Source: Acidimicrobiaceae bacterium
GTDB taxonomy: Bacteria; Actinomycetota; Acidimicrobiia; Acidimicrobiales; RAAP-2
Length of the DNA stretch: 64,000 nucleotides
Direction: 5' to 3'
Assembly: GCA_003158855.1 (NCBI GenBank)
Contig: PMLJ01000014.1
Coordinates: 108,158 to 172,157 of the forward strand
A program made the translations under genes and the position numbers. Of the stretch, positions 1 to 64,000 are shown one piece after another. How positions within the stretch are numbered: position 1 is the first letter of the stretch; every line of letters starts with the position of its first letter. The notes beneath the pieces are model-generated. The model was given only the letters and a program-made list of their open reading frames with translations. It ran no database searches and was not told the origin of the DNA.

Positions 1-1074
1 AAGGATGGGTGCCCCGTACTCGCCAGTGAGAACGAGCACGTCGTCGCCCCGCTGGGTTCTTCCGCTGGCGCCGCGCGGGGCCCGGTATCCCCACTCCGGG
101 GCTCCATCGACGGACTGGAAGAAGCCGGTCCCGAGCTTGTCCATGGACGCTCCACCGGTGAAGCTCTCGCAGAATGCGGCAACGAGGCCAATGCCGTTCT
201 CCGCCTGGTCGAGGCTCTCGAACTTGGTCGCCGGCGGAGGCGCAAGACCGGCTACCAGGTAGAATTCGTCGCTCGCGAACACCGAGACGTGTCCGAGTAC
301 CTCGAAGGTCAACCGCTGGAACCGCTCGGCCAACGCCACGACGTGCCGTGCCTCGTCGCTGTTGTGGGGGCGCATCGTCTCTTCGAGGGAGAAATCGCTC
401 ACCCCCACCGGAACGAGGGCCACGGTCGTGAGCTCGGGGTAAAGCGAAATCACGTCGTGCAGAGTTCGCTCGAGCTCCTCGCCGTCATTGACGCCGGGAC
501 ACACCACGACCTGCGCGTGCACTTCGATGCCCGCCCGCAGCAGCTCACGCAGCCAGCGCAAACTCGTCGCTCCCCTGGGGTTTCGAAGCATCTCAGCGCG
601 CAGCACGGGGTTGGTCGAGTGAATGGAGACGTAAAGGGGGGAAAGCCCCTCCTCGACCACGCGTTCGAGATCGAACTCCGTGAACCGCGTGAGGGTGGTG
701 TAGTTGCCGTAGAGGAACGAGAGGCGAAAATCGTCGTCCTTCACGTAGAGGGAACGTCGCATCCCCTTGGGCAGTTGGTAGATGAAGCAGAAGGAGCAGT
801 GGTTGTCGCAGGTGCGGATCCGGTCAAAGACCGCCGAGTCGATCGAGAGCCCGAGTGGCTGGCCGACTTCCTTGTGAATGACGACCTTCCTCGACAGCGC
901 CTCCTCGGCGCGCTGGACGAGCAACGTCACGAGATCGCCGTCAATCAGTTGCTGGTATTCGATGATGTCCGTGGGCTCGCGGCCGTTGACCGAGATGAGT
1001 TCGTCGCCGACCGCCAAATCGACCCCGGAGGCCGGAGAACCGCTAGATATTGAAGAAATTCGAGCACCCGACAC
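1..1074 (-). CDS. DUF512 radical-SAM / PDZ-like protein, C-terminus cut by window edge
   Basis: The frame runs from a GTG at 1072-1074 to the window edge without a stop (358 codons; the family is usually about 430-450 residues, so the last part is missing). The N-terminus is PDZ-like, with GVDLAVGDELISVNG near residues 16-30. A cysteine cluster CDNHCSFCFIYQLPKGMRRS follows, the radical-SAM-like iron-sulfur signature of DUF512 proteins, then DDDFRLSFLYGNYTTLTRF. The truncated end retains GDDVLVLTGEYGAPIL, typical of the family C-terminus. DUF512 proteins are thought to be Fe-S oxidoreductases related to NifB/MoaA; the substrate is unknown. The gene is divergent from ispH with only about 50 bases between starts, so the two promoters share that gap. 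Family assignment is strong; biochemical role unknown. Confidence 0.88.
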   Translation of the reverse strand, partial: MSGARISSISSGSPASGVDLAVGDELISVNGREPTDIIEYQQLIDGDLVTLLVQRAEEALSRKVVIHKEVGQPLGLSIDSAVFDRIRTCDNHCSFCFIYQLPKGMRRSLYVKDDDFRLSFLYGNYTTLTRFTEFDLERVVEEGLSPLYVSIHSTNPVLRAEMLRNPRGATSLRWLRELLRAGIEVHAQVVVCPGVNDGEELERTLHDVISLYPELTTVALVPVGVSDFSLEETMRPHNSDEARHVVALAERFQRLTFEVLGHVSVFASDEFYLVAGLAPPPATKFESLDQAENGIGLVAAFCESFTGGASMDKLGTGFFQSVDGAPEWGYRAPRGASGRTQRGDDVLVLTGEYGAPIL

Positions 1075-1124
1075 TTCACCAGCCTAGGCACTCAAACCTG
1101 AAATGGATAACTAGGCTCGGGTGG

Positions 1125-2162
1125 GTGAGCATTGACAGGGTCGTTCTGGCGGCTCCCCGAGGATTCTGCGCCGGCGTAGAAAAGGCGATCAAGGCGCTGG
1201 ACTGGATGACCCGCGTCTTTGAACCACCTGTGTTCTGTTACCACGAGATTGTCCACAACCAGTTCGTGGTCGACTACTTCAAGTCGCTCGGAGTCGTCTT
1301 CATTGACGATGTCGCCGACGTGCCATCGGGTGCCCCAGTGATGCTGAGCGCGCATGGATCGCCGCCCCAAGTCATCGAAACTGCCCGTCAATCAGGGGGA
1401 ATGGTCATCGACGCAGTGTGTCCGCTGGTCACCAAAGTGCACCACGAACTCAAGGTTCGCGCCCGCAAGGGCTACACGGTGCTCTACATAGGCCACGAGG
1501 GCCACGAGGAGGCGGTGGGAACAATGGCGGTGGCGCCCGAGTCGGTGCACCTCATTGAATCAACCGACGACATCGACCGCCTGGTAGGCAAAGAAGGCCC
1601 GTTCGCCCTCTTGAGCCAGACCACGTTGAGTTTTGACGAGTGGCAGCATCTCCGAGAGTACGCGGAGCAGAAGTTCCCCGACATCTGGATGCCGAACCGC
1701 AGCGATCTCTGCTTCGCCACCACCAACCGTCAGACCGCGCTTCGCGCCATCGCCGCCGAGGCCAGCGCCGTGATTGTCATAGGTTCGGCGAACTCCTCGA
1801 ACACCGTCGCCCTCACCAAGGTCGCCGAGGCCGTTGGCTGTCCGCGCGTCCTGCGGGTGAACGGCGCTTTTGAGTTACCCGACGACCTTTCGGGAACGGT
1901 GGCGGTGACCGCCGGGGCTTCGGCGCCGGAATCGCTGGTCAACGAGGTTCTTGAATCCCTCAATCCCGACAACGGAGTGCTGGTCGAGACGGTCACGGTG
2001 GAGGACGAGTACTTCCCTCCCCCTCCGGAGTTACGTGAGATGTTGAAGGCGCTGTCGGCCGTTCTCGATCTCGCGCTGGCGACCCCGATCGTCTCAACTT
2101 TCGATGGGCAGGCCGACCGGGAGTTCACCGCGGCCCAGGTTCTTTCGGCCGTCACGCGCTAG
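1125..2162 (+). CDS. ispH: 4-hydroxy-3-methylbut-2-enyl diphosphate reductase
   Basis: IspH is the last enzyme of the MEP isoprenoid pathway. It reduces HMBPP to IPP and DMAPP with a [4Fe-4S] cluster held by three cysteines. All three cysteine motifs are visible: APRGFCAGV near the N-terminus, IDAVCPLVTKVH in the middle, and SDLCFATTNRQ in the last third. SANSSNTVALT, a substrate-binding stretch, is also present. I chose GTG 1125 (MSIDRVVLAAPRGFCAG), which matches the usual family start; an upstream ATG at 1050 would add 25 unconserved residues. Predicted length is 345 residues, slightly longer than typical. It stands alone on the plus strand, divergent from the DUF512 gene. Confidence 0.96.
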   Translation: MSIDRVVLAAPRGFCAGVEKAIKALDWMTRVFEPPVFCYHEIVHNQFVVDYFKSLGVVFIDDVADVPSGAPVMLSAHGSPPQVIETARQSGGMVIDAVCPLVTKVHHELKVRARKGYTVLYIGHEGHEEAVGTMAVAPESVHLIESTDDIDRLVGKEGPFALLSQTTLSFDEWQHLREYAEQKFPDIWMPNRSDLCFATTNRQTALRAIAAEASAVIVIGSANSSNTVALTKVAEAVGCPRVLRVNGAFELPDDLSGTVAVTAGASAPESLVNEVLESLNPDNGVLVETVTVEDEYFPPPPELREMLKALSAVLDLALATPIVSTFDGQADREFTAAQVLSAVTR

Positions 2163-2200
2163 GGCGGGGAAATACCCCCTAATTGGCTATTATTTCTTTA

Positions 2201-2524
2201 GTGAAATCTTTCCCGAGCATGGACGTCTCCACGCGCGAGCAGTGGATGTCCATTGCCGAGGAAACGGTGAGGTCCTACGTTCGCCGCGAGGTTCGCTGCA
2301 CGGTGGCGTTTCACCAGGACTTCCAAGGCCGCTGCCACGACCGGCATCTGGGGATGGATCCCAACCCGCGCGACCAGCACATTGACGAACCCTGGTACGA
2401 GCTGGCTCGGAACTTCGCAGACACTTGGGATCAGAAGGCCTTCGATCCCGACTATCAATCCGAATCGCCCGGACACCTTGAGCCGATGGTTCATCGCGTG
2501 TTCGCACGAGCAAAGTCCCTGTAA
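2201..2524 (+). CDS. Hypothetical protein upstream of a glycosyltransferase
   Basis: A small soluble protein of about 107 residues rich in His, Asp and Arg (VAFHQDFQGRCHDRHLGMDPNPRDQHIDEPWYELARNFADTWD). I recognise no family. The start is uncertain: TTG 2183, GTG 2201 and ATG 2219 are all in frame. GTG 2201 is favoured because TATTAT at 2188-2193 sits seven bases before it, the spacing of a leaderless start; no Shine-Dalgarno sequence precedes any candidate. It ends eight bases before the next gene, so the two are probably cotranscribed. Confidence 0.6.
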   Translation: MKSFPSMDVSTREQWMSIAEETVRSYVRREVRCTVAFHQDFQGRCHDRHLGMDPNPRDQHIDEPWYELARNFADTWDQKAFDPDYQSESPGHLEPMVHRVFARAKSL

Positions 2525-2532
2525 GGAGAATC

Positions 2533-3333
2533 ATGGCCAAGGTAGATCTTGAAAAACGACGCAGTTCCAGGCTGCGCGCGTACGCAATCGAGCAAGCGCT
2601 CGCGAAGCTCGAGCTCGAGCGTCCCGGCTTCCAGCCCGAAGCGATCGTCGCGTCGATCTGCGCGTACGAAGAAGAAGGAAACATCGGCGGCGTCCTCGAG
2701 AAGATGCCGGCGTCGGTGGACGGAACCCCCTACACGACGCTCGTCGTCGTCGACGGTGGCGATGACCGCACCGCCGAGATCGCGCGTTCCTTCCCCGGCG
2801 TCATCGTCATTGAGTTCCCGGTCAACCTGGGCCACGGCGTCGCGCTGCAGGTGACGTATCGCTACTGCATCGATCACGGCGTGAAGTACGTAGTCACCCT
2901 CGACGCCGACGGTCAGAACGACCCGGCGGAGATCCCCCAGGTGCTGGCCCCCTTGCTCGCGGATAAGGCCGACTTCGTTGTCGCGAGCCGCCGGCTCGGT
3001 GTCGACAAGACCTCGGACAGGTTTCGAAAGACCGGCGTGTTCTTCTTTTCGTTCATCATGAACCGCATGACCGGCGCCAAGTTGACCGATACGTCGACCG
3101 GCTACCGGGCGTTGCGCGTCACCATGTTGGCCGACGTCATTGACCGCCTCACCCAAGAGCAGTACCAGACTGCCGAGCTGCTCATCACCTGCCTGAAGCG
3201 CGGATGGCGCGCCGGCGAGGTTCCTACCGTTTGGCACCCTCGATTCTCCGGGACCACCAAGAAGGGAAAGAACTTCCTCTTCGGCTTCCGCTACACCAAG
3301 GTGGTCTTCGGAACTTGGTGGCGCGAGCGCTAG
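2533..3333 (+). CDS. Family 2 glycosyltransferase (dolichyl-phosphate sugar synthase-like)
   Basis: The GT-A fold signature is clear. IVASICAYEEEGNIGGVL starts the nucleotide-binding part near residue 38, followed by VVVDGGDDRTAEIA, NLGHGVALQVTYRY and the DXD-type TLDADGQNDP near residue 124. The late motif DTSTGYRALR matches polyprenyl-phosphate mannosyl/glucosyltransferase-type enzymes. No membrane helix is apparent, so it probably acts at the inner face of the membrane, moving a sugar from a nucleotide donor to a lipid carrier or glycan; the acceptor cannot be read from sequence. AAGGAG at 2523-2528 precedes ATG 2533 at ideal distance. It ends exactly where the convergent acyltransferase gene begins. 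Confidence 0.88.
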   Translation: MAKVDLEKRRSSRLRAYAIEQALAKLELERPGFQPEAIVASICAYEEEGNIGGVLEKMPASVDGTPYTTLVVVDGGDDRTAEIARSFPGVIVIEFPVNLGHGVALQVTYRYCIDHGVKYVVTLDADGQNDPAEIPQVLAPLLADKADFVVASRRLGVDKTSDRFRKTGVFFFSFIMNRMTGAKLTDTSTGYRALRVTMLADVIDRLTQEQYQTAELLITCLKRGWRAGEVPTVWHPRFSGTTKKGKNFLFGFRYTKVVFGTWWRER

Positions 3334-3993
3334 TCAGCCCTGCAGGCTTTGGTGGTACGCGCGCTCCAATTCGACTCGGAGCGCTTCGCTCTTCGAGCTG
3401 ATCGCCGAGCGCGATACCCGACCATCGGACACCGGGGGAAGGATCGGCTTTCCAATGACGATGCGGATCTTCGCCGGCCGCGGTAGCTTCGCGCCGAGCG
3501 GCATGGCCTTGTCGCTACCGCCGATGCCGACAGGCACCACGGTCGCGCCGGTGCGTGCGGCGACGAACATCGCGCCGTCGTGCAGCGTGTGCACGGAGCG
3601 GCCCTCCTTGCGGGTGCCCTCCGGAAAGAGCACCAGGGCGTGACCTTGGCGCAGCACCTCCTCGGCGGAGCTCATGGACTCGCGGTCGGCCGAGCCCCGC
3701 TTCACCGGGAAGGCACCCAGGTGAGTCACCAGGGTGCCGAGAAGCGGCACCCGAAAGATCGACTCCTTGGCCATGAAGAAGACCTTGCGCCGTGACATGA
3801 ACAGCGTGAACGCGAAGTCCACGTTCGAGCGGTGGATGGGCGCGATGAGCACCGGTCCCTCCAAGGGAATGTTCTCGCGACCTTTGACGGTCGGACGAAA
3901 CAGGACCTGCGCGATTCCGATGATGAGCGAAGCCACCACGCGGTACGTGAAGGTCTTCTTGGGGTTCAGCTCGAGGTGATGTTCTTCAGGCAC
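3334..3993 (-). CDS. PlsC-family 1-acylglycerol-3-phosphate O-acyltransferase
   Basis: A lysophospholipid acyltransferase of 219 residues. The catalytic HX4D motif is HRSNVD near residue 53, and the glycerophosphate-binding block is FPEGTR near residue 123. VVPVGIGGSD follows as in the family. One N-terminal hydrophobic segment (VVASLIIGIAQVLF) suggests membrane attachment. Likely reaction: acylation of lysophosphatidic acid in phospholipid synthesis. The gene start overlaps the end of cmk by 28 bases, so it is the last gene of the leftward scpA-to-plsC operon, an order seen in many actinobacteria. Confidence 0.9.
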   Translation of the reverse strand: MPEEHHLELNPKKTFTYRVVASLIIGIAQVLFRPTVKGRENIPLEGPVLIAPIHRSNVDFAFTLFMSRRKVFFMAKESIFRVPLLGTLVTHLGAFPVKRGSADRESMSSAEEVLRQGHALVLFPEGTRKEGRSVHTLHDGAMFVAARTGATVVPVGIGGSDKAMPLGAKLPRPAKIRIVIGKPILPPVSDGRVSRSAISSKSEALRVELERAYHQSLQG

Positions 3994-4595
3994 TGAATGA
4001 TCTCTCCCACGACGTCTTCAACACTTCGACCTGTCGTGTCTAGCACGAGCGCGTCGTCGGCTTGGCGAAGCGGGGACGTTTCCCTGGTGGAATCGGCCTG
4101 GTCCCGACGCGCGACCGATTCGCCGCCCTCTTCGCCGCGCCGCCTCGAACGCTCTTCGAGCGAAGCCGTGAGGTACACCTTCAAAGTGGCGTTCGGAAAG
4201 ACGACTGTCGTGATGTCGCGGCCCTCGACGACCGTTCCCCGCGGTTGCTCCCTGGCCATCTCGCGCTGGCGCGCCACCATGGACTCGCGGACCTGGGGGT
4301 TCGCCGCCACCACTGACACCGCGATGTTGATTGGCTCGCTCCGTATCTCTTCTTCCACGTCTCGACCGTTCACGCACACCCTGGGCGTGGTCGAGATCGT
4401 CGCACTTCTCGCCAGGTCGCCGACCGCGTCCTGGTCGTTGATGTCGATGCCACGAAGGACCGCCTCACACGTCACCGCTCGGTACATCGCCCCGGTATCG
4501 AGGAACGACCAGCCGAGTGAGTCAGCCACGGCCCGCGCCACGGTGGACTTCCCCGACCCCGCGGGACCGTCGATCGCAATGATCTCGTGGCTCAT
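3966..4595 (-). CDS. cmk: Cytidylate kinase
   Basis: A P-loop nucleoside monophosphate kinase that phosphorylates CMP and dCMP. Walker A is GPAGSGKSTVARAVA at residues 8-22. FLDTGAMYRAVT follows as in all Cmk proteins, then EGRDITTVVFPNA and the lid region RSRRRGEEGG. Length (209 residues) is slightly short of the usual 215-230. It overlaps aroA by four bases (ATGA), so the two are translationally coupled. Confidence 0.97.
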   Translation of the reverse strand: MSHEIIAIDGPAGSGKSTVARAVADSLGWSFLDTGAMYRAVTCEAVLRGIDINDQDAVGDLARSATISTTPRVCVNGRDVEEEIRSEPINIAVSVVAANPQVRESMVARQREMAREQPRGTVVEGRDITTVVFPNATLKVYLTASLEERSRRRGEEGGESVARRDQADSTRETSPLRQADDALVLDTTGRSVEDVVGEIIQCLKNITSS

Positions 4596-5875
4596 TGCAA
4601 CGAGTCCAGATCGTGGAAGAACTGCGGGTAACTCGATGCGACTGTCTCGGCGCCGACGATCGTGCAGCCCCTGCCCGCCGCACCGGCCACCGCCGCCGAC
4701 ATGACGAGCCGGTGGTCGAGCGCGGCGTCAATCTCGAAGCCGACGAACGCCGACGAACTTCCGAGACCTTCGACGAAGAAATCGTCTCCCTCGCTCCACA
4801 CCCGGCAACCCAACGAACGCGCGAGGGACATTGACCCTTCGAAGCGGTCCGACTCCTTCAGACGAAGTTCGCCCATTCCTCGAAACGCGCTGACTCCCTT
4901 CGCGGCTGCGGCGGCGACCGTCAGGACGGGAACCTCGTCGACGGAGGGAATCTCGTGGGCGTGGATCTCGGTGGCGGCGAGCTCTGAACTCGAGCTCACC
5001 AGCGAGCTGTAGTGGCCTCTCGCCTCACGCGTCAGCGTGGCGCCCATTCTCTGGAGAACGGCGACGAAGCCACTTCGTTCGACCGAACTGTCCACGTTGA
5101 GGATCTCGATGTGGGCGTCGGGGTGGACGGCCCCAAGGACGCAGAAGAACGCCGCCTGGGACGGATCACCGGGTATCTGCCACGACGCGGTCGTTGGCCG
5201 TCCCGGCTTCAGGGTCACGACGCGCCCAAGACCCTCGTCACGGCTCTCGACGTCGACTCCCGCCTCGACGAACATGTCCTCTGTCGCTGTCCGCGTTCGA
5301 ATATCCTCGCGCACCGTCGTCTCGCCCCGGGCGCCCAATCCGGCGAACAGGATGGCGGACTTCACCTGTGCGCTGGCCGTGGGCACGTGGTAGTCGATCC
5401 CCTTGAGTGATCGGCTGCCCGTGATGGTGAGGGGCGCGTTGACGCGCTCCCCGATCCCGCGCACGACGGATCCCATCAGTCCGAGTGGCGTCGCCACGCG
5501 GTCCATTGGTCTCTTCGAGAGTGACGGATCGCCAATGAGATGGTGCGTACCCTCCACCGCGCTTACGAGCCCGCAGAGGAGGCGCATCGTCGTGCCGGAG
5601 TTCCCGCAGTCGAGCATCTCGTCGGTGGCGCGAAGACCGCCCTCGGGACCGCGCACGTGCATCACATCTTCGACCTCAACGACGGATGCGCCCAGTTGGC
5701 CCATGATGATGCCCGTCGAGCGAACGTCGTGGCCCTGCGAGAGACCTTCGATGGTGCTCGAACCGCTCGCCAGAGAACTGATCATGAGCGCCCGGTGCGA
5801 GGCGCTCTTGTCGCCCGGTACGCGGAGCTGGCCGCGCAGGCGCACCGAGGGTTCAACGACCACTGCTTGGGTCAT
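4592..5875 (-). CDS. aroA: 3-phosphoshikimate 1-carboxyvinyltransferase (EPSP synthase)
   Basis: Shikimate-pathway enzyme joining phosphoenolpyruvate to shikimate-3-phosphate. Diagnostic blocks are in order: GDKSASHRALMISSLA near residue 22, DCGNSGTTMRLLCGL near residue 90, LRLKESDRFEG near residue 340 and DHRLVMSAAVAG near residue 385. Length 427 is standard. It overlaps tyrA by four bases and cmk by four, forming a coupled chain. GNSGTTMRL is the conserved loop also contacted by glyphosate; no unusual substitution stands out by eye. Confidence 0.97.
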   Translation of the reverse strand: MTQAVVVEPSVRLRGQLRVPGDKSASHRALMISSLASGSSTIEGLSQGHDVRSTGIIMGQLGASVVEVEDVMHVRGPEGGLRATDEMLDCGNSGTTMRLLCGLVSAVEGTHHLIGDPSLSKRPMDRVATPLGLMGSVVRGIGERVNAPLTITGSRSLKGIDYHVPTASAQVKSAILFAGLGARGETTVREDIRTRTATEDMFVEAGVDVESRDEGLGRVVTLKPGRPTTASWQIPGDPSQAAFFCVLGAVHPDAHIEILNVDSSVERSGFVAVLQRMGATLTREARGHYSSLVSSSSELAATEIHAHEIPSVDEVPVLTVAAAAAKGVSAFRGMGELRLKESDRFEGSMSLARSLGCRVWSEGDDFFVEGLGSSSAFVGFEIDAALDHRLVMSAAVAGAAGRGCTIVGAETVASSYPQFFHDLDSLQ

Positions 5876-6948
5876 TTCTCCCGCGCCACTTTGAAGTCGA
5901 GCCCGACGAGTGCGTCGCTCAACGTCTCCGCCTGCTGGGCATCCACGGCGAGCAGGAGCGTGCCGCCTATCCCCTCGATCCCGTGGGCGATCTCGATGTC
6001 GTAGATGTTGATCAAGAGCTCGGACGCCGCCTTCGTGACGGTCGCCAGGGAGCCGGGTTGGTCCGAAATCACAACGCGGATGTACGACAGATTCTCAGAG
6101 CTCAATCCCCGACCGGGCAGGTGGCGGCGAGCTTCCGAGGCCGTCTTCAGGCTCCGCTCGACCACCGAGCGCTGGTTGTGCGCGAGGGCCTCGCGAAGCT
6201 CGAGCAGGCGTGCTTCCAGCGCCTCGAGCGTGCGGGTGATCGCCACGTGGTTCTCAAAGAGGACGTCGGGCCAAATGGTCGGATCGCCGGCGGCGATGCG
6301 GGTCATGTCGCGAAAACCGCCCGCCGCCAACTGCAGCAGCACCGCGTCCTGCTCGGCGGCTTCTGCGGCTTCGTTCATCAAGGCCCCGGCGAGCAGGTGC
6401 GGAACGTGGCTCGCCAGTGCCACGAGCCGGTCGTGGTCCTCCGCGCTCACGGCGACGACGTTCGCCCCTATTTCGCGAAGTATGCCGTGCAGCGTGCTGT
6501 AGACGACTGGCTGTGTGGCGTCCGTGGGCGTGAGCACCCAGTTGCAGCCCTGGAAAAGGTCGGCCCTGGCGCCCTTAAGACCGCGTAGCTCCGAACCGGC
6601 CATCGGGTGTCCTCCGAGAAAGCGCGGATCGCGCACCTCGGCGACGATCGCGCTCTTCACCCCTGCAACGTCGGTGACGATCAGTCCTGGATTGGAGACC
6701 GACCGGAGGGTCCGGTTGACCAGCTCCGCGACCGACCCAGCGGGGGTCGCGACGACGACCAGTGCATGCTCGTCGGAGAACTCGCGATCAACGATGATGC
6801 CCAAGTCGAGCGCCGCTTCGACGGTCTCCTCAACGAGGTCGTCGCCGGTCACCGTCCAGCCCGACGAGCCGAGCGCCAACGCCACCGAGGCGCCGATGAG
6901 GCCGAGGCCCACGACGTGGGCGCGTCGGCTACCCGGGGAGGTCATCAC
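5872..6948 (-). CDS. tyrA: Prephenate dehydrogenase with C-terminal ACT domain
   Basis: Rossmann NAD(P)-binding motif GLGLIGASVALALG lies at residues 14-27, then VVATPAGSVAELV and TDVAGVKSAIV. The catalytic stretch FLGGHPMAGSELRGLKGA contains the conserved histidine of the family. The last ~75 residues form an ACT domain (YIRVVISDQPGSLATVTKAA), which commonly senses aromatic amino acids, so tyrosine feedback is likely. It makes 4-hydroxyphenylpyruvate from prephenate. The start overlaps aroH by 20 bases, so chorismate mutase and dehydrogenase are made in sequence from one message. Confidence 0.94.
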   Translation of the reverse strand: MMTSPGSRRAHVVGLGLIGASVALALGSSGWTVTGDDLVEETVEAALDLGIIVDREFSDEHALVVVATPAGSVAELVNRTLRSVSNPGLIVTDVAGVKSAIVAEVRDPRFLGGHPMAGSELRGLKGARADLFQGCNWVLTPTDATQPVVYSTLHGILREIGANVVAVSAEDHDRLVALASHVPHLLAGALMNEAAEAAEQDAVLLQLAAGGFRDMTRIAAGDPTIWPDVLFENHVAITRTLEALEARLLELREALAHNQRSVVERSLKTASEARRHLPGRGLSSENLSYIRVVISDQPGSLATVTKAASELLINIYDIEIAHGIEGIGGTLLLAVDAQQAETLSDALVGLDFKVAREK

Positions 6949-7300
6949 GGAGCGACTGCGCGTTGCGCAGGTAGACGTGGCGGATCTCGGTTCGAGCGCG
7001 CAGTGTGTAGACGTGCATCAGCACCCTCACGCAAAGGGCCATCGACCCGGGAACGGCGATTTCACTCGCGCAGATGAGCGGAACGTCGCCGAAACCGACC
7101 CCGCGCGCCGCGGTCGCCGGAAACGCCGACGTAAGGTCGGTGGACGTGGTGAAGATCACGCTCACGATGTCGTCGTGAGCAAGATCGTTGCGCGCCATCA
7201 TTGCGAGTAGCAGTTCTTGGGTGGCTGAGGTGATCTCGTCTGGAGTGTCCGAAGCGCACGTGGTCGCTCCGCGAAGACCGCGTAGAAGTGGCAAAGTCAT
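6929..7300 (-). CDS. aroH: Monofunctional chorismate mutase, AroH type
   Basis: A 123-residue protein of the trimeric Bacillus AroH fold, distinct from the AroQ helical type. Signature blocks are RGLRGATTCASDTPDEI at the N-terminus, FTTSTDLTSAFPATAAR in the middle and MALCVRVLMHVYT near residue 87. The arginine after LRG and the one in CVRVLMH are active-site positions in the family. It converts chorismate to prephenate, the substrate of the adjacent TyrA. It overlaps rluB by four bases and tyrA by 20. Confidence 0.93.
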   Translation of the reverse strand: MTLPLLRGLRGATTCASDTPDEITSATQELLLAMMARNDLAHDDIVSVIFTTSTDLTSAFPATAARGVGFGDVPLICASEIAVPGSMALCVRVLMHVYTLRARTEIRHVYLRNAQSLRDDLPG

Positions 7301-8037
7301 GAGGGCATCGTAGATGCGATTTCATCGGTCATCCCGACGGCCTCCATCAAACGGCGTACTTCACTCAGTGACAGCTGGCGTGAGGAGCCCGGACTCAAGG
7401 TCGCGTCTTGGATGGGACCAATGCGGGTTCGAACCAATCGCGTGACGTCGTGGCCTACGGCCGAGCACATTCTTCGCACCTGGCGGTTGCGCCCCTCATG
7501 GATGACAATTCGCAGCAATCCTTCACTCACGCGGCTCACCTGGGCCGGACTCGTTATCCCGTCCTCCAGTTCGACGCCCTCGCGCAGGCGCCGAATCGCC
7601 CCAGGCGAAGGATCCCCCTCAACTCGCGCAAGGTACTCCTTCGCGATCCCCGAGCTCGGATGGGTCAACAGGTGCGCCAGTCGTCCGTCGTTCGTCAGGA
7701 TCAGGAGGCCCTCGGTGTTCATGTCCAGACGGCCCACCGGAAAGATCCGGACCGCGGACTCGACGAGGTCGAGGACCGTGGTGCGTCCTTGGGGGTCCGA
7801 GGCGGTCGTCACGACCCCGTCGGGCTTGTTGAGAAGGTAGTAGACCATGTTCTGCGCGGTGGGGGCCAGGGCGCCGTCGACGCAAATCACCTGCGTGTCG
7901 GGATGCACCCGGTTGCCGAGCTGGGCGACGCGCCCGTCGATCGTCACCCGGCCTTCGCTGATCAGTATCTCGCACGCTCGGCGCGAGCCAAATCCCGCCC
8001 GGGCCAAGGTCTTTTGAAGTCGCTCACCCTCGTCCAA
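7297..8037 (-). CDS. rluB: RluB/RsuA-family 16S/23S pseudouridine synthase
   Basis: The N-terminal S4 RNA-binding domain spans about residues 5-60 (LQKTLARAGFGSRRACEILISEGRVTIDGR). The catalytic domain carries GRLDMNTEGLLILTNDG, with the aspartate that attacks the uridine, and IHEGRNRQVRRMCSAVGH at the C-terminal side. The family usually modifies helix 80/89 of 23S rRNA (RluB) or 16S rRNA (RsuA); position next to scpB is the classic actinobacterial RluB context. Length 246. Target residue is inferred from family, not shown. Confidence 0.92.
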   Translation of the reverse strand: MDEGERLQKTLARAGFGSRRACEILISEGRVTIDGRVAQLGNRVHPDTQVICVDGALAPTAQNMVYYLLNKPDGVVTTASDPQGRTTVLDLVESAVRIFPVGRLDMNTEGLLILTNDGRLAHLLTHPSSGIAKEYLARVEGDPSPGAIRRLREGVELEDGITSPAQVSRVSEGLLRIVIHEGRNRQVRRMCSAVGHDVTRLVRTRIGPIQDATLSPGSSRQLSLSEVRRLMEAVGMTDEIASTMPS

Positions 8038-8628
8038 CTACGCGCCCTCAGAAATATCAACGGCGTCTTGGAACATCTCATCGACGATCGCGTGCGCTGT
8101 CTCCACCGGAGGCATGAACTCTTCGATCGGGGGGAGGTCGCTCAGGGACGCCAGTCCCATGCGGTCAAGGAACAGCTCGGTCGTTCCGTAGAGGATCGGC
8201 TGGCCCGGGCCGGCCGCGCGACCCTTCTCTTCGATGTAGCCGCGCTGCTCAAGCAGGCGGGCCACGCCATCGACGTTCACTCCTCGAAGGGCCGTGATCT
8301 GGGTGCGCGAGATGGGCTGGCGATACGCGACGATGGCGAGCGTCTCGAGGGCGGCCGAGCTGAGCCGGTGCGACACGTCACGATTGGCGAACTTCGTCAC
8401 CCACTCGGCGACGTCGGGCGACGATTGCATGACCCAGCCGCTCGCCAGCTCCGCGATCTGGAAGCCCCGGCGCTGTTCGACGAACTCCGTGCGCAGGGCC
8501 CGCAGAGTCTCGAGCACGAGTTCGGCGTCCGCGTCGACGACGTCCGCCAGCTCTTCGGTGGATATTGGCTCGAGGGCCACGGTGAGCATTGCTTCAAGCT
8601 TCTGCTCCAACGAGAACTCATCCCTCAT
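8038..8628 (-). CDS. scpB: Segregation and condensation protein B
   Basis: A winged-helix kleisin-associated protein that binds SMC-ScpA. Recognisable stretches are EAMLTVALEPISTEELADVV at the N-terminus, ALETLAIVAYRQPISRTQI in the middle and LYGTTELFLDRMGL toward the end. I start at ATG 8626-8628 (MRDEFSLEQKLEAML) because AAGGTGG lies just upstream at good distance. That overlaps the scpA stop by 11 bases, so translation is coupled to ScpA. A longer frame from 8694 would add 22 residues without family similarity. About 196 residues. Confidence 0.94.
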   Translation of the reverse strand: MRDEFSLEQKLEAMLTVALEPISTEELADVVDADAELVLETLRALRTEFVEQRRGFQIAELASGWVMQSSPDVAEWVTKFANRDVSHRLSSAALETLAIVAYRQPISRTQITALRGVNVDGVARLLEQRGYIEEKGRAAGPGQPILYGTTELFLDRMGLASLSDLPPIEEFMPPVETAHAIVDEMFQDAVDISEGA

Positions 8629-9394
8629 AGCTGTCCACCTTTCCAAGGTCCAGGCCCAATGACACGTCCAGCCACTCGATTTCGAGGTCGCCAAACGTCG
8701 AGCCCTGTCCCAGGTCGATGTGGCCGAGCTTGCAAAGCTCCAGCAGGGCGAGGAAGTGCACGATGATCTCGATGCGGCTGCCGAGGCCCTGGGTGAGGCT
8801 TCGAAAGGAGAGGCGTCCCATCGTGGGGAGGCGCTGGGAGAGGGAGACCACGGTTTCGGCGACGGTGACTGCGTCGACGGTGACGTGGTTGAGGCGCACG
8901 ACCGGTACGGGCTTCTCCTCGATTCCCCTCAGATAGGCACCGGCGAGCTGGGCCGTCGTCACGCCGGCCAACAGGTCCGGGGGACGTACGACGAAGCCGT
9001 CGTCGATCCCTCGAAGCCGGGGAAAGGCCCGACTCGCCCGTTCGAATAGCGAGACGAACGCATCCGAAAGCGCGGCGTACGTTCGCAGCTCCAGAAGCCG
9101 GGCGAGCAGGACGTCTCGCTCCTCCCAGCCCACGAACTCCTCGTCGGGCTCAGTGCTGTCGCGCCCGGGCAGGAGACGATGGCTCTTCATCTCCAGGAGG
9201 ATCGCGGCGACAAGCAGAAACTCCGACAGCTCCTCGACCTCGATTCGAGGCGCCTCGCTGCGAAGCGCGGCGACGAATTCGTCGACTATCGGCGCCAGCG
9301 GGATGTCGAGGATGTCGACGTCGTGACTGCTGATCAGCTGGAGCAGCAGTTCTACCGGGCCGCTGAAGGACGGCGTCGTCACGACGAAGGTCAC
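8618..9394 (-). CDS. scpA: Segregation and condensation protein A
   Basis: The kleisin subunit of the SMC complex. The N-terminus FSGPVELLLQLISSHDVDILDIPLAPIVDEF matches the ScpA signature F.GPLdlLL.LI....idI.dipl. LLVAAILLEMKSHRLLPG follows near residue 65, then a linker and the C-terminal wing (IIVHFLALLELCKLG). The start is GTG 9392-9394. It is the first gene of the leftward operon and is divergent from trpS with about 56 bases between, so that gap must hold both promoters. Confidence 0.95.
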   Translation of the reverse strand: MTFVVTTPSFSGPVELLLQLISSHDVDILDIPLAPIVDEFVAALRSEAPRIEVEELSEFLLVAAILLEMKSHRLLPGRDSTEPDEEFVGWEERDVLLARLLELRTYAALSDAFVSLFERASRAFPRLRGIDDGFVVRPPDLLAGVTTAQLAGAYLRGIEEKPVPVVRLNHVTVDAVTVAETVVSLSQRLPTMGRLSFRSLTQGLGSRIEIIVHFLALLELCKLGHIDLGQGSTFGDLEIEWLDVSLGLDLGKVDSYEG

Positions 9395-9438
9395 GGGGCA
9401 ACTCTACTGGCTGTCCTAACGCTCCAATACCCTTCCCC

Positions 9439-9444
9439 TACGAT
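9439..9444 (+). promoter_or_regulatory. -10 box of a leaderless trpS transcript
   Basis: TACGAT ends six bases before the trpS ATG at 9451. This TANNNT-N6-ATG geometry recurs across the window and predicts that the mRNA begins at or near the start codon. There is no Shine-Dalgarno sequence in the gap. The -35 region is weak, as is common in actinobacteria. Confidence 0.55.
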
Positions 9445-9450
9445 GTGTCA

Positions 9451-10419
9451 ATGCGAATCCTTTCCGGAATCCAGCCCTCGGGCACAATGCACATCGGCAA
9501 CTTCCTGGGCGCCGTCAAGCACTGGGTGGATTCGCAGAGCCCCGAGGCCTACTACTGCGTGGTCGATCTGCACGCCTTGACCCTCGAAATCGAACCCTCG
9601 GTCCTTCGCGAGCAGACGGCGGACTGCGTGGCGTCCTTGCTCGCCGCCGGGCTCGACCCGGAGATCTGCACCCTCTTCATCCAGAGCCACGTTCCCTACC
9701 ACGCACGACTGAGTTGGCTCCTGGAGTGCGTGGCCTCGTACGGCGAATTGAGCCGGATGACCCAGTTCAAGGAGAAGGCCGAGCGCCAGGAGGGCTACCG
9801 GGTCGGGCTGCTCACCTACCCGGTCCTGATGGCGGCGGACATCTTGCTCTACAACGCTCAGCAGGTCCCCGTTGGTGACGACCAACGCCAGCACCTCGAG
9901 CTGACACGCAACATAGCCGAGCGGTTCAATAACCGCTACGGCGAGGTCTTCACGATCCCCGAGGCCATCCAGCCCAACGCCGCATCAAGAGTCATGGATC
10001 TGCAGGAGCCCACTAGGAAGATGTCGAAGTCGATTTCGAGCCCGCTCGGATCGGTCTACCTCTTGGACGAGCCCTCCGAAATCGAGAAGAAGATCAAGAA
10101 GGCCGTCACCGACACCGAGAACGAGGTCCGCTTCGACTGGGAGACCAAGCCCGGCATCTCAAACCTGCTCGAGATCTACTCTAGTTTCGAAGGTTCGTCG
10201 CCCGAGGCGATCGCGAGCCGCTACACGCGTTACGGCGACCTCAAGAGCGACCTCGCATTGCTCGTCATCGAGTCACTCGCACCGATCGCCGAGCGCTATC
10301 GCGAACTTCGAAACGACCCAGTGGCCCTCGAGGCAGTGATACTTCGTGGCGACGAAAAAGCGGCCGAGATCGCGGGTCCGGTCTATCGACTGGCGTCCGC
10401 TGCGATGGGTCTCATCTAA
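9451..10419 (+). CDS. trpS: Tryptophanyl-tRNA synthetase
   Basis: A class I aminoacyl-tRNA synthetase that charges tRNA-Trp. The HIGH-type motif is TMHIGN at residues 12-17 within ILSGIQPSGTMHIGN, and the KMSKS loop is RKMSKSISS near residue 190. Family blocks YPVLMAADILLYNAQQVPVGDDQRQHLEL and RFNNRYGE are intact. Length 322 is standard. ATG 9451 is preferred over a GTG six bases earlier because of the upstream -10 box. Its last four bases overlap the convergent M50 protease gene. Confidence 0.97.
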   Translation: MRILSGIQPSGTMHIGNFLGAVKHWVDSQSPEAYYCVVDLHALTLEIEPSVLREQTADCVASLLAAGLDPEICTLFIQSHVPYHARLSWLLECVASYGELSRMTQFKEKAERQEGYRVGLLTYPVLMAADILLYNAQQVPVGDDQRQHLELTRNIAERFNNRYGEVFTIPEAIQPNAASRVMDLQEPTRKMSKSISSPLGSVYLLDEPSEIEKKIKKAVTDTENEVRFDWETKPGISNLLEIYSSFEGSSPEAIASRYTRYGDLKSDLALLVIESLAPIAERYRELRNDPVALEAVILRGDEKAAEIAGPVYRLASAAMGLI

Positions 10420-11039
10420 CGAAGACGGAGCAAGCTAAACCACCAGTTGGAAATGCTGTTGAGTTCGTTGTAACCGAAATGGAAGATGACTGCGTTCAGT
10501 AGGAACAGCACCATGACGATGGGCAGTGCCCGAGCACGCAACTGGTAGTACCCCGCGAGTTTGCGTCGAGGGACGAAACGCTCAATGATCGCCGAGCCAT
10601 CGAGCGGTGGAATCGGGATCAGGTTGAAGATCGCGAGGAACAGGTTGATGATGCCAAAATCAACTCCGAATTGAGTGAGTCCTTGGCTGTGCAGCACGTT
10701 CCACGCGAACTCGGTGATGCCAATCGCAACGGCCGACAGCACAATGTTCACGAACGGTCCCGCCAGTGAGACGTAGAGCGATTGGGACCTTGGATTTCTC
10801 AATCGAGAGACGTTCACCGGCACCGGCTTGGCGTAGCCAATGGGTGGCAGTCCGGAGAACACGAGGACCGCCGGCAGGATGATCGTGCCGAAAAGGTCAA
10901 TATGGGCAATCGGATTCAGCGTCAGCCGACCATTCTCCTTCGCAGTGGGGTCGCCGTAGTGGTAGGCCACGTAGCCGTGACTGACCTCGTGAAGGACGAT
11001 CGACGGGATAATGGCCAAGAAATAGTAAAAGTAATACAC
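10416..11039 (-). CDS. Site-2 protease (M50) family membrane metalloprotease
   Basis: A multi-pass membrane protein with the zinc-binding HEXXH motif HEVSH in the first helix (IIPSIVLHEVSHGYVAYHYGDPTA) and the second M50 motif NLIPIPPLDGS near residue 150, whose aspartate is the third zinc ligand. It resembles the short bacterial family without a PDZ domain (about 200-220 residues). I start at GTG 11037-11039, preceded by GAAGAGAG; an ATG at 11090 would add 17 polar residues and overlap xerD by 38 bases. Substrate unknown. It lies 13 bases downstream of xerD and is probably cotranscribed. Confidence 0.86.
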   Translation of the reverse strand: MYYFYYFLAIIPSIVLHEVSHGYVAYHYGDPTAKENGRLTLNPIAHIDLFGTIILPAVLVFSGLPPIGYAKPVPVNVSRLRNPRSQSLYVSLAGPFVNIVLSAVAIGITEFAWNVLHSQGLTQFGVDFGIINLFLAIFNLIPIPPLDGSAIIERFVPRRKLAGYYQLRARALPIVMVLFLLNAVIFHFGYNELNSISNWWFSLLRLR

Positions 11040-11944
11040 GCTGCTCTCTTCGCTACTCGTGGGCGCGCGGGTGCGCGTTGTGGTACTCACGTTTCAACGA
11101 GGTTACCGATACCGCCGTATAGAGCTGGGTGGTGGAGATCGAAGCGTGGCCCAAGAGCTCTTGGACCACTCTAATGTCGGCGCCGTGGGCCAACATGTGG
11201 GTGGCGCAACTGTGGCGGAATACGTGCGCACTGATCTTCGAACGATCAATGCCCGCGGCCAGGGCCCGCTTGTTGATGATGAGGTCGACCCCTTGACGGG
11301 TGAGCGCACCGCCGCGAGCGTTGAGGAACAACCTGGATGACCTCTTCGATTCGGGGAACCCGCTTCGCGCACCCGGCGCGAGAAAGTCCACCAGGGACTT
11401 TCGCAGCGTCGCGCCCATCGGCACGAGCCGTTGTTTGGAACCCTTGCCCGTGAGCAAGATCAGCTCCTCGTCGAAGTCAAGATCCTCGAGATTGATGCCG
11501 ACAACCTCAGAGACCCGCGCGCCCGTGCCGTATAGAAGCTCGAGCAGGGCCTTGTCACGCAGGTCCGGCGGCGTTTCGCCGATGAGCGAGTCAAGTAACG
11601 CGGTCATTCGCTCCTCGGCAAGCGGCTTGGGAAGGGTTCGTCCGCGCCTCGAGCCCCTGACGCGCGCCGTCGGGTCGCTTCCGAGTTGTCCCTCGTCGAC
11701 CATGAAGCCGAACCATCCGTGAATCGACGACATCGCCCGGGCAATGGAACTGTCCGCGTGATCTCCGTGGCGCAGCAGCGTGAAGTACCTCTCGAAGTCC
11801 GCGTCGGACAACGAAGCCACCGTCAATGCCTCGACTTCGAGCCACGTGCAGAATGCTTGGATGTCCCGCCGATACGCCTCGATGGTCGCGAGGCTGCGGC
11901 CCTTCTCAATCGTGAGCCACTGAAGGTACTCAGCGGCGGGCGAT

Positions 11945-15782
<3,838 letters not shown>

Positions 15783-15790
<8 letters not shown>

Positions 15791-16592
15791 GTCCCTCTCG
15801 CAGGCTTTCGCGAAGACGAAACCCCAGGTCGAAACTGCGGGTGGCGACCACGCGCACGGGCAGCGGACTCTTTCGAACCTCGATGGCCTCGCCCGGCGCC
15901 AGCGAGCCAATCGTGTGCCCGTCCGCGACGATGATCGCTGGCTTGTCGTCGGCGACCAGGCGCACTATCTTCTCGCCGTCGACCACTATCGAGCGATCGA
16001 TGGTGAAGTGGGGCGCGATGGGTGTTATCACCATCACCTGCAGGGTGGTGTCGACAACGGGGCCGCCCGCGGAGAAGTTATAGCCCGTGCTCCCGGTGGG
16101 CGTCGCCACCATGACTCCGTCGGCCGAGTAGGTGAGGAACTCGTCTTCGGCGACGTAGGTCTTGACCCGAACCATGTGCCCGGCGTGGGCTCGTTCGACG
16201 ACCACCTCGTTGAGGGCGAACTCGTGCCAGGAGCCGCCCGCCATGGAGATGCTCAACGCCAGCCGCTCGACGACGTTGTTGTGCTCAAGCGCGTCATTGA
16301 CGCTTTCGACGATCTCGGTTGACGGGACGTTGAGGAGGAAGCCCAGTCTTCCGAGGTTCACCGCGAGAACCCGGGCTCCGTGCTCGTGGGCCAAGCGGGC
16401 CGACTGCAGGAAGGTTCCGTCGCCGCCGAGGCTGACCACGAGCGTCTCGCTATCCAACTCCGGTGTTTCGTCGGAGTTGAGCAAGTGGATCTTTGATGAG
16501 ATGCCCTCCGCCCGCAGACCTTCCACGGCCTGGCGGGCGACGTCCAACGCGTCGCTTCGGTTGCTGAAAGCCGTCAGGAGTAACTGGGACAC
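15783..16592 (-). CDS. nadK: NAD kinase
   Basis: ATP-dependent kinase making NADP. The catalytic GGDGT motif is SLGGDGTFLQSARL near residue 55, followed by VLAVNLGRLGFL and the NE/D motif LNEVVVER. PTGSTGYNFSAGGPVV near residue 165 is the conserved substrate loop. The start is GTG 16590-16592. Length 269 is normal. In many actinobacteria tlyA lies directly upstream; here that place is taken by a short gap and a methyltransferase. Confidence 0.95.
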
Positions 16593-16747
16593 GTTTGACC
16601 TCGTGGCTCAATGGTAGTAACAAAGGTCGCTTCGACCTCTGCAAGGCGCGAGCGGAGCCAACGCTGCGCCGCTTTGGAGTTGGGCTCAGGTCTTGGCTCC
16701 CGAGCCGGGCCCCTTCGATTGGAGCGGCCTCCTCCCTCCAACGGGAC

Positions 16748-17545
16748 TCAACGAGCCCTTCGGCCCCACGCCGAGATCATCGGCGATGTCGCAAGGTCCA
16801 AGCGATGAGCATTGACATTGGCGAGATGGCGCTCGATCTCTTCTCCGCTCGCTAGCCCGCGCTCGACGAGCGGCTGGCGAATTTGCTCAACGGTGGCCCT
16901 CTCCAACTCGTCGCATGCCGCTCCGCCCATCGGGAAGTACGCGTCGGACTCCACGTCGACGAGCCCCGCTTCGCGGAGCATTCTCGGAGTTCGCCTTCCA
17001 AAACTGAGATCGGCGCCCCGCTCACTCAGAAGCCGTCGAAATCCCATCTTCAGCGTGTTGGCCAGATGCTGATCGTCGCCCCAGTCGTCGGGGCACACCA
17101 AGGGCTGGAGTTCGGGATCGGCTTCTTCGAGGAGCAGCCACCCTCTCGGTTTCAACGACTCGATCAACGAAGCAATGACCCGGTCGCGCTCGGGGAGGTG
17201 AACCAGCACCAGTCGGGCGTGAATCAGGTCAAACGCGCCGTCGGGCGCGGGTTCGGCAGAGACATCGTGTCGAAGAATCTCGTAGCTCCTGCTCGAATCA
17301 AGTTCCAACCACGAAGTGTCGATGTCCGAGGCGACCACGCGGCCCTGCGCACCTACCCGTCGGGCGAGCCAGCGCGGCACGCTCGTGCCTCCGGCGCCGA
17401 CCTCCCAGACGCGCCAACCTCGAGCGACGCCCAGATGATCGAAGTGGCGATACGTGGTCGGATCGAAGAGGGCGGAGAGCGCCTCCAGCCGCCGACCGGC
17501 TTCCACGTGCTGGTTGTCGAGGAGGTAACCGCCGTCTTCGCTCAC
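16748..17545 (-). CDS. Class I SAM-dependent methyltransferase
   Basis: A Rossmann methyltransferase of about 265 residues. Motif I is VWEVGAGGTSVPRWLARRVG, the motif II acidic residue is in VVASDIDTSWL, and DGAFDLIHARLVLVHLPERDRV carries motif IV. It resembles the methyltransferases that start near GGYLLDN. GTG 17543-17545 is preferred because TACAAT at 17552-17557 lies six bases upstream. However, the same frame stays open further upstream into a DUF1543-like region (see next entry), so a fusion protein cannot be excluded. Substrate unknown. Confidence 0.78.
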   Translation of the reverse strand: MSEDGGYLLDNQHVEAGRRLEALSALFDPTTYRHFDHLGVARGWRVWEVGAGGTSVPRWLARRVGAQGRVVASDIDTSWLELDSSRSYEILRHDVSAEPAPDGAFDLIHARLVLVHLPERDRVIASLIESLKPRGWLLLEEADPELQPLVCPDDWGDDQHLANTLKMGFRRLLSERGADLSFGRRTPRMLREAGLVDVESDAYFPMGGAACDELERATVEQIRQPLVERGLASGEEIERHLANVNAHRLDLATSPMISAWGRRAR

Positions 17546-17917
17546 GACACGATTGTAGGTTTCCCAGACCGTCGCCCGGGCGGGCGCCAATTGCCACGAG
17601 ACTTCTGCTCTGGCGATCAACCAGTCCTCGAGGACCTCGTCACCCGGCTCGTAGGTCGCGTCGACATCGGAGGAGTCTTCCTGGTTGGTGGGAACCAGTT
17701 GAATCGAATATCCGTCGACGAGGCTGACGACCATGACGGCGTCGACGTGCCCTCGCGACGCGCCGCTCCACTTCGCTCGCGCAGCCCTTCGGGCCTCCTT
17801 CTAATTCGAGGCGACCACCACCACGACCTCGTGATCCTCGCTCAGTCGTCCCGGCGCCGGATCGCCACCCGGGTACACGACGTACAAGAGGTTCTCGCTC
17901 GAGGGCTCGGTGTTCAC
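17546..17917 (-). pseudogene. DUF1543-like gene with in-frame amber codon, open into the methyltransferase
   Basis: From GTG 17915-17917 the frame reads 38 codons (LLYVVYPGGDPAPGRLSEDH, then EVVVVVASN), hits TAG at 17801-17803, and then continues in the same frame with KEARRAARAKW, GHVDAVMVVSLVDGYSIQLV and on into the methyltransferase. The two halves together match the DUF1543 pattern (L.vVYlGG..., H.V.fVV, ...R..WfG, H.D....v..VDGY.v.L). So one nonsense codon splits an otherwise intact domain, and no stop separates it from the methyltransferase. Either a recent nonsense mutation, a read error, or readthrough. TAGCAT lies eight bases before the GTG. Confidence 0.6.
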
Positions 17918-18065
17918 GAGCAGTGATGCTACCCAAGACAACGAGCCCGAGCGCCCGACTTTCCGTGCGCCACGGCCCATGACGGGTCAATCAGTCTGAC
18001 GTACCCGGACTCGCGCTCAGGGCCGACACGTCGGTGTCCGGACTCCAGGCTCGGCGGCGATGAAC

Positions 18066-18941
18066 TCAGCAGCTTTGGAAGTGCGTGACCTGCAGCCCCA
18101 CTAGTTGCTTCCAGAACATCGGCGGACGGTCGTGGCCCATGCCTTCAATCAGGACGAATCGTGCGTTCGGGATGACCTCGGCCGTTCGCTCCCCACCACT
18201 CGGCGACACCAGCGTGTCGGCACTGCCGTGAATGACCAAGGTCGGAATCTCCATCGATCGAAGCGCCTCGGTGCGGCTGCCCGAAAGGCGGATGGCCTTC
18301 AACTGGCGGGCGAAGCCGGCAGGCTCGGAAGTCCTTTCAAAGGCCCTCACCGCCGCTGACCTCACCGCATTGGAATCGAAACCGTTGGGGCTCCCCCACG
18401 TCCGACCGGCCTGCAGCTGCGTGGCTAAGAAGCCCTCCAAGTCCGAAGGCACAATGGACAAGAGCAGATGCTGCGCCTCGGGCGTTGACTGACCAACGTC
18501 GGGGTCGCCGGTCGTCGACATGATTGAGGTGAGGCTATAGAGGCGCTGCGGATGATCGATGGCCATCACTTGCGCGATCATTCCCCCCATCGAGGCTCCC
18601 GACACGTGCGCGCGCTCGACGCCGAGTTCGTCCAGAACGCTGAGCCCGTCGTTCGCCATGTCCGAAAGCGTGTAGGGCGAATTCGACGGGTTCGCCTGCG
18701 GCGCCGCGCCAGAACCCGCGGCGCCGTTCAACGCCGTCCCGTCGCACCTAGAGGACAGCCCCACGTCACGGTTGTCGAAACGAATGACGAAGAATCCGTT
18801 CGACGCGATCATGTCGCAGTACTCCTCCTCGTAGCCAATGCACTGGCTCCCGAGCCCGCTCACGAGCAGCACCGCCGGGTCCGACGCGCGGCCAAAGGTG
18901 TCGAAGTAGATACTGAGATCACCGCTCATGGCGAAAGCCAT
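18066..18941 (-). CDS. Alpha/beta hydrolase
   Basis: An esterase/hydrolase of about 291 residues. The oxyanion strand is VLLVSGLGSQCIGYEE, the nucleophile elbow is SGASMGGMIAQ (Ser in GXSXG), an acid candidate lies in VIHGSADTLVSP, and the catalytic histidine is in LIEGMGHDRPP. RFDNRDVGLSSR is typical of aclacinomycin-methylesterase-like hydrolases. GAGGA precedes ATG 18939-18941. No signal peptide. It lies downstream of the monooxygenase on the same strand and may act on its ester product; that link is inference. Confidence 0.88.
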   Translation of the reverse strand: MAFAMSGDLSIYFDTFGRASDPAVLLVSGLGSQCIGYEEEYCDMIASNGFFVIRFDNRDVGLSSRCDGTALNGAAGSGAAPQANPSNSPYTLSDMANDGLSVLDELGVERAHVSGASMGGMIAQVMAIDHPQRLYSLTSIMSTTGDPDVGQSTPEAQHLLLSIVPSDLEGFLATQLQAGRTWGSPNGFDSNAVRSAAVRAFERTSEPAGFARQLKAIRLSGSRTEALRSMEIPTLVIHGSADTLVSPSGGERTAEVIPNARFVLIEGMGHDRPPMFWKQLVGLQVTHFQSC

Positions 18942-19049
18942 TGAATCCTCGGTTCCGTTGAGTGACTGCGAAGGTAACACAGCCGGGGTCGACCATGAGG
19001 GGCTCCCGGCACGCTCCCAGGCGCGACGGGTCGCGTCGATGGAGGACCG

Positions 19050-20552
19050 TCATGTGTACCTCAGGGTGCCGTCATCGAGATCCGCAGCCGGCAAGGCCTG
19101 CTTCTCCAACTGGTAGTTGGGAGAGTGACGCCAGGGATCCTTGTCGCCCTGCTTCGGCAGCACGTCCAGGCTACGTTGCAGGTAGCCCGGATTGAAGTCC
19201 TCGGGGTCGATCCACGGAAGAAGGGTCATCCGCTCGTCTTCTTCGCGCAAGCTCGGCGTTACCACGGATGCGCCGAGCTCGTCCATATGCTTGAGAAGCC
19301 GGCACACAAAGTCGCCGATGATGTCGACGCGCAGGGTCCAGCTCGCCCGGAAGTAGCCAAAGACCTCCACGAGGTTGGGGACGCCCGTGAACATGAGTCC
19401 TCGGTAGGTGACGGTGCTCGCGTAGTCGAGGGGCTTTTCGTCCACGCTGAACTCGATGTCGCCGAGAACATTCATGTCAAAGCCCGTCGCCGTGATGATG
19501 ATGTCGGCTTCGAGCGTCGCGCCGGACTGCAACACGATCCCGGTCTCGGTGAAGGAATCGATCTCGTCGGTGACGACCGAGGCTTTGCCGCTCTTGATCC
19601 CGTGAAAGAGGTCTCCATCGGGCACGAAGGCAATCCGTTGCTGCCAGGGTCGATACTTGGGGTTGAAGTGCTTGTCGATGTCGAAGTCGTCCCCGAGGAT
19701 CTCTCGAATGGGCTTCAGCAACTCCTCGCGCGCGAACTCCGGGTAGTCGAGGGCCACCTGGTTCAGCATCCCGAGGTCCGCGATGAGTTTGCGCCGTACG
19801 ATCTCGTGGATCCACTCCTCGGAGATCTCGAGCTCGCGCAGCATGTCGGCGACTTCGTTCACGTTTTGCCCGATGATGAAGAACGTCGGCGAGCGCTGGA
19901 GCATCGTGATGTGCGCGCAGTCCGGCGCCATCGCGGGAATGAGCGTCGCCGCCGTGGCGCCCGAACCGATGACGACGACGTTCTTGTCCTTGTAGTCAAG
20001 GTCGTCGGGCCAGGTCTGGGGGTGAACTATTCGTCCCTTGAACTTGTCCATGTCGGTCCACTCAGGTGTGTGGCCCGCCGAGTGGCGGTAGTAGCCCTGG
20101 CACATCCAAAGGAAGTTCGCGCTGAAGTGGAGCCGCTCCCCGGTGTCCACACGCGTCGCCTCGATCTTCCATCGCTTCTCGCCACCGGACCACCGGGCCG
20201 CGGTAATGGTGTGCTGATAGCGGATGTACTGGGTGAGGTGATCGTCGTCGATCACCTCACCCAGGTAGCTCATGATCTCGTCCTTGACGGCGATGGGGGC
20301 GCCCGTCCATGGCTTGAACCGGTAGCCGTACGTGTAGAGATCGCTGTCCGATCTGGCCCCGGGATACTTGTGCGTGAGCCAAGTTCCGCCGAATCCGGCG
20401 TGGGTCTCGAGGATCACGAATCGCCTTTCGGGGCACTGTTCAAGCAGATGGTGGGCGGCTCCGATGCCGGAGATCCCGGCTCCAACTACCAGCACATCGA
20501 AGTGCTCGACTGAGTGGTCTACCGGTGCCTCTCGGATCGCTGTCTCGCTCAT
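19050..20552 (-). CDS. Flavin-containing Baeyer-Villiger-type monooxygenase
   Basis: FAD-binding GXGXXG is VVGAGISGIGAAHHL near residue 20, and the NADPH-binding one is VVIGSGATAATLIPAM near residue 175. The Baeyer-Villiger fingerprint FXGXXXHXXXWP is present as FKGRIVHPQTWP. GGTWLTHKYPGARSDSDLY is also typical. The enzyme would insert oxygen next to a ketone, making an ester or lactone. GAGGGGAG lies before a double ATG; I use 20550-20552. Length 500. Next to an alpha/beta hydrolase, it suggests a ketone or steroid-like degradation module. Some relatives are N- or S-oxygenases. Confidence 0.88.
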   Translation of the reverse strand: MSETAIREAPVDHSVEHFDVLVVGAGISGIGAAHHLLEQCPERRFVILETHAGFGGTWLTHKYPGARSDSDLYTYGYRFKPWTGAPIAVKDEIMSYLGEVIDDDHLTQYIRYQHTITAARWSGGEKRWKIEATRVDTGERLHFSANFLWMCQGYYRHSAGHTPEWTDMDKFKGRIVHPQTWPDDLDYKDKNVVVIGSGATAATLIPAMAPDCAHITMLQRSPTFFIIGQNVNEVADMLRELEISEEWIHEIVRRKLIADLGMLNQVALDYPEFAREELLKPIREILGDDFDIDKHFNPKYRPWQQRIAFVPDGDLFHGIKSGKASVVTDEIDSFTETGIVLQSGATLEADIIITATGFDMNVLGDIEFSVDEKPLDYASTVTYRGLMFTGVPNLVEVFGYFRASWTLRVDIIGDFVCRLLKHMDELGASVVTPSLREEDERMTLLPWIDPEDFNPGYLQRSLDVLPKQGDKDPWRHSPNYQLEKQALPAADLDDGTLRYT

Positions 20553-20798
20553 CATCCGCTCCCCTCGGTGAACCATCGGAAAGGCCGATCCCCTGGCGCG
20601 CGCAAAGGCCGTACTCTCTGGTTGCCAAAGAGTAAGCGTAGAACAGGTCCGGCCACCGAGTCTGGGTACCCGTCCGAAGCCTTACGGATCCCAGCGCACG
20701 TCTGCGACGGCGTCGCAAGGAGGGTGACCAAACCCTAAGGTGCAGTCATTGGCGCCGCTGCGTGCGCGAGCGAGCGACGATGAAAGAAGGTTCAGGCC

Positions 20799-21248
20799 AT
20801 GACCGACCAGGAGTCCTCGGACGCAGAAGCCATGAATTCGATCAATGATTGGAACGCCAAGGTAGTCGAGGAATTTCGCGCCAACCTCGGTGTCGTGGGC
20901 GGCGCGTTCGAAGGAGCTCCCGTGCTGCTGCTGCACACCAAGGGCGCGAAGTCCGGACGCGAACGAGTGAACCCCATGATGTACCTCGACGAAGGAGGGC
21001 GAATCTACGTCTTCGCATCGAAGGCTGGTGCCGACACCAATCCCGACTGGTTCCACAACCTCGTAGCGAATCCGACGGTCACCTTCGAGATCGGCTCGGA
21101 CACCTTGCTCGCCAACGCCGTGCCCGTGGTCGGTGCTGAGCGGGATCGGATCTACGGCGTGCAGGCCGGCCGCTTCCCCGGCTTTGACGAATACCAGGCG
21201 AAGACCTCGCGAGTCATTCCGGTGGTGGAGCTCGTCCGATCCCCGTAG
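20799..21248 (+). CDS. Deazaflavin (F420)-dependent nitroreductase family protein
   Basis: A 149-residue split-barrel protein of the mycobacterial Ddn type. The core reads VLLLHTKGAKSGRERVNPMMY, then IYVFASKAGADTNPDWFHNLVANPTVTFEIG and a C-terminal RVIPVVEL. These match the F420H2-binding deazaflavin oxidoreductases common in actinobacteria. GAAGG precedes ATG 20799. It is divergent from the monooxygenase gene, with about 245 bases between. Substrate unknown. Confidence 0.9.
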   Translation: MTDQESSDAEAMNSINDWNAKVVEEFRANLGVVGGAFEGAPVLLLHTKGAKSGRERVNPMMYLDEGGRIYVFASKAGADTNPDWFHNLVANPTVTFEIGSDTLLANAVPVVGAERDRIYGVQAGRFPGFDEYQAKTSRVIPVVELVRSP

Positions 21249-21369
21249 GCGAAGACGCGAGGGCGGCGTCACGCGGCGCCGGAGCGAAAGGCGAGGCAAT
21301 GCTCGCGCGCACTGGTGATCACGCGGTGCGAGAATTAAGGTGCGGGCGAGAGCACTCTTGGGGGTGAAG

Positions 21370-22146
21370 ATGGACCGTCTGTACCAATTCTTGATCTACG
21401 AACGGGTGGAGGCGACGGTCACGGTCACTATGAACCGACCCGATCAGCGCAACGTCCTCTCACTCGAGCTTCTGAAGGAGCTCACGCGTGCTTTCGAGCA
21501 GGCTGGAGCGAGTGACGCCACAGGGGTGATTCTCGCGGCGACGGGCAAGGTCTTCAGCGCCGGCCATGATTTCGCGGAGATGGCTGGATCGGATCTGGCG
21601 AGTGCGCGAAAGCTTTTCGCCACGTGCACCAGGCTGATGGATACCATGCAGTCCATTCCACAGCCGGTAGTCGCGAGGGTCCATGCGCTCGCCACGGGAG
21701 CTGGATGCCAACTCGTCGCGACCGCGGATCTGGCCGTTGCTTCGGAGGATGCCAGTTTCTGCACCCCGGGAGGCAAGGGCGGCCTCTTCTGCACCACTCC
21801 AATGGTGGCGGTCGGCAGGGCGATTGGACGCAAGCGGGCTCTCGAGATGTCGATGGGCGGCGATCCAATCGACGCCGCGACTGCTGAAGCGTGGGGTCTC
21901 GTGAACAAAGTCGTTTCCCGCGGTGAGCTCGAGGCGGCGGCGGCGGCGTTGCTGGAACGAGTCACCAGAGGGAGCGCCGCATCGAAAGGGATCGGGAAGA
22001 GAGCGTTCTACGCGCAGATTGACCTGGAGCAGTCAGATGCGTACGACTACGCCATCGAAGTCATGGCGTCGGCCAGTCAAACACCGGACTCGCAGGAGGG
22101 AATTGCAGCGTTCTTGGAGAAGCGCAGTCCAAAATGGAACGACTAG
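21370..22146 (+). CDS. Enoyl-CoA hydratase/isomerase family protein
   Basis: A crotonase-fold protein of 258 residues. The oxyanion-hole strand is GKVFSAGHDFAEMAG near residue 58 and the second is VARVHALATGAGCQLVATAD near residue 105. In place of the glutamates used by classic hydratases, the TPGGKGGLFCTTPMVAVGRA region looks non-acidic, so it may be an isomerase or a diverged hydratase. I use ATG 21370 (MDRLYQFLIYE) with GGGGGTGAAG upstream. It stands alone and probably acts in fatty or aromatic acyl-CoA breakdown. Confidence 0.88.
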   Translation: MDRLYQFLIYERVEATVTVTMNRPDQRNVLSLELLKELTRAFEQAGASDATGVILAATGKVFSAGHDFAEMAGSDLASARKLFATCTRLMDTMQSIPQPVVARVHALATGAGCQLVATADLAVASEDASFCTPGGKGGLFCTTPMVAVGRAIGRKRALEMSMGGDPIDAATAEAWGLVNKVVSRGELEAAAAALLERVTRGSAASKGIGKRAFYAQIDLEQSDAYDYAIEVMASASQTPDSQEGIAAFLEKRSPKWND

Positions 22147-22505
22147 CAACGAGCACTCGGTCGTCGACTGGGCTGCACGGGCTCGACCAGGTCTGAACAG
22201 CAATGAGAAACTCGAGTGCTCCGGCCCCGCGCCAGTTGATCAGTTGGCCAAGCAGCGCTAAGCGGACGAGGACGGGGCTCCGTCTTCTTCGCCTCCAACA
22301 GGCCTTCTGCGCTAACTGAAGGCAGAACTATTTGGTGTTCTGCTGAAGCCAGAGGAGTGCCTCTCGCAGTTGTGAGCAAGGCTGCGAAACCAACAACGCA
22401 GGTAACGTTTCGACTAGCGGCGTTGGCAACCAACGCTCGACGCGACCCCTCGGCCGGCCGCAGCCGGCACAACAGAATCAGAGTCGGGACCGAGTAGCCC
22501 CGGGC
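22147..22505. other. Intergenic, 359 bases, no supported gene
   Basis: Between the crotonase and an exported protein (tail to tail). A small hairpin GACGG-GGCT-CCGTC at 22271-22284 followed by TTCTTC could be a weak terminator. Open frames here have no protein-like character. Confidence 0.4.
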
Positions 22506-22925
22506 TTAGGCGCAGGCTTTGATGGCTGCGGTCAGGGACTTGACGTCCGCCTCAAAGGCCCTGTGATGGGCTTTCTCGTACGCCGACAGCTTGGACAGGC
22601 TCGTGTAGTTCCCGTAGGCCTTCAGAACCACGACGATGTCTTTCAGCACCGTCTTGGTCTTGGCGTTAGGAGCCACCGAGGCCATCTTCTGGTAGTACGG
22701 CACGAGTGCCTTCGCCCACGCACGGTAACCGGTGAGCGTGAGCTTGGTCGGCGTCGGAGGCTGGTGTTCAACCCAACTGAACAGGGCCGTACAGAACGGG
22801 CTCGTGCCGAGCGCACCGGCTTCGGGAGTCGACAGGCTCAACGGGACGACCAGGGCTGTCGCGACCACCGATGCCGCGACCAGCATCCGGACACGCGACG
22901 CCAGCTGGTTTCTACGAGTGATCAT
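22506..22925 (-). CDS. Small secreted hypothetical protein
   Basis: About 139 residues with a clear Sec signal peptide: basic start MITRRNQLASRVR, then a hydrophobic run MLVAASVVATALVVPLSL and likely cleavage after PEAGA. The mature part (about 100 residues) is helical and Lys/Ala-rich, with two cysteines (PFCTALF near its start, AIKACA at the end) that could form one disulfide. GAGGAAGGA sits at ideal distance before ATG 22923-22925. I recognise no family; similar small exported helical proteins occur widely in Acidimicrobiia-like genomes. Confidence 0.75.
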   Translation of the reverse strand: MITRRNQLASRVRMLVAASVVATALVVPLSLSTPEAGALGTSPFCTALFSWVEHQPPTPTKLTLTGYRAWAKALVPYYQKMASVAPNAKTKTVLKDIVVVLKAYGNYTSLSKLSAYEKAHHRAFEADVKSLTAAIKACA

Positions 22926-23381
22926 GTCAGTTCCTTCCTCATGGGGAATCGTTCGTCCCGGCTGCAGCTTCCAGGTCCCCAACTTCAGCCGACACTCCTG
23001 TGAGGGCACAACGAATTCCTAGCAGGTTCGACTCACCAACGCCAGCCTTTCGCGACGCCGAACGTCGTCGACGTCACCTGGAGCGGCGTCGTTGGCCCCG
23101 TGGCGCGCTCCAGTGGGTGGCCCCCAGCCCGGGCCAAGTGAAACCCTCCGCGAACGTCTTGAATCACGCCCGAACCAACCGTGCGTCGAACGACGTTCGC
23201 GAACCGGCACTGACATCGACCAACGCCACGTCAGTTCCCCACTCCGGCCGCCAGGGTCGATGCTGGGCCCATGGACTGAACGAGGTCGGCCACCCGCCGT
23301 GAACGGTTGCGCAGGTCGCCGAGGAGAGGCATCAACCTCGTAATCCCAGAATTTCGTAGGCTTTAAAAGTAGTGTTCTGAG
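22926..23381. other. Intergenic divergent region
   Basis: 456 bases between two divergent genes. It must contain the promoter of the secreted protein and that of the 410-residue gene (TAGTGT at 23370-23375, six bases before ATG 23382). Nothing else is recognisable. Confidence 0.4.
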
Positions 23382-24614
23382 ATGAGTCGAAACGTGGAAT
23401 TGGGCCCTCGAGAGACGGCCAAAGACGTTTTGGACTACCTGAAATTCGCGGGCTTCGAACTTTCCCTGGACCAATTGATGCGTCTGCACCGCCAACGCCT
23501 CATCAAACGTCGCTTTCATGACTCCGGCGCCTTTCGCGACCCGAAGACCAAATACCCCGCAGGAACCGCCGAACGGTTGCTCCGCATCGCCCAGCTGGAT
23601 GCCGCAACCAAGCATTTGGACGAGCTCGCATGGCGGCTGTGGTGGGAAGGAACGCCGGTTGAGCCCGATCTGGTTCGTGACTACCTGGTGAAGATGGCGA
23701 ATCGATGGGACGACCGACTCGGTGAGATTCGAGGAGGAGCTCTGCCGAGCGAAGACGCGGCGGTCGGCGAGCGTGACGTGCTCGACGAGGTGTTCTTCCG
23801 GCATCTCACACTCGTGCCCTCGACCGCCGCTGAACGAAAGCGACTCGAAAAGGGCTCGAAGATCTACGTCGAGTTCGCGGCGATCCTCACCGATCTCTTG
23901 AGCGGGGAGTTCTCAGTCCTGGCCGAGCACGACACCGGCCTCTTCGAACGGTTCACCTCGTTGGCCTACGACCAAGACACCGCGGAGCGATTCGTAGATG
24001 AAGCCGACAGTTCAGCCCTTGAGACGCTGCAAAGGGCAGCCTCGCTCCCCTACGCCGAGGTCGTCCAATCGCTCAACGCCCGTCAGATTGAAAAAGCCCG
24101 CCCCGTAGCCTTCCTGCTCTCGCAGATGATTGGAAGTGTCGGGGAGATCATGAACGACCTCTTCGGAGGCGTCGGACAAGGTCGTGACACCGCCGGCACG
24201 AGTCTCGTCGCCATGTCCGACAGCCCTGAGGAGCAGGTGCTCTCCCTGCTGCTGTCCTCTTCGCTCTTGAAGCACAAGCGCATTCGCAAGAATCTTCCGA
24301 AGATCGAGGTGTCGTCGGTGTTGTCAGCCCCCGTCTCCTTCCCGGACTACCTGCGACTGCGGTTCCTGGTGAGGGAAGTGGACGGCATGGACAAGCTGGT
24401 CACGCCGAGGCGAATGCGCAACGCCTTCGAGTCGCCCGAGGGTGCCGAGCGATGGCGTGCGAGTTTTGAGGAGTTCCTCCTCGACAACTTGACGGAAATC
24501 GAGAACCTGATGGAGGATCGCCCCGATCTCTTTGCCGGGCCACCGCCCGTTGAGGACTGCTCAAAAGTTGGCACTCGGGTCAAGACGAAATCAAAAAAAA
24601 AAATCGTAAAATGA
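23382..24614 (+). CDS. Conserved-type protein of unknown function with Lys-rich tail
   Basis: A soluble, acidic-helical protein of 410 residues. The N-terminus (KDVLDYLKFAGFELSLDQLMRLHRQRLIKR) looks like a helix-turn-helix or regulatory helical bundle; SLLLSSSLLKHKRIRKNLPKIEV lies in the last third. The tail is a basic KTKSKKKIVK written over an 11-A tract at 24593-24603, unusual in this GC-rich sequence and prone to slippage. TAGTGT six bases before ATG suggests a leaderless message. I do not recognise the family and assign no function. Confidence 0.7.
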   Translation: MSRNVELGPRETAKDVLDYLKFAGFELSLDQLMRLHRQRLIKRRFHDSGAFRDPKTKYPAGTAERLLRIAQLDAATKHLDELAWRLWWEGTPVEPDLVRDYLVKMANRWDDRLGEIRGGALPSEDAAVGERDVLDEVFFRHLTLVPSTAAERKRLEKGSKIYVEFAAILTDLLSGEFSVLAEHDTGLFERFTSLAYDQDTAERFVDEADSSALETLQRAASLPYAEVVQSLNARQIEKARPVAFLLSQMIGSVGEIMNDLFGGVGQGRDTAGTSLVAMSDSPEEQVLSLLLSSSLLKHKRIRKNLPKIEVSSVLSAPVSFPDYLRLRFLVREVDGMDKLVTPRRMRNAFESPEGAERWRASFEEFLLDNLTEIENLMEDRPDLFAGPPPVEDCSKVGTRVKTKSKKKIVK

Positions 24615-24757
24615 CCGGCCGATGAGCAGGCGCTGGAACGGTTCACCCTCTTCACCCTCTTCGCCCTTGGGCCGAAGGCCTAGCAAGATTCGTGTGTCGA
24701 GGGCGTCATGAACGGTTGCGCACCTCCCGATCACGCCAGGCGATTTTCTTCACGTAC

Positions 24758-24763
24758 TAACGT
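24758..24763 (+). promoter_or_regulatory. -10 box for lepB
   Basis: TAACGT seven bases before the GTG at 24771, matching the leaderless geometry seen elsewhere. It supports the GTG start over an ATG 33 bases downstream. Confidence 0.45.
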
Positions 24764-24770
24764 TCCCTGA

Positions 24771-25361
24771 GTGTCCTTGAGGTCTTCACCCCCTGAGCAG
24801 CAAATGCTGACAGTCATTCGCCCGAAGCGGACTCGAAGAGTGCGACTCGCCGAGTGGGTGCTGGTGATCTTCCTCGCGGTGCTCGCCTCGATCGTGATTC
24901 GGACCTTCATCTTCCAGACCTTCTCAATCCCGTCGAAGTCGATGAAGCCCACGCTCTACGTGGGAGACCGAATCATCATCGACAAGCTCAGCGTGGACTT
25001 CGGTGCCATCAACATCGGCGACGTCATCGTCTTCAAGGCTCCAAAGGACGTAGCGGCTGACTGCGGCGATCCCGTAACCGACCTGGTGAAGAGGGTCGTT
25101 GGCTTACCGGGCGATCATCTCACGTCCAAGGGCAACACCATCTACGTCAACAATCAACCACTGAAGGAGAACTGGTCGCATTGGGAACCCCTTGGGTCCG
25201 CGATTGGCGACGTCGTGGTTCCCGCGAATCAGTACTTCGTGATGGGCGATAACCACTTCAATTCCTGTGACAGTCGAACCTGGGGAACAGTGCCCCGCTC
25301 GAACATCATTGGCAAGGCCTTCCTACGCTTCTGGCCGCTCTCAAGGTTCAGCTGGTTCTAG
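24771..25361 (+). CDS. lepB: Signal peptidase I
   Basis: Membrane-anchored serine protease that cleaves Sec/Tat signal peptides. One N-terminal helix (AEWVLVIFLAVLASIVI) precedes the catalytic Ser in FSIPSKSMKPTLYVGDRIII; the catalytic Lys is in VKRVVGLPGDHL. The C-terminal MGDNHFNSCDSRTWGTVPRSNIIGKAFLRFWP is box E. Length 196, at the short end for actinobacteria. It could serve the several signal-peptide proteins nearby. The end overlaps the convergent M20 gene by four bases. Confidence 0.95.
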   Translation: MSLRSSPPEQQMLTVIRPKRTRRVRLAEWVLVIFLAVLASIVIRTFIFQTFSIPSKSMKPTLYVGDRIIIDKLSVDFGAINIGDVIVFKAPKDVAADCGDPVTDLVKRVVGLPGDHLTSKGNTIYVNNQPLKENWSHWEPLGSAIGDVVVPANQYFVMGDNHFNSCDSRTWGTVPRSNIIGKAFLRFWPLSRFSWF

Positions 25362-26560
25362 GCAAGCCCCGCGCTTCGGGCCAGTGCGACGCCGGCGTAC
25401 AGGGCCACCCCGCTCGCCATCGCCGCCTCGTTGAGCATCATCCGGTTCGAATGATTGGGCGCCGCGCTGGTGAACTGGACCCCCTCGGGGCATGTTCCAA
25501 GGAAGGCCATCGCCCCTGCGACGTTTTCCAGCACGTAGCTGAAATCCTCCGCACCCATCACCGGGTTTTGCATCTCCATCACGCTGTCCCTTCCCAGGAG
25601 TTCGGTCGCCACCTCTCGAACCCAGTCGGCGGTTGTCACATCGTTCACGGTGACGGGGAATCCCCATTCGATGCGTAGCGTGGCGCTTGCGCCGTGGGCC
25701 GCGGCGATTCCGTTCACCAGCCGATTCAACTCCTCGTGGACGAGCTGGCGGGTTCGTGCCGAAACGGCTCGAACCGTCCCGTGGATCGCAGCCCTCTCCG
25801 GGATCACGTTGCTCGTGGTCCCGGCAGTGACGTGGGCGATGGTGACGACGGCCGGATCGAAGACGTCGACCTTACGCGTGATCATGGACTGGATGGCGAG
25901 CACGATCTCGCAGGCGATGGGGATGGGATCGAGTGCCTGGAAGGGCATCGATGCGTGTCCACCTCGACCCACGACGTCAATGAAGATTTCGTCGGCCGAT
26001 GCCAGCAAGGTGCCGCCCTTGGTCGCGACGAGCCCGGATGGCAGGCTCGGGCTTTGATGGATGGCGAAGGCCAGGTCCACCCGACCGGCGACATCGAGGA
26101 TCCCTTCCTCGATCATGAATCGAGCACCGTGGTCGCCCTCTTCCCCAGGTTGAAACATGAACACGACCCGACCATCGAGTTCACTCGCGTGAGCGCGAAG
26201 CAACTGGGCCGCCCCGACGAGCATGGCTACGTGCGCATCATGGCCGCAGGCGTGCATTACGCCCTCACGGTTACTCGCGAAATCGAGGCTGGTCTCTTCC
26301 GACATTGGAAGGGCATCCATGTCCGCTCGAAGAAGGACGATTGGCCCCGGCCGGCCGGTGTCTAGGACCGCAGTGACGCTGGAGAGCAGGTTGCCCGTCG
26401 TTACTGTGAAGCCCAATCCGTCCAGTGCCGTCAGAATCGACGCCTGCGTCATCGGAAGGTCCAAGCCAAGTTCGGGTCTCGAGTGAATTTCGCGTCGAAG
26501 GCTCACCGTCTCGGGAAGCAGTGCGAGCGCCTCGACGAGCAGGGTCGAAGGAGTGTTCAT
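25358..26560 (-). CDS. M20-family amidohydrolase (N-acyl amino acid / IAA-conjugate type)
   Basis: A 400-residue di-metal hydrolase. Metal-binding blocks are visible: HACGHDAHVAMLVGAAQLL near residue 105, FMFQPGEEGDHGARFMIEEG near residue 140 and AFAIHQSPSLP near residue 168. GRGGHASMPFQALDPI belongs to the lid domain, and MGAEDFSYVLENVAGAMAFLG supplies the C-terminal metal ligand. It likely removes acyl groups from amino acids. The N-terminus RREIHSRPELGLD is typical of the amidohydrolase subgroup. Confidence 0.92.
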   Translation of the reverse strand: MNTPSTLLVEALALLPETVSLRREIHSRPELGLDLPMTQASILTALDGLGFTVTTGNLLSSVTAVLDTGRPGPIVLLRADMDALPMSEETSLDFASNREGVMHACGHDAHVAMLVGAAQLLRAHASELDGRVVFMFQPGEEGDHGARFMIEEGILDVAGRVDLAFAIHQSPSLPSGLVATKGGTLLASADEIFIDVVGRGGHASMPFQALDPIPIACEIVLAIQSMITRKVDVFDPAVVTIAHVTAGTTSNVIPERAAIHGTVRAVSARTRQLVHEELNRLVNGIAAAHGASATLRIEWGFPVTVNDVTTADWVREVATELLGRDSVMEMQNPVMGAEDFSYVLENVAGAMAFLGTCPEGVQFTSAAPNHSNRMMLNEAAMASGVALYAGVALARSAGLA

Positions 26561-26862
26561 GCGCCCACACTACGCAAATGACCCTGTAGGAGCCACTGGA
26601 GATGGCAAGCCCTCAATGCCGTGCGCAACGCGGTTGAAGAAGACTCTGGCCATGTGACCCGCCTCACCACGAGAAGACGTGACGTGCTCGAACCGATCGA
26701 CGATGGCTTGAGCAGGTCCGAAGGCGGGCGAGTGGCTCGCATCGGGCAAGCAATTCGGATTGCGCTCAAATGGAATCTGGAGGAAACCGTTTCGACTTGG
26801 CGAATGGTAGGTGGATGATCAGATCCCGTTCGGGGGCACGCAATGAAGATAGATTGCCGACT
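26561..26862. other. Intergenic, 302 bases
   Basis: Divergent spacer between the M20 gene and the pilin-like gene. TAGATT at 26850-26855 is a candidate -10 for the latter. Short open frames on both strands show no recognisable protein. Confidence 0.35.
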
Positions 26863-27354
26863 GTGAGTGAGGTTGTGAGGAGTTTTCGTCAGTTGCGAAG
26901 CACGGAGCGCAACGATCAGGGTTTCACTGTGCTCGCGACCCTGTCCGTCGTTCTCACTCTCGGTCTCCTCGCCACGATGGTCATGGTCGCGAGCCCCGGT
27001 TCGTCACCCCAAGGAGATCAGACCTCCACACCTAATGTCGCCACCACGATTCCGAGGAGCATCGCCAGAGGCGCGAGTGAATCGGCCATCTCGGCCTGCG
27101 AGATCGACTTTCAAGCAGTGAACGCCGCCGTTGCAACCTATCGGGCGCTCAACGGCTCCTCTCCCCCCGAGGGAACCGCGTGGGCAATGTCTACGACCAA
27201 CGGAGGACCGTTCCTGCAGACGTGGCCCTCCAACGTGAAGTACTTTTCCCTCGCATGGAACGGCACAGCCCTCGACGTGATTCCAGCACGTGGGATCCTC
27301 TCTCACGGCACCTTCGGAACCAGTTCGCCGGCGACTGGTTGCTACGCCGCGTAG
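26863..27354 (+). CDS. Type IV pilin-like / pseudopilin-like protein
   Basis: About 163 residues. After a short polar leader comes NDQGFTVLATLSVVLTLGL, a Gly-Phe-Thr prepilin-like junction followed by a ~20-residue hydrophobic helix, then Ser/Thr-rich spacer and a globular tail with two cysteines. The usual Glu at mature position 5 is Ala here, so it may not polymerise like a major pilin. The tail ACEIDFQAVNAAVATYRALNG is typical of pseudopilin-like proteins in actinobacteria. GTG 26863 is favoured by TAGATT seven bases upstream; ATG 26815 is an alternative. No assembly genes are nearby. Confidence 0.62.
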   Translation: MSEVVRSFRQLRSTERNDQGFTVLATLSVVLTLGLLATMVMVASPGSSPQGDQTSTPNVATTIPRSIARGASESAISACEIDFQAVNAAVATYRALNGSSPPEGTAWAMSTTNGGPFLQTWPSNVKYFSLAWNGTALDVIPARGILSHGTFGTSSPATGCYAA

Positions 27355-27533
27355 GCGCCTCCACCTGGCATGGGACGACCGGGGACCCATGGGTGCTCCT
27401 GGCGGCGTTCTGGTCTGGCCACGCCAAGGCCTCTGCAGAATCGCAACGTCACGAACCAGAATGCTTGCACGAGTACACGCCTCCGCTTGACGGCTGGCCT
27501 AAAATGCGCAGTGGAAGGTCCAAAGGAAGCCCG

Positions 27534-28049
27534 ATGAGTCCCAACACCATCAAGCGTCGCTTACGCGACCATACGGCGGCGGCCTGGGCAGTCGCGCCCG
27601 TCGCCGTGATCGCGGTCACTCTTGGTGCCGTCGGTAGTTCCGGTGCCTCCCAAGCCTCGCTCTGTCAGAAAGTGAGCTCCTCCGAAGTCGGAGCGGCACT
27701 CGGGCTCAAAGTGAGCAAAGTGACCAAGGACGTCAACGGCACGGTGACGGTCTGCTGGTACCAGGTCGGCAAGGTCACCCACGCCGTTTTCGTCCGCGCC
27801 CAGACCCCCGACAACGTCGCTGGCTACAAGGCCGACATGAAGCTCGCGAAGAACTACAGCGAAAATCCGAAAGCGGACTCCAACTTCGCTCCGTACATGG
27901 CATTCTCGACCACACTCGGCTCGACGGTCTACGGCTTCACCTACTCGGTCACGGTTCTCAAGAAATCAACCGAGCTCGACATCGGAGGAACGGGAACAAC
28001 CCTCGCCAAGGTTGAGACGCTGGCCAAGAAGGTTCTGCCGATCCTGTAA
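27534..28049 (+). CDS. Exported hypothetical protein, DUF3558-like
   Basis: About 171 residues. A basic start (MSPNTIKRRLRDHT) and hydrophobic AVAPVAVIAVTLGAVG form a signal peptide or anchor. The exported part begins SLCQKVSSSEVGAALGLKVS and has CWYQVGKVTHAVFVRAQT, a pattern like the mycobacterial DUF3558/lipoprotein-type domain, with two cysteines likely bridged. No lipobox. AAGGAAG precedes ATG 27534. Function unknown. Confidence 0.66.
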   Translation: MSPNTIKRRLRDHTAAAWAVAPVAVIAVTLGAVGSSGASQASLCQKVSSSEVGAALGLKVSKVTKDVNGTVTVCWYQVGKVTHAVFVRAQTPDNVAGYKADMKLAKNYSENPKADSNFAPYMAFSTTLGSTVYGFTYSVTVLKKSTELDIGGTGTTLAKVETLAKKVLPIL

Positions 28050-28256
28050 GGCAAGAGCCGGGGGCGCTCCTTCCAGTTCTGAGTTGCCCGCCCGCTCCAC
28101 GCACGCGAGGTCCGGTGGCCGCCCATTCGATTGCCGCTCGTTGTCCGGATCGGGTTCGAACGAAGGCCGTCTGGCGAGTGCAGCGAGTTCAAGCGAGCAC
28201 CAAGGTTCGATTGCGAAAAGCCGTTCGGGCAAGATCCCTGAGTCAACAGCAGGCGC

Positions 28257-28287
28257 TTGACGGCTCAAACAGCACCTGTGTTAGCCT
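28257..28287 (+). promoter_or_regulatory. Candidate promoter for the histidine kinase gene
   Basis: TTGACG (28257-28262) and TAGCCT (28282-28287) with a 19-base spacer, 59 bases before the TTG start. Both hexamers are close to consensus but the spacer is long. Confidence 0.35.
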
Positions 28288-28345
28288 CGGCCCGATACGC
28301 TGCACATCAAGTCTTGAAAAGTGATGACCTCTCGAAAGGCATCCG

Positions 28346-30283
28346 TTGAGCGAGTTCGAAGCCACAAATGTCGCAAGCAGTCATGACGACGAGGCTTCAT
28401 CAGCGGACGCGCGAGCCATCTCCGCGGAGTTTCTCAGTGCATTGATGTCGCTCATTCCGGACTCGGCTGTCGTCGTCGACTCAAAGGGACTCATCGTGTC
28501 GGTCAATGAACACGCTGAAGCCCTTTTTGGCTATCCGCCAGGTTCACTCGCCGGAAGAGCTGTTGAGACCTTGGTCCCGGAGCGAGTCCGGCCTCGTCAT
28601 CGAACTCATCGCTCGGCATTCGTCGCCGAGCCCATGGTTCGCCCGATGGGAGTTGGACTTGACCTCGCGGGCCGACGACGAGATGGCAGCGAATTCCCCC
28701 TCGACATCAGCTTGGCGCCGATTGTCAACGCCGGGGAGCGACTGGTCATCGCCGCGATTCGTGATGTCACCGAGCAACGCAGGGCCAGCGCAGCCCAGGC
28801 CGAACTCGCGGCCATCGTGCAATCGTCGTCGGACGCCATCATTTCGACGACGCTCTACGGAAGCGTCACCAACTGGAACCCCGCCGCCGAACGACTCTTA
28901 GGCTACCCAGCTAGCGAAATCCTGGGCGAGCACATCGCCACGCTGGTTCCCGATCATGCGTCTGCGGTCCTCGAGGAGCTGCTTGAAGCGGCATCGCAAA
29001 GCAGGTATCGAGAGGCCCTCACCACGCGGTGGCTCCACCAGGATGGGAGCGAAGTCGAGGTGTCCGTCTCAATCTCCCCTCTCAGGCACCAGGGGTCTGA
29101 GACGCTGGGTTTTTCCTTGATTGTTCGAAACGACTCGGAGCGTAAGAAGGCCGAGGATGATCTGCGAAGGATGCTCGCGGAGGAAGAGCGTCTGCAGCGT
29201 CAGCACGCAACCGCGGCAGAGATCAGGCTCTCCCTGCTCTCGGGCGCGTCGCTCGACGAGTCCCTGACCCTGATATGCCAACGAGCGAGTGAACTCGTCG
29301 GCGCGCCGGTGACGGTAATCTGCGCCATGAACGCCGGTAGAGTGCGCATCGTCGCGGGCGTTGGCGTGGCCACCGAGATGCTGGGCGCCAGCCTCTCGCC
29401 AGGACAGTCGTTCGCAGAAGAGGTCATGAATCGTAATGAGGCCATCGAGGTCTCGAGGCGAAGTGAGCACTCCTGGGTCGAAGTTCCCGAAAACCTACCG
29501 GACGGTCCGACCTACGGGATTCCCGTCATCGTCGCGGGCTCGGCGGCCGCAGCGCTGGTGTTCGTTCGTCCGAGCGACGCACGCGGCTTCGACACCACGG
29601 CACGAGCCTTCGCTGAAGCATTGGGCGCTCAGGCCGCCTTGGCGTTTGAGATCGAAAGGTCACGACGGGATCGCGAGCAGATGATGCTCATCGGCGACCG
29701 CGAGCGTATTGCCCGTGATCTGCACGACCACGTCATCCAACGACTCTTCGCCGCGGGCCTTGGCCTGCAAGCGTCGCTCGCCTGGGTCGAGGAGAGCAAG
29801 GCCTTGGAGCGGATTTCCGAGGCGGTCGATGTGCTCGACGAGACCATTCGTGAGATTCGCAACACGATCTTCAGCCTCTCGCATCAGGAGGAGATCGTCC
29901 CGCCATTGCGATCACAGATCTTGGACGTCGCCCAGCAGTCAAGCACGTCGCTCGGCTTTCCCCCCTCCCTCGACTTCACCGGACCGGTGGACGTCAGTCT
30001 TCGGAGCAATCTGAACTCTCACGTTCTCGCGTGCGTGCGCGAAGCCCTCTCCAATGTGGTTCGCCATGCCCAGGCCACCGAGGTACTAGTCCAACTGAAG
30101 ATCACCGAAGGAACGCTCCTGATCGCGGTCACTGACAATGGCGTAGGAATGGGAACGGCCACTCGTTCGAGTGGCCTCTCGAACCTGAGGGAACGCGCTC
30201 GACTACTCAACGGCACATTCGAGATTGCCGATGCGCCGGGCGGTGGCACCCGACTCGAGTGGACTGTTCCCCTGGGAGATTGA
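28346..30283 (+). CDS. PAS-PAS-GAF sensor histidine kinase (NarL/DevS class)
   Basis: A 645-residue cytoplasmic sensor with no membrane helix. PAS 1 spans about residues 30-140 (DSKGLIVSVNEHAEALFGYP), PAS 2 about 150-270 (GSVTNWNPAAERLLGYP), then a GAF domain (about 295-435). The HisKA_3 dimerisation helix carries the phosphoacceptor in RIARDLHDHVIQRLFAAGLGLQ at about residue 459. The ATPase domain has LSNVVRHAQATEV (N box) and VTDNGVGMG (G1). This layout resembles redox or oxygen sensors of the DevS/DosT group, but no haem ligand can be assigned. No response regulator lies nearby, so it is an orphan. The start is TTG with CGAAAGG upstream. Confidence 0.92.
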   Translation: MSEFEATNVASSHDDEASSADARAISAEFLSALMSLIPDSAVVVDSKGLIVSVNEHAEALFGYPPGSLAGRAVETLVPERVRPRHRTHRSAFVAEPMVRPMGVGLDLAGRRRDGSEFPLDISLAPIVNAGERLVIAAIRDVTEQRRASAAQAELAAIVQSSSDAIISTTLYGSVTNWNPAAERLLGYPASEILGEHIATLVPDHASAVLEELLEAASQSRYREALTTRWLHQDGSEVEVSVSISPLRHQGSETLGFSLIVRNDSERKKAEDDLRRMLAEEERLQRQHATAAEIRLSLLSGASLDESLTLICQRASELVGAPVTVICAMNAGRVRIVAGVGVATEMLGASLSPGQSFAEEVMNRNEAIEVSRRSEHSWVEVPENLPDGPTYGIPVIVAGSAAAALVFVRPSDARGFDTTARAFAEALGAQAALAFEIERSRRDREQMMLIGDRERIARDLHDHVIQRLFAAGLGLQASLAWVEESKALERISEAVDVLDETIREIRNTIFSLSHQEEIVPPLRSQILDVAQQSSTSLGFPPSLDFTGPVDVSLRSNLNSHVLACVREALSNVVRHAQATEVLVQLKITEGTLLIAVTDNGVGMGTATRSSGLSNLRERARLLNGTFEIADAPGGGTRLEWTVPLGD

Positions 30284-30321
30284 CCTCGGCGACGTCTCCC
30301 CGCGCCACCCGAGGTCATTGC

Positions 30322-30693
30322 TCACTCGGGTAAGTGGCAGACCGCCTCGACGTTGTTGCCGTCCGGATCTCGCACGAATGCTCCGAAGTAGTTTTCATGG
30401 TATTCGGGCCATAACCTCGGCGCGTGCAGCACCTCGGCGCCCGCCTTCACCGCCGCGTCGAAGAACGCTTGCACGGCTCGACGATTGGGTGCCGAGAAAG
30501 CTATGTGAGACTCGCGAAAGCCATTCCCACTCGTCAAGGGGCCGATCCAGAACGACGGCATGGGCGCGACGCCGAACCCGATGACCTCGCCGAAATCCAT
30601 CACGCGACCACCGCCGAGTGGACCCAGAACAGAATCGTAGAAACGGGCACTGGACGTCGCGTCAGCACATTGGATTGACAGATGATCAAGCAT
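30322..30693 (-). CDS. VOC (glyoxalase-fold) family protein
   Basis: About 123 residues with paired beta-alpha-beta-beta-beta units: MLDHLSIQCADATSSARFYDSVLGPLGG at the start and ENYFGAFVRDPDGNNVEAVCH at the end, both typical of VOC proteins. The metal-site histidine of the first module (HLSI) and glutamate of the second (NNVEAVC) are in place. AAAGGAAG precedes ATG 30691-30693; the longer frame upstream is not supported. Substrate unknown. Confidence 0.87.
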   Translation of the reverse strand: MLDHLSIQCADATSSARFYDSVLGPLGGGRVMDFGEVIGFGVAPMPSFWIGPLTSGNGFRESHIAFSAPNRRAVQAFFDAAVKAGAEVLHAPRLWPEYHENYFGAFVRDPDGNNVEAVCHLPE

Positions 30694-31094
30694 CTCAACT
30701 TCCTTTCGCCACGATGTCAGCTGCGTGAATACGACGTGCTTCGTCGTGCGATCAACGATAGCGCGGACCGCACGACGATGACTAGTAGCGGGAGACCTTC
30801 GTGTGCGAGCTTGACGGCGTGATGTCAACATCCATGGCGTAGCAACCTGTCGCTCCATCAAGGAACTTCAGCCAGCCCGCGTTGGCGTTGAGTCTTGACT
30901 GCGCCGTCTCGGAAGCGGCCAAGCCTTCGAAGCCCACGAGCCACCCCACGCCTCCGTGGTTCCCGGTCGGTCATGCGATGAACGATGTCGGAGGGCCAGT
31001 AATGGAACCAGCTCGGCAGCTGGAAAGAGCACGTGACCTGGAAGCGACAGAGCAGGACAACCCCAGTCACGGCCGATTGAGGCGGTTCCGTGAA
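30694..31094. other. Intergenic, 401 bases
   Basis: Upstream of the VOC gene and downstream of the Gmad2 protein. No coding frame or structured element is convincing. Confidence 0.35.
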
Positions 31095-31763
31095 CTACTT
31101 GGCGAAACTCACCCGCACCGTGCTGGCCTCGATTACGCGACCATCCTTCGCCGAATAGGTGCGCAACAGCAGCGCACCATATCTTGATGACGGCGCATGG
31201 AACGAAACCAACTTGGAGAACGGCCTCATGACTCCCATCGACCCGCCCATCATGGAACTACTGGTCACGGGAGTGACGCTCCCGTCTTGGCGTAGTTGCA
31301 CGTTGACAACAGCCTCGTAGGCGGTGCTCGTTCCCTTGAGCAGGACCGGAGAGCTGATTCGCTGCATTGTTGAAGGGCTGGAGACAATGATATCGGGCGC
31401 AGACGATCCGAGAACCCACCACGTGTGCGCGGAGGTGGACTGCCGCACAAGGACGGTCGTCGCAGCGCTGTTCACGCTTGACCTCACAACAATCTCATCT
31501 GAACCATTTGCATTCCTGAGGAGGGAACCAACCAAGGGGTTGGTGAATCCCAGGTAGTCGGTCGCGAAGGTCTGCACGGCCAATACCGGATCACCGAATC
31601 GTGTCGCAGTCGATGCGAACGGCCATATCGCCGTCACGGGTGCCGTCGACGACGGGACCGTCGTCGGCGTTGTGGACGTTCGAATCTGACGGTCGCCAAT
31701 CGCGCCGATTGCCGCTCCGACGATCAGTGCGGCCAACACCAGAACTGTCACTCGCCTGCCCAT
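31095..31763 (-). CDS. Membrane-anchored protein with C-terminal Gmad2 (Ig-like) domain
   Basis: About 222 residues. GRRVTVLVLAALIVGAAIGA is an N-terminal membrane anchor, followed by a Thr/Ser/Pro-rich linker. The middle forms a small beta domain. The last ~90 residues (ISSPVLLKGTSTAYEAVVNV to EASTVRVSFAK) match the Gmad2 immunoglobulin-like domain of bacterial envelope proteins. It is probably displayed outside the membrane. The start ATG 31761-31763 follows directly from the anchor; a longer frame from 31895 lacks support. Function unknown. Confidence 0.78.
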   Translation of the reverse strand: MGRRVTVLVLAALIVGAAIGAIGDRQIRTSTTPTTVPSSTAPVTAIWPFASTATRFGDPVLAVQTFATDYLGFTNPLVGSLLRNANGSDEIVVRSSVNSAATTVLVRQSTSAHTWWVLGSSAPDIIVSSPSTMQRISSPVLLKGTSTAYEAVVNVQLRQDGSVTPVTSSSMMGGSMGVMRPFSKLVSFHAPSSRYGALLLRTYSAKDGRVIEASTVRVSFAK

Positions 31764-31976
31764 GCACCCATGATGCACGATTCGCTGAAGATCCGGACAG
31801 GGCCCAAAGTCCCTGTAAGCGTCGGCAAATGAGGCGGAACGCGATGGTGCGAAGGCCTCCCAGAGGCCTCCCCAGGGTTCAATTTGCTGGTGCAAAGGCC
31901 ATGGCCGTCATGTTCGCGCGTCCCGGAGCCGACTGAACGCCTGTTGAAGAATCTTCGCGATGCAGGCGCCGGACGA

Positions 31977-33230
31977 CTACTCCGTTCCGGCGTACTTGCC
32001 CGCAGTCTCGGGGAACATCGCCTTCACGATCTTGAAGTTCGACACGTCAGTGGTCCCATCGGAATGGAGATTGATGAGCGCGTCACGCATGTACTTCTCG
32101 ATCCCGACCTCGAGCATCGCCCCGTAGCCGCCGTGCAACTCCATGGCGTTCTGGCAGACCTTGACGATCTCGTGCGACGCAAAGACCTTCACCATGTTGC
32201 AGAGCGCGTCGGCGTCGGGCGAACGCTCGTCGACGGCCAACGCCGCGTGGCGAAGCAATGCGGCCACCGCCTCGAGGCGGGTGGCCATATCGGCTATCCG
32301 CAGCGCAACCGCCTGGTGCTTGATGATTGCCTTACCTCCTTGCACACGCTCGTGGACGAAGGTGACGGTCTCCTCGTACGCCCCGACACCGATGCCGAGG
32401 CTCTTCGCCGCCACGAGCACTTTGCCCGGTCGAAAGTAGATGCCGGCCTTGCCGAGGGCGTCGTCGTGGATGAGCAGATGATCGGCCGGCACCCTGCAGT
32501 TGTCGAAGACGATCTCACCGTTGTTCATGAAGCGTCCGCCGATGGTCTCGTTGCAGCGGGTGACCTCCAGCCCCGGCGTCTCGCGCGGAACCAGGAAGCT
32601 CGAGGTTCCCTGCTGCATGCCAACGTCGTCATCAGTGTTGGCGTAGACGACGTACAGCGATGCGTCGAACCCATTGCTGATGAACTGCTTGCGCCCATTG
32701 ATGACCCACTCGTCACCGTCCAGGACCGCCCTCGTGTCCATGTTGACCTCGGGGACGTTGTACGGGAGCCAACGGTCGGACGCGCCTCGGGGCTCGGTCA
32801 GGCAGTGAGCCATCAGGAACTGGGGCTCAGCCATGTATCGGGTGAACCAGTACTCCTGGAGGTGCTTCGGAGCGAACTGGGCGATGAGCACCGAGATCTT
32901 CCAGTTCTGGACCAACTTGTCGGCCAGCCCCGACTCGCCTCTCGCAATCTCGGTTGCTATCAGTGCCAGCGTTTGGGACTGGGTCGAAGGGTCGAGCGCA
33001 ATCCCCCCGTATTGCTCGGGGACTCCGAGAGCCCTCAGCCCCGCGGCATCTGCCTGCTCGAGGATGTGTGGAGGAAGGCGGTCCATCGGGTCCATCTGCC
33101 ATTCACGCATGCGATTCTGCTGGATGAACGGAATAACGACGTGGTCGACGTACCGACGGGTCGTGTCACGCATCATCCGTTGTTCGCCCGTCAAGTACCT
33201 GTCTTGGAAGTACATCTGCCCCCAATTCAA
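31977..33230 (-). CDS. Acyl-CoA dehydrogenase
   Basis: A 417-residue FAD enzyme. The N-terminal helical domain includes LRALGVPEQYGGIALDPSTQ. The beta domain carries LTEPRGASDRWLPYNV and INGRKQFISNG for FAD/substrate contacts. The C-terminal helices include QAVALRIADMATRLEAV and MELHGGYGAMLEVGIEKYMRD, the conserved block near the FAD-binding end. It would introduce a trans double bond into an acyl-CoA. No electron-transfer flavoprotein genes are adjacent. Substrate chain length cannot be read. Confidence 0.93.
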   Translation of the reverse strand: MNWGQMYFQDRYLTGEQRMMRDTTRRYVDHVVIPFIQQNRMREWQMDPMDRLPPHILEQADAAGLRALGVPEQYGGIALDPSTQSQTLALIATEIARGESGLADKLVQNWKISVLIAQFAPKHLQEYWFTRYMAEPQFLMAHCLTEPRGASDRWLPYNVPEVNMDTRAVLDGDEWVINGRKQFISNGFDASLYVVYANTDDDVGMQQGTSSFLVPRETPGLEVTRCNETIGGRFMNNGEIVFDNCRVPADHLLIHDDALGKAGIYFRPGKVLVAAKSLGIGVGAYEETVTFVHERVQGGKAIIKHQAVALRIADMATRLEAVAALLRHAALAVDERSPDADALCNMVKVFASHEIVKVCQNAMELHGGYGAMLEVGIEKYMRDALINLHSDGTTDVSNFKIVKAMFPETAGKYAGTE

Positions 33231-33474
33231 TAAGCGACATCCGCACCGCTGCGCGATGAACGAGTACGCCTGGGCTTGAATCTAACGCGCAAGGGCCAGA
33301 CGCCGGGGCTGACTGAAAAGTTTTAAGAGTAGATATTCCATCCATCGAAATCTCCCCAAGGGTGCGGATTGTCGAAACGGACTGCCTCCCCCTATCTCGG
33401 AGCGTCGACATAGGGTCGGGCGACTGTTCTTCGTCCGGTGCCGGAATTCCATCTCGACAACAAGTTGAAGTACT

Positions 33475-33480
33475 TAGAAT
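33475..33480 (+). promoter_or_regulatory. -10 box for the PAP2 phosphatase gene
   Basis: TAGAAT six bases before GTG 33487, again the leaderless geometry. No Shine-Dalgarno is present. Confidence 0.5.
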
Positions 33481-33486
33481 TAGCGG

Positions 33487-33963
33487 GTGAATTCGATCAT
33501 TATTTTCGTCGCCAAGTACTTCTTCGTCGTCAGCATCCTTCTCGTCGCCTCTTACTGGATTAGGGCTAGCGCCTCGGTCAAGATCGAACTCACTTGGCGA
33601 CTAGCCCTAGGCGGCGTTTTGGCCTTTGCACTGGCGGCACTCGCCGGGCACCTCTACTTCGATCCGCGACCCTTTGTCACGCACCATCTGATTCCGCTCA
33701 TTCCCCATTCGCGCGACAACGGGTTTCCTTCGGATCACGCACTCCTCACCGCGTTTCTTGGTTTCACGATGCTCCTCTATTCGCGCACCTTGGGGCTGAC
33801 CTTGCTCGTTGTCGCCTTTCTGGTGGGTACTGCGAGGGTGGCGGCTCATATTCACAACCCGCGGGACATCGTTGCGTCCTTCGTTATCGCGGCTCTTGCT
33901 GTCGCTCTGACCCAACTTCTCTCGCATCGCTGGAATGGGCGACGTACCGCGAAGGGTCATTAG
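33487..33963 (+). CDS. PAP2-family membrane phosphatase (undecaprenyl pyrophosphatase-like)
   Basis: A 158-residue protein with about five membrane helices. The phosphatase signature appears in weakened form: YFDPRPF (C1-like, KX6RP replaced), GFPSDHALLTAF (C2, PSGH written PSDH) and RVAAHIHNPRDIVAS (C3, SRX5HXXXD replaced by RX3HX4D). PSDH and H..RD are the usual form in BcrC-type undecaprenyl pyrophosphatases. It likely recycles the lipid carrier for peptidoglycan synthesis. Confidence 0.85.
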   Translation: MNSIIIFVAKYFFVVSILLVASYWIRASASVKIELTWRLALGGVLAFALAALAGHLYFDPRPFVTHHLIPLIPHSRDNGFPSDHALLTAFLGFTMLLYSRTLGLTLLVVAFLVGTARVAAHIHNPRDIVASFVIAALAVALTQLLSHRWNGRRTAKGH

Positions 33964-34070
33964 CGCTCGTTCACGGTCCACCAAATGCCTTCGGGTCAGA
34001 TGCTGCGTGGCCGGACGCCGCGATGAGGCCACGTCGTGCCACGGAGCATTCATGAGACAATGACCCCACA

Positions 34071-34598
34071 ATGTTGAGGTACTACATAGCGATCGAGCCA
34101 CCCGTAGACCAGCGCCTTCGTATCGGCGCCGTCATGCGTCAGATGGGCAACCCCTGGCCAGTGCCGCACATCACCGTGATTGCGCCTGACGGCCTGACGC
34201 CTGATTTGGCGTGGCTGTCGAAGGTCATCGAGGTGGCAGCACAATCCGCGCGATTCTCAGTGAAGATAGGAGAAGCCAAGACCTTCGATGACCGGGTTCT
34301 CTACCTGTCTGTTGAAGGGACCGATCTCCCCTCACTTCACCAAAGAATCCTCGAAGCCGTCTCCCCCGAAGCCGATCTCGTGCCCGAGTGGTCGAGCGAA
34401 CATGAATACGTTCCACACCTGACCCTGACGAGGTCGCACAATGCAAATGTACTGTCGCAGTTTGAGGAACTCGCGTCAACGCTGGGGGATATCCCTTCCT
34501 TCGAGGTCATCGAGTTGACAGTCTTCAGGCGAGAGGATCCCTCGACTCAGTATCGAGCATGGAGACGGTTACCGCTGGCGAACTCGCGCCAGCACTGA
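34071..34598 (+). CDS. 2H phosphoesterase / 2'-5' RNA ligase-like protein
   Basis: A 175-residue protein with the two HXT motifs that define the 2H superfamily: VPHITVIAP near residue 31 and VPHLTLTRS near residue 118. RYYIAIEPPVDQRLRI at the start is typical. Family members cleave 2',3'-cyclic phosphates or ligate RNA ends. ATG 34071 fits the family start; no strong ribosome site. Exact reaction is open. Confidence 0.85.
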   Translation: MLRYYIAIEPPVDQRLRIGAVMRQMGNPWPVPHITVIAPDGLTPDLAWLSKVIEVAAQSARFSVKIGEAKTFDDRVLYLSVEGTDLPSLHQRILEAVSPEADLVPEWSSEHEYVPHLTLTRSHNANVLSQFEELASTLGDIPSFEVIELTVFRREDPSTQYRAWRRLPLANSRQH

Positions 34599-34736
34599 TT
34601 CAGGGTGAAGTCAACGTCCGACCGGATGGATGCATCCGGAGATCACCTCGTGGTAGAAGCGCAATCAAGATGAAGTAAACGACTCTTCCAGGCGAACGCG
34701 GCGAGAAGCTCGAGGTTGAAGAGCCTCGAGGGTTGG

Positions 34737-35078
34737 TCACTCGATTCCAGGCACTGAATGAAGGAGGCTTGCTGAACCAAAGCGCAAGACGCCGCTAGGT
34801 ACCAGCCATGGCATCACGACGGCATCGAATCGTCCGGCTCGAACGGCCGAGTCCTGCTCTATGAGTCGACGAGCAATCTCAGGCGGCGCGTCGAGAATCA
34901 CCAGACCTCTGAAGTGGTCATCCTGGAGCGGACCCGCGGCCCTGACAAAACCTGCATCCTGAAGGTCAGCGAGATGCAAGAGGTGAGCATCCTGGAGCTC
35001 GCCGTCCTCCTCTTCATCGAGCTCGGGTGCATCCGATCGAAGGACCAGCAAGGCAATACTCAACTCGTCGAATTCCAT
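34737..35078 (-). CDS. YciI-like (YCII-related) protein
   Basis: A 113-residue ferredoxin-like-fold protein. The pattern LLVLRSDAP, then HLLHLADLQDAGFVRAAGPLQDDHFRGLVIL and RLIEQDSAVRAGRFDAVVMPWL matches the YCII family, where a His-Asp pair (here in HLADL and the DSAVRAG block) forms the putative site. Cellular role unknown. It is convergent with the 2H gene. Confidence 0.8.
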   Translation of the reverse strand: MEFDELSIALLVLRSDAPELDEEEDGELQDAHLLHLADLQDAGFVRAAGPLQDDHFRGLVILDAPPEIARRLIEQDSAVRAGRFDAVVMPWLVPSGVLRFGSASLLHSVPGIE

Positions 35079-35467
35079 GACACTTTGTAGCGCAACCGGA
35101 TCTCACAGAATCGGGCTTCCCACTTTCTCGTGATCACGACAACGGACGCGAATCGACCGATTCATCGAGACCTGGTGACAGGCCTGAACAGGCCCTCCAC
35201 CGCTCGAGAGCTTCACAAGCCAAACTGGTGCCGGTCTCGGTCCCTCGATGGTGCCCCAGGCCGGACGGCCACCGGTCTGAAACCTTGCGCCGAATGCCTG
35301 GTCTAAGGCAATGGTTCGCGCAACCATCCACGCGTGACGGCACAGATTGGTGCCACGAAACTCGGGGCAAGGCCGCGACGTGTGATTCGCTTTGACACCC
35401 CGATCATTGCGGAGGCGCTTACAATGACGTTCGTATTCCCAATACCACTGTCAATCTAGGGAGCGTC
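35079..35467. other. Intergenic, 389 bases
   Basis: No supported gene. TTGACA at 35392-35397 and TACAAT at 35420-35425 are good hexamers but 22 bases apart, too far for one standard promoter; TACAAT alone could drive the next gene. Confidence 0.35.
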
Positions 35468-35725
35468 GTGCTTGCAAACTGGCACTGGTTGTTGCAGGTC
35501 ACCGGTGTAGATAACGAGGCCGGCAAGTGGTATGCATTTTGGAGCGGATTTGGCGCCGACTTCACGGAAGGTGCAATCTTCGTCAGCATTGTTGGCCTCT
35601 ATCATCGCCACAAGTGCCAGAGTTGCTGGCGGCCAGCTCTCAAGGCCGGCCTCGGACGCGTCGCAGGAACTCACTACGAAGCCTGCCACAAGGGAGTTGA
35701 GTTCCGTGCGGCGCGAAAGTGGTGA
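35468..35725 (+). CDS. Small membrane protein with Cys/His cluster (phage-like)
   Basis: An 85-residue protein. After WHWLLQVTGVDNEAGKWYAF comes a short hydrophobic segment (TEGAIFVSIVGLY), then a cytoplasmic tail HRHKCQSCWRPALKAGLGRV ending THYEACHKG. The CXXC plus CH arrangement could bind zinc. Similar one-helix proteins with a CWR..G..VxGTxYxxCxxH tail are frequent in actinobacteriophages and their hosts. GGGAG precedes GTG 35468. It stops four bases before the hairpin end of the first RNA repeat, which may also terminate this gene. Confidence 0.62.
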   Translation: MLANWHWLLQVTGVDNEAGKWYAFWSGFGADFTEGAIFVSIVGLYHRHKCQSCWRPALKAGLGRVAGTHYEACHKGVEFRAARKW

Positions 35726-35729
35726 TTCA

Positions 35730-35993
35730 CGCGAAAGCGCCCGTCCCAAAAGTCAATGGGAATCGGGCGCTTTGCTTAACTTGTACTCCCTGAACGGACT
35801 GAAGGGAAATGGCACCCAGAGAAGCGTACGCGCTTCGTGTCCGTTGCAAGGCTCAACTTCGAGCACTTTGCCTTCAATTCAATCTGGGCCTACCGGAATC
35901 TCTCCCGTACAATCTCTTGCCATCCATTCTCAGGATGAACCACAATCAGGATCCATTCGAAACTGACCTCCTAAAGGATCTCTCCAGATCCTT
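35730..35993 (-). ncRNA. Predicted structured RNA, copy 1 of a diverged pair
   Basis: The stretch aligns with 36758-37022 over its whole length. Read on the minus strand it begins about seven bases after TACAAT (36000-36005) and ends in a strong hairpin at 35733-35772 (10-bp outer stem) with TTT after it. Internal helices shared with copy 2: CGGGA-GAGA-TTCCG with a GNRA-type loop (35893-35906), GAAGCG-CGTA-CGCTTC (35820-35835), CTC-GAAGTT-GAG flanked by GCAA/TTGC, and a long-range pairing of GGCCCAG with CTGGGTGCC (35883-35889 with 35810-35818). G-U pairs fit only if the minus strand is transcribed. AGGAGG and a short ORF lie near the 5' end. I match it to no known RNA family. Confidence 0.65.
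35929..35955 (-). other. Eight-codon mini-ORF inside RNA copy 1
   Basis: ATG at 35953-35955 reads MDPDCGSS then TGA. AGGAGG (35966-35971) lies ten bases upstream. Copy 2 has the same arrangement with a different peptide, so the ribosome site and start, not the peptide, appear to be kept. It could be translated as a leader or act as a ribosome-binding decoy. Confidence 0.35.
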
Positions 35994-35999
35994 CATAAT

Positions 36000-36005
36000 T
36001 ATTGT
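36000..36005 (-). promoter_or_regulatory. -10 box for RNA copy 1
   Basis: TACAAT on the minus strand at the exact boundary where similarity between the two RNA copies stops. The -35 region is not recognisable. Confidence 0.45.
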
Positions 36006-36385
36006 ACCGTGATCGGCGTCCTCTTGGCTAGGGACCAAAGACCCTATACGTCGTGCTCAATCTGACAGATGACGTGAACCATCGCTCGTGCAAACTCCAC
36101 CCAAGTCCGGCGATTCGGAAGGTCCGATGTCAACTCACATTGGCGATTCTTGCCACGACCATGTCGAGGACTCGATGCCGCGTGTCATCGACCAAGTGTG
36201 CAGAAGCTGCATGGCCACAAGGCTGCGATGACCTCGACGTAGAGGCGTTGATTCATTCGCACGCACGCCTGCGACGCCGGCGATCGCCAAACCCCGACTG
36301 CTGGCAACTCTTGGGCCTTACGTCTCTGGCACAGGTGTCCTCTGCGGTATAGACATTGGGTATTCAGAAAACGGCGGGAGGCGCC
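36006..36385. other. Intergenic, 380 bases
   Basis: Lies between RNA copy 1 and the DUF1918 gene. No coding frame with protein-like character; the 99-codon frame at 36053-36352 lacks a ribosome site and any family resemblance. Confidence 0.35.
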
Positions 36386-36577
36386 ATGAACGCAAAAGTT
36401 GGAGACCGAATCGTGGTTCGAGGGCATCGGGCGGGTCAGTCGGACCGTCACTGCATGATTCTCGAGGTGCGACATGAGAGCGGGGAACCGCCCTATCTCG
36501 TCCGATGGGACGACAGCGACCATGAGGAGCTCTACTTCCCTGGATCCGACGCCGCCGTCATCAACAGCGGCAATTAG
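36386..36577 (+). CDS. DUF1918 domain protein
   Basis: A 63-residue single-domain protein: AKVGDRIVVRGHRAGQSDRH, CMILEVRHESGEPPYLVRWD, then HEELYFPGSDAAVI. This is the full DUF1918 pattern, an SH3-like small beta barrel common in actinobacteria, often next to stress genes; role unknown. GGGAGG precedes ATG 36386. It sits between the two RNA repeats on the opposite strand. Confidence 0.88.
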   Translation: MNAKVGDRIVVRGHRAGQSDRHCMILEVRHESGEPPYLVRWDDSDHEELYFPGSDAAVINSGN

Positions 36578-36757
36578 TAATTAAAACCAGTTCGTCAGGA
36601 ACCGGTACAACCAGAGTTGGACGCCCACTAATGGGACGGCCTTTGTGCGCAACCTTGTCGCTGGTCTCGTGCGAAGCAACGTGACTGTCGATTCCTGCTG
36701 CTTGGCAGAAGGGTCGCCTCAGGACGAGACAACATGGATTCGAAAACTGGGCTATTC

Positions 36758-37022
36758 GCGAAAGCGCCCGTCCCAAGTTTCAATGGGAATCGGGCGCTCT
36801 ACTTAACTTGTATTCCTAGAACAGATCACTCGGGAAATGGCACCCAGCGAAGCATACGTGCTTCTCGTCCGTTGCAACTCTCAACTTCGAGCCTCTTGCC
36901 TTCGATGTGCCTGGGCCTGCCGGAATCTCTCCCGTACAACCCCTCGTGTTCCATTCTCAGGGCTAACTACCTTCAGGTTTCATTCGGCCGGGCGCCTCCT
37001 TAAGAGTCTTCCCAAATCCTTC
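36758..37022 (-). ncRNA. Predicted structured RNA, copy 2 of a diverged pair
   Basis: Paralogue of the 35730-35993 element, by eye about three quarters identical. A good minus-strand promoter precedes it: TTGCAA (37052-37057), 17 bases, TACGAT (37029-37034). It ends in the hairpin at 36761-36800. The stem GAAGCG/CGCTTC of copy 1 is GAAGCA/TGCTTC here (36849-36864), a compensatory G-C to A-U change around the same CGTA loop. The GNRA hairpin (36921-36934), the CTC-GAAGTT-GAG hairpin and the GGCCCAG/CTGGGTGCC pairing (36911-36917, 36839-36847) are kept. One terminal-stem pair is A-U in copy 1 and G-U here, again only on the minus strand. No known family recognised. Confidence 0.66.
36963..36983 (-). 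other. Six-codon mini-ORF inside RNA copy 2
   Basis: ATG at 36981-36983 reads MKPEGS then TAG, eleven bases after AGGAGG (36995-37000). It occupies the same place as the mini-ORF of copy 1, with an unrelated peptide. Confidence 0.35.
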
Positions 37023-37028
37023 AATTGA

Positions 37029-37057
37029 ATCGTACCGAGGGTGACTTGTGATTGCAA
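37029..37057 (-). promoter_or_regulatory. Promoter of RNA copy 2
   Basis: TTGCAA and TACGAT spaced by exactly 17 bases on the minus strand, directly before the predicted RNA. This is one of the best complete promoters in the window. Confidence 0.55.
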
Positions 37058-37087
37058 GGGTCAAAGGGAACTATTTATCATCTTTTT

Positions 37088-37125
37088 GGGCGAGCAGAGA
37101 ATTGCTGCAAGCACTCGCCCGTTTT
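37088..37125 (+). terminator. Terminator-like hairpin
   Basis: GGGCGAG (37088-37094) pairs with CTCGCCC (37114-37120), followed by GTTTT. No plus-strand gene of good quality precedes it; a 43-codon frame from GTG 37048 runs through it. Confidence 0.35.
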
Positions 37126-37194
37126 GGGACGCGTCCGAGCTTCCCGTCCGCAAACCTGCTGACGCACTCTCCATTGTGAGCAGCAATTGGAGTT

Positions 37195-37219
37195 GGGACT
37201 GCTGTCGATTCGGTTGACA
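37195..37219 (+). repeat. IS3 left inverted repeat
   Basis: GGGACTGCTG then 15 more bases ending GTTGACA. Partner of 38371-38395, four mismatches in 25. Confidence 0.8.
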
Positions 37220-37235
37220 CTTTTGGTTTGTAGTT

Positions 37236-38050
37236 TCATGCTGCTCTTGATGCTTGGTGTAGTGCCTCAAACTCGACCGGCGTAAGTCTCCCGAGTCGAC
37301 GCTTGCGACGCTGACGATGATATTTCTTTTCGATCCAGGTGACGATGGCGAGTCGCAGATCCTCCTTCGTTTCCCAGCGTCGAGTGTTGAGAACGTTCTT
37401 CTGCAAGAGTGGGTGGAACGATTCGATGGCCGCGTTGTCGGCCGCAGAGGCGACTCGTCCCATCGAGCCGATGAGTCCGTTGTTCTTCAGCACCATCACG
37501 AATTTCCTGGATCGAAATTGAGATCCACGGTCGGAATGAACCTTTGTGCCGGCGGGGTCGCGTAGCGCAATCGCGTTCGAAAGGGCCGACTCCGCGAGGT
37601 CCGCGGTCATCCGATCTCCGATCGAGTAGCCGACGATGCGCGTCGAGCACGCGTCCATGAGAGAGCAGAGGTAGAGCTTGCCCTCGTTGGTGTTGTGCTC
37701 GCGCTGCACGAGGTCATCGTGGACCGGTGGACCGGGCTTCTTGCCCGAGCGACTCTTCTTCACGAAGCTCGACCAGATCGCCTGCTGCGAACACAGACGC
37801 CACACTCGGCGCTCGCTGACACTGAGACCCGCGGCCTCGAGCTCGTCACTGATGAACCGGTAGCCAAAGGTGGGGTCGTCGCGGTGCGCGTCGTAGGCGG
37901 CGTTGGTGAGATAGGCGTTCTCGTAGTCGCGAGACGACCACGGTTCGCGCAGCCACCTGTAGTAGCCCTGACATGAGAACTTCAGCACCCGGCAGGTCAC
38001 GTGACGGGGATGCCGTCACGGCTCAGTTCGCGGACCAGCGGGTATTTCAT
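37236..38050 (-). pseudogene. IS3 OrfB (DDE transposase), frameshifted and missing first catalytic Asp
   Basis: ATG 38048-38050 opens MKYPLVRELSRDGIPVT and then meets TGA; one missing base shifts the frame, and the rest continues as TCRVLKFSCQGYYRWLREPW to the end at 37236. Inside the catalytic core VHDDLVQRE is followed directly by HNTNEGKLYLCSLMDA. Relatives carry about 16 residues here, including the WLTDIT motif with the first catalytic aspartate. So an in-frame deletion, likely between short GAG repeats, removed it. The second Asp (KVHSDRGSQF) and the Glu (AAIESFHPLLQKN) remain. The protein cannot transpose. Confidence 0.82.
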
Positions 38051-38331
38051 TTTGGGGGTAACTGCTTGGCGAAGTAGGCGGCCGCGCGACACAGAATCTC
38101 GTTCTCTTGCTCCAGGGTCTTGATGCGCCGGCGTTGTTCGCGCTCGCGATCCGACTCAGCCAACTTCTTCCCGGGCCGAACACCGTCTTCGATGTCGGCC
38201 CGCTTCAACCAGTTGGCCAAGGTTGCGTCGGAGATGCCGAAGTCCTTCGCGATCTGGCTGAGCGGCGCTTCGTGTTTTCGAGCGACCGCCACTACGTCGT
38301 CGCGGAACTCTTGTGGATAGGCTCTCGCCAT
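38047..38331 (-). CDS. IS3 OrfA (helix-turn-helix)
   Basis: A 94-residue transposase subunit. YPQEFRDDVVAVARKHEAPL then IAKDFGISDATLANWLKRAD is the helix-turn-helix, and ESDREREQRRRIKTLEQENE is the leucine-zipper part. In active elements a -1 frameshift at the AAAA before the stop fuses it to OrfB; here ATGA links them. GGAAGG precedes ATG 38329-38331. It appears intact, unlike OrfB, and could still bind the ends. Confidence 0.86.
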   Translation of the reverse strand: MARAYPQEFRDDVVAVARKHEAPLSQIAKDFGISDATLANWLKRADIEDGVRPGKKLAESDREREQRRRIKTLEQENEILCRAAAYFAKQLPPK

Positions 38332-38370
38332 CGTTGCCATCCTTCCGTGGGGATCAGCCCACAAGTTAGA

Positions 38371-38395
38371 TGTCAACTAAAACGTCAGCAGTCCC
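38371..38395 (-). repeat. IS3 right inverted repeat
   Basis: Read on the minus strand it opens GGGACTGCTGACG and ends GTTGACA, matching the left end. Confidence 0.8.
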
Positions 38396-38605
38396 CCCAG
38401 CGAGCTGCCTGACTTCTCAGGAATGCCAACACACACCGACGTCTCGAACCCTAAGGATCCGATGGGCGTGGGAAGCCCGACGCCCCAAGTTGGATACCCG
38501 ACACTGGCGGTTAGAGGCGATTTGGACCAGTGGTCTACTGGCATGACGAGCTGCCACAAAGGCTCCTCACCGGTGCACTGAGCCTGCCAGTCCTTGTCAC
38601 CATGC

Positions 38606-38680
38606 TCAGACTCGCCGAACGAACCAAACGATGACAACGATGACAACGATAAACACAACTGTTCCCATTCCGATATACAT
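38606..38680 (-). CDS. 24-residue single-helix membrane microprotein
   Basis: ATG 38678-38680 reads MYIGMGTVVFIVVIVVIVWF then VRRV and stops. A near-perfect ribosome site, AGAGAGGTGGG, lies eight bases upstream. The peptide is one hydrophobic helix with a basic end, so it should insert with the RR end inside. Very similar 24-30 residue MYIG.GT... peptides are widespread in actinobacteria with no known role. The strong ribosome site argues against chance. It is too short for standard gene callers. Confidence 0.6.
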   Translation of the reverse strand: MYIGMGTVVFIVVIVVIVWFVRRV

Positions 38681-39030
38681 GTGGACCCACCTCTCTGGAT
38701 AGTTCGAAACGTTACAAATCATTGAGTTTGTAGTCACGGGCCAAAAGACCCTTAGTTGTACCACCGAGGTCGGATGCTGCCAACCAGTCGAAGATCCAGA
38801 ACAATTCAATGGCTTCGCGCAAATTGGTCGATACGCCGTGCGATTTGCCCAAACTGTCGCGCCGGCGCTTTTGACAACGCTCAATTCTTGAGTTCCCTTT
38901 GAGAAGACACGCTACCCCCGGACTGGTGTGCCCAGTTTCAAAGCACCTGCAACTTCGTTCCCTGGCGTGACGGCATCGAGGACTCTCACTCATCCACCGG
39001 TCCGCCGACGGCGTCGGTGATAATTCGGAT
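38681..39030. other. Intergenic divergent region, 350 bases
   Basis: Between the microprotein and the cation exchanger. GATAAT at 39019-39024 is the likely -10 of the exchanger. Nothing else stands out. Confidence 0.35.
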
Positions 39031-40080
39031 GTGGCATCTGTTCCAGTAATCCTCGTCCTCCTCGTATTCGGCACTGCCTCAGGGGCGACTTGGGTCGCCG
39101 GTGTCGAACTTTCGAAATCAACGGATGAGCTTGATCGACGCCTGGGAATCGGTGACGCAATTGGCGGGATGGTACTGCTTGCTATTGCCGGCAGCCTGCC
39201 GGAGCTGGCGATAACGATCTCCGCTGCAGAGTCGGGCCACCTCGGCCTCGCGGCTGGGAACTTGATCGGCGGCATAGCGACAGCAACCATGGTGCTTGTC
39301 GTTTGTGATCTCTTTGCCCCAAGACCCCTGACCTTCCTCGTCGGATCCCTCGTTCCAGTTCTAGAGGGCCTGCTCGTCGTGCTCACCGTGTCAGTGGTGC
39401 TCATGGGCGCGTTGCTGCCCAAGTCGGTAGTCATAGCGGGGCGCTTCAGTCCGGCGTCCTTCGCGATCGTGATCATCTGGATCGGCGGAGTCTGGGTGTT
39501 GAACCGCACGCGGTCGCATCCAAAGTGGGAGGTGGTGATGGCGGGCAGTCAGCCCGGGCGTCCTCATCGCCGTATCCGTCATCCGGTCGCAGACGCCGCG
39601 CGCGCAAAGCATTCGACGACGCGTGTTGTGACACTCTTCGGCGTCTCGGCGGCGGTCACATTCTTGGCGGGCGTCGCGTTGGAGATCAGCGGCAACGAAC
39701 TGGCAAACCGCGCCGGTATCAACGGAGTGGTCTTCGGTGCGACGATTCTGGCAATAGCGACGGCGCTACCAGAGATTAGTTCGGGAATCGAGGCCGTACG
39801 CCTCGGCGATCATCAACTCGCAATCGGCGACGTATTTGGTGGAAATGCATTTCAGCTGTGTCTGTTCGTGCTGGCAGACCTCGTTGCGGCGAAACCGGTG
39901 CTGCCAACAACCGGTGCCTCGAGCGCGTGGCTTGCTTCGCTCAGTTTGGTGTTGACCGTGATGTACGTCGGTGGTGTGATCGTGCGTCCTTCGCGGCCAA
40001 ATCGACTCGGACCCGATTCGATCTTGGCGCTCCTGTTCTACGTGGTCGGGATTGTGGGGCTACTCCGGATCGCTAGGTGA
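39031..40080 (+). CDS. Cation exchanger, CaCA family (Na+/Ca2+ or H+/cation)
   Basis: A 349-residue membrane protein with about ten helices in two inverted halves. The alpha repeats that form the ion path are GSLPELAITISAAESGHLGL (first half) and ATALPEISSGIEAVRLGDHQ (second half), each followed by a GN.-rich stretch (AGNLIGGI, GDVFGGNAFQ). A charged cytoplasmic loop joins them near residues 170-200. Acidic residues in both PE motifs bind the cation. GTG 39031 has GATAAT six bases upstream, so the message is probably leaderless. Ion choice is unknown. Confidence 0.88.
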   Translation: MASVPVILVLLVFGTASGATWVAGVELSKSTDELDRRLGIGDAIGGMVLLAIAGSLPELAITISAAESGHLGLAAGNLIGGIATATMVLVVCDLFAPRPLTFLVGSLVPVLEGLLVVLTVSVVLMGALLPKSVVIAGRFSPASFAIVIIWIGGVWVLNRTRSHPKWEVVMAGSQPGRPHRRIRHPVADAARAKHSTTRVVTLFGVSAAVTFLAGVALEISGNELANRAGINGVVFGATILAIATALPEISSGIEAVRLGDHQLAIGDVFGGNAFQLCLFVLADLVAAKPVLPTTGASSAWLASLSLVLTVMYVGGVIVRPSRPNRLGPDSILALLFYVVGIVGLLRIAR

Positions 40081-40327
40081 GCAATGCGGCACCACCACCG
40101 ACTTCCAGTGGGATGCGCTTGAGCAACCAGTATGCCGGACCCAGCGGCCGACGCCGTCGGCTAATCGCAGCGCCAGAACGCCACCACCAATGCTGGAGCG
40201 GCGTGACGAATAATGAGGCGCCACTCTGAGCGAAGAGGACGAACCGTCGTCCCGGTATGACCCACAATCCGGACTGAGCGTCGGCGGAACACCGATAGTT
40301 GCGGCCCTTGACGAGGTCTGACTGCAA
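40073..40327 (-). CDS. Doubtful small ORF
   Basis: An 84-codon frame from TTG (40325-40327) with a fairly protein-like sequence (SGLWVIPGRRFVLFAQSGAS and PLGPAYWLLKRIPLEV) ending just inside the convergent exchanger gene. No ribosome site and no family match. The rest of the 425-base gap at 40081-40505 shows nothing. Confidence 0.25.
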   Translation of the reverse strand: MQSDLVKGRNYRCSADAQSGLWVIPGRRFVLFAQSGASLFVTPLQHWWWRSGAAISRRRRPLGPAYWLLKRIPLEVGGGAALLT

Positions 40328-40505
40328 CTTGGTATAAAGACCGCAATGTCGTCAAGTCCGATTCGTTCTGCCACCTATCACGGGCGGCTCATACCTACAG
40401 CCAGTGCCCGATTCGGTAAACCGGTGCTCCACTTTGTTCGCCGTCATGGTTCGGATGGTACCCTCCGATACCAAAAACGGTTGCAAACACCTAATCGGAG
40501 AGCGA

Positions 40506-41249
40506 ATGCGCGGTGAAATGAGGAAGAGTGAAGATGTATTCGGACGTGCTCTGTTGGATTGGGCGAAGGGCGGCACAACGCCTGAGGTGCTCGAGCGCGA
40601 CGACGGGTTTACCCAAATTGGTGCGGGGCCCGAGGTCTACCTGTCGGAATTCAGCGGATGGCCAGTCGCAGAGCGGAAGTCCATTCGCTATCTGCGAGGT
40701 CGCGTCATCGACATTGGGTGCGGCGCTGGCAGAGTGGCTCTGAATCTGCAACATCGCGGTATTGAGGTTGTCGGTCTCGATTCGTCGCCTCTCGCTGTAA
40801 GAGCGGCCAAGATCCGTGGCGTAAAGGAGGTCTGGTTCCTTCCGGTTGAAGAATTGGCATCAAAGATCGGATCCTTTGACTCAATAGTGCTGTTCGGTAA
40901 CAACTTCGGAATCCTCCAGACGCCAAACCATGCACGTCAGTTGTTGACCGATCTAGCCAAGAGCACTAAACCCGGTGCACGAATCTTCGCAGAAAGCACC
41001 AACGCGTACTGTGGCGGCGCTCCCGGCCTTGACCGTTCCTATTATTGGAGGAACAAGGAACGAGGCGTTAGCCCCGGACAGTCACGTCTGCGCTTTCGCT
41101 ACGACAACTTGGTTGGCCCATGGTTCAATTGGCTCTACGTGTCTCAAAGTGAGATGCGATTGATTCTTCGTGGTACTGGCTGGCATCAAAAGGAAGTGCT
41201 TGGAGTGGGCTCAAGCGAGCCGTACGTCGCCATATTGGAGAAGGACTGA
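40506..41249 (+). CDS. Class I SAM-dependent methyltransferase
   Basis: About 248 residues. Motif I is RVIDIGCGAGRVALNLQHRG near residue 62, motif II VVGLDSSPLAVRAAKIRGV, and motif IV FDSIVLFGNNFGIL. The N-terminal half-domain contains GGTTPEVLERDDGFTQIGAG, often seen in small-molecule methyltransferases. ATG 40506 has GGAGAGCG upstream; ATGs further upstream lack one. Substrate unknown. Confidence 0.85.
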   Translation: MRGEMRKSEDVFGRALLDWAKGGTTPEVLERDDGFTQIGAGPEVYLSEFSGWPVAERKSIRYLRGRVIDIGCGAGRVALNLQHRGIEVVGLDSSPLAVRAAKIRGVKEVWFLPVEELASKIGSFDSIVLFGNNFGILQTPNHARQLLTDLAKSTKPGARIFAESTNAYCGGAPGLDRSYYWRNKERGVSPGQSRLRFRYDNLVGPWFNWLYVSQSEMRLILRGTGWHQKEVLGVGSSEPYVAILEKD

Positions 41250-41470
41250 CGAAGAGCCGGCTCCTTCATGGTCCCGCCTGTTGGTGATGCGCTGACGCAG
41301 GCCGGCTCACGGCATTTTCCAACTTGCGCTGGAGGCTTGGCACGGCCGTGGCCCGGTCCTTGTCGGAGTCCCCACGCAACCGCAACCTGGCACTGGCGAT
41401 CTCTGCACGAGCGAGCCGCTGCAGCAACCTGAATCAAATCACCATTTCCGTCGAGCGGTTCCCTTGAAGG

Positions 41471-41476
41471 TAGTCT
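41471..41476 (+). promoter_or_regulatory. -10 box for the phosphotransferase pseudogene
   Basis: TAGTCT six bases before ATG 41483. Its presence shows that the promoter is intact although the coding frame is interrupted. Confidence 0.4.
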
Positions 41477-41482
41477 CCCGTC

Positions 41483-42157
41483 ATGGACGCTCCCGGAGAC
41501 TTGTTTGCGGCGGGCCGTGACGCCGATATCTTCGAATATGGCAAAGGAAGCGTTCTTCGGCGGTCGCGAAATGATCGCTCTCAGGTCCTTGAGGCAAGGA
41601 TCATGGAATTCGTTCGGACTAAGGGTTATCCAGTCCCCGAAGTTTTCGGAGTCAGCGATGACGGAATCGAATTGGTCATGGACCGGATCGAAGGACCGAC
41701 GATGATGGAGGCGGCTCTTGCTCAACCATGGAGACTGAGAGGCTTCGGTCACGACTTGGCTGAGTTGCACCAATAGCTCCACCTTTTGCAAGCTCCGGGG
41801 TGGATGCCCGCTGCACCGTGCGGCACCGGTGAACATGTACTACATATGGATCTTCATCCGTTAAACATCATTCTTTCGAGCAAGGGACCGATTGTTCTGG
41901 ACTGGACGAACGCGGCGCGCGGTAATCCTTTGGTTGATGTTGCGGCAACTTGGGTACTACTGGCTTCCGGGAATGTCTCAAGCAGCCGAGTACAAACAGC
42001 ATCCGCAAGAGTAGGGCGCGGCGTCCTCCTGCGAGCCTTTCTCAGGCAATTTCCGAGGGACGAACTCTCTTACGAACTCAGCAGCATCGTGGAGTGGAAA
42101 TGCCAGGACTCGAACATGAGCGCGGCAGAGATTGAACGAATGCGCTTGCTCCCTTGA
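41483..42157 (+). pseudogene. Aminoglycoside-phosphotransferase-fold kinase split by in-frame TAG
   Basis: The frame runs MDAPGDLFAAGRDADIFEYG to HDLAELHQ, meets TAG at 41774-41776, and continues in the same frame LHLLQAPGWMPAAPCG to the end at 42157. The second half carries the catalytic HMDLHPLNII and metal-binding VLDWTNAARGNPLVDV motifs of the APH/choline kinase family; the first half carries the nucleotide-binding lobe. In relatives the position of TAG is usually Arg (LHRRLH). So a single nonsense codon breaks an otherwise complete gene of about 224 codons. Read error, recent decay or readthrough are possible. Confidence 0.8.
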
Positions 42158-42232
42158 GGCAATTGCCCCAATTGAATCAGCATTGCTGGTGTCGGGGGCC
42201 AAACGGCTGGCGCCCAATCTCATTGTTGATCA

Positions 42233-42688
42233 CTATTTGCGTCGAGCCCGGAGTGCGGGCATCCCCAGAGGAACCGCGGCCACGATTGCTGCAACGAGGC
42301 CGACGAATGCTCCAAAGCCCCACCCGATTCCACTAAATCCGATTCCGCCCGGCTTGTCCACGAAGGCCAATACGGTTAGTACCAGATTCACCACCGAAGC
42401 TATCAACAACAACTGATCACCCGCAATCGGAAGCTTGAATGGTACTTCACTGAATCCCGCGCGTGAAACCAAGTAAACAAGGATCACCAAGCACAGAATT
42501 AGGACGAGATACATCCATCCGTGCCACAAACCATCAACGGACGCTGAACCAATGCCGAAGTTGTACGTGAACCACGGAAGAAATAACGAAATGAACAAGA
42601 CCAGCGTCGCTATTGCCGTGGTCCTCTCCGCTGGAGACCAACGCTTCATTTCAAACGAGAAAGACGATTTATTTGAGACATCACTCAC
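42233..42688 (-). CDS. Four-helix membrane protein of unknown function
   Basis: 151 residues. After a polar N-terminus come about four hydrophobic helices: ATLVLFISLFLPWFTYNF, GWMYLVLILCLVILVYLV, LLLIASVVNLVLTVLAFV and FGAFVGLVAAIVAAVPLG, ending in basic RARRK. The FLPWFTY patch after the first helix is common in small actinobacterial membrane proteins. GTG 42686-42688. No family function known. Confidence 0.72.
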   Translation of the reverse strand: MSDVSNKSSFSFEMKRWSPAERTTAIATLVLFISLFLPWFTYNFGIGSASVDGLWHGWMYLVLILCLVILVYLVSRAGFSEVPFKLPIAGDQLLLIASVVNLVLTVLAFVDKPGGIGFSGIGWGFGAFVGLVAAIVAAVPLGMPALRARRK

Positions 42689-42755
42689 AATTGCCCCTTA
42701 CGCTTCACTCTGACCCGAAATCTTGGGGTCGAACAATTTTCAGCATATCGAAATT

Positions 42756-42887
42756 GTGACGATCTCGCTGAAAGTTTCAGTTGAACTAGTTGAACTGTCG
42801 GACGAAGAGCTCGATGAGAATCTCGTGTACCGAAGAGCTATTCCTGTTCTGAGCAGAGGCCGTGCGGCGCCACATCAGAACCTGTAG
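42756..42887 (+). CDS. Possible 43-residue acidic protein
   Basis: From GTG 42756: TISLKVSVELVELSDEELDE followed by NLVYRRAIPVLSRGRAA. The sequence is protein-like, amphipathic and acidic, but there is no ribosome site and no family I recognise. Confidence 0.25.
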   Translation: MTISLKVSVELVELSDEELDENLVYRRAIPVLSRGRAAPHQNL

Positions 42888-42933
42888 CGACAACGCCATC
42901 TTGACTACGGGTCATTCAGAAGGGGGGCTTGAA

Positions 42934-43392
42934 ATGTCAAAGGAAGTCACTTGTCCACCATGCGGTCAAGTAATGAAGGCCGATGATGACGATGAACTCG
43001 TGTCCATGGTGCAAAGCCACGCCAAAGAGACCCGCAACGCAGAACTAGACAAGGATCACATCCTCGCCTCTGCTCGCGAGGTTTGGCCGTACGTTCGTTT
43101 CTGGTGTCGGAGACCCGACTCGACAGGTCTGAAGACTTGCAAAACAGCTGGAGGACTGGTCCACATTGGATCTGGAGACCAACATCCATCAGGGGCTAAC
43201 GGCCCAAGGTGCCCGGTCTTCATCCCTTCACTGGCATCTAAACAACTGTCCTGCCAGGTCGTCGCTCAGCAAACCAGTCCAAGAGGCCGATTAACTTCCA
43301 CGGAGACCGAGGCGTTCCCTGAGAGGAATGCGCCATTCGGCAGCAAGTCGGCCATGGTGCGCGAGGCGCTCGATCAGATCAGGGTCCTCTAG
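42934..43392 (+). CDS. DUF1059 protein with unusual C-terminal extension
   Basis: The first ~47 residues are a complete DUF1059 domain: KEVTCPPCGQVMKADDDDEL then VSMVQSHAKETRNAELDKDH. In relatives the protein stops shortly after this (about 50-60 residues). Here the frame goes on for about 100 residues of low-resemblance sequence and overlaps the convergent MOSC gene by 102 bases. The tail is probably due to a lost stop or shifted frame. AAGGGGGG precedes ATG 42934. The domain has a CXXC pair that may bind metal; role unknown. Confidence 0.68.
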   Translation: MSKEVTCPPCGQVMKADDDDELVSMVQSHAKETRNAELDKDHILASAREVWPYVRFWCRRPDSTGLKTCKTAGGLVHIGSGDQHPSGANGPRCPVFIPSLASKQLSCQVVAQQTSPRGRLTSTETEAFPERNAPFGSKSAMVREALDQIRVL

Positions 43393-43950
43393 GTGACGAT
43401 CGGCCATGGCCAGGTGAGCATCGGCGACACTCAGTCCTACCGGGTCTCGCTCAATCACTGCAATTGAAGACCCGACCGTCACCTCGCCAGGCTCAATCAC
43501 TCGCAGATACCAGCCGGTCCGCCCGCTGGTCCGCATTCGGGTCTGGATATCAGCCCGTCCACGGTAGAGAGCCAACTTGAAACACGGCCACCGTGGCTGA
43601 CAGACCTCCAGGATCGCCTGGTCCCACCGCCACCGATCCCCGATGCACACGTCGCGTTCGAGAGTTCCCAGCGTCGAGAGATTCTCGCCGAAGGGAGCCG
43701 CTTCGAGAGCTTCGCCCAGATCCGCTTCCCAGATGGGGATGTGTTCGCTCGGGTAGCTGTACACGGCCTTGTCCAGTCCACCGTGGACGGAAAGATCGGC
43801 CTGTCCATCACCGGCGAGATTGAAGAGCGACAACCACAGTGAGGTACCTCTCGGTACTGGCAGCTTGGCAATTCCGCTGTACACCTTCACGCCTTGCCGG
43901 TATCCGAGCGGACGAGGCACAGCGACATTGACCGCGACGATCTCAATCAT
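43291..43950 (-). CDS. MOSC domain protein (YiiM-like)
   Basis: 219 residues. The MOSC core is visible: GDGQADLSVHGGLDKAVYSY, then FGENLSTLGTLERDVCIGDR and LEVCQPRWPCFKLALY, where the cysteine of CQPRWPC is the proposed sulfur or molybdenum-cofactor contact. RTGWYLRVIEPGEV follows. YiiM-type proteins detoxify N-hydroxylated compounds using a molybdenum cofactor. The start ATG 43948-43950 has TAGCCT six bases upstream, inside a perfect palindrome (next entry). Confidence 0.9.
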   Translation of the reverse strand: MIEIVAVNVAVPRPLGYRQGVKVYSGIAKLPVPRGTSLWLSLFNLAGDGQADLSVHGGLDKAVYSYPSEHIPIWEADLGEALEAAPFGENLSTLGTLERDVCIGDRWRWDQAILEVCQPRWPCFKLALYRGRADIQTRMRTSGRTGWYLRVIEPGEVTVGSSIAVIERDPVGLSVADAHLAMADRHLEDPDLIERLAHHGRLAAEWRIPLRERLGLRGS

Positions 43951-43951
43951 C

Positions 43952-43971
43952 GATGAAGGCTAGCCTTCATC
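43952..43971 (-). promoter_or_regulatory. Perfect 20-bp palindrome over the MOSC -10 box
   Basis: GATGAAGGCTAGCCTTCATC is its own reverse complement. It contains the minus-strand -10 TAGCCT (43957-43962), which ends six bases before the MOSC ATG. A dimeric repressor bound here would block the promoter directly. Confidence 0.6.
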
Positions 43972-43987
43972 CGCCAACCGACGACTT

Positions 43988-44012
43988 GGAGGTGCCGCGA
44001 ATAGGCACCTCC
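43988..44012. repeat. Perfect 9-bp stem hairpin
   Basis: GGAGGTGCC and GGCACCTCC around a GCGAATA loop. No T-run follows on either strand, so a terminator role is weak. It lies 17 bases upstream of the MOSC palindrome. Confidence 0.4.
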
Positions 44013-44210
44013 TGCAGCGAAGGGTCACACGGTCAACTGACGAAGGACTGTGCACTCCAATAGCGGAGGCCCGACGTAGCATGAGCGTCACCATGCACTG
44101 ACTGTGAGAAGAATGTTGGTGTCGTCGAGTCGTGTCTGACCCATGCACTGGAGGTTGAGTCTTGATGGGCCGTCGCCCCGTGGAGCGAGCGCAGTCCCCT
44201 GCAGGCGGGG

Positions 44211-44480
44211 CTACTTCTCGATGTAGACGGTCAAGGGCGGAAGAACCCCATGTCGGTCCATCGCGGCGTGCAGTTCCGGCGGTGGCGAGGCCAGCCCTGC
44301 CAGCACCGCTGCAACGTCTTCAACACTGGCTGCAATCGCGACGGCCTTGCTCCCGTCTTGCGCTACGTGATCCACGACATTGGAGCCCCCCATGGCAGCG
44401 ATGGCACCAGCCCGCTCTTCCTTGAAGCTCAGCCAATTGTCGACGTCAACAACATTGTGAGTAATGATCATCCTTGGCAT
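44211..44480 (-). CDS. Small hypothetical protein
   Basis: 89 residues: MPRMIITHNVVDVDNWLSFK opens a ferredoxin-like beta-alpha pattern resembling dimeric alpha-beta barrel (ABM-like) proteins, with KAVAIAASVEDVAAVLAGLA in the middle and LPPLTVYIEK at the end. GAGGGGGAG lies at good distance from ATG 44478-44480; an ATG six bases earlier is also possible. I cannot name the function. Confidence 0.68.
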   Translation of the reverse strand: MPRMIITHNVVDVDNWLSFKEERAGAIAAMGGSNVVDHVAQDGSKAVAIAASVEDVAAVLAGLASPPPELHAAMDRHGVLPPLTVYIEK

Positions 44481-44724
44481 CGTCATCTCCCCCTCGCGGC
44501 GCTATCTGAAATTCGGCGCCCGGAGCACTTTTTAGCACAGCGGTTTGCCGATCTGGGACCGTCGCCGTCTCCTTCCTGAGAATCGGCGGCTGGGTCAACC
44601 GACGACTATGTCTGGTGTCACAGGCCCGAAGCAGCAAGAGTGCAGCCTTCCATCGCCTCGCTTGATGACGGCGACTCTCCTAGACTCGGCATGCGCACCG
44701 GACAGCACGTGGTTAAGGAATTAG

Positions 44725-45285
44725 ATGGACAAGAGTCAGTGGATCAGAACCAGAACCCTGGAGTCCCGCGAGTTCTTCGAACGGGTCAAGGTGGCCACCC
44801 GGCTCTCATCCGAGATCAGCGCCTATTGCTTGGATGAAGCGGAGTCGATCCAGAATGCCTTCGAGGATCTGATCGGCAAACCCGTTGGCGACGCTTTCAC
44901 GCTCGTCCCTCCCTTCTACTCGGATTACGGCTTGAACATCACTATCGGTCGGGCCGTCTTCATCGGTTACCAATGCGCGTTCACGGGTCACGCAGCCATT
45001 GACATTGCGGACCAGGTCATGATCGCCCACAAGGTCAATCTGGTTACGGCCGGTCATCCCGTTGAACCCGACAGACGACGGGACTACATCACCGCGGAAC
45101 CGATCACGATCGGCACGAATGCTTGGATCGGAGCCGCCGCAACGATCCTGCCCGGTGTGACCATTGGAGCAGACGCCGTCGTCGCGGCCGGTGCAGTCGT
45201 GACTCATGACGTCCCTCCGGCAACACTGGTGGCGGGAGTCCCGGCGAAGGTTATCCGGCAACTTTGCGAGCAGTCAGACGTGTGA
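44725..45285 (+). CDS. Left-handed beta-helix O-acetyltransferase (maltose acetyltransferase-like)
   Basis: 186 residues. The hexapeptide-repeat helix begins near residue 75 (NITIGRAVFIGYQCAFTG) and includes the catalytic-His segment VNLVTAGHPVEPDRRRD. The late coils GTNAWIGAAATILPGVTIGA and VVAAGAVVTHDVPPATLVAG, then VPAKVIRQL, are typical of the family. It transfers acetyl from acetyl-CoA to a sugar hydroxyl; the acceptor is unknown. TAAGGAATTAG precedes ATG 44725. Complete N-terminal helix domain (about residues 10-60). Confidence 0.88.
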   Translation: MDKSQWIRTRTLESREFFERVKVATRLSSEISAYCLDEAESIQNAFEDLIGKPVGDAFTLVPPFYSDYGLNITIGRAVFIGYQCAFTGHAAIDIADQVMIAHKVNLVTAGHPVEPDRRRDYITAEPITIGTNAWIGAAATILPGVTIGADAVVAAGAVVTHDVPPATLVAGVPAKVIRQLCEQSDV

Positions 45286-45875
45286 GTCTGTCCCCCAAGT
45301 CGAAGAAGCGGACCGTTTACAATTTGGCCTGCGCTCGCTGTCAAGCTCATGGAATGGATGTCCATAGCGGACGTACCTGAACGACACGCCTGAATGAACT
45401 TCTCCTTGCGCGCTCTCACACAGATTGGCCCCGCCACGGCCAGAAGCGCCACGCCTGTGCGCTTTAAGTCGTGTGAATGGAACTGAGCAGGTTTGCCTCT
45501 CCCACCTCCGGACGCTCGACGCGAGTTCTCCTGTCTTCCTGACTCCAGATTTTGTGATCGTCGTGCTGAACAGATATGCGGACTTGCTCTCGCGGCAGCT
45601 CTTGGTCGCAGATCGAGCGCAATCGAGGATCCACGTAACCATTGTGCAACCTCGCACTGGCGACTGGAGTCGACCGTGCGGGTTCACAACTGTGGCCCGA
45701 CGCAACAGGTATGCAACCTTGCGCTGGCGGATGAGGACCTAAACACCCTCACACGAACAGATTCATCCCATTGCAGATAACTGTTCGGCAGTCGTCAGCA
45801 TGTCCATCCCAACCGGCCGAAGGTGGCCGTCGTCGAACGCGCTTCCCGCGCGAAGCGGTGGAGGCGCAACAGGGT
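45286..45875. other. Intergenic, 590 bases, no supported gene
   Basis: Convergent gap between the acetyltransferase and the metalloprotease-like gene. Several open frames of 60-140 codons exist on both strands but none has a ribosome site, family likeness or clean codon pattern. It may be decayed sequence. Confidence 0.4.
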
Positions 45876-46745
45876 CTATCTCCAATCTTGGACCGCTCGG
45901 CCGAGGGTCTCGCTCACCTCCGTTCTCAGCAGCGCGGCCAGCGACGCCGCCGTGACCTCGCCGGAGTTGAGGAGATCGGTTGCGTGAAAGCAATCCCAAA
46001 AGCGGACCAGTCCGTCCTCACCGTCGGAGTCGAACACCTTGGCTGCGATACGCTGCCACCGATACTGGTACCAGACGTAGTTCAGCGGGCCCATCGGGTC
46101 ATCACCACCCGTGTAGTGGGCTTCGAGCTCCTCCAGCGTGCTGTAACCGTCGGCGCGCATCCGAGCGCCAAGGCGCGTACTCTGCGCACCAACGGTGGAG
46201 AGCACTTCAAGCGTGTTCAGACTTTCCGGCTGCCTCGATGCGACGAACGCGTGGAGGGCCAGGTTGGCGAAGATCTCGCCCAACCAGAAAGTCGGCAACC
46301 TGAGATCCCCGAGCACTTCGAACGCGTGGCCGAGCTCATGGATCGTGACGAGGTCGAAGAATGGCTGCAGATCCAAGCCACCGGCGCCGTCGGGGTACGT
46401 CGCAAGCAATCTCGCATAATCGCTCGGCGACGCCTCGTGAAGGTCCTGTGCCATCGTGATCCAGAAGTCTCCGCTTCCGGCGGGCATCACCACGATGCCG
46501 GGACGGATCTGACCATCGTCATCGTTAAAGAACGGCAGTCCGTAGGGCTGCCTGCTCTCCCAGTCCGCCTCGTCGGCGACGATGACGGCGATGTCGGGCC
46601 CGACTCCTGAAAACAGGCGACTGAAGTAGACGTAGGCGTCCGCGGCAACATCGGCCGCGGCCCGCGCTCGTACCAGTGACCCATCGCTGTAACGCACCTC
46701 AAACGGATAGCCGCCTAGGTGCGCAAGCCCTGATCCCATCGCCAT
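45876..46745 (-). CDS. HEXXH-type putative metalloprotease
   Basis: 289 residues, soluble, no signal peptide. The zinc motif HELGH lies in FFDLVTIHELGHAFEVLGDL near residue 138, and WLGEIFANLALHAFV follows ~20 residues later with a Glu well placed as the third ligand (gluzincin-like). GIVVMPAGSGDFW and VWYQYRWQRIAAKVFD are other recognisable blocks. I know no named family. ATG 46743-46745 has TAGGTT seven bases upstream; the longer frame beyond it is not supported. Confidence 0.72.
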   Translation of the reverse strand: MAMGSGLAHLGGYPFEVRYSDGSLVRARAAADVAADAYVYFSRLFSGVGPDIAVIVADEADWESRQPYGLPFFNDDDGQIRPGIVVMPAGSGDFWITMAQDLHEASPSDYARLLATYPDGAGGLDLQPFFDLVTIHELGHAFEVLGDLRLPTFWLGEIFANLALHAFVASRQPESLNTLEVLSTVGAQSTRLGARMRADGYSTLEELEAHYTGGDDPMGPLNYVWYQYRWQRIAAKVFDSDGEDGLVRFWDCFHATDLLNSGEVTAASLAALLRTEVSETLGRAVQDWR

Positions 46746-47236
46746 TAGACAAAACCTAGTGGTCAACAGAAGCCCGGATGGACCGCAACTCCAAGGTGTC
46801 GGGCAATGGGTCTCGGAGCGCCACCGATTCTCGTGACACTTCAAGAGGTCGTGTTGAACCAGGGTTTCAAACCTGTGGTGTCGGAGGCGGGACCCGAACA
46901 CTGCTCAGTGAGAGGCGTCCCACTCTGGCTCTCGGCCATGGTGGTTCCTCCTTGGTGGTTGTTGGATCACCGTAGCGCGGCCCCGGTGACCGTCGGGATC
47001 GCCTGACGGCGAGCGAGACAATGGCACGACTCGTCTCCTTCGCAGCTGCACGCGTGACGGACGCCAATCTCACAAGAGATGGACCGATGAGCGGGCTGCT
47101 CGACAATTCAGGACCCGCATGACGCCCGTGCCACCTACATGACGACACCACACTCGGGTGATCCAGTCGCCGGCACTTTCACCTACGACGTTCGGGGTTC
47201 CGGTCAGTCAACAAGAGGCGAGACAGACCCCACCCA
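46746..47236. other. Intergenic, 491 bases, with a tRNA-Leu 3' fragment
   Basis: Contains the promoter of the metalloprotease-like gene and a short copy of the tRNA-Leu end at 46876-46893. No gene recognised. Confidence 0.4.
46876..46893 (-). repeat. Partial third copy of the tRNA-Leu 3' end
   Basis: TGGTGTCGGAGGCGGGAC, identical to the first 18 bases of the 68-bp att repeats at 50782 and 60313, then CCGAAC where those have TTGAAC. It could be the scar of an earlier integration at the same tRNA, giving a second nested element, or chance. Confidence 0.4.
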
Positions 47237-50200
47237 CTACGTCCCCGTTGACTGGGGCGCGCCAAGCGAACGTAAGATGAGTGCCGCTTCCGGGGCCGAC
47301 GTTGGCCTGGCGAACAAGTAGCCCTGGATGCTGTCGCAACCCATCTTGGCTAGAGCGTCGCGTTGGTCCGGAGTTTCGACGCCCTCTGCGATGCAGGAGA
47401 TTCCGAGAGCGTTCACTACATCAACGATGCTCTTCACCAACGCCTCTCCGGCCTTGTCCGTAGTCAACCGGTCTATAAAGGTCTTATCGATCTTGACGAT
47501 GTCCACCGGAAGAGTCGCCAGTCGATTGAGTGACGAATAGCCCGTGCCGTAATCATCGAGAGCGAGCCTCAGACCCAGTTCTCTCAAAGAGTGAAGGCGA
47601 GCCAGCCCAGCCTTGAAGTTGAGCATCAGTGTGCTCTCGGTTATCTCCAATACCAAAGCGCTTGGCGGAAGCCCCGAGTCCCGAAGGGCGCGAGCGACGC
47701 GGTCGACGATCTCTGGCTCCCCAAGTTGACGAGCTGACAGATTGACGCTCACGTAAAAGGATTCGTCGACGACGCCAGTCTCCCTCCACGACTGAGCTTG
47801 TGCGCAGGCCATGTTTAGGACCCAATCGCCGAGCACAATGATTAGTCTGCTCGACTCGGCGATTTCAATGAACTCGATCGCTGGGATCATCCCGAATCGC
47901 CCGTGGTTCCATCTGACAAGGGCCTCGGCACCCACCACTCTCGAATTGTGCGCGGTGACGATCGGTTGGTAGAAGACCTGCAAATCTTCGTGTTCGAGGG
48001 CTCGAAACAACTCAGTGGCGAGGTCATGCCGATGGACGGCCTCGCTATGCATCTCCTCTTGAAACATTTCACTGCGGCATTTTCCAGATCGCTTCGCCGA
48101 ACCCATCGCCAGATTGGCATTGCGCAAGAGGCTATCGGGACCATCGTCGAGCGAGCCATTCGGCGCGATTCCGATGCTTATGTGAAGGGGCAGGCTCCCG
48201 TCACCGACTTGGAGGGGTTCGTCGAAGACTCTGACGATGCGATCTGCAACGGTCTGTGCCACCTCGAGCAGTCCGCCGATCTCAAGCAGAATGGCGAACT
48301 CGTCTCCCTCGAGTCGAGCCAGCGTGTCACCGGGCCTCATCGCGAGCGCCAGAGAGTCGCCGACTGCCGCGAGCACCTTGTTGCCCGCTTCGTGGCCAAT
48401 GCTGTCATTGATGTTCTTGAAGTCGTCGATGTCGATGTGCAGCACGGCAATGGAGTTGACTTGGCCATTGGCGCGATCAAGCGCGTGACTCACCTGGTCA
48501 ACGAAGAATGACCTGTTCGCGAGACCTGTCATTGCGTCGTGAAATGCCACATCATGAAGTTGCTGCTCAAGATAGTGATATTCGGTCACATCGCGGCTGT
48601 TCAATACGATGGCGCTGATGTCGGGATCATCCAGCATGTTGGTCATGGCGGTATTCACGACGCGCGAACTGCCGTCGCTGCGTACCCAGCGACAAAGACC
48701 TTCGACCGTAGCCTGACGTCCCTCCAAATGGACCTTCGCGAGCTGATCCCTGAAAGTGGAAGCATCCTCAGGGAGGATGAGCTCACTCCAATGATGTCCC
48801 ACCATCTCGTCGGATTGACGGCCCAGCAAGGCGAACACGGGGGGACTTAGGTAGAGGATGCGGCCGCTGCTCTCAACAAGGGTAACGAGGTCGGTCGACT
48901 TTTGCATCAGTGATCGGAATCTGCGTTCGTTCTGCTCGCGAAGCCGCTCTTCCGTCGACTCGACACCCTTGAGCGCCAAGCCCATCTCTGCGCATAACAT
49001 ACGCACCGACGACGTCAGATTTTCAGCATTGTCCGAGGAGTAGCTGATTCGGATGTACCCGCGGATTTCGTTGTCGACCTTCACGGGCTCGGCGAACAGC
49101 AGCACGGAAGAGGATCCGCGGGTGGCGCTTCGTACGACGACTGGGATCTGACTCGCGACTTCTCTGCCAATTTCCCGGCCAGCCGTTCGCACGGGCCGTT
49201 CCGATCGGTCACCGATTCTGACGGGTGCGGGTCCGGCGACGGCCACCACCGTCGGTTCCAACCGGCCATCCGTGACGAATGACGACCACGACTCTCCGCC
49301 ACGTGCGAGCGATACCGCGGCACGAACTGCGGCGTTGGCTATCGCCCTTAAGTCGCTGGCTCCCACGAACGCTTCGGCCGCCATGATAAGGACCGTCTGG
49401 CGTGTCGAGGCGTCAGCCAGATGACTGTTGGCGGTTCCGAGATTCTTAGTGACAATCCAGAGCCGAAGCAAGATCATCATGAACACGAGGGCCGAGGCTA
49501 CGGTGAGAAGAACCTGATCGGAACGCTGGCCTCGCAGTTCTCGAATGATGATCACGGCCGGAGTCGTCATCGCGGCAATCGTCAGGACCACGAGCGCGGC
49601 TCGCGGGCGCCATGCCTCAATCAGCTCCGATGGTTCGCCGAGGCGCACCATCGATGGATGCAGTGCCGCCGCACCCATAAGCGCGTACGAGAGGAGCCAT
49701 CCAATATCGATCGGTGTGGCGCTTGTGAATGAGTACCAGCCGTGAACTCGGGCAAGTGCAAAGAGAACATCTGCTACAAACAGAAACACCACGCTGGCGA
49801 AGAGCAGCCGGTAACTGAAGTTGCGCACCCCCGTGCTGAACAGGAGACGAATGATGACAACGACAAGAAGCAGATCCCACATCGGGTAGGCGATGGCCGT
49901 TAGACGACCTCCGACACTTAAGGCTGGATCCCGCGCGTAGTGCCCGAGGACGCTTATCCAGGCCAGTACACCGACCGCAACGGCGACGATGAGCCCATCG
50001 AGTGCTGACTTGAATCCCGAATTCGGTGTCCTGCTACGGACAAGCAGCAGCATGCCCACACCTATGACGGGATACGCCGCCAAGTAGAGAAAATCCGCGA
50101 CCGATGGCGTAGGAACCGAACGACCTGAGAGGCTGTAGACATTGAAGAAGACGTCGCCTACAGCGAACAACGCCATGCCCGCGGCGAAGGCCAACCAAGG

Positions 50201-50476
50201 TCCACGTTTCTCAGGTCGATTGATTCGTATTCCGACCAAGATCGCTGCAGCGGAGGAGAACCCGTAGGCGTCGAACACGAAACTCTGTGCCGTACCACTT
50301 ATCGCTAAGAAGTAGATCGGGACGCCAACCGCCAAAACCGCCAAGTAGTACCACCACGCCTGAGTCGCGGCCGTGCTCGTTCGGGAGATCACGAACGTTT
50401 GCGTTTGACTACTAGTAAGGCTGAACCCTGCATTGCGCGAGCCACTGTTGCCTCCCCCAAAGCTCAAGCATGCCAC
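47237..50476 (-). CDS. Membrane GGDEF/EAL cyclic-di-GMP protein with PAS domain
   Basis: 1079 residues. Roughly the first 345 form nine or so membrane helices; a GAF-like domain follows (about 360-480), then PAS (about 530-650, SSGRILYLSPPVFALLGRQS), GGDEF (about 655-815) and EAL (about 825-1070). In the GGDEF loop the motif reads RLEGDEFAILL, so the first Gly is Glu; activity is uncertain. The EAL part looks complete: GAEALVRWNH, VNLSARQL, LEITES, LALDDYGTGYSSLNRL, VKIDKTFI, AEGVET and QGYLFARP. It is most likely a c-di-GMP phosphodiesterase with a sensor front. Start GTG 50474-50476; upstream site unclear. Confidence 0.9.
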   Translation of the reverse strand: MACLSFGGGNSGSRNAGFSLTSSQTQTFVISRTSTAATQAWWYYLAVLAVGVPIYFLAISGTAQSFVFDAYGFSSAAAILVGIRINRPEKRGPWLAFAAGMALFAVGDVFFNVYSLSGRSVPTPSVADFLYLAAYPVIGVGMLLLVRSRTPNSGFKSALDGLIVAVAVGVLAWISVLGHYARDPALSVGGRLTAIAYPMWDLLLVVVIIRLLFSTGVRNFSYRLLFASVVFLFVADVLFALARVHGWYSFTSATPIDIGWLLSYALMGAAALHPSMVRLGEPSELIEAWRPRAALVVLTIAAMTTPAVIIIRELRGQRSDQVLLTVASALVFMMILLRLWIVTKNLGTANSHLADASTRQTVLIMAAEAFVGASDLRAIANAAVRAAVSLARGGESWSSFVTDGRLEPTVVAVAGPAPVRIGDRSERPVRTAGREIGREVASQIPVVVRSATRGSSSVLLFAEPVKVDNEIRGYIRISYSSDNAENLTSSVRMLCAEMGLALKGVESTEERLREQNERRFRSLMQKSTDLVTLVESSGRILYLSPPVFALLGRQSDEMVGHHWSELILPEDASTFRDQLAKVHLEGRQATVEGLCRWVRSDGSSRVVNTAMTNMLDDPDISAIVLNSRDVTEYHYLEQQLHDVAFHDAMTGLANRSFFVDQVSHALDRANGQVNSIAVLHIDIDDFKNINDSIGHEAGNKVLAAVGDSLALAMRPGDTLARLEGDEFAILLEIGGLLEVAQTVADRIVRVFDEPLQVGDGSLPLHISIGIAPNGSLDDGPDSLLRNANLAMGSAKRSGKCRSEMFQEEMHSEAVHRHDLATELFRALEHEDLQVFYQPIVTAHNSRVVGAEALVRWNHGRFGMIPAIEFIEIAESSRLIIVLGDWVLNMACAQAQSWRETGVVDESFYVSVNLSARQLGEPEIVDRVARALRDSGLPPSALVLEITESTLMLNFKAGLARLHSLRELGLRLALDDYGTGYSSLNRLATLPVDIVKIDKTFIDRLTTDKAGEALVKSIVDVVNALGISCIAEGVETPDQRDALAKMGCDSIQGYLFARPTSAPEAALILRSLGAPQSTGT

Positions 50477-50781
50477 TCAAGAGAGTGGGGAATCGGAATC
50501 CTCTAAAGTTCCACCTCCGGCCCCGAGGAAGGGGCCAAATCAGGGTGTTTACGAAACCCCGCGCGCCTCATCAGGAGTGGGGCTTCCGCGCGAAGCTTCG
50601 CGCGTAGATCGTCCCTAAGCCTACGGCGCAAGAAATCGCCCTAGAGAATCGCCCCGGTACCTTGCGCCTCGGGCACATCGGTGCACAGTGGGACAGTGCC
50701 GGCCGGCGAACTATATCGTCTGGCGCGCACTTCGCTGCTCGGGATCTGGTGGTCTCGGGTGTGTGGGAACCCTCCCACTGA
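50477..50781. other. Intergenic, 305 bases, up to attL
   Basis: Holds the promoter of the GGDEF/EAL gene and an 18-bp palindrome. No gene. Confidence 0.35.
50587..50604. repeat. Perfect 18-bp palindrome
   Basis: CGCGCGAAGCTTCGCGCG. It could be a dimeric-regulator site or a cruciform hairpin. It lies about 110 bases upstream of the GGDEF/EAL start and 180 before attL. Confidence 0.45.
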
Positions 50782-50849
50782 CTGGTGTCGGAGGCGGGAC
50801 TTGAACCCGCACGCCCCTAAGGGCACCAGCCCCTCAAGCTGGCGCGTCT
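50782..50849. repeat. attL, 68-bp direct repeat
   Basis: Identical to 60313-60380. It comprises CCA end, T arm, variable arm and anticodon arm of the tRNA-Leu gene (minus strand), without the 5' part. It is therefore the displaced original 3' end. Confidence 0.93.
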
Positions 50850-50917
50850 GAGCGGGTCCCTTCTGCGTTGTGCCTGATAAGGGCATGTATAACTCGCTCA
50901 CAACGTCGCAAAATGCG

Positions 50918-50946
50918 TCCCCATTCCGCATCCATTCCGCAAACTT
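50918..50946. repeat. Left 29-bp integrase arm-type repeat
   Basis: Identical to 60197-60225. Inside, CATTCCGCA occurs twice in tandem. It overlaps the integrase stop codon. Paired repeats just inside both element ends fit arm-binding sites of a tyrosine integrase or its excisionase. Confidence 0.6.
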
Positions 50947-52099
50947 ACAAATTTTGAGATCGGGACACGCTCGAAATCGCAATGACGGGCGCTGGCGTGA
51001 CGAGTGCCGAGAGCGCGTCAGCGAGCACGCGGTCGCGATTCTGTGCGACGTGCTGGTAGCGCATCGCGGCCCGTTCGTCGGCGTGCCCCGCGCGTTGCAT
51101 TAGCTCTCGAATGGTCGCGCCCGTCACCGCGGCCAACGTCAAGCCGCTGTGGCGCAGATCGTGGAAGTGAAGATCCTTGCGACCAATCGCCGCGCGCGCT
51201 TTCTGCCACGCGGTGTCGAGTTGACGAACCCGCAATGGCTCGCCAAGTAGCCCCGTGAAGATCAGCGCGTCGCCGTCAACATCGACGAAGCGTTCTAGGT
51301 GATCCACGAGCAACGGGACGACGTGCGGCGGTACGGCCAAGGTCCGAACGCCTGCGCTTGACTTTGGCGCTTTGTCGATCATCGTGCCGTCCATCATCTT
51401 GACCCGCGTCGCCGCGATGGTCAGAGTCTCGTGCAAGAGATTCACGTCACGACGACGAAGTCCGAGTAGCTCGCCACGACGAAGTTGGCACCACAGCGCC
51501 AGGTGAACGACTAGGCGCAAACGCTCAGGCATCGCGTCGGCCAGCGCGTCAACTTCAGCGATGCTCGCGGTCGGTCGCTCGGTTACGGGTTCGTCACCGC
51601 CGCCTTTGATAACGCACGGACTCTTCGCGATGAATCCGTCGCTAATCGCCGCGCGCATTATCTGACTGAGTAGTCGGTACGCCTTCGCGGCCGTGCTCGG
51701 GTGACGTTGTGAGAGCTCACCATGCCACTCCACGACAGCGGATGGTCGAATCGCGCCGATCGGTCGGCCGCCAAACGTCGGGAGAATATGCCGGGTCAAA
51801 AGGTGACGATACAGCTCGGTGGTGCGCTCGGCTCTCGTACCGCGCCTTTCGATCCACGGCTCGACGAACGCGCGAAACGACGTGCGCTTGAGCACCGGGT
51901 CTACCCAATCGCCTGATGTGACTTTCGCCCGCTCGCTCTCGCGCCAATTCTTCGCGTCGCGAATGGTGGTGAAGACTTTCGTTCGCTCCTTGTGATCCGG
52001 TCCTCTGTATCGAGCGAGAAAACGATCATCGCCGAGTTTTGTGATTCCTGGCGTCGCCGTCGATCTGTTGGTCGATTTCGTTGACTTTGCCTTCGTCAT
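50945..52099 (-). CDS. Phage-type tyrosine integrase
   Basis: 384 residues in three domains. The N-terminal arm-binding domain includes ITKLGDDRFLARYRGPDHKE, the core-binding domain FVEPWIERRGTRAERTTELY, and the catalytic domain holds Arg in QLRRGELLGLRRRDVN, HFHDLRHSGLTLAAVTGA (H-X-X-R), GHADERAAMRYQHVA (His and nucleophile Tyr). It catalyses insertion into the tRNA-Leu gene. ATG 52097-52099 (MTKAKSTKS) has AAAGGGAAAG upstream and overlaps the stop of the next gene by four bases. Lies directly inside attL, as expected. Confidence 0.94.
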   Translation of the reverse strand: MTKAKSTKSTNRSTATPGITKLGDDRFLARYRGPDHKERTKVFTTIRDAKNWRESERAKVTSGDWVDPVLKRTSFRAFVEPWIERRGTRAERTTELYRHLLTRHILPTFGGRPIGAIRPSAVVEWHGELSQRHPSTAAKAYRLLSQIMRAAISDGFIAKSPCVIKGGGDEPVTERPTASIAEVDALADAMPERLRLVVHLALWCQLRRGELLGLRRRDVNLLHETLTIAATRVKMMDGTMIDKAPKSSAGVRTLAVPPHVVPLLVDHLERFVDVDGDALIFTGLLGEPLRVRQLDTAWQKARAAIGRKDLHFHDLRHSGLTLAAVTGATIRELMQRAGHADERAAMRYQHVAQNRDRVLADALSALVTPAPVIAISSVSRSQNL

Positions 52100-52812
52100 T
52101 GCTTTCCCTTTCGCTTTGGTGCTGCGATCTCTGGTTCGACCGTGCTCGCCGCCATTCCACGCCTGGTGGGAGCGAGCAGGTTCAACGGTGGCCGTCGACA
52201 CCGATAGACCCATTTGCTCGCCTGCTCCTTTGTGGCGAAGAGTTTGTCCATGACCGCTTTTGTCGGATGGGCTCCGTCACGAAGGGCCTCGGTGTAAATC
52301 TTCGCCACCTCTACGTAGTGTTCACGAGGCAGCGGCTTTCGACCCGACTTCGCGGGCGGCTGATCTTTGGTCAGCTCGAGAACGCGGTTTGCGGCCGTCC
52401 GCCGCTCGGGACTCGACGGACGAAGTTCGTAATTTGGCGAGACAAGTTGAAATCGCTTCGCGTCCTCTGCGATCTTTTCTCTGAAGCCTGGCGTTACTTC
52501 AGTCCACGCGAGTCGGCGCTGGCGTTCCATGTCCTTGGCAACGATCTTCCCAAGTGGGAGGCGGAGATCCTTGGTTTGGATGAATCCCTCACGGTTCTCC
52601 CAGGCAGTATCACCAGAGCGCGGCCAGTGGTCATTCGCCTGTGCTGGCGTCAAGTGAGTTACTTGCTCGTCAAGAGCTGCCGGGTCGATAGCCCACATCT
52701 CTACCCCGACAACCTCTGGGCGCCCATCGATCAAGGCGACTGTCGTCCAAATCTCAAACGGGCCCTTCTCTTTGTTGGGCCACCTTTGCATAGCTCGGCT
52801 GATTATGTCCAC
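52096..52812 (-). CDS. Hypothetical protein with C-terminal helix-turn-helix-like region, upstream of integrase
   Basis: About 238 residues. The N-terminal half (GPFEIWTTVALIDGRPEVVG) is of a kind often seen beside integrases in actinobacterial elements. The tail EHYVEVAKIYTEALRDGAHP then TKAVMDKLFATKEQASKWVY looks like a DNA-binding helix-turn-helix. It may control integration or lysogeny. GTG 52810-52812 has TACAGT six bases upstream (52819-52824), a leaderless arrangement; an ATG at 52791 is a rival. It is divergent from the XRE gene and overlaps integrase by ATGA. Confidence 0.68.
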   Translation of the reverse strand: MDIISRAMQRWPNKEKGPFEIWTTVALIDGRPEVVGVEMWAIDPAALDEQVTHLTPAQANDHWPRSGDTAWENREGFIQTKDLRLPLGKIVAKDMERQRRLAWTEVTPGFREKIAEDAKRFQLVSPNYELRPSSPERRTAANRVLELTKDQPPAKSGRKPLPREHYVEVAKIYTEALRDGAHPTKAVMDKLFATKEQASKWVYRCRRPPLNLLAPTRRGMAASTVEPEIAAPKRKGKQ

Positions 52813-52939
52813 GCGCTCACTGTACACGGAAATGAAACGTTGGGGCAACTAGTAACAATTCCGAAATGGTGGTAAGAGTTACAAGAAAACAACGCTGGAA
52901 ACGACGCCACAGAGAATACGAAGTGGTTACGTTGGGTCC
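52813..52939. promoter_or_regulatory. Divergent control region of the element
   Basis: 127 bases between the leftward integrase unit and the rightward replication/terminase unit. It has a -10 for each: TACAGT (52819-52824, minus) and TACGTT (52928-52933, plus), each six bases from its start codon. This is where a lysogeny-type switch would act, as with stl/str in staphylococcal islands. Confidence 0.6.
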
Positions 52940-53203
52940 ATGAACATCGACGGCGAGGTCCTGAGCGAGGGCCAAGTATTGACCAGGCTGACCGCGGCTC
53001 GACGAGTCGCACGTGACGGAACCGGGCGACGCGTTCGCCTGGCGGTAGGCGCGTCGTTGTCGGAAATCGGCCGAGCGTGCGGCGTTTCCAAGGGCTCAGT
53101 CTGCAAATGGGAGCACGGCCAACGCGAGCCCGCCGGTGAGCATGGCGTTCGTTATTGGGCAATTATCAGTGCGCTGGCCGCGACGCTTGGCGAAGCGCAA
53201 TGA
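52940..53203 (+). CDS. XRE-family DNA-binding regulator
   Basis: 87 residues. The helix-turn-helix is LAVGASLSEIGRACGVSKGS then VCKWEHGQREP, near residues 35-65. It is the first gene rightward from the divergent region and probably regulates one or both promoters. ATG 52940 is leaderless (TACGTT-N6). Its end overlaps the next gene by ATGA. Confidence 0.86.
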   Translation: MNIDGEVLSEGQVLTRLTAARRVARDGTGRRVRLAVGASLSEIGRACGVSKGSVCKWEHGQREPAGEHGVRYWAIISALAATLGEAQ

Positions 53204-53379
53204 CCGCCGCGACGAACGACAGATTGATGACGCCCGTTGAATTGAGCGAATACCTCCAAATCCCACTCGGGACCATCTATCAGTGGAAATACAAGAGATT
53301 CGGTCCGCCCGCGCACAAGATCGGGCGCCACCTCCGCTACAAACTGAGCGAAGTTGAAACTTGGGCGACGGCGCAATGA
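53200..53379 (+). CDS. Excisionase / AlpA-like MerR-type helix-turn-helix protein
   Basis: 59 residues: RLMTPVELSEYLQIPLGTIY then QWKYKRFGPPAHKIGRHLRY is the MerR-like winged helix of phage excisionases, with KLSEVETWATAQ at the end. It would bind near att or arm sites and steer the integrase to excision. ATG 53200 overlaps the upstream stop. Confidence 0.84.
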   Translation: MTAATNDRLMTPVELSEYLQIPLGTIYQWKYKRFGPPAHKIGRHLRYKLSEVETWATAQ

Positions 53380-53747
53380 ACACCGATTCCCTCTCACGGG
53401 CCCTCGACGAGCTCGACGCGAGCGAGATGGAGCATCTCGCCGCAGCTCTTCACGAGCGTGCCCGGATACGTCGAGTGCCGCTCTCCTACGACGAAGGCCT
53501 CGACGCCTTCAAGGGCGCCCCGGTTTCAACCTGGGCGGCTCAGTCGCCGTACGCCGACGTGGCGCGCGTTCGTGCCACTTGCAGGATCCTCGTCGCTGAG
53601 CGTCGCTGGCATGAATCGCAGATCGTCGAGGCAATGCTCACCCTTGCCTTCGAGGTCTGTCCGCACCCCCTGATCGCCCGCGAGGCCGTAGCCCAGGGCA
53701 TCGCCGACGCGAAGCGCATTTCCGAAGGCCGCGCAAATGGCGAGTGA
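53376..53747 (+). CDS. Hypothetical helical protein of the element
   Basis: 123 residues, mostly helical. RALDELDASEMEHLAAALHE at the start and LTLAFEVCPHPLIAREAVAQ near the end. No family recognised. It overlaps both neighbours (ATGA at the start, 11 bases at the end), so it is part of the replication operon. Confidence 0.7.
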   Translation: MNTDSLSRALDELDASEMEHLAAALHERARIRRVPLSYDEGLDAFKGAPVSTWAAQSPYADVARVRATCRILVAERRWHESQIVEAMLTLAFEVCPHPLIAREAVAQGIADAKRISEGRANGE

Positions 53748-54966
53748 CACCCGCGTGCTAGAACTCGAAGGCGCTTACCTACTAGCGCGAATTGAAACGT
53801 TCGTGTCTCGATTCGTCGTCTATCCGAGCGAGGCGGCGCGCGTCGCTCACGTGCTCTGGATTGTTCACACGCACCGGATGGACGCCTGGGAGTCAACACC
53901 GCGGATCGCGTTTCTCTCGCCCGAGCCGGGCAGCGGGAAGAGCCGCGCACTAGAGATCACTGAGCTCCTCGTGCCGCGCCCCGTGCACGCCATCAACGCC
54001 ACACCCGCCTATCTGTTTCGCAAGGTTTCCGACGCCGCTGGCCCGCCAACGATCCTCTACGACGAGATCGACACCCTGTTCGGACCCCGCGCAAAAGATA
54101 ATGAAGACGTTCGAGGGATGCTGAATGCGGGGCACCGCAAAGGCGCCGTCGCCGGCCGATGTGTCGTGCGTGGCAAAGTAGTTGAGACCGAAGAGCTGCC
54201 GGCCTACTGTGCCGTCGCTCTGGCCGGACTCGACGACTTACCGGACACCATTATGAGCCGATCCGTCGTCGTGAGAATGCGGCGACGAGCTCCTGGTGAG
54301 GTGATCGAGCCATTCCGGCACCGCGTTCACTCAGCCGAAGGATTCGCACTCCGCGACGAGATCGAGTCATGGTCGGCGACCATCCAAACGGGCACCTGGC
54401 CCGAGATGCCATCTGGCATCGAGGACCGCAATGCGGACATTTGGGAGGCGTTGCTCGCCGTTGCCGACGCGGCCGGAGGAGACTGGCCCGAGCGTGCTCG
54501 ACGTAACGCTGTAACGCTTGTAACGGATTCCTTGGCAGCCACTCCCAGCCTCGGGCTTCGCCTACTGAAAGACCTCAAAGTGGTCTTTGACGAACGTGGC
54601 GAAGAGAAGATTTCTACCGCAGACATCCTTTCGGCGCTCACCGCTATGGAGGATTCGCCGTGGGGGGATCTGCACGGTAAACCACTCGATGCCCGTTCAT
54701 TGTCACGACGCCTCGGCAAATACGGTGTTAAACCGCGTGGCCAACGCCGCGACGAGCTGGTCTTCAGAGGCTACGACCGAGCCGACTTGCTCGATCCCTG
54801 GGCGCGTTATGTAACGGTTGTTGCCCCTAATCCTCTGAGTGAAACAGAGAGATATATGACTAATTTAATCGGGATTGAAGATAAGGCCCTGGGTATGCCT
54901 GGCCTAGTAGCCGTTACAAGCGTTACAGCGTTACGTCGCGATGAGCAAATGGGGGCCCGCATATGA
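53737..54966 (+). CDS. AAA+ ATPase with DUF3631-type C-terminus, replication-associated
   Basis: 409 residues. Walker A is LSPEPGSGKSRALEITELL near residues 61-79, Walker B PTILYDEIDTLFGPRAKDNE near residue 105, and the sensor/arginine region includes VALAGLDDLPDTIMSRSVVV. The C-terminal part (ISTADILSALTAMEDSPWGD then LSRRLGKYGVKPRGQR) matches DUF3631. Such proteins are found in actinobacterial mobile elements, often fused to a primase. Here no primase is present, so it may load host replication proteins on the element. Confidence 0.85.
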   Translation: MASDTRVLELEGAYLLARIETFVSRFVVYPSEAARVAHVLWIVHTHRMDAWESTPRIAFLSPEPGSGKSRALEITELLVPRPVHAINATPAYLFRKVSDAAGPPTILYDEIDTLFGPRAKDNEDVRGMLNAGHRKGAVAGRCVVRGKVVETEELPAYCAVALAGLDDLPDTIMSRSVVVRMRRRAPGEVIEPFRHRVHSAEGFALRDEIESWSATIQTGTWPEMPSGIEDRNADIWEALLAVADAAGGDWPERARRNAVTLVTDSLAATPSLGLRLLKDLKVVFDERGEEKISTADILSALTAMEDSPWGDLHGKPLDARSLSRRLGKYGVKPRGQRRDELVFRGYDRADLLDPWARYVTVVAPNPLSETERYMTNLIGIEDKALGMPGLVAVTSVTALRRDEQMGARI

Positions 54967-55145
54967 GTGACGACTCGATCGGCAATCTGTTCTCGTCGCT
55001 CGCTGGACACCTGATCGCAGGCGGGTGCACTTACTGCGACGCAACACAGAAGATGACCGAGGTTGCCCCCGGCGTTTGGAGGCTCGTGGTCGCACATGAC
55101 GACAACTGCCCATCGTTGCGAGCCCGGAAAGCGAAGTCGAACTAA
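54963..55145 (+). CDS. Small Cys/His-containing protein
   Basis: 60 residues: HLIAGGCTYCDATQKMTEVA then LVVAHDDNCPSLRARK. One CXXC and a later H-X3-C could bind zinc. ATG 54963 overlaps the ATPase stop. Often seen as a small protein in actinobacteriophage genomes; role unknown. Confidence 0.62.
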   Translation: MSDDSIGNLFSSLAGHLIAGGCTYCDATQKMTEVAPGVWRLVVAHDDNCPSLRARKAKSN

Positions 55146-55333
55146 TGAGCATTTCACAATTTCGAAGCAACCTCGTGAGGTCGCAAGAGCGCAACGCCGA
55201 CCTCGACGCGTCGCTGCTCGCCGAGATTCGCGCCGACATGGCGAACGCCGCCGAGCGCACTGTTGCCCGCGAGGCCGCCGCCGAGCGCCTCGCCGAGAAG
55301 GCCGCTCTTCGCGAATGGCAGGGCCAGTCGTGA
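55145..55333 (+). CDS. Small Ala/Glu/Arg-rich helical protein
   Basis: 62 residues, predicted all helix (NLVRSQERNADLDASLLAEI and RTVAREAAAERLAEKAALRE). The start overlaps the previous stop by one base (TAATG). No family. Confidence 0.55.
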   Translation: MSISQFRSNLVRSQERNADLDASLLAEIRADMANAAERTVAREAAAERLAEKAALREWQGQS

Positions 55334-55503
55334 GCGGATCACACTTTCGAGGCGGGGCCGAGCGCGTTCCTCGCGTACGTCAACCTGCGTCAGCCATCTC
55401 GGTTGGCGTCAAAGGCTCCACTGAGGTGTCCAAGGGAGACCGGCCCCGCCTCGACTCACCGACTCACCAACACCAAACCCCCAGGGAAGAGAAACTGACA
55501 TGA
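55330..55503 (+). CDS. Small basic protein of the element
   Basis: 57 residues from GTG 55330, linked to both neighbours by GTGA and ATGA overlaps. SHFRGGAERVPRVRQPASAI and KGDRPRLDSPTHQHQTPREE suggest a disordered basic chain. The junctions are the main reason to accept it as coding. Confidence 0.5.
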   Translation: MSGSHFRGGAERVPRVRQPASAISVGVKGSTEVSKGDRPRLDSPTHQHQTPREEKLT

Positions 55504-56009
55504 GCAGCAACATCAGTAGGCCAACATCGTTCGTCGAAGATGCCGAAATGGTGAACAACACCAGAGCCAAGATCCAAGCCAAGATGCGCAGCCTCCCGCG
55601 CGTCGACAAAGACGGCCGCGACCTCGTCGGGCCCGATCCGACCACCACCGCCGTCGTAGGCGCACCCGTGATTGAGGGACAGCCGACCTCGATGGCTGAG
55701 GCACTGAAAACGGCCACCACCGCTCTCGGGGTAGACCTGACCGCCCTGGTGGACAGCAACCGGTTCGTGAAAGCCCTGGGATCGATCCAGGCAGGCGACA
55801 CAGCGGCCCTCGAAGCCGCCATCAACGACGCCGTTACAGCGAACCCAAGCCTTGCGATCCCGCGTCCTGGAATGCGACCCAACCCAGCCCAGGGCGGATC
55901 TGCCGGCGTGGTCGTGACGCCGACGAAGCCGCTGACCCCGCAACAACGGATCGCCAACCAGCTAGCGAAGCTGCCAGCCGTCGACCACGTCGGCAACCCG
56001 ATTTACTAA
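55500..56009 (+). CDS. Hypothetical protein of the element
   Basis: 169 residues with a low-complexity Thr/Pro/Ala middle. Helical SFVEDAEMVNNTRAKIQAKM at the start, a central domain AALEAAINDAVTANPSLAIP and PLTPQQRIANQLAKLPAVDH at the end. No known family; might be a scaffold-like or accessory protein, but this is a guess. ATGA-coupled to the upstream gene. Confidence 0.6.
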   Translation: MSSNISRPTSFVEDAEMVNNTRAKIQAKMRSLPRVDKDGRDLVGPDPTTTAVVGAPVIEGQPTSMAEALKTATTALGVDLTALVDSNRFVKALGSIQAGDTAALEAAINDAVTANPSLAIPRPGMRPNPAQGGSAGVVVTPTKPLTPQQRIANQLAKLPAVDHVGNPIY

Positions 56010-56036
56010 TCAAACATCAAACGAAAGAAGGAAACA

Positions 56037-56561
56037 ATGGACCCACTTGGACTCGTCGAGATTGAGCAGGCGCGAATTGCCCGCTTCGAGGCGGAACGGA
56101 TAGCAGATGAAGAGGCGAAGGCTCAAGCGGTCCTCGACGCCATCCCAACTGAAAAAGAGGTTGCAGCGCGAGAACTTCAGGAGCGCCGTGACGACGCGTA
56201 CGATTCCGCGGTGAAAGCCAGCACTGAGGCGGCGCGGATCAAATGCGGCGAAGTGTTTGAGAAGGCCTACGAGGCGTTCAAAGTCTCCGCCGACGATCCC
56301 ACTTCCGGAATAGTCGAGTGGACCGATCTCTGGCTGGCGCTGGTCATGGCTCACGCTGGCTACGTGGCCGCGACCGTCGAATACAACAACGCCCACAACG
56401 CGCGTGTCGGCGTTGTCGGGGGGCTTGTCGACGTTCCCTTCGACGAGGTTGTCAAGCGGATCATCGCGGGTCGCGCCTCCATTGCAGGACGGGTCGCGCA
56501 CAGCCAGATCGCCCAGGACGCCCAGGACGCGGGTGGCGTGGCCGCCGCCAAGGTGAAGTGA
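56037..56561 (+). CDS. Hypothetical coiled-coil protein of the element
   Basis: 174 residues. The N-terminal half is charged coiled coil (VEIEQARIARFEAERIADEE through AARELQERRDDAYDSAVKAS); the second half is Ala-rich helical. AGAAGGAA precedes ATG 56037. It directly precedes the RecT-like gene and could be its partner; no family known. Confidence 0.65.
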   Translation: MDPLGLVEIEQARIARFEAERIADEEAKAQAVLDAIPTEKEVAARELQERRDDAYDSAVKASTEAARIKCGEVFEKAYEAFKVSADDPTSGIVEWTDLWLALVMAHAGYVAATVEYNNAHNARVGVVGGLVDVPFDEVVKRIIAGRASIAGRVAHSQIAQDAQDAGGVAAAKVK

Positions 56562-57655
56562 TGACCAACGAAGCCACGGAGGTTGAAGCGACCATCGTCG
56601 AAAGCGCGGGCCTTCCAGCCGTCCACCACGCGGGCGCTCGAGCTCTTGGCGGCATTCCGTACCTCGAGCAGTACCTCGAGCTGGCCGAACGAATCTCAAA
56701 GACCGCTATGGTCCCTGCTTCATTCCGCAACCGGCCTGACGAAGTGCTCGCCGTGGTCCTGTACGGCGCTGAATTGGGGATCGGTCCAATGCAAGCGTTA
56801 CAACAGATCAACTTGATCAGCGGTAAGCCGAGCGCGGCCGCTGAGTTGCAACGCGCACTCGTGATGGAAGCGGGCCACAAGTTCATCCTCACGGCGAACA
56901 ACGAAGTCGCGACGGCGCGTTGCAAGCGCCTGGACTGGGACGACTACGAAGAGACCACGTTCACGATGTTCGACGCCCGCGTGGCGGGACTCGGCAACGG
57001 CGACGGTTGGAAGAAGTACCCCGAGGCGATGCTCGCGGCTCGCGTCACGTCGAAGGCCTGTCGAATGTTCTTCCCCGACGTGATCGCTGGGATGAGTTAC
57101 ACCGCCGAAGAGATCGAAAGCTTCACGCCGCCAGCGTCCGCACCGACTAGGTCATCGTCTCGAAGCACCGCGACCCGATCGACGACGACGCACGAGGTCA
57201 TCGAGGTCGCGACCGCTGATCAGTTGTACGCCCTCAACACGTCGCTGGCACTACTCGCTGTCGATGACAAGGCCCAGGTCAAGACGGCGTGGCTCGCGGC
57301 CGGTCTGCCGTCGCTTGCACGCGGTCTTACGTCCGACGAGGCAGAGGCCGCGATGCAAATCATTCTGGATGTTCTCGACTCCGTTGTCGAGGCCGAGGTC
57401 GTCGAGTCAGACACCGCGACGGCCGCCGACACGGCGTCGTCGAGTGAAGTCGATGCACCACTCGCGACGAAGTTCCAAGTCACGAAGATTCAGACGCAAC
57501 TCACGACGGCCGGCGTGGCTCACGTTGACCGACACGACTACGTTGGCGCCATCGTCGAGCATGAGATCGCCTCGATGAATGCGTTAACCAAGGACGAAGC
57601 CCACAGAGTCATCGACCGCCTCGACGCGGACGCCGCGACGAGTGAGGTCAAGTGA
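56561..57655 (+). CDS. RecT-like single-strand annealing protein
   Basis: 364 residues. The core ERISKTAMVPASFRNRPDEV then GIGPMQALQQINLISGKPSA is characteristic of the RecT/Bet-like group (compare LGLSPLQALQNIAVINGRPS in phage proteins), then DARVAGLGNGDGWKKYPEAM and VTSKACRMFFPDVIAGMSYT. The C-terminus is a linker and a small helical domain. It would anneal single strands during element replication or recombination. No exonuclease partner is nearby. ATG 56561 overlaps the previous stop by one base. Confidence 0.82.
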   Translation: MTNEATEVEATIVESAGLPAVHHAGARALGGIPYLEQYLELAERISKTAMVPASFRNRPDEVLAVVLYGAELGIGPMQALQQINLISGKPSAAAELQRALVMEAGHKFILTANNEVATARCKRLDWDDYEETTFTMFDARVAGLGNGDGWKKYPEAMLAARVTSKACRMFFPDVIAGMSYTAEEIESFTPPASAPTRSSSRSTATRSTTTHEVIEVATADQLYALNTSLALLAVDDKAQVKTAWLAAGLPSLARGLTSDEAEAAMQIILDVLDSVVEAEVVESDTATAADTASSSEVDAPLATKFQVTKIQTQLTTAGVAHVDRHDYVGAIVEHEIASMNALTKDEAHRVIDRLDADAATSEVK

Positions 57656-57942
57656 TGATCGGAGTGATGGACACGGTGAAGATCACGACGCAGTCCCGCA
57701 CCTCGTCACGACGACTGACGGGGGGCGGCCACGTCAGTCGTCGTGACATCGACATCGAGGGGCGGGGCCGACGTGGCACTACGACCGACTCGACGACGAG
57801 CGCAGTGGCCCCATACGCGACCACGACGACGAGCGTGGTCGAGGTTTACCCCCTACCCGTCTCTGTCCGACCCGTACCGTGTAGCTGCCCGTTGTCTATG
57901 CGCATGGCCCTCCGTTTTTCGCGTGAAGGGATTCTCGCTTGA
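57652..57942 (+). CDS. Doubtful small Thr/Arg-rich ORF carrying inverted repeats
   Basis: 96 codons from GTG 57652 (GTGA overlap with the RecT-like gene) to TGA that overlaps the TTG of the small terminase. The overlaps support translation, but the sequence is low complexity and holds two strong hairpins, so it may equally be a DNA site. Confidence 0.35.
   Translation: MMIGVMDTVKITTQSRTSSRRLTGGGHVSRRDIDIEGRGRRGTTTDSTTSAVAPYATTTTSVVEVYPLPVSVRPVPCSCPLSMRMALRFSREGILA
57705..57747. repeat. Perfect 16-bp inverted repeat before the terminase genes
   Basis: GTCACGACGACTGACG (57705-57720) and its exact reverse complement (57732-57747) around an 11-base G-rich loop. Stem that long and perfect is rare by chance. 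Its location ~190 bases before the small terminase fits a packaging (cos/pac) site or a replication origin; a transcription-control hairpin is the other option. Confidence 0.65.
57818..57841. repeat. Second inverted repeat before the small terminase
   Basis: CGACCACG (57818-57825) and CGTGGTCG (57834-57841) around eight bases. It lies about 70 bases after the larger repeat, so the two may be one multi-hairpin recognition site. Confidence 0.45.
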
Positions 57943-58313
57943 CTAAGGCCAAATTTCCGACGCCGCCAAAGGGACTTGCCGAGGGCGGTCTGATTTTGTG
58001 GCGCGCGATTGTGCGCACTGGTGAGCTTCGAGCCGATCATCGCAGGATTTTGCAAGACGCATGCTTCGAGTGCGATCTCATCGACGACCTCGAACACTCG
58101 CTCATCGGTGAGCCAAGAACGGTTCTCGGATCGCAACACCAGATGGTTATACACCCGTTGATCTCCGAATTGCGCCAGCACCGTGCCACACTTTCGACGC
58201 TCCTACGTGCCCTCGACCTACCCAAAGTAGATTCAAGCGGCGCTGAAATGGCTCACGACGCGCGCGAAGCGGCGATCTCACTGGCGCGCGCACGATGGGC
58301 CCAGAAAACATGA
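57939..58313 (+). CDS. Phage terminase small subunit (P27-like)
   Basis: 124 residues, helical. FPTPPKGLAEGGLILWRAIV opens it; HPLISELRQHRATLSTLLRA then LDLPK is the P27-type small-terminase pattern. It would recognise the packaging site. The start is TTG 57939, overlapping the upstream frame (TTGA), and the stop overlaps the large subunit by ATGA. Length is in the normal range for P27-like proteins. Confidence 0.82.
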   Translation: MTKAKFPTPPKGLAEGGLILWRAIVRTGELRADHRRILQDACFECDLIDDLEHSLIGEPRTVLGSQHQMVIHPLISELRQHRATLSTLLRALDLPKVDSSGAEMAHDAREAAISLARARWAQKT

Positions 58314-59962
58314 GCGCCTCCGACATCCTCGCCCGCCTCGAATGGTCTGACGACGGTCTGCCGGTCGGCTGGCCGGAGTCTCAGGGAGTCAAGTCCGCTG
58401 GTCCTGGCGTGCTCGCTTGGTCCGAGATCGTGCTTGCGCAACCAGACGGCGACGCCGCTGGCCAGCCGTGGCAATGGCGCGAGTCGCAAGCCCGTTTCGT
58501 GAGTTGGTGGTACGCGCTCGACGAGGACGGCAGTTATTTGTGGCGCCGTGGTCAGATCGTCTTGCCGAAGGGCGCCGGTAAATCCCCAATGGCCGCAGCC
58601 CTGGCGTGCTGTGAATTGGCCGGGCCGGTGCGCTTTGTCGAGTGGGCGGCCGATGGCTCGCCGATCATGTCGCCGCACCCGTCGCCCGACGTAAAACTCT
58701 CTGCGTTGTCGCAGGATCAAGCCGAGGACGCCACCATGTCGCTCGCGATCTCGATGTTGGAAAATACCACCGCCCTCGCGGCGATCCCTGGTCTCGACGC
58801 AGGGCTGACGAGGATCCGAACTCGTGTCGGAAAGTTGACCTCATCAACGGCCCGTGCGCCCTCAAAAGAGGGCCTCCGTCCTACGGCGGTAGTGCTCGAC
58901 GAGTCGCACTTGTGGATCGCCTCGAATGGCGGTCATCGTCTCGCTGAGACGTTGCGCCGTGGTGTCGCCAAGACAGGCGGCCGAAGTTTGGAGACGAGCA
59001 ACATGTGGGTCGCTGGCGCGGGCTCAGTCGCCGAATCGACGCACACCTACGCGGAGGCGGTTCGCGCTGGCACTCACGCGGGCGACGGTGTGCTCACGTG
59101 GCACCCGATCGGCCGCTGCGAGGACCTTGGCGACCCTATAGAGCTCCGCGCCGCATTGGCTGACCTGTACGCCGATTCACCTTGGATAGATGTTGACCGC
59201 CTGGCGGCCGAAGTGCTCGACGGTGGAACGCACCCGAGCGACGCGAGAAGGTATTACTTGAATCAGGCGGCCTCAGCAGATGACGCGTGGATCCGTGCCG
59301 ACCAATGGCACGGTTGCTTGGATCGATCCAAGCCACTCGTCGAGGGCGACACGATCACGATTGGCTTTGACGGTTCACGAGGTCGTGCTCGAGGGAACGC
59401 CGACGCCACCGCACTGGTAGGTGTACGCGTGAAGGACGGACACGTCGAGCTCTTAGGGTGCTGGCAAGCTCGCGAGGGTGAAGACGACTGGGAGGTACCC
59501 GAGGCCCTCGTCGACGCCGCCGTGCGCGACACATTCAAGCGCTTTCGAGTTGTCGGCTTCTACGCCGATCCGTCACAGTGGCAGTCGCAGCTCGGCACGT
59601 GGGAGTCGGCCTTCTCGCGACGACTCAAAGTGAAGGCCAGCAATGACCACGCCACACACTTCTGGGCTAACCGCTCGTCCATCATGGTTCGGGCCCTCGC
59701 CGCCTTCGAAGAGGCCGTTTCAAATGGCGACCTCACGCACGACGGCTCGTACCGACTGACCGAGCACGTGCTCAACGCGCGTCGCAACGTCTCGCGCTCG
59801 GGGCTTCAGATCTCGAAAGAGTACCCCGACAGCCCGCGCAAGATTGACTGCGCGGTCGCCGCGACGCTTGCCTGGGCGGCGCGCCTCGACGCGATCGCGA
59901 AGGTACCTGGCGCTGGCAAGGGCGCGCCTGGCAAAGGTCGCGTCGTCGTCATGGCGGACTAA
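58310..59962 (+). CDS. Phage terminase large subunit
   Basis: 550 residues. The ATPase half has Walker A GQIVLPKGAGKSPMAAALAC near residue 86 and Walker B RPTAVVLDESHLWIAS near residue 195. The nuclease half begins near residue 340 (ITIGFDGSRGRARGNADATA) with the acidic metal residues, continues FRVVGFYADPSQWQSQ and ends SPRKIDCAVAATLAWAAR, the third acidic site. So both motor and nuclease look functional. It packages DNA into a preformed head; no portal or head gene follows, only a terminator-like hairpin and attR. ATG 58310 overlaps the small subunit. Confidence 0.92.
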   Translation: MSASDILARLEWSDDGLPVGWPESQGVKSAGPGVLAWSEIVLAQPDGDAAGQPWQWRESQARFVSWWYALDEDGSYLWRRGQIVLPKGAGKSPMAAALACCELAGPVRFVEWAADGSPIMSPHPSPDVKLSALSQDQAEDATMSLAISMLENTTALAAIPGLDAGLTRIRTRVGKLTSSTARAPSKEGLRPTAVVLDESHLWIASNGGHRLAETLRRGVAKTGGRSLETSNMWVAGAGSVAESTHTYAEAVRAGTHAGDGVLTWHPIGRCEDLGDPIELRAALADLYADSPWIDVDRLAAEVLDGGTHPSDARRYYLNQAASADDAWIRADQWHGCLDRSKPLVEGDTITIGFDGSRGRARGNADATALVGVRVKDGHVELLGCWQAREGEDDWEVPEALVDAAVRDTFKRFRVVGFYADPSQWQSQLGTWESAFSRRLKVKASNDHATHFWANRSSIMVRALAAFEEAVSNGDLTHDGSYRLTEHVLNARRNVSRSGLQISKEYPDSPRKIDCAVAATLAWAARLDAIAKVPGAGKGAPGKGRVVVMAD

Positions 59963-60053
59963 CCCCGTAACATCACCCCACCCGAAAGAACGCCGAGGAT
60001 CGAAGCACAGCGGGCGTCGTGAAGGCCTTGAGCGAGTGAACCTGGTGCAAACT

Positions 60054-60090
60054 GAAGAGGCGCGACAGTGACGAGCTGCCGCGCCTCTTC
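60054..60090 (+). terminator. Terminator-like hairpin after the large terminase
   Basis: GAAGAGGCGCG (60054-60064) and CGCGCCTCTTC (60080-60090), 11 perfect pairs with a 15-base loop. No T-run follows, so efficiency is uncertain. Confidence 0.45.
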
Positions 60091-60196
60091 GTTCGCCGAG
60101 CCCGAGAGCTCGACTAGGTTCCTCGTCTGTGGGATTCCCCCTCATTCACCATGGGCCGAAGGTAGACGTTCTCAATAGTCCGATGTTGGGACACGC

Positions 60197-60225
60197 TCCC
60201 CATTCCGCATCCATTCCGCAAACTT
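60197..60225. repeat. Right 29-bp integrase arm-type repeat
   Basis: Identical copy of 50918-50946, in the same orientation, about 90 bases inside attR. Confidence 0.6.
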
Positions 60226-60312
60226 CTGAGAAACGTCGTCAAACGGTGCTAACTCGAAAGATGATCGAACGATGATCGAAGAGCGAGTTTCCTTGCAATA
60301 CTCCCGTTTCAT

Positions 60313-60380
60313 TGGTGTCGGAGGCGGGACTTGAACCCGCACGCCCCTAAGGGCACCAGCCCCTCAAGCTGGCGCGTCTG
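60313..60380. repeat. attR, 68-bp direct repeat
   Basis: Lies within the complete tRNA-Leu gene; identical to attL. The element brought this copy, restoring the tRNA. Confidence 0.93.
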
Positions 60381-60399
60381 CCTATTCCGCCACTCCGAC
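60313..60399 (-). tRNA. tRNA-Leu (anticodon GAG)
   Basis: 87 bases on the minus strand. Acceptor stem GTCGGAG (60393-60399) pairs with CTCCGAC; CCA is encoded (60313-60315). The anticodon arm is CCAGC-TTGAGGG-GCTGG, giving anticodon GAG for CUC/CUU. A long variable arm marks a class II tRNA, and the T loop has GTTCAAG. It is intact even though the element sits directly downstream. Confidence 0.95.
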
Positions 60400-60438
60400 G
60401 CGGATTCCCACTTTAGCCTGCCAGAGCCTTGCCGATGT

Positions 60439-62100
60439 TCAACCACCTTTTTGAAGTTGCTGCGAGGTCAACCAATCAACCTCTTGATCCACCAGACCAG
60501 GAACCGAGATGCTAGGAGCGACCGTAGTAATGGAGTTGGACCACTCAACCAGTGAAGGTGTGGTAAAGAGCGGGCGTATCCAGAAGGCGCCCATTATGTC
60601 TTGGTCAAGATCGAGCCATGTTACAGACGCGGAAACCGGATTGAAGTTCTGAACTCCTGCATTGAACAGTTTCGTGAACACCCCTGAAGTAACGCCGCTC
60701 GAATAGGCGTCGAGATAAGCGGGTCCGCTCCACGACCGCGCGCTGTACGAAGCGGTGGTCGTCGTGGGCCTGATGAAGATAGCCACGTCTGCACCATTGG
60801 TCGCAGTCGCGCGAGCGGCGTCCTCGTCCGAGCCAACGACAAACGAGCGCACTCCTATGCCCCTGCTCTTCCATTGCGCTTCGATGTCCGCCGCCAACGC
60901 CCGATCGAGCGGCGAGGGGCCAACGGCCACTCGAACATTCAGCAGCGCCCCCCCGGCGCTCTGCCATCCGCGCGCCGACATCGCGTAGCCGGCCTTCTTC
61001 AAGACCGCGACGGCGCACTTGGCGCAGTCGGCCAGCGCGCTGTTGTTGGACTTCGACGTGATCGTCGTGGTCGTGGACTGCGCCGAGGGGCCGTTGCCGC
61101 CGCCACCCGGATAGGCACTTTGGCCCTGGGAGTACAGCGCGGAACTCGCGACCGAGGGAGAGAAGGTGACCGATCCGAAGAGTCGGTTGATCAGGGCTTG
61201 GCGGTTGATTGACCATCCGAGTCCCTCTCGCAACAGCAAGGAGCTGGTGAGCGGACGATCCGGCGCGAACGTGATCTCGGCGACGTTGCTGGAGGTCCCG
61301 ATGTGGCTGAGGACCGAGGGATGGATGCTCACCGCTTGGACCGTCGTTCGATTCACCTGAGTGGAATAGCCAACGAAATACGCGCTCGGGCTCGCTGGGA
61401 TGATACCGGAGTCGGTGAGGACGATCCGCTGGAAGCGACTCGGATTGAGCGTCCATTTCTTGTTGATCACCAGCACGATCCGGTGGGCGGATGCCGTGAC
61501 AAGGTTGTAGGGACCGAGGGTCGGACGCGCCCGGAAGCTCCCCCACGAGCAGCCGAGCGGCGTTCCCACGTCCTCGACGTCTCGAAAGAGCAGATTCCAT
61601 TCGGCGTAGTTGGTGGAGAACGTCGCGGTGACGCTCAGCCCGTTGTTGGACTCGGAGAGCGACTGGATGTCCCGGTAGCCGTCGCTCTGGACACTGGCGA
61701 GCGCCTTCGCCTTCAGCCACCATGCGACGAGGTCCACGCCGTCGAAGGAGTCACCGTTGCTCCAATGCTGATGGGGGGAAATGGTGTAGACGACCGTCTC
61801 GGGCTTCAGGGAAATGAGCTCGGCCGACGCGATCGCTCCACCTTCGCCGTAGAGGTTTCCGGTCTGGCTCGTGAGGAAGGCCGACGGTCGGATCAGGTCA
61901 AGCACGGCGTTGGTGGTCAACGTCGCCGCGGGGTCGAGGATCGTGCAGCCGTTGAAGGGGCCCGGGAGCGAGAGGTTGAGGGTTCGTTGGACGCTGGCGG
62001 TCAAGGATCCAGAGGCCGGCAGCGTCCAAATCGCCATCATCGTTGCGGCGACCAGGCCGCCCGCGCACAGCGCGCGAATGGACGATCCGCGTGGGATCAT
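60439..62100 (-). CDS. ABC transporter solute-binding protein, family 5 (peptide/nickel type)
   Basis: 553 residues with a signal peptide (IRALCAGGLVAATMMAIWTL, cleavage near PASG). PETVVYTISPHQHWSNGDSF then VDLVAWWLK is the SBP_bac_5 signature. LREGLGWSINRQALINRLFG is another conserved block. No lipobox cysteine is seen. A Thr/Ser linker (SAQSTTTTITSKSNNSALAD) lies in the middle. No permease genes are in the window, so it is an orphan binding protein here. Ligand unknown. Confidence 0.85.
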   Translation of the reverse strand: MIPRGSSIRALCAGGLVAATMMAIWTLPASGSLTASVQRTLNLSLPGPFNGCTILDPAATLTTNAVLDLIRPSAFLTSQTGNLYGEGGAIASAELISLKPETVVYTISPHQHWSNGDSFDGVDLVAWWLKAKALASVQSDGYRDIQSLSESNNGLSVTATFSTNYAEWNLLFRDVEDVGTPLGCSWGSFRARPTLGPYNLVTASAHRIVLVINKKWTLNPSRFQRIVLTDSGIIPASPSAYFVGYSTQVNRTTVQAVSIHPSVLSHIGTSSNVAEITFAPDRPLTSSLLLREGLGWSINRQALINRLFGSVTFSPSVASSALYSQGQSAYPGGGGNGPSAQSTTTTITSKSNNSALADCAKCAVAVLKKAGYAMSARGWQSAGGALLNVRVAVGPSPLDRALAADIEAQWKSRGIGVRSFVVGSDEDAARATATNGADVAIFIRPTTTTASYSARSWSGPAYLDAYSSGVTSGVFTKLFNAGVQNFNPVSASVTWLDLDQDIMGAFWIRPLFTTPSLVEWSNSITTVAPSISVPGLVDQEVDWLTSQQLQKGG

Positions 62101-62105
62101 TTCAA

Positions 62106-62336
62106 CTACTGCAAACGCAGGTCGAGTGTCAGTGTTGCGAAAGTGAAGATCAACGCCACTGCGATGGTTATCCGGTCGAGGTTGCGCTCGACGACGGTAG
62201 AACCTGAGGCCATAGCGCCCATGCTGCCGCCCATGAGGTCAGAAATGCCGCCGCCGCGTCCCGAGTGGAGCAGCACCAAGAAAATGAGACCCACGGCGGA
62301 AAGCGCCTCTATAACTACGAATGCCCAGGTGAACAT
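62106..62336 (-). CDS. secG: Preprotein translocase subunit SecG
   Basis: 76 residues with two membrane helices: FVVIEALSAVGLIFLVLLHS and ITIAVALIFTFATLTL. GRGGGISDLMGGSMGAMASG is the conserved cytoplasmic loop. It assists SecYE export. Placement after tpiA is the standard actinobacterial order (pgk-tpiA-secG). Confidence 0.94.
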   Translation of the reverse strand: MFTWAFVVIEALSAVGLIFLVLLHSGRGGGISDLMGGSMGAMASGSTVVERNLDRITIAVALIFTFATLTLDLRLQ

Positions 62337-62348
62337 TACAACCTCCGA

Positions 62349-63134
62349 TTAGCGCTTGCCATCGTAGCATTCGTCACACGACTGGATAATCGTCATGAAC
62401 GAATCGGCCTTCAGACTCGCACCACCCACGAGGAATCCATCGACGTTACTTTGGGCGACGAGCGACGACGCGTTGTCACCGTTGACCGAGCCCCCGTAGA
62501 GGACACGGGCCTCGGAAAGCGACAATTTGGCGAGAACCGAGCGGATGTGGCTGGTCATTTCGCCGACCTGCTCGGTCGATGCGGTCAGTCCCGTACCGAT
62601 CGCCCAGATGGGCTCGTACGCGACCGTGACGAGCTCGCGGTAGTTCTCGTCGAGCCCTTTGAGCGCGCCGTGAAGCTGGGCGGAGATAAATTCGTTCTGC
62701 CCGTCCTCTTCTCTGACCGATAACGCTTCTCCCACACAGAGCACAACCTTCACGCCGTTCTTCACCACCGTGCGCAGCGTCACAGCGACGACCTCGTCGG
62801 TCATCGCGTACATCGAGCGCCTCTCGGAATGACCGACCAGCACCCACTGCACGTTCAGACGCTTCAGCATCGAGATGCTGACCTCGCCAGTGTGGGCCCC
62901 GTTGTCGTGGGCGCTGACGTGTTGGGCTCCGACGTCCACGGGGATCCGCTCGGACTCGACAATAGAGGTCACGCTTCGGATGTCGACGAACGGCGGCGCC
63001 ACCACGATGTCGGTGTGCTCGGCGGGCTTATTCTTGAGCATCACGCCGAGCTGCTGGCCGAGATGGACCGCCTCGACGTAGTCAAGGTTCATCTTCCAGT
63101 TGCCGATGACGAGTGGTTTCTTGGCGGTGGTCAT
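62349..63134 (-). CDS. tpiA: Triose-phosphate isomerase
   Basis: 261 residues, TIM barrel. GNWKMNLDYVEAVHL opens it, catalytic His is in VGAQHVSAHDNGAHTGEVSI or nearby LVGHSERRSMYA, catalytic Glu in VAYEPIWAIGTG, and phosphate loop GGSVNGDNASSLV near the end. It interconverts DHAP and G3P. Starts right after the pgk stop (TAG then ATG), so the two are cotranscribed. Confidence 0.97.
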   Translation of the reverse strand: MTTAKKPLVIGNWKMNLDYVEAVHLGQQLGVMLKNKPAEHTDIVVAPPFVDIRSVTSIVESERIPVDVGAQHVSAHDNGAHTGEVSISMLKRLNVQWVLVGHSERRSMYAMTDEVVAVTLRTVVKNGVKVVLCVGEALSVREEDGQNEFISAQLHGALKGLDENYRELVTVAYEPIWAIGTGLTASTEQVGEMTSHIRSVLAKLSLSEARVLYGGSVNGDNASSLVAQSNVDGFLVGGASLKADSFMTIIQSCDECYDGKR

Positions 63135-64000
63135 CTAATCGAACGGACTTTCACGCAGGGCCTTGAGGCCGGGTAGATCCCCTAGCTCGACGAGCTCGAG
63201 CGACGCGCCACCGCCGGTTGACACGAAGCTGACGTCACCTTCGAGCCCGTAGGACTGCAGTGCGGCGACCGAGTCTCCCCCGCCGATCACCGAGACCGCG
63301 TCGGACGCTGCGACGGCTCTCGCCACCGCCTCGGTACCGGCGCTGAGACGGGGATCCTCGAAGACGCCCATCGGGCCGTTCCAGAGGATGGTCTTGGCCT
63401 TCGCGATGGCGTGGGCGAACGACGCGCGCGCAAGGGGCCCAATGTCGAGCCCAACGAAGCCGTCGGGAATGTTGGCGCCGAAATCGATGACCTCGTCCGA
63501 GCCGCCCTCACGGCCAAAGCTGGCGCCATCCTCCAGCCCACGCGAATCCTCGGGGATCAAGACGTTCCCCTTCGCCATCAGCTGCGCGCACTCTCCGAGG
63601 TGGGAAGCGTCGAAGAGAGACGATCCGATCGTTCGGCCCTGGGTGGCCTCGAAGGTGAAGGCCATGCCACCGCCAACGATCACCGTGTCTGCGCGCTCGC
63701 TCAGCACCTTCACGATGCCCAACTTGTCCTTCACCTTCGCGCCGCCGACGATCGCGACAAACGGTCGCGCGGGGCTCTCCAGCAGCGACTGGATCATCGC
63801 GACCTCTCGCTGCAGGTTCGGTCCCGCTGCGCTCGGCACGAGCAGCGGGGGGATCATGATCGACGCGTGCGCGCGGTGCGACGCACTGAACGCCTCATTG
63901 ATGTAGTAGTCGAAGCCTGCGACGAGCGACTCGCCGAAGGCGCGGTCGTTGCTCTCCTCACCGGGATTGAAGCGGAGGTTCTCCAGCAGTTCCACTCGAG
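63135..64000 (-). CDS. pgk: Phosphoglycerate kinase, start cut by window edge
   Basis: The C-terminal ~288 residues (full length is about 390-400) are present. ELLENLRFNPGEESND near the cut, then FVAIVGGAKVKDKLGIVKVL (ATP-side helix), FDASHLGECAQ, and the C-terminal VIGGGDSVAALQSYGL and FVSTGGGASLELVE nucleotide-binding loops. It makes ATP from 1,3-bisphosphoglycerate. The N-terminus lies beyond the right edge; gap is probably next upstream in the operon. Confidence 0.96.
   Translation of the reverse strand, partial: RVELLENLRFNPGEESNDRAFGESLVAGFDYYINEAFSASHRAHASIMIPPLLVPSAAGPNLQREVAMIQSLLESPARPFVAIVGGAKVKDKLGIVKVLSERADTVIVGGGMAFTFEATQGRTIGSSLFDASHLGECAQLMAKGNVLIPEDSRGLEDGASFGREGGSDEVIDFGANIPDGFVGLDIGPLARASFAHAIAKAKTILWNGPMGVFEDPRLSAGTEAVARAVAASDAVSVIGGGDSVAALQSYGLEGDVSFVSTGGGASLELVELGDLPGLKALRESPFD

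Follow-up and report, generated by a model that had tools for sequence, protein, structure and literature searches.

A pair of related elements on the minus strand of an Acidimicrobiaceae genome probably represents a new family of stand-alone, trans-acting structured RNAs of Acidimicrobiales-type actinobacteria that belongs to a DosR-type oxygen response, with one switched and one constitutive copy. Both copies lie in a 64,000-nt window, the whole stretch of DNA that was analysed (G000:C29:108158-172157), of a 2.7-Mb genome in 50 contigs. The structure of the RNA is read from comparison of homologues, and from its promoters and neighbours we infer that it is transcribed, controlled by a regulator and active in trans. 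The features are as follows.

35730..36000, minus: RNA element, copy A; its 5′ end has the higher coordinate
35780..35941, minus: structured core of copy A, comprising the rod and both three-way junctions
35730..35776, minus: terminator hairpin of copy A, its stem letters conserved across families
35930..35956, minus: possible micro-ORF of copy A (MDPDCGSS) behind GGAGG, on weak evidence
36001..36006, minus: −10 box of copy A, TACAAT
36031..36044, minus: DosR/DevR-like palindrome of copy A, GGGTCTTTGGTCCC, matching GGGACTTTNGNCCC at 11/12, over the −35 region
36757..37028, minus: copy B of the RNA element
36807..36968, minus: structured core of copy B
36757..36803, minus: terminator hairpin of copy B
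36963..36983, minus: possible micro-ORF of copy B (MKPEGS) behind GGAGG, on weak evidence
37029..37034, minus: −10 box of copy B, TACGAT
37052..37057, minus: −35 box of copy B, TTGCAA, 17 nt from the −10 box
28346..30283, plus: PAS-PAS-GAF histidine kinase (context, outside the RNA)

Copies A and B lie roughly 1,027 nt apart, are 78% identical overall by blastn, with block identities of 80–87%, and are the two copies that blastn detects in their own genome. The sequence-only reading had described two elements that match along their length and nowhere beyond, and this holds: the likeness is lost outside a span that runs, in both copies, from the −10 box (TACAAT or TACGAT) to a strong closing hairpin ending in GGGACGGGCGCTTTCGCG. 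Two further details of that reading recur in the comparative fold. The stem seen to change from GAAGCG/CGCTTC to GAAGCA/TGCTTC around a kept CGTA loop is present as helix 8, which varies further among homologues, and the long-range pairing of GGCCCAG with CTGGGTGCC around two hairpins is consensus helix 5. In single-sequence folding against dinucleotide shuffles, the signal is clear for copy A (z −4.4, 0/200 shuffles as good) and weak for copy B (z −1.9, 7/200), so the comparative evidence carries the case. A DUF1918 gene lies between the copies (36356-36577, plus strand), and DUF1918-type genes also occur near the members at L079 (by Pfam) and L080 (by sequence). Two transposase ORFs (37236-38376, minus strand; integrase core and HTH_Tnp_1), which we take to be IS3-like, lie directly upstream of copy B.

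The element occurs in four families of one order. With copy B as the query, blastn found it in 12 of 100 genomes including its own, one of them (G068) from another family. Covariance models, a search proposed in the sequence-only reading, returned full-length relatives in the four families: the core model R1 placed the element in 7 of 397 genomes of the order, and the full-length model R2 in 13 of 99 genus genomes, a patchy presence. In family f45, R2 matched 7 of 17 genomes, one through no more than a terminator piece. Searches of about 400 genomes scored 4–7 candidate places per genome, making their counts lower bounds. A more sensitive search of 40 genomes of the order gave full-length members just in the own genome and G068, plus two terminator pieces. 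A phylum-wide search of low sensitivity, in which 10 of 396 genomes matched with the own genome included, yielded no convincing addition; its matches in the nine other genomes scored 18–21 bits, six of them being terminator pieces, and were taken as chance. In a pattern scan of named genomes, 10 of 11 stretches held members, which belong to Acidimicrobiaceae MAGs with palsa or bog in their names and to MAGs titled 'Actinomycetes bacterium'. A pattern match in Pontibacter and four in viruses are not members.

The resulting working set comprises 27 full-length members from 21 genomes: 18 in 13 genus genomes, and 9 in families f9, f21 and f45, spread over 8 genomes. Second copies, such as L014, are counted as separate members, and the terminator piece L129 is left out of all 27-member counts. 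The genome that carries L020 also holds a second, very divergent member, L130 (G321:C78), in which the terminator stem has changed and still pairs.

By comparison of these members, the unit spans about 250–290 nt and consists, from 5′ to 3′, of a promoter, a 5′ hairpin, a GGAGG stretch, a small hairpin and a long rod capped by two stacked three-way junctions, followed by an A-rich linker and the terminator hairpin. The core fold is well supported, with strong covariation in the presence of controls. In the first 17 sequences, RNAalifold predicted 32 core pairs, 15 of which are changed on both sides. A larger core alignment of 24 rows (22 distinct) gave a 46-pair structure with two-sided changes in 29 pairs, figures that lean towards this structure because the alignment was fitted to model R1 and the structure was predicted from the same alignment in which the pairs were counted; 30 of the 46 pairs are common to R1, and 16, including 7 of the 29 with two-sided changes, are absent from it. 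In this structure 89.1% of cells are paired, compared with 38.9–49.2% when the 3′ partners are slid, and 0 of 500 shuffles matched the real core alignment on any of five measures.

Within the core, the outer rod (helices 1 and 2) carries 16 of the 29 pairs with two-sided changes. Helix 5 is GGCCTCAG/CTGAGTGCC in f45 members, in place of GGCCCAG/CTGGGTGCC. The GNRA-type hairpin formed by helices 3 and 4 shows no two-sided change and is absent from L020. The core helices contain 94 G·U cells against 33 A·C cells, an excess that favours an RNA read from the minus strand; the earlier claim that wobble pairs fit this strand was thus borne out in direction, and its 'only' was too strong. Every member has its own terminator, and the letters of the terminator stem (CCCG.TTCCC...GGGACGGGCG) are kept across families beyond what termination alone should need.

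No family in Rfam 15 matches the element. Across the whole window, Rfam 15 (4227 families, at gathering score) finds just a tRNA elsewhere; over the element region, extended to E 10, it gives three low-scoring matches far below their thresholds, and at six distant loci, to E 1, no match. A glycine riboswitch, suggested by the letters, receives no support from Rfam to E 10. A literature search, with subscription journals mostly outside its coverage, found no paper on such an RNA. The view that no RNA class fits is thus upheld by the comparison with Rfam 15 and with loci selected for Ms1 synteny (see below), within the limits of these tests.

The promoters of the two copies differ, and the difference follows a split between paralogues. 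The sequence-only reading had recorded neither the −35 box of copy B nor the palindrome that takes its place in copy A. A FastTree analysis of the 27 members separates the genus group that contains copy B (11 members) from the rest with support 0.98, and the genus group that contains copy A (7 members) forms a clade with a weak support of 0.50. All 7 members of the copy-A group have a palindrome resembling GGGACTTTNGNCCC at 9 to 12 of 12 positions, centred 36–37 nt upstream of the element, and none has TTGnnn at 17 nt. Conversely, 10 of 11 members of the copy-B group have TTGnnn 17 nt from TAnnnT, and a palindrome of at least 9/12 at the fixed place occurs in a single one (L008, 9/12). Over the whole set, a palindrome of at least 10/12 lies within 75 nt upstream of 10 of 27 members, compared with 0 of 27 downstream stretches. 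Of the nine members outside the genus, four have such a site within 75 nt (one reversed) and five lack it; L020 has it at 11/12 in the same place as the copy-A group, which suggests that the palindrome is ancestral. Upstream of position 1761 at L116, the palindrome ATGACTTTCGTCAC sits within TAGTGA...TCACTA, with both arms changed and the dyad kept.

Several observations connect this palindrome to a regulator of the DosR/DevR type. First, the M. tuberculosis DosR consensus is TTSGGGACTWWAGTCCCSAA, as given in the parts of PMC2275270 consulted. Against all 20 of its bases, the copy A site matches 14, a score equalled by 2% of mononucleotide shuffles, and the L016 site matches 15, equalled by 0 of 300; the sites of other members do no better than chance on this measure. 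The 14-base motif core, picked after the sites had been seen, occurs at 22 sites in the own genome, compared with 3 for the reversed control. In a set of 31 chosen genomes, the 11 genus genomes with the RNA together have 171 motif sites and 57 sites of the reversed control; the corresponding sums are 126 and 32 for 11 genus genomes in which no RNA was detected, 183 and 40 for six RNA-bearing genomes from other families, and 16 and 26 for three from sister genera. For most of the 22 sites in the own genome, a link to respiration is not evident; one precedes a cytochrome b gene, and a site precedes the heme A synthase gene both in G000 (one mismatch) and in G168 (exact). Further DosR-like sites lie at 31800-31813 and 38738-38751, within 7 kb of the copy A site, the former being exact and just upstream of a Gmad2-domain gene.

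Second, the genomes encode a fitting regulator. At L092, a DevR-like regulator gene lies 3.4 kb from the RNA; among solved structures its product best matches DevR (E 2e-66), followed by VraR (E 1.5e-40). Relatives of this protein were found in 13 of 13 genomes tried, including all three without the RNA, and since the motif is just as enriched in genus genomes without detected RNA, the putative regulon would be wider than the RNA. The own genome's DevR-type regulator, 54% identical to the L092 protein, is encoded on another contig (G000:C12). Among solved structures, DevS is the closest to the catalytic end of the histidine kinase at 28346..30283, 5.4 kb from copy A, and FixL to its first PAS domain; its neighbourhood showed no partner regulator, the DevR-like gene being on C12.

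Third, genes that may relate to such a response lie near the RNA at some loci outside the genus. At L091 it diverges, at a distance of 222 nt, from sulfhydrogenase beta/gamma-subunit-like genes (below NCBI's cut-offs). At L090 it diverges, at 61 nt, from a phosphoribosyltransferase-domain gene that is presumably a relative of Rv0571c, and at L094 a nicotinate phosphoribosyltransferase gene lies 0.8 kb away; relatives of both genes belong to the mycobacterial DosR regulon. Rv0571c itself appears in the list of that regulon in the consulted portion of PMC2275270. A putative hydrogenase subunit at L132:1743-2843 was recognised by neither Pfam nor NCBIfam and was not used.

A partial precedent for this layout is DrrS/MTS1338 of M. 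tuberculosis, a DosR-regulated RNA for which the sections consulted place the regulator's site 34 bp upstream of the start, over the −35 region (PMC5360333). Like the present element, it is a stand-alone RNA, and a regulator site over the −35 region of a sigma-A-type promoter is also the layout of copy A, which has a DosR-type site there (11/12) that copy B lacks. Compared by description, the two RNAs are otherwise dissimilar: DrrS is a product of about 108 nt cut from a longer transcript with no obvious terminator in those same sections (PMC5360333), and the present RNA is about 271 nt long, with a terminator and a branched fold.

Judging from motif, position and neighbours, the family may originally have been controlled by a DosR/DevR-type response regulator that bound the palindrome over the −35 region, such that RNA levels would rise as oxygen falls. 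After duplication in the genus, copy A would have kept the palindrome that its sequence displays, and copy B has a −35 box instead, a division of promoters that would leave copy A switched and copy B constitutive. Because the conserved positions are located in junctions and hairpins, as in protein-binding RNAs, and do not form a single open seed, the RNA might serve as a folded scaffold for a protein or a large complex, with RNA polymerase and the ribosome as first candidates; we give this role about an even chance. Antisense pairing seems less likely. In the rough gene lists of the loci, no same-strand downstream gene recurs between families, which speaks against control in cis.

An RNA that binds RNA polymerase, whether a strongly diverged Ms1 or an RNA that parallels Ms1, 6S or CoRP independently, would be an alternative to a class of its own. 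We consider this identity unlikely; a 6S/Ms1-like role is possible. The element shares with Ms1 of mycobacteria and Streptomyces a similar length, an actinobacterial single-gene unit, a sigma-A-type promoter, an intrinsic terminator and a long rod that has hairpins close to its ends. However, seven HAD-IB loci from three other actinobacteria, beside which Ms1 would be expected, scored at most 5.6 bits with all filters off, in an indirect test that compared such loci, not authentic Ms1 letters, and in which three of the seven (L095-L097) were taken for the Ms1 setting on the basis of their gene order. Four of the seven also gave no match at E 1 with a later model. In the own genome, HAD-IB-type genes are on contigs C19, C9 and C25 and not on C29, and the HAD gene 331 nt from the member at L077 is of the IA/CTE7 type, TIGR01490 being absent from its 21 NCBIfam hits.

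The fold and distribution also count against an RNA-polymerase-binding class. Between helices 1 and 2 the internal loops of the consensus are short, and above them it branches, with no large central bubble; the element is also present only patchily. The consulted parts of two papers describe Ms1 as about 300 nt long, with a long hairpin and two short ones (PMC4191392), a fold different from the present one and a HAD-IB neighbour gene (PMC4191392, PMC9130861); the present element has no model match at the loci taken as syntenic, no HAD-IB neighbour was found for copies A and B or at L077, and its apex is branched. It resembles 6S RNA in its long imperfect rod and differs in the branched apex, the missing central bubble and the absence of an Rfam match. 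CoRP of Corynebacterium is likewise an actinobacterial structured RNA outside 6S and Ms1, and is set apart by its description, in the text consulted, as about 500 nt long and located among tRNA genes (PMC11077062). The authors of that RIP-seq study do foresee more types of RNA-polymerase-binding RNA in actinobacteria (PMC11077062, in part).

It is improbable that the element is a coding or dual-function transcript whose GGAGG stretch and micro-ORF are active, either through a peptide or by holding the ribosome. GGAGG occurs at the corresponding place in 27 of 27 members, and in all 18 genus members it is followed by ATG or GTG at 10–11 nt and a 6–8-codon frame with a stop. Outside the genus, however, none of the nine members has a frame of that size with a start at that distance, except L128 with TTG, and in three the start is directly followed by a stop (one read by eye); with the frame not kept there, a micro-ORF as the main function was rejected. 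Even within the genus, the changes at the stop are of a kind that would keep a stop by chance in three of four cases. Nor do single-sequence ensembles support an exposed GGAGG: in 21 of 27 members they predict it to be less open than the RNA is on average.

A cis-acting leader is very improbable, and so is a mobile-element component, for example a transposon-borne RNA or a TnpB guide RNA. The terminator after the fold would suit a leader, against which the lack of a recurring downstream gene across loci counts. An integrase-type transposase does lie upstream of copy B, transposase genes lie near L079, and a TnpB-like gene (L084:10098-11438; Cas12f1-like TNB, OrfB_IS605) is 1.4 kb from the counterpart of copy B in G029. 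But the transposases differ in kind and are near 3 of the 18 loci examined, the TnpB-like gene was seen at L084 and at none of the other loci, copy B gave no blastn match to phages and plasmids, and the viral pattern matches, not being members, count against mobility as well. A protein remnant, the refuting case raised by the sequence-only reading, is unlikely because core lengths, between 144 and 174 nt, vary by amounts that are not multiples of three; the antisense ORFs that span the element resemble one another across loci because the RNA is conserved there.

It is uncommon to find a structured RNA this large that covaries clearly and lacks an Rfam family. This one, which we regard as a probable stand-alone family, comes from a defined group of bacteria in bog and palsa samples and brings a testable regulatory lead together with a differently driven pair of paralogues. 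More tentatively, and with less confidence than in the family itself, the RNA could be a class of its own and an old member of DosR-type oxygen-limitation regulons outside mycobacteria, acting in an RNA–protein machine built on RNA polymerase or ribosomes, for which the promoter-split paralogues would supply standing and inducible pools. The RNA may belong to the additional actinobacterial types foreseen in the RIP-seq study, or be something new, and the paralogue pair lets the role of the RNA under falling oxygen be asked directly.
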